From: an uncultured Pelagibacteraceae bacterium | GTDB lineage: Bacteria; Pseudomonadota; Alphaproteobacteria; Pelagibacterales; Pelagibacteraceae | Assembly: GCA_902540545.1 (NCBI GenBank) | Contig: CACBMY010000001.1 | Span: 105,077 to 148,572 of the forward strand | Length of the DNA: 43,496 nt | Reading direction: 5' to 3' | In this document: one piece after another, positions 1 to 43,496 of the stretch | How the letters are laid out: every line of letters begins with the position of its first letter | Position numbering within the stretch: the first letter of the stretch is position 1 | Made by a program: the position numbers and the translations under genes | The notes under the pieces: generated by a model | Databases searched by the model: none | Seen by the model: only the letters and a program-made list of their open reading frames with translations | Told to the model about the DNA's origin: nothing

Positions 1-2
1 AT

Positions 3-1034
3 ATTTCATTATTAAAAGAGATAAAAAAACTTGGCCTTGGAGCAGATGTAGTTTCAAAGGGTGAATTATATGCGTCACTTAAAGCTGGTATTAATAAAAA
101 TAAGATAGTTTTCTCTGGAGTTGGTAAAACAAAAGATGAAATTGAGTACGCAATTAAACAAAAAATATTATTAATAAATTCTGAGTCTTTAAGTGAAGTT
201 TTAGCAATTGAAAAAGCTGCAAAAAAATTAAATAAAGTTGTTAATATAGGGTTGAGATTAAATCCAGATACCGATGCTGAGACACTAAAACAAATTTCTA
301 CTGGTAAAAGTGAAAATAAATTTGGTGTAGACAAAAAGACATTTGTAAAAATTATCAACTTGATGAAAGACTCAAAATTTTTAAACATTAAATGTTTAAG
401 TGTTCATATTGGTAGTCAAATCTTAAATCATAAACCCTATGAAAAAATGCTTAATGTGCTTGATAAACTTCTGAGAAATTTGGATTACAAATTTGATTTT
501 ATTGACTTAGGTGGAGGGATGGGAATTAATTATGATAATAAAACAAAAAAACTTAATTACTTTAAATATAAAAAATCAATAATTAAATTTAAAAATAAAT
601 ATAATTGTAAAATAATTTTTGAACCTGGAAGATCTATAATTGGAAATGTTGGTATACTTGCAACTAAAGTAATTTATTTAAAACATAATAAAACAAAAAC
701 ATTTGTAATATTGGATGCAGCAATGAATGATTTAATAAGACCAGCTTTGTACAATGCAAAACATAGAATAATTCCGTCACTAAGAAATAAGTCGCGATCG
801 AAAAAAATATTAGAATTTGTCGGCCCTGTATGCGAAACAACTGATAAATTTTTAACAGAAAGGAAATTTCAAAATATAAAAGAAGATGAGATTATGGTTA
901 TTTGCGATACAGGTGCCTATGGTTATTCATTATCATCTAATTATAATCTTAGATTAAGGCCTGCCGAAATTTTGATTAAAGGAAGTAAAGTACAGATTAT
1001 AAGAAAAAGACAAAAAATAAAAGATATAGTCTAA
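3..1034 (+). CDS. lysA: Diaminopimelate decarboxylase, 5' truncated by window edge
   Basis: Frame open from base 3 (ISLLKEIKKLGLGADVVSKGELY...) and continuous with ORF 252..1034; motifs SVHIGSQI, DLGGGMGI, EPGRSIIGNVG, CDTGAYGYSLSSNYN typical of LysA. Confidence 0.95.
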   Translation: MSLLKEIKKLGLGADVVSKGELYASLKAGINKNKIVFSGVGKTKDEIEYAIKQKILLINSESLSEVLAIEKAAKKLNKVVNIGLRLNPDTDAETLKQISTGKSENKFGVDKKTFVKIINLMKDSKFLNIKCLSVHIGSQILNHKPYEKMLNVLDKLLRNLDYKFDFIDLGGGMGINYDNKTKKLNYFKYKKSIIKFKNKYNCKIIFEPGRSIIGNVGILATKVIYLKHNKTKTFVILDAAMNDLIRPALYNAKHRIIPSLRNKSRSKKILEFVGPVCETTDKFLTERKFQNIKEDEIMVICDTGAYGYSLSSNYNLRLRPAEILIKGSKVQIIRKRQKIKDIV

Positions 1035-1047
1035 GTTTAAATTTGTA

Positions 1048-1746
1048 ATGAGAAATATCCTATTTAAAAGCGTATTTTTTTCTGGATTAGTATTTATATG
1101 CATTATTTTTATTCCATCATTATTACTACCAAAGAAAATCACTCTTTTCGGAGGTAAACTTTTTGGATACTGGTCCTCATTCTGTTTAAAATTTTTTTAC
1201 TCAACCAGCATAGTAATTAAAGGTCAAGAAAACATAATTAATAACGAGAACTACTTCATCGCATGCTCTCATCAATCGATGTTTGAAACTTTTTTTTTAC
1301 AAACAATATTTAATTCACCAATATTTATTCTTAAAAAAGAACTATTAAATATTCCGATATTTGGTTGGTATTTGAGGAAGATAGATTCTATTTCTGTGAA
1401 TAGAAACAAAATTTCAAGAGAAAACCTTAATTTTACTGAAAAAATTAAAGAAACTATGGAGAAAACTAAAAGACCTGTAATAATTTTTCCACAAGCTACA
1501 CGAGTTCTACCAGACGAAATTATTCCCTTTAAAAAAGGAGTTGGAAGAATTTACAAAGAATTAAATGTAAAATGTCAACCAGTGGCTATTGACTCTGGAA
1601 GAGTATGGCCAAAATCAGGAAAGATGAAGCCCAATAAAACGATTACTATTTCTATTTTAAAACCAATTAATACAGGTATCGAAGAAACAGAGTTTGTAAA
1701 ATTATTGCAAAAAGAAATTTATTCCGAGCTTGGTCTTGCTAACTAA
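1048..1746 (+). CDS. plsC: 1-acyl-sn-glycerol-3-phosphate acyltransferase (PlsC family)
   Basis: SHQSMFETF (HX4D-like block) and FPQATR (EGTR-like block), N-terminal hydrophobic segment. Confidence 0.85.
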   Translation: MRNILFKSVFFSGLVFICIIFIPSLLLPKKITLFGGKLFGYWSSFCLKFFYSTSIVIKGQENIINNENYFIACSHQSMFETFFLQTIFNSPIFILKKELLNIPIFGWYLRKIDSISVNRNKISRENLNFTEKIKETMEKTKRPVIIFPQATRVLPDEIIPFKKGVGRIYKELNVKCQPVAIDSGRVWPKSGKMKPNKTITISILKPINTGIEETEFVKLLQKEIYSELGLAN

Positions 1747-2855
1747 CCTTTCATAGGCATTACAACATAAATACTATCAAAATCTGCAGGGTCTTTTATT
1801 AAAGCTGGAGATCCAGTATCTTTCAAATATATTTCAATGTTATCACCATTTAGTTGGGATGCTATATCTAGCAAATATCTAGAATTAAAACTTATATCTA
1901 AATCTGTCTCAAATTTTACAGAAAGGCTTTCTTTACCATCACCACTATTAGTATTGTTGACGGATAAATCTAAATTATCTTTAGTCAAATTAAATTTTAC
2001 ACCATCTTTTTTATCTAGAGAAACTGATGCTACTCTATCGACAGAATTTAGAAAAGATTTTAGATCTATTTCAAGTTTTTTTTGATTCTCTCTAGGGATA
2101 ACTTGAATATAATTAGGGAATTTTCCATCGATTAATTTTGATATCAAAATACTATTGTTAAGTTCAAATTTAATTTTAGATTTAATATTTGAGACTTTAA
2201 CCTCGCCATCATAATCTTCTAAAAGAGAACATAATTGAAATATAGTTTTTTTTGGAAGTATTATTGGTTCAAATTCAATTTTGTTTTTTAATCTTATTTT
2301 TGAGATAGACATTCTATGGCTATCTGTTGCGGCTGCGGTTAAAAAATTCTTATCATCTTTTTGGGTCTGATGGAAAAAAATACCACTAAGATAATGCCTT
2401 GTTTCATCATTTGAAATCGAAAATTTACATTTGTTTAAAAGTTTTAATAAATCTTTTGAATTTATAGTAAATTCATTTTCATTAAAATTTTCGTCTGTAA
2501 TTGGAAATTCAGAGGCATTAATTGAATTTAAATTGAATAGAGATTTATTTGATTCTAATTGTAATTTACTTTCTCCGGTTTTTTCAAAATTTATCTGGCT
2601 ACCAGATGGTATTTTTCTTACAATATCAAACATAATTGATGAAGAAGTAGTTGTTTTGCCTTCATCAAAAATTTTAATATTTGAAATTTCATTTACAAAT
2701 ATTAAATCTAAATCTGTTGCTGTAATTTTTAACTTTGAATTTGTTGCCTCTATCAAAATATTTGAAAGAATAGGTAAAGTGCTTCTTTTTTCTATTACAC
2801 CCTGACAGTAACCTAAAGATTTTTGCAAATCCTGTTGATTAACACTAAATTTCAT
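1743..2855 (-). CDS. dnaN: DNA polymerase III beta sliding clamp
   Basis: MKFSVNQQDLQKSL...RSTLPILSNILIEA... C-terminal YVVMPMKG; adjacent to dnaA. Confidence 0.97.
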   Translation of the reverse strand: MKFSVNQQDLQKSLGYCQGVIEKRSTLPILSNILIEATNSKLKITATDLDLIFVNEISNIKIFDEGKTTTSSSIMFDIVRKIPSGSQINFEKTGESKLQLESNKSLFNLNSINASEFPITDENFNENEFTINSKDLLKLLNKCKFSISNDETRHYLSGIFFHQTQKDDKNFLTAAATDSHRMSISKIRLKNKIEFEPIILPKKTIFQLCSLLEDYDGEVKVSNIKSKIKFELNNSILISKLIDGKFPNYIQVIPRENQKKLEIDLKSFLNSVDRVASVSLDKKDGVKFNLTKDNLDLSVNNTNSGDGKESLSVKFETDLDISFNSRYLLDIASQLNGDNIEIYLKDTGSPALIKDPADFDSIYVVMPMKG

Positions 2856-4254
2856 TTTCTTGTTTGTATAATATTTTATTCTTTAGGCTATCAATGCTTA
2901 AATTTAATTCATTATCTTCTTTTCTTAATTTTTCTATTGTTTTAACTGAATGAATAACGGTTGTGTGATCTCTATTAGCAAATGATCGACCTATCTCAGG
3001 TAAAGATTTAGATGTTAGCATTTTTGCTAAATAAATAGCAGTTTGTCTTGGCCTTACAAGATATCTTGACCTTCTTGGTGACAACATTTCGTTTTTACTT
3101 ATTTTAAAATATTTACATACTATTGTTTGAATATTGTCTATATCAACTTTATTTTCGGTTAAATTTAATAGATCTTTTAATATTACTTTTACCTCAGACA
3201 TTAAAGGTGTTTTTCCATAAATTCTTGAAAATGACACTACTCTATTAAATGCGCCCACAAGCTCCCTGATGCTAGTATTAACTTCAGTGCTAATAAATTT
3301 TATAATCTCGTCACTGATCTTAATATTATTTGGATCATGAATTGCAAGATCTTCATTTTTAGATTTTATTATATTGTATCTTAATTCAAAATCAGCATTT
3401 TGGATATCAACTACTAGACCTCCTGAAAATCTAGATTTAATTCTTTCTTGTATTCTAGTTAATTTGTTTGGTGGTCTATCTGCTGATACAATAATTTGAG
3501 ATCCTTTCTCTAGCAAAACATTAAATGTGTGAAAAAACTCTTCTTGCATAGCTTCTTTTCCATTCATAAATTGAATATCATCAATCAAAAATATGTCAGT
3601 ATTTCTAAAATACTCTTTAAACTTTACCATTTCATTGGATTTTATCGATTTTACAAATTGATACATAAATCTTTCAGCTGAGATAAACATTACTTTATTT
3701 TTTTCTTTCAAACTTAAACCAATTGCATTTAATAAATGTGTCTTACCCATTCCAACTCCTCCATAAATATATAGGGGGTTATAGTGAGCTATTTGCTCTG
3801 AGACTTTTTTTGCAGCTTCAAAAGCTAGTTTATTACTTTTCCCTAGCAAGAAATTCTCAAAGTTTTTATTTGGATCAATTCGATTATATTGAAGATATGA
3901 GTCTTTAATAAATGAAACCTTTTCATTAGCAGATGAATTGTCTTGTTTTATTTCATCACTATTTTTGTTCTTTATATTTTCGTTTATCACAAATTCTATT
4001 CTGGAAATATCTTTTTTATATAATTTAATTATTTGTAATATTTGATCTAAATATCTTGAGGTTATCCAGTCTCTAATAAATCTTGTCGAAACGGATAACA
4101 AAACATAATTTTTAAACTCATCAACTAAATCAATTTTTTTTAACCAACTATCATAAATCTCAGAACCAAACTTATTTTTCATTTCATTTTGTAATAATTT
4201 CCAATCAATCTTATTAATATTGTCTGATTTAATGTTAGTGAGATTATTTTTCAT
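2845..4254 (-). CDS. dnaA: Chromosomal replication initiator protein DnaA
   Basis: NPLYIYGGVGMGKTHLLNAIG Walker A, DIFLIDDIQF Walker B, C-terminal RPRQTAIYLAKMLTSKSLPEIGRSFANRDHTTVIHS. Confidence 0.98.
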   Translation of the reverse strand: MKNNLTNIKSDNINKIDWKLLQNEMKNKFGSEIYDSWLKKIDLVDEFKNYVLLSVSTRFIRDWITSRYLDQILQIIKLYKKDISRIEFVINENIKNKNSDEIKQDNSSANEKVSFIKDSYLQYNRIDPNKNFENFLLGKSNKLAFEAAKKVSEQIAHYNPLYIYGGVGMGKTHLLNAIGLSLKEKNKVMFISAERFMYQFVKSIKSNEMVKFKEYFRNTDIFLIDDIQFMNGKEAMQEEFFHTFNVLLEKGSQIIVSADRPPNKLTRIQERIKSRFSGGLVVDIQNADFELRYNIIKSKNEDLAIHDPNNIKISDEIIKFISTEVNTSIRELVGAFNRVVSFSRIYGKTPLMSEVKVILKDLLNLTENKVDIDNIQTIVCKYFKISKNEMLSPRRSRYLVRPRQTAIYLAKMLTSKSLPEIGRSFANRDHTTVIHSVKTIEKLRKEDNELNLSIDSLKNKILYKQENEI

Positions 4255-4498
4255 GAGAGTCTGTTAAACTCCTATTCATAATTCAATGCAATAAATTTAT
4301 TTTTATTCTCAAAAAAAAATAAAATTTACAATTGTATAAATTAATAATTGAATCTCTTTTTAGGGACTTAAAATTAGTAATCTTAAATTTACTTTTTTTT
4401 ATTTTTTTTTATCTTGGGACTAAAAAATTAAAAGATTCTTTTTTTAATTGAAAAAATTATCTCTAGGGTTGTAATTTCTTTAAGTAAACTAAAAGTTG
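4255..4498. promoter_or_regulatory. AT-rich dnaA upstream intergenic region (candidate dnaA control/origin region, unproven)
   Basis: About 240 bp non-coding, unusually long for this window, rich in T/A tracts, two GGGACT elements (4363-4368, 4416-4421); no convincing DnaA-box cluster seen. Confidence 0.3.
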
Positions 4499-4759
4499 TT
4501 ATAAGGAATTTATTTTTTTTGTTATTCTAGAAATATTTCTTGACGCGTTTTGCTTTTTTATCACCCCTGTCTTTGCTATTTTCATCAATTCAGAGTTTAA
4601 TTTTGGCAAGAAAGCTAAAGCTTCTTTTTTGTCCTTTTTATCAAGAATTAAATTCATTTTTTTTATTGCAGATCTAAACCTGCTTTTTCTAGACTTATTT
4701 ACCGTTGTTTGACGTGATATACGTCTTATTCGTTTAATAGCCGATTTAGTGTTTGCCAT
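4499..4759 (-). CDS. rpsT: 30S ribosomal protein S20
   Basis: MANTKSAIKRIRRISRQTTVNKSRKSRFRSAIKK; start set at internal ATG (4757-4759) instead of the upstream ORF-track start. Confidence 0.96.
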   Translation of the reverse strand: MANTKSAIKRIRRISRQTTVNKSRKSRFRSAIKKMNLILDKKDKKEALAFLPKLNSELMKIAKTGVIKKQNASRNISRITKKINSL

Positions 4760-4809
4760 AAGCGCGATTGTATATAACGAGAAATTTATAGGGTCAATAT
4801 AATAATTTT

Positions 4810-5673
4810 TTATTTTTGACAAATATTACAAAAAAATGTTGATCTATTAGCAATAAATTTTTTTTTTATTGTCCCTTTGCATCCTGGTGAAAGGCAACTC
4901 TTATTTTCTCTATTGTATACTTTAAAGTTATCTTGAAAAGATCCATTTTTACCAACTATATTTTTAAAATCTCTAATACTAGACCCTCCTTTTTTTATCG
5001 CTAAATTTAAAATTTTTCTTGAATATTTAATAATATTAATACAATCGTTTTCACTTAAGGATTTTGCTTTTTTTTTTGGATTTATTTTAGAGCTGAATAA
5101 AATTTCACTCGCATAAATATTCCCCAAACCTGAAACAAACTTTTGATCTAAGAGAAAATTTTTTATATTCTTTTTCTTTTTATAAAAATATTTTTTTAAG
5201 TAGTTGAGATTAAATTTTGAAGAAAAAGGCTCAGGACCATAGTTATTTATAAAATTTTCTAAATTATTCTTATTTTCAAATAATTTGAAATAACCAAATC
5301 TTCTAGGATCATTATATATAATTTTTATGTTATCAAATTCCAAAAATACATGGTTATGTTTTTCTGGCAAATAAGGACTATGATAAAAACTTGCATTTGT
5401 TTTTTGATTTAAAATATTTTTTCTTAAGAGATGTATAGTGCCAGACATTCCAAGATGAATTAAGCAAAATTTCTCATCATTTAAAACTAGTATAATATAT
5501 TTTGAAAACCTCTTAACTTTTTTTATTGATTTTGATTGAAGTCTTGTTTCAAAACCTTTTTTTATTTTGTACCTTAAATTCCTATTCTTTATACTTACTT
5601 TTTTTATTTTTTTTCCTGTTATTATTCTACTTAGTGACTCTTTAACAACTTCTACTTCTGGCAATTCTGGCAT
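4810..5673 (-). CDS. mutM: Formamidopyrimidine-DNA glycosylase
   Basis: MPELPEVEVV N-terminus, LGMSGTI, QKFVSGLGNIYASEILF, C-terminal zinc finger CLSPGCKGTIKKKFIANRSTFFCNICQK. Confidence 0.97.
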   Translation of the reverse strand: MPELPEVEVVKESLSRIITGKKIKKVSIKNRNLRYKIKKGFETRLQSKSIKKVKRFSKYIILVLNDEKFCLIHLGMSGTIHLLRKNILNQKTNASFYHSPYLPEKHNHVFLEFDNIKIIYNDPRRFGYFKLFENKNNLENFINNYGPEPFSSKFNLNYLKKYFYKKKKNIKNFLLDQKFVSGLGNIYASEILFSSKINPKKKAKSLSENDCINIIKYSRKILNLAIKKGGSSIRDFKNIVGKNGSFQDNFKVYNRENKSCLSPGCKGTIKKKFIANRSTFFCNICQK

Positions 5674-5705
5674 TTATTATTATATTAATTAATATTATTT
5701 ATTTT

Positions 5706-6413
5706 ATGCAACAATATCTTCAAAATAAAAAAGGTCTAGTCCAAGGTGTGTTTGATAAAGTTTATGATAAATACGACATCATGAATGATTTGATGTCACT
5801 TGGAGTTCATAGAATATGGAAAAGAAATTTAATAAATTGGATGAACCCAGGTAAAAATAAAATTCTAGCAGATGTTGCATGTGGCACAGGTGATATAGCA
5901 AAACTTTTTATCGATAATAGTTCAAATAAAAATATAGAATTATTTTGTATTGACCCCAATGAAGGAATGATGAAAAAGGGAAAAAATAGACTATCAAATT
6001 ACAAAAATATCAAGTGGATTAAGGGGTCAGCAGAGAAATTGCCTTTAAAATCTAATTCATGCGATTATTACACAATCAGTTTTGGTTTAAGAAATACAAA
6101 AAATATTAATAAATCCTTAAGTGAAGCGTACAGAGTTTTAAAGTCAGGAGGTAGATTTTTTTGTTTAGAATTTTCAAAAATTCAAAATTTAAACTTAGAT
6201 TTAGTCTATAAAAGATACTCTAAATTAATTCCAGAAATAGGAAAATTTGTGGTTGGTGAAAAAGAGCCTTATGAATATCTAATAAAAAGCATCCAAGAAT
6301 TTGTTAATCAAGAGGAATTAAAGGGTTTAATGAAGAAAAATAATTTTATTAAATGTGAGTATAGAAACTTTTCTGGTGGAATAGTAGCTATTCATTCAGG
6401 TTGGAAAATATGA
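5706..6413 (+). CDS. ubiE: Ubiquinone/menaquinone biosynthesis methyltransferase UbiE
   Basis: VFDKVYDKYDIMNDLMSLGVHRIWKR, DVACGTGDIA, SFGLRNTKNINKSLSEAYRVLKSGG. Confidence 0.96.
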   Translation: MQQYLQNKKGLVQGVFDKVYDKYDIMNDLMSLGVHRIWKRNLINWMNPGKNKILADVACGTGDIAKLFIDNSSNKNIELFCIDPNEGMMKKGKNRLSNYKNIKWIKGSAEKLPLKSNSCDYYTISFGLRNTKNINKSLSEAYRVLKSGGRFFCLEFSKIQNLNLDLVYKRYSKLIPEIGKFVVGEKEPYEYLIKSIQEFVNQEELKGLMKKNNFIKCEYRNFSGGIVAIHSGWKI

Positions 6414-7978
6414 TTAAAAAATTATACACACTTTTTAAGCTTGGAAGGAAATTAGCAAAATCTGACGCTTTAAGTATATTCACAAAGTTTCATAATCCAC
6501 CAATTGGAATAAAAATTTTATTCTATTTGTTGTCTTTATCATTTTCAAAAAAAGATAATTCTTTTGTAAATGAAAACGAAGGTGAAAGGTTGTCAAACTC
6601 CTTGCAATCTATGGGCACAACATTCATTAAATTAGGTCAATTTCTGGCAACTAGACCAGATATAATTGGAGAAAAGTTATCAAGGCAACTAGAGAGTTTA
6701 CAAGATCGTTTGCCTCCCTTTGAATTATCTAAAGCTAAAGAAATAATCAAAAAAGATCTAGGGGAAGATAATTTTAATTCAATTATAAATCTATCTGAAC
6801 CAGTGGCAGCAGCATCTATAGCTCAAGTTCATAAAGCGCAAATAAATGACAATGGCACAATTAAAGACGTGGCTATAAAAATTTTACGACCTAATATAAA
6901 AAAAATATTCAACGAAGAAATTGATGCTTTGATGCTTTTTGCTTTTTTAACTGAGTCAATTATCAAAAAGACAAAAAGACTTAAATTAGTTGAGGTTGTT
7001 TATTTGCTAAAAGAAATAACCAATTTAGAAATGGATTTAAGATTTGAAGCCGCTGCAGCTAATGAGTATTCTGAAAACACTAAGAATGACAGTGGATTTC
7101 AAGTTCCTAGAATTTATTGGAATTTTACAAGTGAAAATGTAATGACTTTAGACTGGGTTGAAGGTGTCTCTATAAGAGAAACAGAAGAGTTAGAAAAAAG
7201 AAATATAGATACCAAAAAAATTGCATCAGATATTATTCAACATTTTCTAAGACATGCTGTTAGAGATGGTTTTTTTCATGCAGATATGCATCAAGGTAAC
7301 ATTTTTATAAACAATAGTGGTCAAATAGTTCCTATCGATTTTGGTATAATGGGAAGGCTCGATGATTTGAGTAAAAAATTTCTTGCTGAGATTTTATATG
7401 GATTTATTAAACGAGATTATAAAAAAGTGGCTGAAGTTCATTTGACCGCAGGGTTAGTTCCAAAAGAAGTGCCTGTTGATGATCTCGCCCAAGCACTAAG
7501 ATCAATAGGAGAGCCAATATTTGGTCAGTCAATTAAAGATATATCTGGCGGTAAACTACTCAAACAACTTTTTGATGTGACAGAAAAATTTAATATGCAA
7601 ACTCAACCACAGTTGCTCATGCTACAGAAAACCATGGTAGTAGTTGAAGGTGTTGCAAGAAGATTAAATCCAGAGACAAACATTTGGGAAACGTCAAGAC
7701 CTGTTCTTGAAAAATGGCTTAAAGAAACCAAAGATCCTATAACAACATTGAATGAAACTCTAAAAAATTCTGCAGAAGTTATAAAAAGATTACCAGAAAT
7801 GCCGCAAATAATGGATAAAGCAAACCAAGCATTAACATTTCTTGCAAGTGGACAAATTCCACAAAATACTAATACGTATAATGATCTAAATACAAAAAAA
7901 AATGAAATGGTAGCTTTCAGAAATCAATCAATCATTGGTTTATTATTACTTGTAATTTTAGGATTAGTAGTATTTTAA
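6410..7978 (+). CDS. ubiB: Ubiquinone biosynthesis kinase-like protein UbiB (ABC1/AarF family)
   Basis: GTTFIKLGQFLATRPDIIG, AAASIAQVHKA, FFHADMHQGNIF; ATG at 6410 overlaps ubiE stop; C-terminal TM. Confidence 0.95.
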   Translation: MIKKLYTLFKLGRKLAKSDALSIFTKFHNPPIGIKILFYLLSLSFSKKDNSFVNENEGERLSNSLQSMGTTFIKLGQFLATRPDIIGEKLSRQLESLQDRLPPFELSKAKEIIKKDLGEDNFNSIINLSEPVAAASIAQVHKAQINDNGTIKDVAIKILRPNIKKIFNEEIDALMLFAFLTESIIKKTKRLKLVEVVYLLKEITNLEMDLRFEAAAANEYSENTKNDSGFQVPRIYWNFTSENVMTLDWVEGVSIRETEELEKRNIDTKKIASDIIQHFLRHAVRDGFFHADMHQGNIFINNSGQIVPIDFGIMGRLDDLSKKFLAEILYGFIKRDYKKVAEVHLTAGLVPKEVPVDDLAQALRSIGEPIFGQSIKDISGGKLLKQLFDVTEKFNMQTQPQLLMLQKTMVVVEGVARRLNPETNIWETSRPVLEKWLKETKDPITTLNETLKNSAEVIKRLPEMPQIMDKANQALTFLASGQIPQNTNTYNDLNTKKNEMVAFRNQSIIGLLLLVILGLVVF

Positions 7979-7986
7979 TCTCGACG

Positions 7987-9186
7987 ATGAATTATTTTGA
8001 GAATAAAAAAATACTGTTAATTATATGTGGTGGAATTTCTGCTTACAAAAGTCTTGAGTTAATAAGATTATTTAGGAAAAATGGTGCTCTTGTAAAAACT
8101 ATATTAACAAAAAATGCAAAAGAATTTGTAACTCCACTATCTGTCTCGTCTCTTTCCCAAGAAAAAGTTTATGACGATATATTTAGTGCAGAAAACGAAG
8201 CTGAGATGGACCATATATCTTTATCAAGATGGGCTGATGCAGTATTAGTTGCACCAATTACAGCTAATACCATATCTAAAGTAGCCTCAGGAAATGCAGA
8301 AGATTTGGCGTCTACTGTTTTATTAGCGTCTAACAAACAAATATTTTTAGCACCGGCAATGAATGTAAGAATGTGGGAGCATCCTTCTACTAAAGAAAAC
8401 ATATTAAAATTAAAAAGCTTTGGATACAAAATTATTGGGCCAGAGATAGGAGATATGGCATGTGGTGAGTACGGTGAAGGAAAAATGACAGAACCAAATG
8501 AAATAGTCAATACGCTTAAAAATTATTTTTCTAATTTAGATAAAAATAATAAATTAAAAGCTTTAGTTACTGCAGGACCAACTAATGAATATATTGATCC
8601 TGTAAGATTTATTACAAATAAATCCAGTGGCAAACAAGGATATGAAATAGCCAAATGTCTTAGAGACAATGGATTTGATACGACACTTATTTCGGGAAAG
8701 ACAAGCATTAAACCTTTGGATGGTGTTAATTTTGTAAGTGTTGAAACGGCTGAAGAGATGTTTAAAGAAAGTTTAAATAATCTACCAACAGATGTAGCTA
8801 TTTTTTCAGCAGCTGTTTCTGATTTTAAAGTGAAAAATTATAAAAGTACAAAGATTAAAAAGAATGAAGAATTTAACTTAGAGCTAGAAAAAAATATTGA
8901 TATTTTAAATCATATATCTAATCATAATTCATTAAGACCAAAAATAACAATTGGTTTTGCGGCAGAAACAAACAATCTCTCGACAAATGCAAAGGAGAAG
9001 TTGAATGAAAAAAATTGCGACTGGATAATTGCAAATGATGTCTCAGATCAAACTATAGGATTTGGATCAGATTTTAATAAAATTTCTATATTTTACAAAG
9101 ATAAACCTGAAGAAAATTTTGAAAAGATGAGTAAATCATTGGTCGCTGAAGAAATTGTCAAAAGAGTAATTCAACAGATTAATTAA
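7987..9186 (+). CDS. coaBC: Bifunctional phosphopantothenoylcysteine decarboxylase/phosphopantothenate-cysteine ligase
   Basis: GGISAYKSLELIRLF, APAMNVRMWEHPST, TAGPTNEYIDPVRFITNKSSGKQGYEIA, GFAAET. Confidence 0.97.
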   Translation: MNYFENKKILLIICGGISAYKSLELIRLFRKNGALVKTILTKNAKEFVTPLSVSSLSQEKVYDDIFSAENEAEMDHISLSRWADAVLVAPITANTISKVASGNAEDLASTVLLASNKQIFLAPAMNVRMWEHPSTKENILKLKSFGYKIIGPEIGDMACGEYGEGKMTEPNEIVNTLKNYFSNLDKNNKLKALVTAGPTNEYIDPVRFITNKSSGKQGYEIAKCLRDNGFDTTLISGKTSIKPLDGVNFVSVETAEEMFKESLNNLPTDVAIFSAAVSDFKVKNYKSTKIKKNEEFNLELEKNIDILNHISNHNSLRPKITIGFAAETNNLSTNAKEKLNEKNCDWIIANDVSDQTIGFGSDFNKISIFYKDKPEENFEKMSKSLVAEEIVKRVIQQIN

Positions 9187-9190
9187 CTTA

Positions 9191-9628
9191 ATGGTGAAAG
9201 TCTTAATTAAAAAATTAGACAAGAAAGTTAAACTGCCAGAATATAAAACAACAGGTTCATCTGGACTAGATTTGACTGCATTCATTGAACAGAAAATAGT
9301 AATTAAACCAGGCGAAAACGCTTTAGTGCCAACAGGTATATCTATTGCAATACCTGAGGATACCGAAGTTCAGATCAGGCCGCGATCAGGTTTAGCAGCT
9401 AAAAATAATATAAGTGTATTAAATACTCCTGGAACAATTGATAGTGACTATAGAGGAGAAATAAAAGTAATTTTATTTAATCATGGAAATAAAGACTTTA
9501 CAGTAAATAACGATGATAGAATTGCTCAAATGATATTAATTCCAATTCTAAAAGTAGATTTTGAAACTGTAGAAACTTTGCCTGAGACAATTAGAGGCTC
9601 GGGTGGATTTGGATCAACAGGTAAGTGA
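9191..9628 (+). CDS. dut: dUTP diphosphatase
   Basis: GSSGLDLTA, RPRSGLAAKNNISVLNTPGTIDSDYRGEIKV, RIAQMILIPI, RGSGGFGSTGK. Confidence 0.98.
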   Translation: MVKVLIKKLDKKVKLPEYKTTGSSGLDLTAFIEQKIVIKPGENALVPTGISIAIPEDTEVQIRPRSGLAAKNNISVLNTPGTIDSDYRGEIKVILFNHGNKDFTVNNDDRIAQMILIPILKVDFETVETLPETIRGSGGFGSTGK

Positions 9629-10377
9629 AAAATTCATTATCAAAACAAAAGCTTGAGAGATACTCTAGACAAATAATACTTAAAGATATTGGTATATTAG
9701 GACAAAAGAAAATAATTAATTCAAAAGTTTTAATTGTAGGTATTGGTGGTTTGGGTAGTCCAGTTGCAGATTTGTTGGCTAGATGTGGTGTAGGGTATAT
9801 AGGAGCTATTGATCACGACAAAGTAGATATTTCAAATCTTCAAAGACAAATCTTATATACTTCACAAGATGTAGGAAAATTTAAGGTTGATATCTTTAAA
9901 AGAAGAATAAAGTTAATTAACAGAGATGTAAAAGTCAAAATTTTAAAAGAAAGAGCATCTGAAAAAAATTTAAATAAAATTATTAAAGATTTCGATATAA
10001 TCGTGGATGGAACAGATAATTTTAAAACTAAATTTTTAATAAATAAGTTTTCATTAAAATACAAAAGAAAATTAATTGTTGGGGCGATTAGTAAATTTGA
10101 TGGACACATTTTTTCATTCGATTTTAATAATAAATCAAGTCCATGTTTGAAGTGTTTTTATCAATCAGAGCCTTCTGATGAGGTTTTAAATTGTGAAAAT
10201 GAGGGAATATTGGGAACTACATCAAACATAATTGGGAGTATGCAGGCAAATGAAGTTTTAAAAAATATAATTTCATCAGATAAAAGTCTTCACTCATCAA
10301 TTCTAATTGTTAATCTGAAAAAACTGAAATTTAGAAAAATAAAATTTACTAAAAAAAAAGGTTGTTTGTGCAATTAA
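9625..10377 (+). CDS. ThiF/MoeB-family adenylyltransferase (E1-like)
   Basis: ERYSRQIILKDIGILGQKKI, VGIGGLGSPVADLLARCGVGYIGAIDHDKVDISNLQRQILY, DGTDNFKTKFLIN; GTG start. Confidence 0.93.
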   Translation: MKNSLSKQKLERYSRQIILKDIGILGQKKIINSKVLIVGIGGLGSPVADLLARCGVGYIGAIDHDKVDISNLQRQILYTSQDVGKFKVDIFKRRIKLINRDVKVKILKERASEKNLNKIIKDFDIIVDGTDNFKTKFLINKFSLKYKRKLIVGAISKFDGHIFSFDFNNKSSPCLKCFYQSEPSDEVLNCENEGILGTTSNIIGSMQANEVLKNIISSDKSLHSSILIVNLKKLKFRKIKFTKKKGCLCN

Positions 10378-10814
10378 TCTTTAAGATTTTAATCATAGTA
10401 TTATTTACTTCGAGTGCAATTTCTGAAGATAATGAAAAATTTTTAATGCTTAAAAATGATAAAGTAAATGTAAGATATGGGCCAAGTTTTGATTATCCAA
10501 TAAAATATATTTACAAAAAATTAAACTTGCCGGTAAAAGTGATTGATAAAAAAGAAAATTTTAGAAGAATAATTGACAATAAAAAGAATGGTGGGTGGAT
10601 ACACATTTCTCAATTGAAGCAATCAAAATCCTTTATAACTGTATCAAATAAAATTCTATTCAAAAAACCAACTAAATTTTCTAAACCCTTGGCTAAAATA
10701 GAAACTGGAAGATTATTGTTAGTAAAAAAATGCGAGAGAAATTGGTGCTTAGTAGAAACTAAAAGTTTTAAAGGGTGGGTTAACGAAGAAAATCTTTGGG
10801 GAAAAATCAACTAA
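10362..10814 (+). CDS. SH3 domain (bacterial SH3-like) exported protein
   Basis: Signal-peptide-like N-terminus, MLKNDKVNVRYGPSFDYPIKYIYKKLNLPVKVI, GWIHISQL, CLVETKSFKGWVNEENLWG; alternative GTG start at 10368. Confidence 0.8.
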   Translation: MFVQLIFKILIIVLFTSSAISEDNEKFLMLKNDKVNVRYGPSFDYPIKYIYKKLNLPVKVIDKKENFRRIIDNKKNGGWIHISQLKQSKSFITVSNKILFKKPTKFSKPLAKIETGRLLLVKKCERNWCLVETKSFKGWVNEENLWGKIN

Positions 10815-10840
10815 CTCTCTAAGTTATATATATTAACTAA

Positions 10841-11020
10841 TTATTTTTGTTGGACACAAACGTCTTTGATAACTGGAGCATTCGCACAATCAACACATTT
10901 AGTCTTTTGAACTATACATCCATCATCAAGGACTTCAACATCAACTATCTTATCACACTTCGAACAAGTTGAAGAGATTGTTAATCCACATTTTTTACAA
11001 TTATAATTTTCTATTTGCAT
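10841..11020 (-). CDS. Small cysteine-rich (zinc-ribbon-like) protein, 59 aa, not in the ORF track
   Basis: Own translation: MQIENYNCKKCGLTISSTCSKCDKIVDVEVLDDGCIVQKTKCVDCANAPVIKDVCVQQK*; 8 Cys including three CxxC motifs; its length is below the shortest ORF listed in the track. Confidence 0.75.
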   Translation of the reverse strand: MQIENYNCKKCGLTISSTCSKCDKIVDVEVLDDGCIVQKTKCVDCANAPVIKDVCVQQK

Positions 11021-11070
11021 ATTTTAAAAATTAAATATGAAAAAATTATTTTCAACAAATATCCTTGCGA

Positions 11071-11081
11071 ATAATTATTAT
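11071..11081. promoter_or_regulatory. Putative Fur-superfamily box 1 (ATAATTATTAT)
   Basis: 5-1-5 palindrome ATAAT-T-ATTAT, matches the core of TGATAATNATTATCA/TTATAATNATTATAA boxes. Confidence 0.45.
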
Positions 11082-11100
11082 TTACGCATTTTTTTTGCGA

Positions 11101-11111
11101 ATAATTATTAT
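11101..11111. promoter_or_regulatory. Putative Fur-superfamily box 2 (ATAATTATTAT)
   Basis: Same palindrome in second copy of the direct repeat. Confidence 0.45.
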
Positions 11112-11152
11112 TACTACAAATTTTCCTTATTAAATTTTTCCTAAATACTTAT

Positions 11153-11167
11153 TGATAATGATTATTA
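11153..11167. promoter_or_regulatory. Putative Fur-superfamily box 3 (TGATAATGATTATTA)
   Basis: 7-1-7 element one base from TGATAATNATTATCA; overlaps the DUF2061 stop codon. Confidence 0.45.
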
Positions 11168-11407
11168 TTTACTTTTTGATCTACTTGCCCACCACTTATC
11201 TAAAATGAAATACCAAATAGAATTGGCAATTGGTTCTACAATTGCATCGGTCAAAGCTATCATAAAAGATACATCAGCAACTAACATCAAAACAGTTATA
11301 GCAATTGCAAAATGACCAACTGTATAAACAATTGTTCTTAAAATAGAGCCTCTGTTATTGGAATAAATCTGACCGGCAGCTTTAAAAATACCGTTGGTAA
11401 CTTCCAT
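11165..11407 (-). CDS. DUF2061-type small membrane protein
   Basis: ILRTIVYTVGHFAIAITVLMLVADVSFMIALTDAIVEPIANSIWYFILDKWWA. Confidence 0.8.
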   Translation of the reverse strand: MEVTNGIFKAAGQIYSNNRGSILRTIVYTVGHFAIAITVLMLVADVSFMIALTDAIVEPIANSIWYFILDKWWASRSKSK

Positions 11408-12003
11408 TATTCTTTAAACGGGCTTTCAAGAACACAAGCAACTAAGTGAACTCTAGCCTGTTCTCCTCCATTAAAAAAGTTATGATACTTTGTATTGTTA
11501 GTAATCCATACATGTCCATCTGCAGGCAAATGTTTTGCAACATTTTCAATGACCATTGAACAACCTGCATTAGTTACTATCGGAATATGCAATCTACACT
11601 CTGGATCTTTGTGCCAACTTAGCGTTGATCTTGGCTCTTTTAATAAAAGCCTTACTCTTCCTAGTTTAAATTTTTTACTAAGAATTTCATAAACCTCTTT
11701 AAAATAAGTTTTCTCAAACTCTGGAAGCAACTGAGTATATTTAGATTCATCAATATCAATATCTCTTGAGACTTCTTTGCCTGTCTCATCTGCAATAGTC
11801 CAGTATCTACCTCTGATATTGTTCCCTTCTATAGAGTCTTTGTTATTTGGAATTTGATTTAAAGGAATTGCACCAAAGTGAGTAACACCTGGTGAATTAA
11901 ATTTCTTTTTCTCTAAAATTAGATTTAAGTCATTTCGCAATCTATTTATATCAAACTTAATTTCAGGAACTTTATAAAAGTCTTCGAACGATAGTGATGT
12001 CAT
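11407..12003 (-). CDS. Aspartyl/asparaginyl beta-hydroxylase-like 2-oxoglutarate/Fe(II) dioxygenase
   Basis: LSWHKDPECRLHIPIVTNAGCSMVIEN ... GHVWITNNTKYHNFFNGGEQARVHLVACV: double-stranded beta-helix His motifs and R/H block of the Asp/Asn hydroxylase family. Confidence 0.75.
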   Translation of the reverse strand: MTSLSFEDFYKVPEIKFDINRLRNDLNLILEKKKFNSPGVTHFGAIPLNQIPNNKDSIEGNNIRGRYWTIADETGKEVSRDIDIDESKYTQLLPEFEKTYFKEVYEILSKKFKLGRVRLLLKEPRSTLSWHKDPECRLHIPIVTNAGCSMVIENVAKHLPADGHVWITNNTKYHNFFNGGEQARVHLVACVLESPFKE

Positions 12004-12022
12004 TTTTCCGCTTTCCTTATTA

Positions 12023-14260
12023 CTAGTTTAATCTTAAATCAAATCTATCTGCATTCATAACTTTGACCCATGCAGATACAAAGTCTTTGACAAATTTGTC
12101 AGATGAGTCTTTGCAGGCATAGACTTCGGCTAATGCTCTTAATTGAGAATTTGAACCAAAAATAAGGTCAACTCTTGAACCTTTCCACTTAGTTTTTTTA
12201 GACTTTCTATCTTTACCAACAAAATATTGTTCAGATTTGTCAGTTTCTTTCCAAGTGGTACTCATATCTAGAAGATTTACAAAATAATCTGTTGATAGAG
12301 TTCCAGGTTTTTTTGTGAAAACTCCATTTTTAGAACTATCATAGTTTGTATCTAAAACTCTCATTCCTCCTACAAGAACTGTCATCTCTGGTGCCGTTAA
12401 TCCCATTAATTGTGCCTTATCAATTAATTTTTCCTCAGCTGAAACATTAGATTTACCTGTTTTCATGTAGTTTCTAAAACCATCTGCTTGCGGCTCAAGT
12501 AATCCAAATGAATTTACATCTGTTTGGTCTTGTCTCGCATCTCCTCTTCCTGGAGTAAATGGAACTTGAATTTTATGACCAGCTTTTTTTGCTGCCGTCT
12601 CTATTCCTACATTTCCACCTAATACTATAAGATCCGCCATTGAGACTGATTTTTTATTTGTATCAAATTTTTTCTTAATTTTTTGTAAAGCATTAATAAC
12701 CTTTGAAAGTTTTTTAGGGTTATTGACTTTCCAACTTCTTTGAGGCTCAAGCATAATTCTTGCTCCGTTTGCTCCACCTCTTTTGTCAGAACCTCTGTAT
12801 GTAGAAGCAGAAGCCCAAGCCGTAGAAACTAAATCAGAAACAGAGATTTTTGATTTTGAAAGCTTTGATTTTAAATCTCTTATATCTTTTGATTTAAGTT
12901 TATATTTTGGTTTATCTATAGGATCTTGCCAAATTAATTGTTCTTTTGGTACTTCGCTACCCAAATAACATGCTCTTGGTCCCATGTCTCTATGAGTAAG
13001 CTTAAACCAAGCTCTTGCAAATGCATCAGCAAATTCATCTGGATTTTGATAGAAATGTTTTGAAATTGGTCCATAACTTTTATCCATTCTCAAAGATAAA
13101 TCGGTCGTTTGCATCATTGGAGGGTGCATTTTACTTTTATCATGAGCATCTGGTACCATTTTTATTCTCTGACCATTCTTTTTTGGAGTCCATTGAAATG
13201 CTCCAGCAGGTCCTTTTGTCAATTCCCATTCATGGTTAAATAAACAATCAAAGTAACCCATATCCCATTGTGTTGGTGTTTGTGTCCATGCTCCTTCAAT
13301 ACCACTGCTTATTGCATGTACACCTTTTCCTGATTTGTAATTACTATTCCAACCAGTTGCTTGATCTTGAATTCTTGACGCTTCTGGGTCAGGACCTTTA
13401 TGAGACTCTGGTGCAGCACCATGAGATTTTCCAAAAGTGTGACCACCAGCAACTAGTGCAACTGTTTCATAATCATTCATTGCCATTCGTCCAAATGTTT
13501 CTCTAATATCGTGAGCTGCTTTCAATGGGTCTGGATTAAAATCTGGACCTTGTGGATTTACATAAATTAGTCCCATGTGAGAAGCTCCCAATGGTTGTTC
13601 AAGATCTCTTTTTCCGCTGTATCTCTTAACACCTAACATTTCTTTTTCTGAACCCCAGTAAATATCATCTTCTGGTTCCCAGATATCAGTTCTTCCTGCT
13701 CCAAAACCAAAAGTTTTAAAGCCCATTGACTCTAATGCTACATTTCCAACTAATATAAATAAATCTGCCCAAGAAATTCTTTTTCCATATTTCTGTTTTA
13801 TTGGCCACAAAAGTAATCTAGCTTTATCTAAATTAACATTATCAGGCCAAGCATTTAACGGTGCAAATCTTTGATTACCTGTTCCAGCTCCCCCTCTACC
13901 ATCACCTGTTCTGTATGTACCTGCTGCGTGCCATGCTAATCTGATAAATAAAGGACCATAATGACCGTAATCTGCTGGCCACCAATCTTGTGAGTCGGTC
14001 ATTAATTTATTTAAATCTTTTTTGAGTGCTTTGTAATTCAGTTTTTTAAATTCTTTAGAATAATTAAATTTTTTCTCCATTGGATTTGATAAATTCGAGT
14101 GCTGACTTAAAATTTTCAAATTCAAACTATTTGGCCAAAAATCTCTATTTGTTTGTCCTCTTCCAGCACTAAATTTTGCTGGTGTGCCTGCACCTGTAAA
14201 CGGACACTTACTTAGTTCTGCTGATTTAAATGTTTTAGTTTTATGAAATTCTGCACTCAT
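12023..14260 (-). CDS. katG: Catalase-peroxidase KatG
   Basis: [63 protein letters not shown], two-domain 745 aa protein. Confidence 0.98.
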
Positions 14261-14282
14261 TATTTTTTATCTCCTTTAGTAT

Positions 14283-14297
14283 TAATAATTATTCTAA
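14283..14297 (-). promoter_or_regulatory. Putative Irr/Fur-family operator, distal copy
   Basis: TAATAATTATTCTAA (+ strand) upstream of katG; shares ATAATTATTCTAA with the second copy 23 bp away. Confidence 0.5.
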
Positions 14298-14304
14298 TTC
14301 CTTT

Positions 14305-14321
14305 TTTATAATTATTCTAAA
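14305..14321 (-). promoter_or_regulatory. Putative Irr control element (ICE-like) overlapping the katG -10
   Basis: Reading minus: TTTAGAATAATTATAAA, a 7-3-7 inverted repeat with one mismatch. Confidence 0.6.
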
Positions 14322-14333
14322 GAAGATTGTCAA
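14305..14333 (-). promoter_or_regulatory. Candidate sigma70-type promoter of katG
   Basis: Reading minus: TTGACA (14333-14328), 17-bp spacer, TATAAA (14310-14305); AAAGGAGAT RBS before ATG at 14260. Confidence 0.7.
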
Positions 14334-14367
14334 TAAGTCAGAATATTTATGATTCAATTTTGGAAAC

Positions 14368-14778
14368 TTAGTCTTCTAATTTTACTAAAACTTCGACTGA
14401 TTTAATTTTTTTTCCAGGAATAGATTTTTGAATTTCTATCGGCCCTACATCTTCATTTTTAAGATCAATAAGCTTTTCCTCTTTAACATCAAAAAAATGG
14501 TGATGATCTGTGACATTTGTATCAAAGTAGGTTTGATTAGAATGTATAGGAATTTCTTTTAGATATCCTTTTTTATGAAAAGCATGAACTGTATTGTAAA
14601 CAGTTGCTAAAGAAACTTTCTCTCCAGTTTTGTCTTTAATTAAATTGAATAAGTCGTTTATTGTGAAATGGAAAGTTTTATCTCTATTAAATAAAACTTC
14701 GCATATATTTATTCTTTGTTTAGTTGGTCTTAAGCTAGAGTTTCTTAGTTTTTCAATAAATTCTTGTTTACTTGTCAT
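14368..14778 (-). CDS. irr: Fur-superfamily regulator, Irr-like (heme/iron-responsive)
   Basis: LRPTKQRINICEVLFNRDKTFHFT, VSLATVYNTVHAFHKKGYLKEI, TYFDTNVTDHHHFFD resembles Irr; ATG at 14778 preferred over ORF-track TTG at 14784; next to fabA as commonly seen for irr in alphaproteobacteria. Confidence 0.8.
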   Translation of the reverse strand: MTSKQEFIEKLRNSSLRPTKQRINICEVLFNRDKTFHFTINDLFNLIKDKTGEKVSLATVYNTVHAFHKKGYLKEIPIHSNQTYFDTNVTDHHHFFDVKEEKLIDLKNEDVGPIEIQKSIPGKKIKSVEVLVKLED

Positions 14779-14784
14779 TAGCAA

Positions 14785-14801
14785 TTTAAAACTATTCTAA
14801 A
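14785..14801. promoter_or_regulatory. Putative ICE-like operator between irr and fabA
   Basis: Reading minus: TTTAGAATAGTTTTAAA, imperfect 7-3-7 inverted repeat; next to overlapping divergent -10 elements (ATTATAAT 14812-14819). Confidence 0.5.
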
Positions 14802-14851
14802 CTATTTGTATATTATAATGTACCTAAATCAAGTAATAAGATTACAAAATT

Positions 14852-15352
14852 ATGAAAAAAAGTTCCTTTAATTACAACGAACTAATTGATTGCGCTAACG
14901 GTAAGTTATTTGGTCCAGGTAATGCAAAATTACCTTCTCCACCAATGCTAATGTTTGATAGAATTACAGAAATAACCGAAAGTAAGGGTTTTTATAAAAA
15001 AGGATCTATGAAAGCCGAACTTGATATTAAAGATAATTTATGGTTCTTTGATTGTCATTTTAGAGAAGATCCAGTAATGCCTGGTTGTCTTGGTTTAGAT
15101 GCTATGTGGCAGTTAGTTGGCTTTTTTCTTGGTTGGCTTGGAAATCCAGGAAGAGGTAGAGCATTAGGTGTAAGCACTGTAAAATTCACCGGGGAAGTTC
15201 TTAAAAATGTCAAAATGGCAACATATGAAATAGATATGAAAAGAATTCTTGTTAAAGGAGAAACAACTGTAGGTCTTGCAAATGGAATATTGCTTGCTGA
15301 TGGAAAAAAGATTTATAGTGCAGAAAATCTTAAGGTAGGATTATTTAAATAA
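14852..15352 (+). CDS. fabA: 3-hydroxydecanoyl-ACP dehydratase/isomerase
   Basis: [45 protein letters not shown]. Confidence 0.97.
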
Positions 15353-16563
15353 TGAAAAGAGTAGTCGTAACAGGACTTGGTGTAGTTTCATGTTTGGGAA
15401 ATAACCAAGATGAAGTTTATCAATCGTTAGTTAATACAAAATCAGGAATAACATTTTCTGAGGAATACAAAGAACATAATTTAAAAAGTCATGTTCATGG
15501 TAAACCTAATATCAAGTTAGAGGATTACATTGATAGAAAAGTTATTCGTTTTATGGGTGCTGGATCAGCATATAATTATGTTGCTATGAGCGAAGCAGTT
15601 AAAGACTCTGGATTAGAAGAAAATGAAGTTAGTAATATTTCAACAGGTATGGTCATGGGATCAGGAGGACCATCAATTGAAAATGTAATATTAGCATCAG
15701 ATAAGACTAGAGAAAAAAATCCAAAAAAGATGGGTCCATTTATAGTTCCAAGAACAATGGCAAGTACTGCTTCTGCCACTTTAGCAGTTCCATTTAAAAT
15801 AAAAGGCACTAATTACACAATAAGTTCTGCGTGTGCAACGAGTGGTCATTGTATTGGTAACGCAATGGAACTTATTCAATTAGGAAAACAAAATATTATT
15901 TTTGCAGGTGGCAGTGATGAGGTTCACTTTGCAATGACTGCAATGTTTGATGCAATGACTGCACTATCCTCAAAATATAACGATACCCCTGAAAAAGCCT
16001 CAAGACCGTATGATAAAACAAGGGATGGTTTTGTAATTGCTGGTGGAGGTGGAGTTCTCGTTTTAGAGGAATATGAGCATGCCAAAGCAAGAGGTGCTAA
16101 AATATACGCAGAATTAACTGGTTATGGAGCAACCTCAGATGGCTATGATATGGTTGCACCATCTGGTGAGGGAGCGGTAAGATGTATGAAAATGGCTCTT
16201 GCAACCTCAAAAAATAAAATTGACTATATTAATACTCACGGGACATCAACACCCGTGGGAGATATTACAGAATTAAAAGCAGTTGGTGAGGCTTTTCAAG
16301 AATATAAACCTAAGATAAGTTCAACAAAATCTTTGTCGGGCCATTCATTAGGTGCAACATCAGTTCACGAAGCAATTTATAGTTTGATAATGATGAAAAA
16401 CAATTTTATTTCAGCATCAGCAAATATTTCAGAAATAGATGATGAAGCTAAAAGCTATCCAATTGTTACACAAGTTGAAAAAGATGTAAATCTAAATGCA
16501 ATTATGTCTAACAGCTTTGGTTTTGGTGGAACTAATGCAACATTAGTGTTTGAGAAGGTTTAG
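15352..16563 (+). CDS. fabB: Beta-ketoacyl-ACP synthase I
   Basis: [66 protein letters not shown]. Confidence 0.97.
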
Positions 16564-16567
16564 ATCT

Positions 16568-17353
16568 ATGGGTTTAATGAAGGGAAAAAAAGGTCTTATC
16601 ATGGGCGTTGCTAATGAGAGGTCAATTGCGTGGGGTATATCGCAAAAACTAGCAGAAGCTGGAGCAGAGTTAGCTTTTACATATTTGGGTGATGCTTTAA
16701 AAAAAAGAGTTGTTCCACTTGCGGAAAAACTAAATTCAAACTTAACATTTAGCTGTGATGTAGAAAAAAAAGAAGAAGTTGTAAAACTTTTTGAAGACGT
16801 AAAAAGTCAATGGGGAGAAATTGATTTTATTGTGCATGCAATTGCATTTTCAGATAAGTCCGAGTTATCAGGAGAATATTTAAATACAACTAGAGAAAAC
16901 TTTTTAAGAAGTATGTTAATATCTTGTTTTTCATTTACTGAAGTTGCTAGAGAGGTATCTAAAATAATGAAGCAAGGTGGCAGTATGATTACTTTGAGTT
17001 ATGAAGCAAATAAAGCCATACCTAATTATAATGTAATGGGAGTATGTAAAGCTGCACTAGAGTCTAGTGTTAAATATCTAGCAAGGGATCTGGGAGCAAA
17101 GAATATTAGAGTTAATGCAATAAGCGCGGGACCAATTAAAACTTTAGCAGCTTCTGCTATTGGGGATGCTAAATTTCTTTATAAGTGGAATGCTGATCAT
17201 TCATTTTTGAAAAGAAATGTAGATAATCTTGACGTGGGAAATTCAGCTTTATATTTACTAAGTGATATGGCGGGAGGCGTTACTGGTGAGATTCACTATG
17301 TAGATGCTGGTTACAATAAAGTTGGAATGCCAGATCCTAAGAACATTACCTAA
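16568..17353 (+). CDS. fabI: Enoyl-ACP reductase
   Basis: GLMKGKKGLIMGVANERSIAWGISQKLAEAGAELAFTY, NYNVMGVCKAALESSVKYLARDLG; ATG at 16568 preferred to the track TTG. Confidence 0.96.
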   Translation: MGLMKGKKGLIMGVANERSIAWGISQKLAEAGAELAFTYLGDALKKRVVPLAEKLNSNLTFSCDVEKKEEVVKLFEDVKSQWGEIDFIVHAIAFSDKSELSGEYLNTTRENFLRSMLISCFSFTEVAREVSKIMKQGGSMITLSYEANKAIPNYNVMGVCKAALESSVKYLARDLGAKNIRVNAISAGPIKTLAASAIGDAKFLYKWNADHSFLKRNVDNLDVGNSALYLLSDMAGGVTGEIHYVDAGYNKVGMPDPKNIT

Positions 17354-17377
17354 AATCTAGTTAAATTTAGTTAAATT

Positions 17378-17767
17378 ATGATGGAACAAATTAGTATTTA
17401 TCTGACAAGTATTATATTGGGAATTATGCTCTTCTTTTCTTTTGTTGTAGCGCCTGTTACTTTCACTGCATTAAATGAAGAAAATGCTAGGAAATTTATA
17501 AGAAAAATATTTCCTTACTACTACACCGTTAATTTAGCTATTAGTGCTTTAGTTTTAATTTTATTTATAATTCTAAAAATGTTTTCCTTAGATTTTTATT
17601 TAATTTTGAGTGTTGTGGTATTATTTGCTGTATCAAATTTTGTACTAATGCCAATGATAAATAAGTTCAGAGATGAAAAGCAGGATAAAAAGTTTAAACA
17701 GTCACACTTTATTTCTGTAGTGATAAATTTTGTGCAAATGATTTTGTTAGTAATTATCTTAATTTAA
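17378..17767 (+). CDS. DUF4149-like integral membrane protein
   Basis: Four hydrophobic segments, GIMLFFSFVVAPVTFTALNEENARKFIRKIFPYYYTVN. Confidence 0.7.
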   Translation: MMEQISIYLTSIILGIMLFFSFVVAPVTFTALNEENARKFIRKIFPYYYTVNLAISALVLILFIILKMFSLDFYLILSVVVLFAVSNFVLMPMINKFRDEKQDKKFKQSHFISVVINFVQMILLVIILI

Positions 17768-17915
17768 AAAGTATGAGTTATACCTAAACCAACAGCTATA
17801 AAAATACCTAACCAAATTAAACCTTTAATAAAAAAAATGCAAAACTACCAAGTAATAAATATCTTCCGATTTTATTTTTTTGTATTTCTAACTTAAAGTT
17901 TTTTAAAAGCTTCAT
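17764..17915 (-). pseudogene. Small membrane-like ORF interrupted by a one-base frameshift at an A8 (T8 on coding strand) run
   Basis: Minus strand MKLLKNFKLEIQKNKIGRYLLLGSFAFF... then, with one extra T at 17830-17837, ...FIKGLIWLGIFIAVGLGITHTF*; total would be 50 aa. Confidence 0.5.
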
Positions 17916-17942
17916 TTTATTAAAATTTATTAGAATTATTTT

Positions 17943-18305
17943 CTACTTGATTTTTTCCCACTCTTTCAAACCTCCGGTGATATTTTTGACATTTTTAACC
18001 CCCATGTCTTTCATAGTTTTGGTTGCTAATGTTCCTTGTCCACCAACTCCACAAAAAACAACGTATTCTTTATCAGGATTATTTTTAAACATATCATTTT
18101 CTAAAGGACTGCCTTCTGCTAAATAAAATTCTAATAAACCTCTATCTAAGTGAATTGCATTACCGATTGTTCCTTTTGAAAAGCTTTCCTTATCTCTAAC
18201 ATCGATAAATTGAACATTTGGGTCATTTAGCTTTTCTTTTGCATCGCTAGCGCTGATATTTTCAATTTCATTGCTTACACTCATCAAATCATCAAATTTT
18301 TTCAT
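17943..18305 (-). CDS. Rhodanese-like domain protein
   Basis: DPNVQFIDVRDKESFSKGTIGNAIHL, EYVVFCGVGGQGTLATKTMKDMG, catalytic-loop Cys present. Confidence 0.9.
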   Translation of the reverse strand: MKKFDDLMSVSNEIENISASDAKEKLNDPNVQFIDVRDKESFSKGTIGNAIHLDRGLLEFYLAEGSPLENDMFKNNPDKEYVVFCGVGGQGTLATKTMKDMGVKNVKNITGGLKEWEKIK

Positions 18306-18320
18306 ATTTCTCCTTTAAAT

Positions 18321-20393
18321 TTATATTGCAGCTTGTTTAATTGATAGCTTAACCTTTCCTCTATCAAAGCCAATTACTTTAACTTTAACTTCGTCACCCT
18401 CTTTTACAACATCAGTTACTTTTCCGACTCTTTTATCTGCGAGCTCTGATATATGTACAAGACCGTCCTGTTTTCCAAGGAAATTCACAAATGCACCAAA
18501 CTCCATAATTTTCATAACTTTTCCATTATAAATTTTATTAAGTTCAGCCTTGGCGGTTAAATCTTTTATCATTTGCATTGCTTTATTCCTAGATTCTTCA
18601 TCTGGAGCAGCTACTGTGACTTCACCTTCGTCATTGATATCGACTTTTGCACCTGACACTTCAACTATTTCTCTTATAGTTGCACCACCTTTTCCAATGA
18701 CTGTAGCAATATCTTTCTTATCTACAGTGATTTTTTCCATTTTAGGTGTATGTTTTCCGACATCTTCTCGCGATTTTGATAGAGCTTTGTTCATTTCGCT
18801 TAAGATATGAATTCTTCCATCTTTTGCCTGTTTTAGAGCTTGCTCCATAATTTCAAATGTTATTCCTGTAATTTTAATATCCATTTGAAGAGATGTTATT
18901 CCATCTTTAGTTCCAGCAACTTTGAAGTCCATATCACCTAGGTGATCTTCATCTCCTAGAATATCTGAAAGAACGCTAAATTCTTCTCCTTCTTTAATTA
19001 ATCCCATTGCAATACCAGCAACTGGCTCTTTAATAGGTACACCTGCATCCATCAATGCCAAAGACGATCCACAAACAGTTGCCATTGATGAAGAACCATT
19101 TGACTCGGTTATCTCTGATACAATTCTAAAAGTATATGGAAAACTTTCCTTTGAAGGTAAAGAAGAATTTATTGCTCTCCAAGCTAATTTCCCATGACCA
19201 ATTTCTCTTCTTCCAGTTCCTATTCTTCCAGTCTCTCCAACAGAAAAAGGTGGAAAATTATAATGAAGCATAAATCTTTCTTTTTGTAATCCTTCAAGAC
19301 TTTCTATTTTCTGCTCATCATCTGATGTACCAAGTGTAGTTGTAACTATTGCTTGAGTTTCTCCTCGTGTAAACAAAGCAGAGCCGTGTACTCTTGGAAG
19401 AATTCCAACTTCACACATAATTGGTCTAACATCTGCAAGACCTCTACCATCAATTCTATTTTTATTTTTTAAGATATCTGTTCTTACAATCCTTTTTTCT
19501 AAATTTTTAAGTTCTGAATTTACATCAAGATCTGTATATTTTTCATCTTCTTCATATAACTTTTTTGCTTTATCAGTTATCTCGGAAATTAAATTTGATC
19601 TTTCCTGTTTATCTTTTATTGAAAAAGCTTTTTTAAGCTCTTCTGTAAATTCGCTTTCTAATTTATTTTTTACTTCTGAAAGATCTTTTTTCTCGACTAC
19701 CCAGTCAGGTTTTTTACAATCTTTAGCTAGTTCCTCTATCATCTCAATTATAGGAACAAACCCTTTGTGACCAAACTTAACAGCATTTAACATTTCCTCT
19801 TCGGTTAAACCACTTGCCTCTGACTCAACCATTAAAACTGCATCTTTTGTTCCTGCTACTACAAGGTCAAGTTTTGAATCTTTAAGTTCCGCCTTAGTAG
19901 GATTAAGAACATATTCTCCTTTGATAAAACCAACTCTAGAAGCTCCGACAGGGCCCAGAAATGGCATTCCTGAAATTGCCAAAGCTGCTGATGAAGCAAT
20001 TATTGATAAAATATCTGCTTCGTTTTCTTTGTCATAAGATATCACAGTTGGTAATACCTGGACTTCGTTTTTAAATTCATCTGGAAAAAGTGGTCTGATC
20101 GGTCTATCAATCAATCTTGAAATTAACGTTTCACTATCTGTTGGTCTTGCTTCTCTCTTAAAATATCCACCCGGAATTTTACCTGCTGCGTAATATTTTT
20201 CTTGATAATTTACTGATAAAGGAAAGTAATCTATATCTGGATTAACTTTTTTAGCTCCAACTGCTGTTGCTAAAACAACTGTTTCCCCACATTGAGCGAT
20301 AATTGCGCCATCTGCTTGTCTAGCTATTTTACCTGTTTCTAAACTTATCTTTTTCCCTGCGACTTCTATTTCTTTCTTTACAACTTTAAACAT
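18321..20393 (-). CDS. pnp: Polynucleotide phosphorylase
   Basis: [46 protein letters not shown] domain, C-terminal S1 domain. Confidence 0.98.
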
Positions 20394-20642
20394 TTACTTC
20401 CTTAAATTTAATTTTGATATTACTTCTTTATAAGACTCCACTTTATTTTTCTTAAGATAGTCTAATAATTTTTTTCTTCTATTTACTGCTCTTAAAAGAC
20501 CAACAGATGAATGTTTATCTTTTTTGAACTGTTTAATATGTTTAGACAAGTTCTCAATTTTATCTGTTAGTTGAGCAACTTGAACTTCTGAAGAACCTGT
20601 ATCCTTATCATGGATTGCCAGTTCTTTTGCTTTATTTGCCAT
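20394..20642 (-). CDS. rpsO: 30S ribosomal protein S15
   Basis: HDKDTGSSEVQVAQLTDKIENLSKHIKQFKKDKHSSVGLLRAVNRRKKLLDYLKK. Confidence 0.97.
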   Translation of the reverse strand: MANKAKELAIHDKDTGSSEVQVAQLTDKIENLSKHIKQFKKDKHSSVGLLRAVNRRKKLLDYLKKNKVESYKEVISKLNLRK

Positions 20643-20652
20643 TTTCTATTCC

Positions 20653-21018
20653 TTATTTATTTGTTTGTTTTATTAAATTTTCAATTTTTTCTGCGTAATC
20701 AAAAGAATCGTCTTTTACAAAAAATAGTTTTGGTAAAAATTTCATTACTATCTTTTTTGATAAGACTTTTCTTATTAAAAATGAAAATTCTTTTAATTTA
20801 GCAACGACTTCTTCAGCGTCTTTTCCGCCTAAAGGCATTACAAAAATTTTTGCTGTTTTTAAATCTGGAGACATTCTAACTTCGGTCACTGTTATCTCTT
20901 TTGTAGATAAATTTGGCAGTTTTGCTTCATCTCTAATAAACAACATTCCTAACGCTTGTTTAATCATTTCACCAACTCTTAGTTGTCTTTGAGTAACTGG
21001 TTTTCCTAGATTAGTCAT
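20653..21018 (-). CDS. rbfA: Ribosome-binding factor A
   Basis: RQLRVGEMIKQALGMLFI, ITVTEVRMSPDLKTAKIFVMPLG; position between infB and rpsO. Confidence 0.93.
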   Translation of the reverse strand: MTNLGKPVTQRQLRVGEMIKQALGMLFIRDEAKLPNLSTKEITVTEVRMSPDLKTAKIFVMPLGGKDAEEVVAKLKEFSFLIRKVLSKKIVMKFLPKLFFVKDDSFDYAEKIENLIKQTNK

Positions 21019-21021
21019 TAA

Positions 21022-23241
21022 TTATATTGTTCTCTCTGTAACAGTTGAGTTGTAAACCTCAATTACGTCATTTTTCTGAAAATCGACAAAATCCTTAAGT
21101 GTTATTCCGCACTCTAAACCAGCAGACACCTGTTTAGTTTGATTTTTTTCTCTAAATATTGAGCCAATTTTTCCATTGAAAATTATAGCTCCATCTCTAA
21201 TTACCCTAGCACTAGAGTCTTGAGTAATTTCTCCATCTGTTACTTTGGAACCTGCAACTTTGCCTACTTTTGAAACTTTAAATATTTCCAATATCTCTGC
21301 TGTTCCAATTATTTTTTCGTCTACTTCTGGAGTTAATAGACCGGACATTTTACTTTTTATGAAATCTAAAACTTCATAAATAATATTAAAGCTGGATATA
21401 GAAATTTTTTCTTGTTCAGCTCTTTTTTTTGCTTCTTTGCTAGGTTTTACATTGAAGGCGATTATTACAGCATTAGATGCCTTTGCTAATGTAACATCAG
21501 TTTCTGTAACCATTCCAATATCAGATAAGAGTATTTTTGGCTTAACCTCATCGTGTTTAATTTGATTTACCGCATTTTTTATTGCCTCAGTAGAACCATG
21601 AACATCTGATTTTATTATAATATTTAGTTCTTCAGATGATATATCCTTAAATGCTGAGTCTTGTGTAACAAATGAGAGTGGGTTTTTACTATCCTTTGAT
21701 TCCTGAATTCTTCCTTCACACAGGGATTTTGCCTCTTTTTCACTTTTCAATACAATAAAATCATCTCCCGATTTCGCAGCTCCATTAATACCTAATATTT
21801 CAATTGGTGTTGCGGGTTCTGCTTTTTCAATTTGTTTTCCTTGATCATTTATTATAGCTCTGACTTTGCCCCACTTCAAACCACTAACAAAGTAATCTCC
21901 CTTTTTTAAAGTGCCAGCTGTGATAATTACATTTGCAATTGGACCTCTTCCAATATCGATTTTGGACTCCAACACAATTCCCTTAGCATCTGTTTCAAAA
22001 TCAGTTTTTAAGTCTAATATTTCTGCTTGCAAAATGACACTATCAACTAATTTATCTAAGTTTTGTTTTGTTTTAGTTGATATTTCTACCATCAATGTAT
22101 CACCTGATAAATCTTCTGCTATAAGTTCATATTCTAAAAGTTGATTTTTAATTTTTTGGGGGTCAGCATCAGGTAGATCACACTTATTGATTGCTACAAC
22201 AATTGGTACCTTTGCTGCTTTTGCATGTTTGATTGATTCGATTGTTTGTGGTTTCACTCCATCATCAGCAGCTACCACTAAGATTACTATATCGGTTAAT
22301 TTTGAACCTCTTGCTCTCATTTCGGTGAATGCTGCATGACCAGGAGTATCGATAAAAGTAATTTTATTTTTTTCATGTATAATCTGATATGCACCAATGT
22401 GTTGTGTAATTCCTCCAAACTCACCTGAGACAACATTTGCTTTTCTTAAAACATCTAAAACAGATGTCTTACCATGATCCACATGGCCCATAACTGTAAC
22501 AATAGGAGCTCTGCTCTTAAGATTTTTTGCTTTTATTTCTTTAATTTTGTCTAAAATTTCCTCAGCTTTTTCCTCTTTAACAGGATTGTGACCAAATTCC
22601 TTAACTAAATATTCCGCTGTATCAGAATCAATTGTATGATTAATAGTAACTGTTACTCCCATCCCCATTAAATGTTTGATTATACTACTTGATTGCTCAG
22701 CCATTCTATTTGCCAATTCCCTGATTGTAATTACTTCCGGAATATTTATATCTCTCTTAATTGGCTTAAAATTTTCTTTACTCTCCTCTTTGTTTAATAA
22801 CCTATTCTCTTTTTGCTTTGCTCTTTTTAAAGAAGCTAAACTTCTTGACCTGGTTCCAATATCATCTCCGCTTAATGCTCTAGAAACTGTAAGTTTTAAT
22901 TCTCTTCTTGTGCTACCTGATTTATTTGACTTATTATCCTTTTGAACATTTTCACCTTTTAATCTCCTAGTTGCTCTTTGTTCTGCAAGTTTTCTTTTTT
23001 CAAAATCACTTGTAATTGGAGAAGGTGGTTTTGAAAAATGAGCTTTTTTTGGTGCGAAAGTATTTTGGAATTTATTTTCAACTGATTTGTTTCCTCTTGA
23101 AAAATTTGATTTATTTCCAAATCTAGGAGACCTTTTCTCTATTACAACTGTATTCTTTGAATGAGATTTTGCTTGCTCGATACTATTAATCGTTTTTTTG
23201 GATGCTCCAGAAATTGATAACTTTAATTTTTTCTTTTCCAT
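21022..23241 (-). CDS. infB: Translation initiation factor IF-2
   Basis: RAPIVTVMGHVDHGKTSVLDVLR, GGITQHIGAYQI, FIDTPGHAAFTEMRARG, NKCDLP. Confidence 0.98.
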   Translation of the reverse strand: MEKKKLKLSISGASKKTINSIEQAKSHSKNTVVIEKRSPRFGNKSNFSRGNKSVENKFQNTFAPKKAHFSKPPSPITSDFEKRKLAEQRATRRLKGENVQKDNKSNKSGSTRRELKLTVSRALSGDDIGTRSRSLASLKRAKQKENRLLNKEESKENFKPIKRDINIPEVITIRELANRMAEQSSSIIKHLMGMGVTVTINHTIDSDTAEYLVKEFGHNPVKEEKAEEILDKIKEIKAKNLKSRAPIVTVMGHVDHGKTSVLDVLRKANVVSGEFGGITQHIGAYQIIHEKNKITFIDTPGHAAFTEMRARGSKLTDIVILVVAADDGVKPQTIESIKHAKAAKVPIVVAINKCDLPDADPQKIKNQLLEYELIAEDLSGDTLMVEISTKTKQNLDKLVDSVILQAEILDLKTDFETDAKGIVLESKIDIGRGPIANVIITAGTLKKGDYFVSGLKWGKVRAIINDQGKQIEKAEPATPIEILGINGAAKSGDDFIVLKSEKEAKSLCEGRIQESKDSKNPLSFVTQDSAFKDISSEELNIIIKSDVHGSTEAIKNAVNQIKHDEVKPKILLSDIGMVTETDVTLAKASNAVIIAFNVKPSKEAKKRAEQEKISISSFNIIYEVLDFIKSKMSGLLTPEVDEKIIGTAEILEIFKVSKVGKVAGSKVTDGEITQDSSARVIRDGAIIFNGKIGSIFREKNQTKQVSAGLECGITLKDFVDFQKNDVIEVYNSTVTERTI

Positions 23242-23251
23242 TTTTCATCTC

Positions 23252-24805
23252 TCAATCTTGATATACTACATCTCTTGCAGACATAATTAAATCGTCTGCT
23301 TCTTTTTTTGAAAGCGCAAAATCCTCCAAATAACCTTTAATTCTTACTCTTTCACCTTTGATAATATCGTAACCACCAGTCAACTCATCAGATGCTAAAT
23401 CTGCAAAATCATTTAATGTTAATATTTTTTGTTCACCAAGTGTAAGTAGCATTCCTGGCGTTAAACCTTTGTGATTTATTAGATCATTTTCTAAACCTAA
23501 ATCTTTAATTCTATTTGCTATTTCTTCTTGGTCTTTTTGGTAAAATTCTTTAGCTCTTTCAATTAGCTCTTTTGCAGTATCTTCTTCTATTCCCTCAATT
23601 TTAATTAAGGCATCAGGATTGCTATCTTTAATGTCATCAATTGACGAAAATCCCTCGGCAACAAGTAACTGTCCTAATGTTTCATCCAATTCTAAATTTT
23701 TTACAAAATTGTCTGTTTTCTCCTTGAATTCTATTTGTCTTCTCTCTGAGTCCTCTTGATCAGTCATAATGTTAATTTCATAGTTCATTAATTTAGTGGC
23801 TAATCTTACATTTTGACCTCTCCTTCCGATTGCTTTACTTAAATTTTCCTCTGTTAAAATTACATCGAGTTTTCTTCCTTCTTCATCTACATTAACTCTT
23901 TGTACTTCTGCAGGTGATAGAGCATTTGCTACTATAACTGCAGGGTCTTCTGACCAATTGACTATATCAATTTTTTCACCTTGAAGTTCATTTACTACTG
24001 CTTGAACTCGACTTCCCCTCATACCTACGCATGCACCTACTGGATCTAAGGATGTATCAATTGCTTTTACACATATTTTAGCCCTACTGCCTGGATCCCT
24101 TGATGATGATTTAATCTCAATAAGGCCATCGTAAATTTCTGGAACTTCTTGAATAAAAAGTTTTTCCATAAACTTAGGGTGTGCTCGTGAAAGAAATATT
24201 TGTTGACCTCTCGGCTCTCTTCTTACATCCAAGCAATATGCTTTTACCCTATCTCCTGCCTTTATATTTTCTCTAGGTATCATCTCATTTTTTTGAATTA
24301 TTGCTTCAGTTCTTCCTAGATCAACAATTACATTTCCAAACTCTAATCGTTTAACAATACCACTTAAAATTGTGTCAATTTTATCTTTAAAATCGTTGTA
24401 TTGTCTTTCTCTCTCTGCTTCCCTAACATTAGAACTAATTACCTGTTTTGCAGTTTGTGCTGCAATTCTACCAAAATCAAATGATGGCAATGGTTGAAAT
24501 ACTTCATCACCTATTTGTTTTCCTTGATTACTTTCGTTAAGCTTAATTGCATCATCCAAGGTTATTTCTAAATTAGAGTTTTCTGTCTTTTCTACGATTA
24601 CTAATTTTCTATATATCCCAATGTTTCCATTCTCCCTATCGATCTCAACTTTAATTTCATTTTCGGATCCAAATTTAAACTTAGCTGCTTTTGCAATACC
24701 ATTTTCCATCGATCCAATAATTAACTCTTTATCGATAGATTTTTCTAAAGCTACTGCTTCTGCTATTCTTATCAATTCTAATTTATCGGCTCTTCTATTT
24801 AACAT
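23252..24805 (-). CDS. nusA: Transcription termination/antitermination protein NusA
   Basis: S1/KH domains: DPVGACVGMRGSRVQAVVNELQGEKIDIV, LSKAIGRRGQNVRLATKL; start set at MLNRRADKLELIRIAEAVA (ATG 24805). Confidence 0.96.
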   Translation of the reverse strand: MLNRRADKLELIRIAEAVALEKSIDKELIIGSMENGIAKAAKFKFGSENEIKVEIDRENGNIGIYRKLVIVEKTENSNLEITLDDAIKLNESNQGKQIGDEVFQPLPSFDFGRIAAQTAKQVISSNVREAERERQYNDFKDKIDTILSGIVKRLEFGNVIVDLGRTEAIIQKNEMIPRENIKAGDRVKAYCLDVRREPRGQQIFLSRAHPKFMEKLFIQEVPEIYDGLIEIKSSSRDPGSRAKICVKAIDTSLDPVGACVGMRGSRVQAVVNELQGEKIDIVNWSEDPAVIVANALSPAEVQRVNVDEEGRKLDVILTEENLSKAIGRRGQNVRLATKLMNYEINIMTDQEDSERRQIEFKEKTDNFVKNLELDETLGQLLVAEGFSSIDDIKDSNPDALIKIEGIEEDTAKELIERAKEFYQKDQEEIANRIKDLGLENDLINHKGLTPGMLLTLGEQKILTLNDFADLASDELTGGYDIIKGERVRIKGYLEDFALSKKEADDLIMSARDVVYQD

Positions 24806-24817
24806 TTCAATCGCAAT

Positions 24818-24844
24818 AAAAAAAAATGGGCCGAAGCCCATTTT
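24818..24844 (-). terminator. Intrinsic-terminator-like hairpin (metK 3' end / nusA leader)
   Basis: Minus strand AAAATGGGC-TTCG-GCCCATTTT followed by further T's (9 T total): 9-bp stem, UUCG loop, U tract; 12 bp upstream of nusA ATG. Confidence 0.8.
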
Positions 24845-24866
24845 GAAATTTTATTAATTTGAGTGG

Positions 24867-24894
24867 AATATATTTATTTTTTCTTAATATTCAA
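24867..24894 (-). promoter_or_regulatory. Candidate nusA-operon promoter upstream of the hairpin
   Basis: Minus strand TTGAAT (24894-24889), 16-bp spacer, TATATT (24872-24867), immediately after the metK stop. Confidence 0.4.
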
Positions 24895-24900
24895 CTTTAT

Positions 24901-26064
24901 TTACTTACTAAATACCTCTGATTTATTGGTCTTTTCCCACGAAAATGAACCTTTATCATCTGGGACTCTACCAAAGTGTCCGTAGGCTGCTGTTTTTTCG
25001 TAGATAGGCTTATTAAGACCAAGCATTTCTCTGATGCCTCTAGGGCTTAAATCAAAATTTTCATGAATAAGCTTCTCAACATGCTTATTTTTTTCATAAT
25101 CATTATCGAACAAATCAACATATATAGATAAAGGTTTTGATACCCCAATTGCATAAGCAAGTTGGATCAAACATTTATCTGCTATTTTTGATGCAACAAT
25201 ATTTTTTGCTAAATATCTTGACGCATAAGCAGCGGATCTATCAACTTTAGTTGGATCTTTACCTGAAAATGCTCCACCTCCATGCGGAGCAGCCCCACCG
25301 TAGGTATCAACAATTATTTTTCTACCAGTTAAACCGCTATCACCATCTGGACCTCCAATTACAAAATTTCCAGTCGGATTTACATAAATTTCATTTTCAT
25401 CTAATGAACTTAACAATTCCTTTGGTATTGATCTTTCAATGTAAGGTTTAACTAAATCTCTTACCTGAGATTGATTTACATCAGGTGAATGTTGTGTTGA
25501 TATAACTACTGATTTCACAGATGAGGGCTTTCCATCTTTATATTCTATTGTTATTTGGCTTTTTGAGTCTGGTTCTATGTTTTTTAATTTTCCAGATTTT
25601 CTATCTTCTGCCATAAGTCTCAATATTTTATGAGAATAATGTATTGGTGCTGGCATAAGAACATCGGTTTCATTACAAGCATAACCAAACATAATACCTT
25701 GGTCACCTGCGCCTTCATCTTTATTCCCAGAAGAGTCTACACCCATGGCAATATCAGCAGATTGAGCATGTAAATGGCTTTCAACTGAAGTTGCCTCTTT
25801 CCAGGTAAATCCTGCTTGATCATAACCGATATCTTTAATGCAATTTCTAACCTTTTGAATTAAATCCTCTTTTTTAATTTCTGGACCTCTTACTTCACCA
25901 GCTAAGACAACTTTGTTAGTTGTTGTCAAGGTTTCACAAGCAACTCTTGATTGAGGTTCAGCTGCTAAATATGTATCCACAACCATATCAGAAATTCTAT
26001 CACAAACCTTATCTGGATGGCCTTCGGACACTGACTCGCTAGTAAATAAGTAATCTTTTTTCAT
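24901..26064 (-). CDS. metK: S-adenosylmethionine synthetase
   Basis: [63 protein letters not shown]. Confidence 0.98.
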
Positions 26065-27581
26065 TTATTCTCCCTAATTTTTAAAATCAAAAAGAAGTTA
26101 GTATAAATTAGAACAAAATAAAAGAAGATCTTATTACCATGTTTAGCAAAATAAGTTTTATCAACACGTTTAATTTCATTAACATCAAAATATCCTTTTT
26201 TAGTTATTTGTTTAATAATTTGACCTTTAGGATTAATGAAAGCAGATATCCCATTATTTGTTGACCTTATAACATTTTTACCTTCTTCAATTGATCTAAA
26301 TATTGAATGATTTAAATGTTGTTTGGGTCCTATTGATTTCCCAAACCAACCATCTTCAGAAATATTTAATATAAAATCATAATAATTTTTATTTGGATTA
26401 ATTTTTCCTGAATAGATAATTTCATAACAAATAAGTGGGATAAATTTTAATTGATTAATTTCCAAAATTTCTCTTTTATCATCAGCTGAAAATGATTGAT
26501 ATCCTTGAGTTATCTTTTTTAAACCTATTCTTTTAAGGAAATTTTCAAAAGGCAAAAATTCTCCAAATGGAACAAGTTTATTCTTATTGTATTTATATAA
26601 TAATTCAGTCTCGTTATTTAATACTATTAGAGAATTATAAATTTTATTATGGTTGACACTATTAATACCCAATATTACCTTATGATTGATATTATAATTT
26701 TCTTTGAAGATATCTTTAAAAAATTTTAGATCTTTAAAATATATACTTGTAATAATTCCCTCTGGGTAAATGAATATTGTTTTTTTTAGGTTATATGGGT
26801 CGCTTAAACTAATTAATTCATTAATATTTTTTTTTGCGTCTTGGTTTGATAAGAATCTTTCGATAGGTATGTTTGGAGAGATAACTCGAATAATGGAACC
26901 TAAGTTATCATGTTTTTTTCTTTCAAAATTTTTAATAATAAATTTTCCATATAAGAAATTGATTATTACTAAAATTAAACTAAGACTAAAAATTAAAAAC
27001 TTAGCTAAGGCTCTATATTTAAAAAAAAATATTACTGGCAATAAAAATATAGTTATTGATAATAAATTTAATGAATAAGTACCTACATAAGATAAAATTT
27101 GTAAAGAAGGTAAATTATTTGAAAGACTAAAAACTAATAAATTCCAAGGAAAACCACCAAAAATAAAACTTCTTATAAACTCAATTACACCAAAAAGAAT
27201 TGAGAAGATTAAAATTGATGAGATTTTATTTTTTAAATTAAAAAAATTGCATAGAAAAGTAACTAAACCATAAAATATTCCCAGAAATAAAGGAACTAAT
27301 ATTAATGCAAATGGAATAATAAATTTGAAGTTTACATCAAATGTCAAAGAATTTGTAATCCAATAAAGGTTAGAAATAAAATAACCAAATCCAAAGATCC
27401 AACCGACAAAAAATGAGATAGTTTTGTTATCTACATAATTAACTAATATGTAAAGTAATAACGGAAGTGTTAAAAAATTAATAAAAACTAAGTTATAAGG
27501 AGGTAAACTAAATGACGTGAGTATACCTAAAAGTAAGCATATTAGAATTAAGTAAGCTTTATTTTCTAGAATAGAGTTCAA
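26061..27581 (-). CDS. lnt: Apolipoprotein N-acyltransferase
   Basis: Polytopic N-terminus then CN-hydrolase domain: [50 protein letters not shown]. Confidence 0.93.
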
Positions 27582-28024
27582 TTTATTTTATTCAATTTTT
27601 TAAATATTAAATTTTCTTTTTTTTTCATTAAATAATAATCTTTATTTTTTTTATGGTCATGCCCTAAGAGATGTAAATAACCATGTATCCACATTTTATC
27701 CAATTCATGATCAAAACTAGATAATTTTGCTCTTCTATTAATTATTTCAAAAGAAATTGCTATATCGCCTAAATATAATTTATTTTTTAATTTAATTTTA
27801 AGAGGAAAAGAAAGTACATCTGTTGAAACATTTTTATTTCTAAACTTTGAATTTAAGTCTTTCATTTTTTTATTATTAGTAAGCATCACAGTGAATTCTT
27901 GGTTTTTATTTTTGAAGGAGTTAAATCTAGATAATTTGTTTAATTTCTTTTTGAAGTATAGCTCTGGTTTTTTTAATTTTTTTTCCCAAATTTTTTTATC
28001 TAAAACTATGATGGCTTTAATCAT
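27578..28024 (-). CDS. ybeY: Endoribonuclease YbeY
   Basis: NKNVSTDVLSFPL, LGDIAIS, MWIHGYLHLLGHDHKKN metal-binding motif. Confidence 0.96.
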   Translation of the reverse strand: MIKAIIVLDKKIWEKKLKKPELYFKKKLNKLSRFNSFKNKNQEFTVMLTNNKKMKDLNSKFRNKNVSTDVLSFPLKIKLKNKLYLGDIAISFEIINRRAKLSSFDHELDKMWIHGYLHLLGHDHKKNKDYYLMKKKENLIFKKLNKIN

Positions 28025-29031
28025 TAATCTGAATTTTTATCAGAATAAGCCTTGACTATTTTGGAAACTAGCGGGTGTCTTACAACATCCGTATGATCAA
28101 AATCTACCACAGAAATCTCATTTAAATGACCAAGTAATTTTTTTGATCTATTTAAACCTGACATTGTTTTATTTGGTAAGTCTATTTGGGAAGGATCACC
28201 GTTAATAACTATTTTGGAATTTTCACCAATTCTTGTTAAGAACATTTTTATTTGAGTATCGGTGGCATTTTGTGCTTCATCAAGAATTGCAAAAGAATTT
28301 TTTAAAGTTCTTCCCCTCATAAAAGCAAGTGGTGCAATTTCAATATCTCCAACTTCTATTTTTTTTTGAATTTTTTCAAAATCTAATAAGTCATACAATG
28401 AATCGTAAAGAGGTCTTAAATAAGGATCAACTTTTTCTCTCATATCTCCTGGTAAAAAACCCAATCTCTCTCCTGCTTCCACTGCTGGTCTAGATAAAAT
28501 GATACGCTCTATTTTTTTTTCAAGTAACATCGTTAAGGCAACAGCGACAGCTAGAAAAGTTTTACCAGTTCCAGCTGGTCCTGCAGAAATAACAATATCT
28601 GACTCTTTTAAAGCTCTTATGTAATTTTTTTGTTTCTCTGATCTTGGTATTACAGATTTTTTTGGAGTTTTTATTATGTATTCTACATTTCCACTTTTAT
28701 TTGTAACTTTCTCGTCAATCATAAATTTGTTCACAGATGACTCTATATCCTTTTTTTCTAATGTTCCATTATTTAAAAATTGATCTACAAGAAATTGAAT
28801 TGCATTCTTTATTAATTCATTTTTTTCAGGAGTATTTTTTAATAAAATCGAGTTTCCTCTTGAGTAAATGCTAGTTTTTGTAATTTTTTCTAGTTCTTTT
28901 AGATTATTATTAAATTCTCCCAAAACACCCAACAATAATTCATTACTTTGAAATACAATACTTATGGTATTATTTTCTGAATAGACAAATTTTAGATCAG
29001 AATTGATTTTTGGTTTTACAAAATTTTTCAA
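28024..29031 (-). CDS. PhoH-family ATPase (YbeZ type)
   Basis: IVISAGPAGTGKTFLAVAVALTMLLEKKIERIILSRPAVEAGERLGFLPGDMREKVDPYLRPLYDSL. Confidence 0.96.
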   Translation of the reverse strand: MKNFVKPKINSDLKFVYSENNTISIVFQSNELLLGVLGEFNNNLKELEKITKTSIYSRGNSILLKNTPEKNELIKNAIQFLVDQFLNNGTLEKKDIESSVNKFMIDEKVTNKSGNVEYIIKTPKKSVIPRSEKQKNYIRALKESDIVISAGPAGTGKTFLAVAVALTMLLEKKIERIILSRPAVEAGERLGFLPGDMREKVDPYLRPLYDSLYDLLDFEKIQKKIEVGDIEIAPLAFMRGRTLKNSFAILDEAQNATDTQIKMFLTRIGENSKIVINGDPSQIDLPNKTMSGLNRSKKLLGHLNEISVVDFDHTDVVRHPLVSKIVKAYSDKNSD

Positions 29032-29032
29032 G

Positions 29033-30364
29033 CTATGCTGCTTTCACTTTATCTATTACTTTACCAAATAAAGAATTTTGATTACTTTTTTCAATATTAA
29101 CTTTTATTAATTTGCCAATATGACTTTCATTGCCATCAAAAATTACTGAATTTAAGAATTTATTTCGACCAAAAAATTTATTTTGGTTTTCAAGTTTATT
29201 TTCTACAAGTACTTCTAAAGTTTTGCCTTCCAATGACTTATTTAATTCTATTTGATTGCTAAACAATTTATCTTGAATAGTTATAAGTCTGCTTTTAATT
29301 TTATCTTTATCAGTAATCTCTAATTCTGCAGCCTTTGTTCCTGGTCTTGGACTATAAATAAAAGAAAATGAATTTATAAATTTAATTTTATTAACTAAAT
29401 TTAAAGTCTCTTTAAAATCATCCTCCGTTTCTCCAGGGTATCCAATAATAAAGTCACTGGAAAATTTTATATCAGAATTAATGTTTATTAATTTTTCATA
29501 AATATTTAAATAATAATCTACATTATGCTTTCTGTTCATCATTTTTAATATTCTGTCAGAACCACTTTGTATCGGTAAATGAACAAAAGGCATTAATTTT
29601 TTTGAATTTTTGTAACATTCAATAAGATCATCTGTCATATCTCTTGGATGAGAGGTGGTATATCTAATTCTACTTATTTCGTTATATTTACTGAGTGTGT
29701 TAATTAGATCTGATAGTCTGTACTCTCTAGATCCATCTATATAAGAATAAGCATTTACGTTTTGACCAAGAAAAGTTATTTCTTTAGATCCGTTCTTTAT
29801 CAATCTCTCAGCTTCATCAATAATGCTTTTAAATGGTCGAGAATATTCTGGTCCTCTAGTATAAGGTACAACACAAAAGTGACAGAACTTATCACAGCCC
29901 TCTTGAATTGTTAGAAAAGATGAAACATTGGTATCGTTATTTTTAATATTATCGAAATATCTAAACTTTGAAACTGAGTCGAATTCAGTTTCTTCAACTT
30001 TATTTTCCTCTTCAAAGCTTTTTAAAAGATTATTTATTTTTTGATAAGATTGAGGACCTATAACTAAATCTATATATTTCTCTCTATTAAGCATCTCAGT
30101 ATTTTCAGCTTGAGCGACGCAGCCTGCAACAACCATGATTGGTTTTTTTTTATCTTTATATAATTTTTTTACTCTGCCAATCTCATGATAAACTTTGTCC
30201 TTGGCCTTGTCTCGAATATGACATGTATTCAAAATATAACAGTCAGCATCATCTTGATTTTCTGTTTTATTATATCCTATTGATTTAACAGCATCATATA
30301 TCCTGTTAGAGTCATATTCATTCATTTGACAACCAAATGTCTTTATAAAAACCTTCTTGTGCAT
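29033..30364 (-). CDS. miaB: tRNA-2-methylthio-N6-dimethylallyladenosine synthase
   Basis: FIKTFGCQMNEYDSNRI, TIQEGCDKFCHFCVVPYTRGPEYSRP (radical SAM CxxxCxxC), TRAM C-terminus. Confidence 0.97.
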   Translation of the reverse strand: MHKKVFIKTFGCQMNEYDSNRIYDAVKSIGYNKTENQDDADCYILNTCHIRDKAKDKVYHEIGRVKKLYKDKKKPIMVVAGCVAQAENTEMLNREKYIDLVIGPQSYQKINNLLKSFEEENKVEETEFDSVSKFRYFDNIKNNDTNVSSFLTIQEGCDKFCHFCVVPYTRGPEYSRPFKSIIDEAERLIKNGSKEITFLGQNVNAYSYIDGSREYRLSDLINTLSKYNEISRIRYTTSHPRDMTDDLIECYKNSKKLMPFVHLPIQSGSDRILKMMNRKHNVDYYLNIYEKLININSDIKFSSDFIIGYPGETEDDFKETLNLVNKIKFINSFSFIYSPRPGTKAAELEITDKDKIKSRLITIQDKLFSNQIELNKSLEGKTLEVLVENKLENQNKFFGRNKFLNSVIFDGNESHIGKLIKVNIEKSNQNSLFGKVIDKVKAA

Positions 30365-30367
30365 GAA

Positions 30368-30787
30368 TTATTTTTTTTTAATACCGTATAGTTCTAATTT
30401 ATGATCAACGAGCTTGTAGCCATATTTATCAGCAATTTTTTTTTGCAATTCTTCGATTTCCTCATCAACAAATTCTATTATTTCTCCAGTTTTAATATCT
30501 ATCAAGTGATTATGATCATCATTTAGCTCATATCTTGCTTTGCCAGACTTAAAATCATGTTTTGTTAAAATTCCAGCTTCTTCAAAAAGTTTGACTGTTC
30601 TATAAACTGTCGCAATACTAATTTTAGAATCTATTTGTGAGACCCTATTATATAGCTCATCGACATCTGGGTGGTCAGACTCTCCATATGTTTTTTTAGA
30701 TTCGGATATTACTCTTGCAATTATCCTTCTTTGATCTGTAAGTTTTACTCCATTTTTTTGACATTTTTCTTCAATAGTTTCTAACAT
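30368..30787 (-). CDS. fur: Fur-family metalloregulator (Fur/Mur type)
   Basis: GVKLTDQRRIIARVISE, HPDVDELYNRVSQIDSKISIATVYRTVKLFEEAGIL, YELNDDHNHLIDIKTGEIIEFVDEEIEELQ. Confidence 0.9.
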   Translation of the reverse strand: MLETIEEKCQKNGVKLTDQRRIIARVISESKKTYGESDHPDVDELYNRVSQIDSKISIATVYRTVKLFEEAGILTKHDFKSGKARYELNDDHNHLIDIKTGEIIEFVDEEIEELQKKIADKYGYKLVDHKLELYGIKKK

Positions 30788-30795
30788 AATTTATT

Positions 30796-31173
30796 TTAAC
30801 TCGAGTAAAGGGGTTTAATCAAATTAATATTTGTAAAATTTTTTTTATCAATCTTTACTAACTGATCTATACCTTTTTCAGTTAAGTGTTCACTTAAAAA
30901 TCCATATAAATCAATATTTTTTGCAAAAGCAATACCTTTAGCAATTGCTATTGAATTTCTAATGCTTGAGATTTTGCCAGGACCTTGATTAACAAATATT
31001 TCACTTATTTTATCTAAATTTGAGTCATGTTCTTTAAGGAAATTTAAAATTAGTATCATTATTTTGTCAAAATTTTCTCTACTGTTTGTATGAGCGGTAG
31101 TATAAGATTCTATGTTAGTTATGAGAGAAAATAATATTTTATCATCTGCAGCGTTAATAATTAAAGTATTCAT
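30796..31173 (-). CDS. tsaB: Short TsaB-like protein (t6A biosynthesis, N-terminal lobe plus terminal PLY motif)
   Basis: MNTLIINAADDKILFSLI..., IFVNQGPGKISSIRNSIAIAKGIAFAKNIDLYGFL, ends IKPLYSS; only 125 aa; start chosen at ATG 31173. Confidence 0.75.
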   Translation of the reverse strand: MNTLIINAADDKILFSLITNIESYTTAHTNSRENFDKIMILILNFLKEHDSNLDKISEIFVNQGPGKISSIRNSIAIAKGIAFAKNIDLYGFLSEHLTEKGIDQLVKIDKKNFTNINLIKPLYSS

Positions 31174-32173
31174 TTTTTTTATTATTTTTTTAAACGTTAA
31201 AGCTGAAGTAGTAAATAAAAAATATTTTAAAAATGAACAAGGTATTTTAGCAATTATGTACCATAGATTTGAAGAAAATAAGTATCCATCAACAAATATA
31301 AGATTAGATATATTCAAAAAACATATTAATTTAATAAAAGAAAACAATTTAAATTTTTATAATCCTAGTGAATTTTCAAAAAATTTTAAAATAGTTAAGG
31401 AACAAAAAAAAATTCTACTAACTATCGATGATGCATTCACATCATTTTATGAAAATGCTTGGCCAATCTTGAAGAAAGAAAAAATTCCATTTATTTTATT
31501 TGTTTCAACAGAAGCTGTTGGAAATAAAGGGTACATGAGCTGGGACCAAATAAAAGAAGTAGAAAAAGAGAACTTTGCGTACATTGGTAATCATTCACAT
31601 TCACACGATTATTTAACCAAATTTACTTTTCAAAAGTTTGTAGAAGATATTGAGAAATCAATTAAAATTTTTAATGACAAATTAGGTTATAATCCAAGTT
31701 TTTTTTCATATCCTTTTGGTGAGTATAATTTAGAGCAGAAAAATTTTATTTCAAATAATTTTGAATTTGCATTTGGCCAACATTCAGGTGTCATTGATTT
31801 AAACAAAGATAGATATGAACTACCAAGATTTCCGATAAATGAAAAATATGGAGAAATAAATAGATTTAAAGAGGTAATATCTTATTTGCCACTACAATAT
31901 AGGATTATTAAACCTGAAAACAAATTTATGAATGATGGAGAAAATCCACCTAAAATGATGATAGAGTTTTTTGAAGATCAAAAAAATTTAGAAAATATTA
32001 ATTGTTTTTCAAATGAAGGTTCAAAATGGAGAAAAACAAAAGTTGTCTTAATTGACAATATATTAAATATTAACTTTGCAGAAAAATTTATTGAAAGAAG
32101 AGGGAGAATTAATTGTTCTTTAAAAGATGAAAATGGGTGGAGATTTTCAGGTTTCCAATTTGTTCAAAATTAA
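31112..32173 (+). CDS. Polysaccharide deacetylase (NodB-like) family exported protein
   Basis: Signal peptide, LAIMYHRFEENKYPSTNI, ILLTIDDAFTSFYENAWPILKKEKIPFILFVSTEAVG, YIGNHSHSHDYL, FFSYPFGEYN. Start uncertain (31112 or 31121). Confidence 0.88.
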   Translation: MLVMRENNILSSAALIIKVFIFFIIFLNVKAEVVNKKYFKNEQGILAIMYHRFEENKYPSTNIRLDIFKKHINLIKENNLNFYNPSEFSKNFKIVKEQKKILLTIDDAFTSFYENAWPILKKEKIPFILFVSTEAVGNKGYMSWDQIKEVEKENFAYIGNHSHSHDYLTKFTFQKFVEDIEKSIKIFNDKLGYNPSFFSYPFGEYNLEQKNFISNNFEFAFGQHSGVIDLNKDRYELPRFPINEKYGEINRFKEVISYLPLQYRIIKPENKFMNDGENPPKMMIEFFEDQKNLENINCFSNEGSKWRKTKVVLIDNILNINFAEKFIERRGRINCSLKDENGWRFSGFQFVQN

Positions 32174-33270
32174 ATTAATTTTTTAGTCTTATTACTTGTA
32201 GGCATTACATTAACATCATCAAAATCCGTAAGGGAATTTTGCTTTATAATTTGTTTTAACACATCAATATATTGTTGCCCTGTCTCCGCATATTTATCTA
32301 AAAAATTTACCAATTTTAAACTGTCTAATTTTTCATCGTTATCCCTTTGAATTGCTCTTTCTTTTCTAAATTCAATATAACTGCTATGGGTATTTAAATT
32401 TCGTTGATATGCTCTCACTGATGCTTTAAGAACTGCAAACTTTGCAACTTTGTGTTTTGCATCTTTATCTACACCTGCTGGTCTAATTCCATCGCCATTC
32501 CAAGTCCATTGTCCAAATAATGCATTGCCTTCCTGTGCAAATCTAGATGTCCCCCATCCAGTTTCTTTAGCAGCTTGAGCCAGTGCTAAAGAGACAGGTA
32601 TTTCATCCATTCTAACTTTCAGAGAATAAAAATCTCCATCTTTTAAACCATATTGTTTAAATTTTTCTTTCAACCAATTCTTTTCTTTTTGCGTGTTTAT
32701 ATTCTTAGCCAATATTCTAAATAATTCTCTTCTATCAAGACGAATTTTAGCGTTCTCTTCTACGATTAATGGTAAAACTATTTGAATAAATAGTCTCTTT
32801 CTTTTTTTTGAACTTTCAATACTTTTAATCTCTTTTGGAAGATGATCGATTTTATTGCCTATATTTACTAACTTAGTCTCTCTAACTCTTTCAAGATTAT
32901 AATTTGTATCTTTAAACAATTGCTCAATTGTTCTTGCATCAAATCTTATTGAATTCTGTCCCTCGTCATCTGTACTGAAGAAATCAATATCAGCAAAAAT
33001 ATTTTTCAGACTCAGTTTATTTGTTTTAGTTTCTCTATCTCCATCAAGGATTTTTTTTCTTTTGTCTAGTTCTTGGTCAAAATTTACACCAGCATTTGAG
33101 ATTACAGATTTTTTGAAATTTAAATTTTTATCTAGAAAATTGCTTAAAGTCGGTAAGGAAAAGAATGAAAATATTACAAAAATACTTATTGCTGAAAATC
33201 TAAATACATTATTTTTCTTTTGCTTGAGTTTAATAATTTTATTTTTTGTACGTCTAACCATTAATTTCAA
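32170..33270 (-). CDS. Bax-like glucosaminidase-domain protein
   Basis: VSLALAQAAKETGWGTSRFAQEGNALFGQWTWNGDGIRPAGVDKDAKHKVAKFAVLKASVRAYQRNLNTHSSY; N-terminal TM. Confidence 0.88.
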   Translation of the reverse strand: MKLMVRRTKNKIIKLKQKKNNVFRFSAISIFVIFSFFSLPTLSNFLDKNLNFKKSVISNAGVNFDQELDKRKKILDGDRETKTNKLSLKNIFADIDFFSTDDEGQNSIRFDARTIEQLFKDTNYNLERVRETKLVNIGNKIDHLPKEIKSIESSKKRKRLFIQIVLPLIVEENAKIRLDRRELFRILAKNINTQKEKNWLKEKFKQYGLKDGDFYSLKVRMDEIPVSLALAQAAKETGWGTSRFAQEGNALFGQWTWNGDGIRPAGVDKDAKHKVAKFAVLKASVRAYQRNLNTHSSYIEFRKERAIQRDNDEKLDSLKLVNFLDKYAETGQQYIDVLKQIIKQNSLTDFDDVNVMPTSNKTKKLI

Positions 33271-33289
33271 TATAATTATTATTGATTAA

Positions 33290-33832
33290 TTATACAGCTA
33301 AAACTTCTTTAACTTCAGGAATGTAATGACAAAGTAAGTTTTCCACTCCTTTTTTTAAAGTAAGAGTTGAAGATGGACAGCCTGAACAACTACCTTTTAA
33401 CAAAACTTTAACTTTTCCATCCTTGAATTCTTGGAACTTTATATCTCCGCCATCTCTTGCAACAGCAGGTCTGATTTTTGAATCTAGAACACTTATTATT
33501 TTTTTTTCAATTTCTGAATAATTTTTGTCTTGCTCTTCTTCATTAGTTTTATCGATAATGCAGGTATTACCATTTGCGTAATGCTCATTTACATATGATA
33601 TGACAATGTGCTGAATATCTTCCCAATTTTTATTTTCTTCTTTATTTATAGAAAAAAAATCTTCTCCTAAAAATACTCCAGTCACACCATTTATTTGTAA
33701 TAAGTTCTTTATTAGTAAATTAGTTGTATCTTTTTTATTCAAAACTTCTAAAGGACCGTTATTAGATACCTTTCTACCAGGCAGAAACTTTAATGAATTT
33801 GGGTTTGGTGTATTCTCAGTTTGTATAAACAT
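33290..33832 (-). CDS. NifU-like Fe-S scaffold protein (Nfu)
   Basis: MFIQTENTPNPNSLKFLPGR N-terminal Nfu domain; DGGDIKFQEFKDGKVKVLLKGSCSGCPSSTLTLKKGVENLL. Confidence 0.95.
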   Translation of the reverse strand: MFIQTENTPNPNSLKFLPGRKVSNNGPLEVLNKKDTTNLLIKNLLQINGVTGVFLGEDFFSINKEENKNWEDIQHIVISYVNEHYANGNTCIIDKTNEEEQDKNYSEIEKKIISVLDSKIRPAVARDGGDIKFQEFKDGKVKVLLKGSCSGCPSSTLTLKKGVENLLCHYIPEVKEVLAV

Positions 33833-33869
33833 AAGCTTTATATAGTGTTTATTTCAAAATATTAAATGG

Positions 33870-34871
33870 TTAAAAACCAACTATTTCTCTAATCTTTTTA
33901 ACCTTTTTAGAAGAAATATCTTCTGCTTTTTCTGCTCCATCTTTTAAAATTTGATCTATGTAATTTTTATCTGACAACAATTTTTGTATTTCTTTTGATA
34001 TAGGGGAGAGCTTGGCCACAATTATTTCAGATAGTTTATTTTTTAAATCAGAAAAATTTTTTCCTTCAAATTCATTTAATGTATCAGTAATATTTTGATT
34101 GCTTAAACTTGAGTAAATACCCATCAAATTTTCTGCTTCGGGTCTACCTTTAAGTCCATCTTCTTTTCCAGGTAAAGTATCATTATCTGTTTTTGCTTTT
34201 TTTATTTTGTTTATAATTTGATCCTCGTCATCTGTTAGATTAATCCTACTGCCTTCAGCAATATCTGACTTACTCATTTTTTTGGAACCATCTTTCAAAC
34301 TCATTATTCTTGAAAAATGTTTTTGGATTAGAGGTTCAGGAGGTCTTAGGAAATCTGGACATTTATATTCGTTATTGAATTTTTGAGCTATATCTCTGCA
34401 GAGTTCTAAATGTTGTTTTTGATCATCTCCAACCGGTACATGAGTAGCGTCGTATAAAAGAATATCAGAGGCCATTAGAATAGGATAAATATATAAACCA
34501 ACACTAGCTTTTTCCTTATCTTTTCCTGCTTTTTCTTTGAATTGCGTCATTCTATTAAGCCATCCCATTCTGGCTACACATCCTAAAATCCAAGAGCCCT
34601 CGGAATGTGCAGGAACTAAAGACTGATTAAATATTATACTTTTTTTTGGATCAATACCGCTTGCGATGAATGCTGCTGCTGTTTCTCTAATATTATTTTT
34701 TAACTCTATCGGATCTTGCATTACAGTGATGGCATGAAGATCAACGACACAAAAAATACATCTATTGTCTTTATTGTTTTGTAAATCAACAAAATTTTTT
34801 ATTGCACCTATATAATTGCCAAGATGTAAATTTCCAGTTGGTTGAACTCCAGAAAAAATTTTTTTAGACAT
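33870..34871 (-). CDS. trpS: Tryptophanyl-tRNA synthetase
   Basis: [47 protein letters not shown]. Confidence 0.98.
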
Positions 34872-34874
34872 AAT

Positions 34875-36401
34875 TTAATAGTTTAATTTAATATCAGATA
34901 TTTTAAAGGCCTTAATGAGTATTGAAATCAATAAATAAAAAGCAAAAGTTAAAAGAACTAATAATATAATTGCTAAAAATTTGTAACTATTTGAAAATAT
35001 AAAATAATTGCCAAAATAATTTATTAATATTTTAAATAATCCCAAACAAATTAAATTTGAAATTGATATTTTAAAAAGTTGTATAAAAAATGAGTTGTTG
35101 AAATTAAAATAATTTTTATTTAGTGCAAATACCATTAGTAAGAAACCGTTCAACCACGAAGAAATAGTTGTTGCTATAGGAATTATAATAAAACCTATTT
35201 TACTAAATAAAGATACACTAATAACAATATTCAAAATTACAGAAATCAATGAAAAGTAAAAAGGTGTTTTTGTATCATTTCTGGCAAATATAAAACTTGA
35301 AAATATTTTTATCATTGAGAATGCAGGTAAACCTAATGCAAAATAAAATAATGCAAGTGCTGAATTTTTAACACTTTCTTCATTAAAAGATCCATAGCCA
35401 AAAAGTGCGGAAACAATTTCTTCAGAAGCAATAATTAATGCTAGGGTAGCTGGAAGACTTAAAAATAAACTTAACTCCAAAGACTTATTTTGTAAAATTT
35501 CCAATTTTACATTGTTTTTAGTCTTAACATATCTGCTCAAGTTAGGTAAAATAATAATACCGATTGCAATCCCTGCTATCGCTAAGTTTATCTGGTATAT
35601 TCTGTCTGCATAATATAAATATGAAACAGCACTTGCTTGGAAAGAAGCAATTATTGTTCCAACTAATATGTTAATTTGAGTAACCCCAGATGAAAATATA
35701 CTCGGCAAGAGCTTTTTAAAAAAGAATTTTATTTTGTAATCTATTTGAAAATTGAATTTAAAACTTGGATAAAAATATTTTCGAGTAAAAATATATAAAA
35801 ATATAAATTGTATAATTCCTGCAAATGTTACTGCGTAACTTAGATAGTAAACTAAATCAGTATCATTTTTTATAAAAAAGAAACATATTATTAGTATTAT
35901 ATTTAAAAAAAGTGGGGCTGCAGCTGCTGCGGCAAACTTATTGTGAGAATTTAAAATTGCTGAAAAAAAGGAAGCTGTGCTTATAAAAAGTAAAAATGGA
36001 AAAGTAATTCTTGTTAAATCAACTGCTAATTTGAACTTTTCATCTATATCTGAGAAGCCAGGAGCAATCAATTTTACAAAGCTTGGCATAAAAATTTCGA
36101 CAAGAATTGTTAGACTTAAAAGTGCTAGAACCAATAAATTAAATACAGAGCCTGCAAATTTTTGAGCTTTTTTTTTACTAGACAAAAGTTCTGATGTATA
36201 AGATGGAACAAATGCTGCATTAAAAGTACCTTCTGCAAACAATCTTCTAAAGGTATTTGGTATTCTAAATGCTACGAAGAATGCATCAGCAATTGGTCCT
36301 GAACCAAGATAAATTGCTATGAAAAAGTCTCTAATGTATCCTAAAATCCTACTTAGTATAACAAACAGACTAAATGTGCCTGTTGACTTAATTAAATTCA
36401 T
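34875..36401 (-). CDS. murJ: Lipid II flippase MurJ (MviN)
   Basis: GTFSLFVILSRILGYIRDFFIAIYLGSGPIADAFFVAFRIPNTFRRLFAEGTFNAAFVPSY, polytopic. Confidence 0.96.
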   Translation of the reverse strand: MNLIKSTGTFSLFVILSRILGYIRDFFIAIYLGSGPIADAFFVAFRIPNTFRRLFAEGTFNAAFVPSYTSELLSSKKKAQKFAGSVFNLLVLALLSLTILVEIFMPSFVKLIAPGFSDIDEKFKLAVDLTRITFPFLLFISTASFFSAILNSHNKFAAAAAAPLFLNIILIICFFFIKNDTDLVYYLSYAVTFAGIIQFIFLYIFTRKYFYPSFKFNFQIDYKIKFFFKKLLPSIFSSGVTQINILVGTIIASFQASAVSYLYYADRIYQINLAIAGIAIGIIILPNLSRYVKTKNNVKLEILQNKSLELSLFLSLPATLALIIASEEIVSALFGYGSFNEESVKNSALALFYFALGLPAFSMIKIFSSFIFARNDTKTPFYFSLISVILNIVISVSLFSKIGFIIIPIATTISSWLNGFLLMVFALNKNYFNFNNSFFIQLFKISISNLICLGLFKILINYFGNYFIFSNSYKFLAIILLVLLTFAFYLLISILIKAFKISDIKLNY

Positions 36402-36444
36402 AAATCATATTAGTAACTTAATCCTTTTTTATATCTAACAAATA

Positions 36445-38733
36445 ATGAAAAAAAACAAAATTGAACATTATTCTGATAAAGAAGCTTTGGATTTTCATAC
36501 TAATGATAAATCTGGCAAGATAGAGATCGTTTCATCAAAGCCTGTAACTACAAAAAGAGACTTGGCCCTAGCTTATTCTCCAGGCGTTGCGGCTCCTGTA
36601 AAAGCAATAGCTGATAATCCTGAGTTGGCATACGAATATACTACTAAAGGTAACCTAGTTGCTGTAATTAGTAATGGATCAGCAATATTGGGGCTGGGAA
36701 ACTTGGGTGCCATAGCATCAAAACCAGTTATGGAAGGAAAAGCTGTTCTATTTAAAAGATTTGCGGATATTGACTCTATAGATTTAGAAATAGATACAGA
36801 AGATACAAAAGAAATAATTAATACCATTAAACATATAGCAAAAAGTTTTGGTGGTATAAATCTTGAAGACATTGCAGCTCCAAACTGTTTTATAATTGAG
36901 GAAGAGTTAAAGAAAATTTTAGATATTCCTGTATTTCACGACGATCAACATGGAACGGCAATAATAACAACAGCAGCATTAATTAACGCTGTGGATATTG
37001 CAAAAAAGAATTTAAAAAAAATTAAGGTAGTAATAAATGGTGCAGGTGCTGCAGCTATGGCTTGTGCAAAATTATTTAGAAGTACTGGTATTCCAAAAAA
37101 TAATATCAAAATGTTGGATACAAAAGGAGTAATAAATAAAAATAGAAAAGATATTAATTCTTGGAAAAAAGAATTTGCAGTAGAAACAAAGGATAAAAGT
37201 TTAGATGATGCGATGAAAAATGCAGATGTATTTTTAGGCTTATCCGCTGCAGGTGTTGTAAAAAAAAGTATGGTTAAAAAAATGGCTAAAAATCCTATTA
37301 TATTTGCATGCGCAAATCCAGATCCTGAGATTAAACCCGAAGATATAGAAGAAGTGAGAAATGATGCAATTATAGCAACAGGTAGATCCGATTATCCAAA
37401 CCAAGTAAATAATTTGATTGGGTTTCCATACATATTTAGAGGGGCATTAGATGTTAGAGCAAAAACTATTAATGAAGAGATGAAAGTTGCAGCAGCTAAT
37501 GCTATTGCTTCACTTGCAAGAGAATTTGTGCCTGACGAAGTCGCGGCTGCAATGGGTGGTGAAAGACCTAATTATGGAAAAGAATATATTATTCCATCTA
37601 CTTTTGACCCTCGGTTAATAAGTGTAATACCAGTAGCAGTCGCAAAAGCTGCTATAAAATCTGGTGTTGCTAGAAAAAAAATAGAAAATTTTGATCAATA
37701 TTCTGAACAGCTAAAACAAAGGCTCGACCCATCTGTAACTATTATGCAGGGAATTAACAACCAAATTAAAAAAACAAACAAAAAAGTTGTATTTGCCGAT
37801 GGTGAAGATGAAAATACTTTGAAGGCTGCAATAGCATTTAAAAATAGTGGACTAGGAACACCTATTTTGGTTGCTAAAGAAAAAGTGGTTAAAGAAAAAC
37901 TCAGAGAGATTGGTTACGGAGAAAACTTTGATATAAAGATTGTAAACTCCACTTTAAGTGACAAACGAAAAAAATATGTAAACTACCTATTTAAAAAACT
38001 TCAAAGAACAGAGGGGTTGCTTGAAAGAGATTGTGATAAAATGGTTAGAAATGATAGAGTTATATGGGGTTCTTGCATGGTTGCATGTGGTGATGCTGAT
38101 GCAATGGTTACTGGAAATTCGAGAAGGTATGGACAATCTCTTGATAAAGTAAAAAAGGTAATAGATGCAAGACCTGGGGAAATTATGTTTGGATTGAACA
38201 TGATTGTAAATAAAGGAAAAACGGTCTTTATTGCAGATACAAGTGTTCACGAATATCCCACATCTGAGCAACTTTCTGAAATAGCTATTTCTGCATCTAG
38301 GGTTGCAAAATTATTTGGATTTGAACCAAAAGTTGCTTTTCTTTCACACTCAACCTTTGGCCAACCAATTACTGCAAGAACTAAACATATTAGAGATGCA
38401 GTAGAAATTTTAAAATATAAAAAGGTTAACTTTAAATTTGATGGAGATATGCAGCCTGATGTAGCATTAAGTGATGAGTATAAAGACCTATATCCTTTCT
38501 CTGAGATTGTTGGTAATGCAAATATATTAATTATGCCTGGGCAGCATAGCGCTGCTATAACTTATAAAATAATGAAAACTTTAGGTGGTGCAAAAGTTAT
38601 TGGACCACTGTTAATCGGTTTAGGTCAGGCGATTGAAATAGCTCCATTAAGATCATCGACATCTGACATATTAAATTTAGCATCTGTTGCAGCATATTCA
38701 GCAGGGGTGATTAATTACAAAAAACCTAATTAG
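36445..38733 (+). CDS. maeB: NADP-dependent malic enzyme with C-terminal phosphotransacetylase-like domain
   Basis: RDLALAYSPGVAAPVKAI, FHDDQHGTAIITTAALINA, VINGAGAAAMACAKL; C-terminal PTA-like half (ARTKHIRDAVEILK...PLLIGLGQAIEIAPL). Confidence 0.97.
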   Translation: MKKNKIEHYSDKEALDFHTNDKSGKIEIVSSKPVTTKRDLALAYSPGVAAPVKAIADNPELAYEYTTKGNLVAVISNGSAILGLGNLGAIASKPVMEGKAVLFKRFADIDSIDLEIDTEDTKEIINTIKHIAKSFGGINLEDIAAPNCFIIEEELKKILDIPVFHDDQHGTAIITTAALINAVDIAKKNLKKIKVVINGAGAAAMACAKLFRSTGIPKNNIKMLDTKGVINKNRKDINSWKKEFAVETKDKSLDDAMKNADVFLGLSAAGVVKKSMVKKMAKNPIIFACANPDPEIKPEDIEEVRNDAIIATGRSDYPNQVNNLIGFPYIFRGALDVRAKTINEEMKVAAANAIASLAREFVPDEVAAAMGGERPNYGKEYIIPSTFDPRLISVIPVAVAKAAIKSGVARKKIENFDQYSEQLKQRLDPSVTIMQGINNQIKKTNKKVVFADGEDENTLKAAIAFKNSGLGTPILVAKEKVVKEKLREIGYGENFDIKIVNSTLSDKRKKYVNYLFKKLQRTEGLLERDCDKMVRNDRVIWGSCMVACGDADAMVTGNSRRYGQSLDKVKKVIDARPGEIMFGLNMIVNKGKTVFIADTSVHEYPTSEQLSEIAISASRVAKLFGFEPKVAFLSHSTFGQPITARTKHIRDAVEILKYKKVNFKFDGDMQPDVALSDEYKDLYPFSEIVGNANILIMPGQHSAAITYKIMKTLGGAKVIGPLLIGLGQAIEIAPLRSSTSDILNLASVAAYSAGVINYKKPN

Positions 38734-39323
38734 TTTTTTACTACCCTAAGATCTTCTACAAGAAAAATGCTTGTAACAACATCTTCAACATCTAGAACTT
38801 GCTTACCTTCGTTTATAACCTCAGCTCTTTCTTCTTCATTTTGAGATATCCCATAAATATAAATAATTTTCTTATAAGTATCGATATCATAGTTTGCAGA
38901 CTTAATTTTTTTATTTGTTATAAGAGCTGTTCTTAATTGAGAAGTTATCAGTATATCTTTCGCAGTTTGTTTAAAATTAAACTGTTCCTTAATTTTTAAA
39001 TCATTTTTCACTGATCTTGCACCTTTTATTTCCCAACCCAATTTTGTTATTTTAAGTTTTTCTTCAACAGTATTAACCTTACCGGTTATAAAAATTCTCC
39101 CGTCTAATACTTTTGTTTTAACATTAAGAAAATATCCTTTATCCATCAGTATTAGTTTGGCTCTTAGATTTTTTTGCATCAAGGAATCGTCAATTTGAGT
39201 ACCTATTGTTCTTGGATCCATTGCAATTGAAACACCTGTTCCCAATACTCCAGTAGAGGAGTAGCCTACACATCCTGTTATGGATATAAAAATTAATAAT
39301 ATTAAAGAATATTTAGATTTCAT
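38730..39323 (-). CDS. BON-domain lipoprotein
   Basis: Lipobox ITGCVGYS, two BON-like repeats (DDSLMQKNLRAKLIL...VKTKVLDGRIFITGKV; ITSQLRTALITNKKIKSANYDIDTYKKIIYIYGI). Confidence 0.85.
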   Translation of the reverse strand: MKSKYSLILLIFISITGCVGYSSTGVLGTGVSIAMDPRTIGTQIDDSLMQKNLRAKLILMDKGYFLNVKTKVLDGRIFITGKVNTVEEKLKITKLGWEIKGARSVKNDLKIKEQFNFKQTAKDILITSQLRTALITNKKIKSANYDIDTYKKIIYIYGISQNEEERAEVINEGKQVLDVEDVVTSIFLVEDLRVVKN

Positions 39324-40170
39324 TTTTTTTATTTAAGCAAAAATCATAAATTATTTTTTTTGAAATGTTATTTTCATGATTAATCTTTAGCACAACATCT
39401 TTTATTGACATATTTTTTAAAAGTTTAATAATTTTTTTTTTAACTGATTCTTCAATAACTTGTAACCTTTTTTGTGAAGTTTTATTTTGAGATATAACAA
39501 CAGTCATTTCACCTTTTTGAGATATAATAACATTATTTAAATTTTTAACTTTCTCTCTAATGTACTCTTCGTGTATTTTGGTCATTTCTCGAGTAATTAA
39601 AATTTCTCTATCGTAAAAATATTTTTGTATATGATATATAATTTTTTTTATTTTTTTTGGCGAAACAAAGAAGACAAGTGAAAAATTTATATTCGAAATT
39701 TTTTTAAAAAGTTGTTCAATATCTGATTTTTTTTCAGGTATAAAACCGCAAAAGAAAAAATTGTGGGAAAAACCACTAACAGAAATCGCAGATGTTGCAG
39801 CAGATGCGCCTGGAACTGGAAATACATTTATTTCACTCTTAATACATTCATTTATCAAATGTATTCCTGGATCTGAAATTGTGGGTGTACCAGCATCAGA
39901 TATAATAGATATTATTCTGTTTTTCTTTAATAAATCTAACACATTTTTAATATTTTTTTTTTCATTAAATTTATGATTTGATAATAATTTAGTTTTAATA
40001 TTAAACTTGGCTAACAGTTTACTTGAAACTCTCGTATCTTCTGACAAAATAATGTCTGATTTATTTAAAATGTGTAAAGCTCTAAAAGTGATATCACCTA
40101 GATTTCCTATTGGCGTAGAAACACAATATAGCCCAGGTTTTAAGTTATCTTTTATTTCAAATTTATACAT
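39313..40170 (-). CDS. rsmI: 16S rRNA 2'-O-ribose C1402 methyltransferase
   Basis: GLYCVSTPIGNLGDITFRALHILNKSDIILSEDTRVSSKLL, ISDAGTPTISDPGIHLI, PVPGASAATSAISVSGF. Confidence 0.96.
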   Translation of the reverse strand: MYKFEIKDNLKPGLYCVSTPIGNLGDITFRALHILNKSDIILSEDTRVSSKLLAKFNIKTKLLSNHKFNEKKNIKNVLDLLKKNRIISIISDAGTPTISDPGIHLINECIKSEINVFPVPGASAATSAISVSGFSHNFFFCGFIPEKKSDIEQLFKKISNINFSLVFFVSPKKIKKIIYHIQKYFYDREILITREMTKIHEEYIREKVKNLNNVIISQKGEMTVVISQNKTSQKRLQVIEESVKKKIIKLLKNMSIKDVVLKINHENNISKKIIYDFCLNKKNEI

Positions 40171-40179
40171 TTAGAATTA

Positions 40180-41331
40180 ATGAAAACATTATATATCACA
40201 GTTTTAAAAGTTTTTCTTATTATCGTTTCTTTTAATCTTGAAGCGATTTCAGAAGAAAAAATTAAAATTGGTTTAGTTATTCCTTTGTCTGGTGAGTTCT
40301 CCTATATAGGGGAGTCAGTTCTTAAATCAACTAGAATGGCGCTAAATAAAATTAATGACCGTAGAATTACAGTTATACCAAAAGATACAAAAGCAAATCC
40401 AATTGATACACTTAGAGTTTCAAAAGAACTTTATGAGCAAGGGATTAAAATAATAATTGGACCTGTATTTAATGAGAGTAATAAATATCTTGATGAGTTA
40501 GATGGTGTAACATTTTTGTCTTTTACAAATAAAATAAGAAATAACCCAAAAAATGTAATATCTGCTGGAGTAAATGCGATATCGCAAATTAATACAATTA
40601 AAAAATATTTAAGTGAAAATAATTTGAGTAATACAATATTTTTAATTCCTGATGCAGATTATAAAAGAGAAATAGAGCAAGCTATTGAAAAATCAAATTT
40701 ATTGTTAAAAGAAAAATTTATTTATAATAAAGATCCAACATTGTTAACTAAGCAAATTGAAGATTTAACAAGATATCAGCAAAGGAAAAAAAATTTAGAA
40801 AATGAAATTAAAAGAATAGAAACTTCAAATACTTTAAATAAAAAGAAAAAAATTGATGAATTAAAAAAAAAAGATACCTTAGGTTTCATTAATTTTGACT
40901 CAGTAATAATCGCTGATTTTAGTGAAAGCTTAAAAAGTGTTGCAACATCTCTACTATATACTGATGTATCTTCAGAAAGAATAAAATACATCACGTTGAA
41001 TCAATGGTTTGATGAAAGTCTTTTAAAAGAAAGCTCATTACATCCAATATATTTTCCATCAATTAATAAAGATAATTTTGAAATATTTAAAAAAGAATAT
41101 GTTCAAAACTTCAAAATTACACCAAATCAAATATCTTTTTTGAGTTATGATCTAGTAGGGTTGATATATTACTTATTAATAAATAACGATTTTAAGACTA
41201 ATGAAAATTTATTTATTAAGAAAAACAAATTTAAAGGGAAAATTGGTATCTTTGAAATAAATAAAAAAACTATAACACATCAATTAAACTTTTACGAAAT
41301 ACAAGACAATGATTTTAAAGAAATTTTTTAA
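40180..41331 (+). CDS. Penicillin-binding-protein activator/LpoA-like periplasmic-binding-fold protein
   Basis: Signal peptide, KIKIGLVIPLSGEFSYIGESVLKSTRMALNKI, EQGIKIIIGPVFNES; divergent from rsmI as in lpoA loci. Confidence 0.75.
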   Translation: MKTLYITVLKVFLIIVSFNLEAISEEKIKIGLVIPLSGEFSYIGESVLKSTRMALNKINDRRITVIPKDTKANPIDTLRVSKELYEQGIKIIIGPVFNESNKYLDELDGVTFLSFTNKIRNNPKNVISAGVNAISQINTIKKYLSENNLSNTIFLIPDADYKREIEQAIEKSNLLLKEKFIYNKDPTLLTKQIEDLTRYQQRKKNLENEIKRIETSNTLNKKKKIDELKKKDTLGFINFDSVIIADFSESLKSVATSLLYTDVSSERIKYITLNQWFDESLLKESSLHPIYFPSINKDNFEIFKKEYVQNFKITPNQISFLSYDLVGLIYYLLINNDFKTNENLFIKKNKFKGKIGIFEINKKTITHQLNFYEIQDNDFKEIF

Positions 41332-41929
41332 TTTTTTTAAAAGCTTGTGCGCGGTGATCATTTTTAAATTTTAACTCTTGACTCATTTGACCAAATGTTA
41401 ATCTTTTATTGTCAGGGATAAAAATTGGATCATATCCAAAACCTTTGTCTCCAATTTTTTTTTTGGAAATTCTTCCATTAATAATTCCTAAAGATTGGAC
41501 TGGATTTTTTTTTAATCCATAAATAGTCAATGCACAAATAAATCTTGCTTTAATCTTCTTTGATTTCCAGTTTTTATCTTCCTTCGATAGTTTTTTATAT
41601 ATCTTGGATATTGCCAAGTTAAAATCGCCCCTTTTTCCACCCCATCTTGCAGAATAAATACCTGGCTGATTATTTAGCAATTCAATTTCAAGCCCAGAAT
41701 CATCTGCAATACAAATTTTATTTGTTTTTTTTGAGTAGTATTTCGCTTTGATTAAAGAATTTTTAAGAAATGTATCTCCATTTTCTTTGGGGCTTTTGAG
41801 ACCATAATCCTTGGGAGACGTAATAATATAGTATTTAGGTAATAAATCTTTTATTTCTTTAATTTTTCCCTCATTATTTGATCCTACCACAATTTCTTTA
41901 TTTTTTTTTTTTAACATCTGGAATTTCAT
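41315..41929 (-). CDS. rdgB: XTP/dITP diphosphatase (RdgB/HAM1)
   Basis: EIVVGSNNEGKIKEIKDLL, CIADDSGLEIELLNNQPGIYSARWGG, GDKGFGYDPIFIPDNKRLTFGQMSQELK, DHRAQAFKK; start may be 41917. Confidence 0.96.
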   Translation of the reverse strand: MKFQMLKKKNKEIVVGSNNEGKIKEIKDLLPKYYIITSPKDYGLKSPKENGDTFLKNSLIKAKYYSKKTNKICIADDSGLEIELLNNQPGIYSARWGGKRGDFNLAISKIYKKLSKEDKNWKSKKIKARFICALTIYGLKKNPVQSLGIINGRISKKKIGDKGFGYDPIFIPDNKRLTFGQMSQELKFKNDHRAQAFKKIKKFL

Positions 41930-41953
41930 GAATTTCTTACCATATAGACTGTA

Positions 41954-42592
41954 ATGGAAAAAGAAGAATCACAAAATAAAGAACATCAAAATCTTAAAGA
42001 TGAAAATTCAGAGCTAGGTGCAGATACACAGGCTCCAGAGGAGACTGAAAAAAAAGACGAAGACAAAAAACTTTCACCCGAGGATGAAATTGCAAATCTT
42101 AAAGATAAAGTAGCTAGAACATTTGCTGAAATGGAAAATCAAAGGAGAAGATTTGAAAAAGAGAAAGATGAAGCATTTGAATATGGTGGATTTTCATTTG
42201 CAAGAGAAACTCTTAATCTTCTAGATAATTTAGAGAGATCAAAACAAACACTGGAAAATGATGAGACTATAAAAGATAAAGATACATTAAAGAAATTAAT
42301 AGAGCATATTAATATTATTAATAAAGATATGATTTCAATCTTCAAAAAAAATAATATTGAGCCCATTAAAGCAATTAACGAAAAACTAGATCCAAATTTA
42401 CATCAGGCTATGATGGAAATTGAAGATGATACAAAAGATCAAGGGACAATTGTTCAAGAAATTCAGAAAGGTTTTATGATGAAGGATAGATTGCTGAGAC
42501 CTTCGTTGGTAGCTGTATCTAAAAGAAAAACTGAAGAGAAAGAGAATAACCAAAAAAACCCAGAAAATCAGGAAAAAAAGGCGAAAAATTAA
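41954..42592 (+). CDS. grpE: Nucleotide exchange factor GrpE
   Basis: ARTFAEMENQRRRFEKEKDEAFEYGGFSFARETLNLLDNLERS, NPLHQAM-type motif LDPNLHQAMMEI, RLLRPSLVAVSK. Confidence 0.96.
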   Translation: MEKEESQNKEHQNLKDENSELGADTQAPEETEKKDEDKKLSPEDEIANLKDKVARTFAEMENQRRRFEKEKDEAFEYGGFSFARETLNLLDNLERSKQTLENDETIKDKDTLKKLIEHINIINKDMISIFKKNNIEPIKAINEKLDPNLHQAMMEIEDDTKDQGTIVQEIQKGFMMKDRLLRPSLVAVSKRKTEEKENNQKNPENQEKKAKN

Positions 42593-42650
42593 TTATTTAT
42601 AATGGTTGTAGTTGTAAAATAAGCACTTATATGAGCTTCAGATAGGATAG

Positions 42651-43496
<846 letters not shown>

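Follow-up and report, generated by a model that had tools for sequence, protein, structure and literature searches.

The core promoter of the catalase-peroxidase gene katG in the window (the whole 43,496-nucleotide stretch of Pelagibacteraceae DNA analyzed here) carries an ICE-type operator whose 15-bp part is perfect in nearly all irr-bearing SAR11 katG promoters. What we observed is the sites, where they lie, how well they are conserved and how they track with irr; from this we infer Irr binding, repression and a relieving signal, and we regard the following proposal as probable. An Irr dimer, encoded just upstream, would bind the box spanning the katG spacer and -10 and, within the window's clade, also a second box over the transcription start, keeping RNA polymerase off katG; it would further repress its own gene through a box at the irr start. 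Inactivation of Irr would lift repression, the likeliest route being its oxidation or loss at the His-cluster metal/heme site as peroxide or heme rises.

The window lies in an assembly of 816 kb that is 67% complete, and its KatG is 99% identical to KatG in Pelagibacteraceae single-cell genomes. Local gene order comprises fabA-fabB-fabI on the plus strand, divergent from irr, katG and an Asp/Arg-hydroxylase-like gene, which follow one another on the minus strand (Table 1); fabA is a conserved neighbor that marks the irr slot. The sequence-only reading had placed the regulator downstream of katG. It is in fact upstream and collinear (irr 14784-14368, katG 14260-12023), on the same strand and separated from katG by a 107-bp gap, with the ATG at 14778 as the likelier irr start. 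The box before irr lies just past a TATAAT, and 67/94 SAR11 loci have a perfect box no more than 60 bp from the irr start, so that irr is probably autoregulated through it.

On the other side of katG, the Asp/Arg-hydroxylase-like gene (PF05118; 11407-12003, minus) starts 19 bp past the katG stop and is perhaps co-transcribed with it. At 11066-11167, where no ORF reaches 90 aa, the Fur-box-like TGCGAATAATTATTA occurs twice, 30 bp apart, together with TGATAATGATTATTA.

Table 1. Coordinates of promoter elements, boxes and genes in the fabA-irr-katG region of the window.
Feature	Position	Strand	Basis and remarks
katG -35, TTGACA	14333-14328	minus	Sequence; kept in relatives, 15-17 nt before TATAAA
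katG -10, TATAAA	14310-14305	minus	Sequence; shared with the core operator (its right half)
Core ICE-type operator, TTTAGAATAATTATAAA	14321-14305	minus	Sequence; covers katG spacer and -10
Second box, TTAGAATAATTATTA	14297-14283	minus	Sequence; 23 bp downstream of the core box, over the predicted transcription start
Degenerate third box, 3 mismatches	14338-14352		Directly upstream of katG -35
katG ribosome binding site, AAAGGAG	14271-14277	minus	Sequence
katG, catalase-peroxidase, 745 aa	12023-14260	minus	NF011635 1226 bits, TIGR00198 1143 bits, both above cut-off
irr, Irr-type Fur-superfamily regulator	14368-14784	minus	PF01475 above cut-off
Box before irr, TTAGAATAGTTTTAA	14786-14800	minus	Downstream of TATAAT at 14817-14812; overlaps irr start
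fabA	14852-15352	plus	TIGR01749 above cut-off; divergent from irr; same neighbor in relatives

Re-reading the sequence showed that the coordinates originally given for the katG promoter, with its 17-nt spacer, and for the inverted repeat over spacer and -10 are exact. The core operator is an imperfect palindrome with an ICE-like left half (TTAGAAT) and a right half (ATTATAA) shared with the -10. Compared with the ICE palindrome TTAGAAYNRTTCTAA, one half is perfect and the other, TTATAA, is part of the -10. Perfect ICE palindromes occur in the katG promoters of relatives (L070, L165, L172) and in rubrerythrin (rbr) promoters.

The second copy of the half-palindrome, noticed earlier 23 bp downstream of the core box, was likewise borne out by the sequence. 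With katG transcription predicted to begin ~7 nt past the -10, the second box would cover the first ~15 transcribed bases. Tandem sites are present in the window as proposed, but the arrangement is limited to its own clade and near relatives: close relatives share the 23-bp spacing, the second box is lost or degenerate in some, and elsewhere in SAR11 the promoter has either one core box or an additional box above the -35. The degenerate third box of the window is likely a remnant of an upstream box found in relatives; it lies at the spacing of 30-33 bp at which L057, L062, L067 and L163 have an intact counterpart.

Phylogenetic footprinting was performed on katG upstream regions from SAR11 genomes that were picked for the similarity of their KatG, irrespective of the box, and a perfect box was searched within 150 bp of katG; two contig-edge loci (L183, L184) were scored as irr-positive from adjoining sequence. 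Perfect TTAGAAYNRTTNTAA was identified in 101/103 irr-positive SAR11 loci, and in 28/30 after removal of near-duplicates. The sequence-only reading had staked its case on conservation of the repeats in orthologous katG loci, and it came through this comparison intact. Box positions averaged 1.76 bits of information, versus 0.49 and 0.36 in the flanks, and the outer TA positions are also conserved, which extends the palindrome to ~23 bp in many lineages. Even SAR11 genera with a KatG no more than 53-60% identical to the window's (L208-L221), where katG is again next to irr, have kept the box, and so has a second family in which the neighbor of katG is a tRNA-like sequence and the genome encodes irr at a non-adjacent position (L205-L207). 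Conservation therefore tracks the katG promoter rather than mere synteny.

Among katG loci without irr, only 1/16 with readable upstream DNA carried a perfect box (1/12 non-redundant). Complete genomes (G001, G007, G009 and G158 among others) contain katG with no detectable irr. The two exceptions among the 16 are a perfect box in G389, an 83% complete genome, and an eroded box in G355; the remaining loci have nothing nearer than 3 mismatches. The box is gone in G280 and G090, where katG directly adjoins fabA as though irr had been cut out from between the two genes. SAR11 genera g2-g4 (L187-L201) retain katG without irr and without any ICE box.

Fisher tests of box against irr gave 5e-16 for all loci and 2e-7 for the non-redundant set, in genomes that are related to one another. 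On the KatG tree, ~5 independent irr contrasts were available (mean 4.3 concordant and 0.2 discordant), a number with which a sign test cannot reach 0.05; because of these few contrasts, the association is strong but phylogenetically thin. The steric repression of katG by Irr proposed by the sequence-only reading stands as the best reading, since the site lies on the core promoter, is conserved in orthologues and is largely absent without irr, with binding itself a prediction. The box without detected irr in G389 counts against it.

The tracking with irr also bears on which protein would occupy the boxes. Two Fur-family proteins are encoded in the genome, and Fur-family boxes are similar 7-1-7 palindromes, so another member such as the Fur at 30368-30787 might bind them. 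We consider this very unlikely, as the box follows the presence of irr and adjoins irr in most genomes, and the half-sites of rbr promoters (TTAGAA/TTCTAA) are of Irr-box type. Binding of Irr to TTAGAAATATTCTAGA has been demonstrated (PMC6956336).

A chance palindrome in AT-rich DNA can be practically dismissed. The motif is not in excess genome-wide, with 288 occurrences of the 15-mer at 2 mismatches versus 387 for a reversed-pattern control, and 3 versus 5 perfect occurrences, a result that would suit such an origin and because of which our case rests on position and conservation rather than on the motif alone. However, a shuffled katG upstream region has a perfect box with a probability of ~0.001, yet the box occurs in 28 of the 30 non-redundant irr-positive loci and is much more conserved than its flanks, a conservation that already refutes chance. 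Dinucleotide shuffling of the 107-bp irr-katG gap yielded at least one site at ≤1 mismatch in 67 of 5000 trials and two such sites in none (0/5000).

For want of an excess over the reversed-pattern control, a wider Irr regulon based on genome-wide motif counts was dropped. In irr-positive SAR11 genomes scanned as a whole, perfect boxes recurred only as a pair on either side of irr, ~480 bp from each other, which gives no sign of a broader Irr regulon in SAR11. In G011, two perfect palindromic ICE copies lie 129 bp apart in an ORF-poor stretch (L265:1469-1612), ~0.8 kb from a gene for a SpoIIE-type phosphatase.

The gene behind the operator differs among SAR11 genomes. In relatives without katG, fabA is divergent from irr and irr is followed by rubrerythrin (PF02915, 107 bits), with the same boxes in the same slot. 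The rbr promoters have a box just above the -35, often with another over the -10 at 31-bp spacing, a spacing also found in several katG promoters. Across 397 sampled SAR11 genomes, katG was detected in 234 and irr-linked rubrerythrin in 131, with no co-occurrence (0), so that 365/397 contain one or the other; among irr-positive genomes the figure is 332/335. In other alphaproteobacteria, irr was followed by a rubrerythrin 81-87% identical to that of SAR11 in 25/29 loci, which are the best-scoring ones and no random sample; of these 29, 9 had a perfect ICE in the intervening gap and 11 a divergent fabA. The simplest history would be an ancestral module of fabA divergent from irr, ICE and rbr, in which some SAR11 lineages swapped rbr for katG and kept the operator.

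Phylogenetic analysis of KatG placed the SAR11 proteins in separate positions (L028, L208-L221, L205-L207), with the window's lineage nested among Bacteroidota-type KatGs and another lineage far off. This topology suggests that SAR11 katG was likely acquired horizontally, in an uncertain number of events. A single clade for all SAR11 KatGs was rejected (p-AU 0.015; reduced set, with the group named after the tree was seen), and a single clade for the two main SAR11 lineages was not rejected (p 0.14; reduced set); because of the latter, repeated recruitment of katG is suggested only. The presence of katG in most offshore SAR11 genera was already known (PMC12636525), and SAR11 strain HTCC7211 is reported to carry a catalase gene (PMC6775983).

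Related arrangements were found outside SAR11. A metagenome-assembled genome titled Gammaproteobacteria (L071:5995-8595) encodes a KatG 74% identical to the window's, with a perfect ICE upstream and a convergent Irr-like gene just downstream of katG; it is possibly a relative of the donor or a mislabelled alphaproteobacterial bin. A perfect ICE also lies upstream of katG in Reyranella and an uncultured alphaproteobacterium, and a near-perfect one in Sulfitobacter (L086, L096, L124), so Irr control of katG may reach beyond SAR11.

The identification of the regulator as Irr-type, made earlier from the sequence alone, agrees with its NCBIfam ranking, in which Irr models score well ahead of PerR and Fur models (IrrA 127 bits, Irr 118, best PerR model 62). 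Both Irr scores are below the equivalog cut-offs (127 versus 150, 118 versus 170), a point against Irr repression, and the best is 65 bits above PerR. The neighborhood is of Irr type, with fabA divergent in the window and the downstream rbr replaced by katG. Ca. P. ubique has been published as encoding Fur and Irr (PMC2864753).

Residue-by-residue alignment to 2fe3 matched all five iron ligands of Bacillus subtilis PerR (H37, D85, H91, H93, D104) in SAR11 Irr. The residues H39, D88, H94-H96 and D107 (P0001 numbering), including the His cluster HHH, are invariant in 94/94 SAR11 loci. The CxxC structural zinc motif was found in 0/94 SAR11 Irr loci; with the PerR ligands present and CxxC absent, SAR11 Irr may work like PerR without being classed as PerR. 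An N-terminal Cys-Pro heme regulatory motif, as in B. japonicum, likewise occurred in 0/94. Many Irr proteins lack this motif, so its absence does not decide Irr membership. The corresponding non-heme site of B. japonicum Irr consists of H63, D111, H117, H119 and D130, and the heme-bound protein undergoes heme- and H2O2-driven self-oxidation at PerR-like residues (PMC4700492).

Two signals are candidates for the same sites. Under classical iron/heme logic, Irr would build up at low iron or heme and shut katG to save heme, and heme excess would destroy Irr and turn katG on. The best family match being Irr, KatG being a heme enzyme and the His cluster being invariant all fit this account. However, expression of rbr (SAR11_0399) in Ca. 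P. ubique rose 1.57-fold (p 0.025) under iron limitation, with no significant change in Irr protein (PMC2864753); we take SAR11_0399 to be the irr-linked rbr because each rbr-bearing SAR11 genome searched has one match. The lack of the Cys-Pro motif in all 94 loci and the fact that both alternative genes encode peroxide scavengers, only one of them a heme protein, also count against the iron/heme account, which we consider possible rather than probable.

The rise of rbr speaks against simple low-iron repression and is compatible with a PerR-like peroxide switch. It runs counter to an iron/heme-sparing rationale, and the PerR-like variant that the sequence-only reading gave in brackets is at least as consistent. 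The rise is modest and could reflect an indirect effect or activation from the box above the -35. Changes of rbr in sulfur-limited stationary phase, in which mRNA and protein ratios disagree (PMC5069961), indicate that other controls on rbr exist.

Activation rather than repression through the boxes would accord with this rise and with those promoters, of rbr and in some cases of katG, in which a box sits immediately above the -35; where an intact katG box lies only above the -35 (L165, L183), activation is possible. By the title of Rudolph et al. 2006 (cited in PMC2864753), ICE serves positive as well as negative control in B. japonicum. In the window, by contrast, it is the -10 and the start that lie under intact boxes, and the box above the -35 is degenerate. 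Repression is predicted from this coverage, and the Irr-repressed mbfA, whose 5′ end lies inside the Irr box, supports repression from a start-site box (PMC3413700). We consider activation by Irr unlikely.

Control of katG by OxyR was lowered as a candidate. None of 17 SAR11 genomes exceeded the NF008361 cut-off (best 61 bits versus 329). As this threshold passes only 1/14 control genomes, a divergent OxyR may have escaped it.

Returning to repression by Irr, we tentatively suggest that SAR11 Irr, descended from a global iron regulator, now acts only locally, as a peroxide switch of the PerR-like kind. The genes recurrently under its control would be irr and one exchangeable scavenger, with the operator staying in place through the swap of diiron rubrerythrin for heme KatG, perhaps more than once, and the boxes decaying upon irr loss. 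SAR11 bacteria are among the most abundant in the sea and are often discussed as relying on others for H2O2 removal. A scavenger behind an Irr-type operator in the irr-bearing SAR11 examined makes control of peroxide defense directly testable in the absence of a recognizable OxyR, and iron/heme status and peroxide are predicted to be integrated at one promoter. The locus further illustrates clearly, in nature, how an operator can be retained while the regulated enzyme is replaced. We found no publication linking Irr to katG or rbr in SAR11; the ICE survey of Rodionov et al. 2006 lay outside our search, and priority is uncertain.

Among known systems, Irr/ICE regulation in Rhizobiales and Rhodobacter (bfr, mbfA, ccpA, sufA and others) resembles the window in its Irr-type regulator, its TTAGAA half-sites and its repressor sites over promoter or start (PMC3413700, PMC4902296, PMC6956336). 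It differs in target: the window's is katG, and katE of R. sphaeroides neither carries an Irr box nor is bound (PMC3413700). In mycobacterial furA-katG, as in the window, an autoregulated Fur-family gene lies directly upstream of katG (PMC2630230). FurA, however, is described as binding upstream of furA and as co-expressed with katG, whereas the window katG has its own boxed promoter, and in SAR11 the regulator is Irr-type and the slot can hold rubrerythrin. B. subtilis PerR-katA likewise has a peroxide scavenger behind a 7-1-7 palindrome, and PerR and SAR11 Irr share all five iron ligands; SAR11 Irr differs in lacking the CxxC zinc motif, in its ICE-type half-site and in having Irr rather than PerR as its closest family. 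Relative to the alphaproteobacterial irr-rubrerythrin pair, the window differs by carrying katG where rbr would stand and by an operator over the -10.
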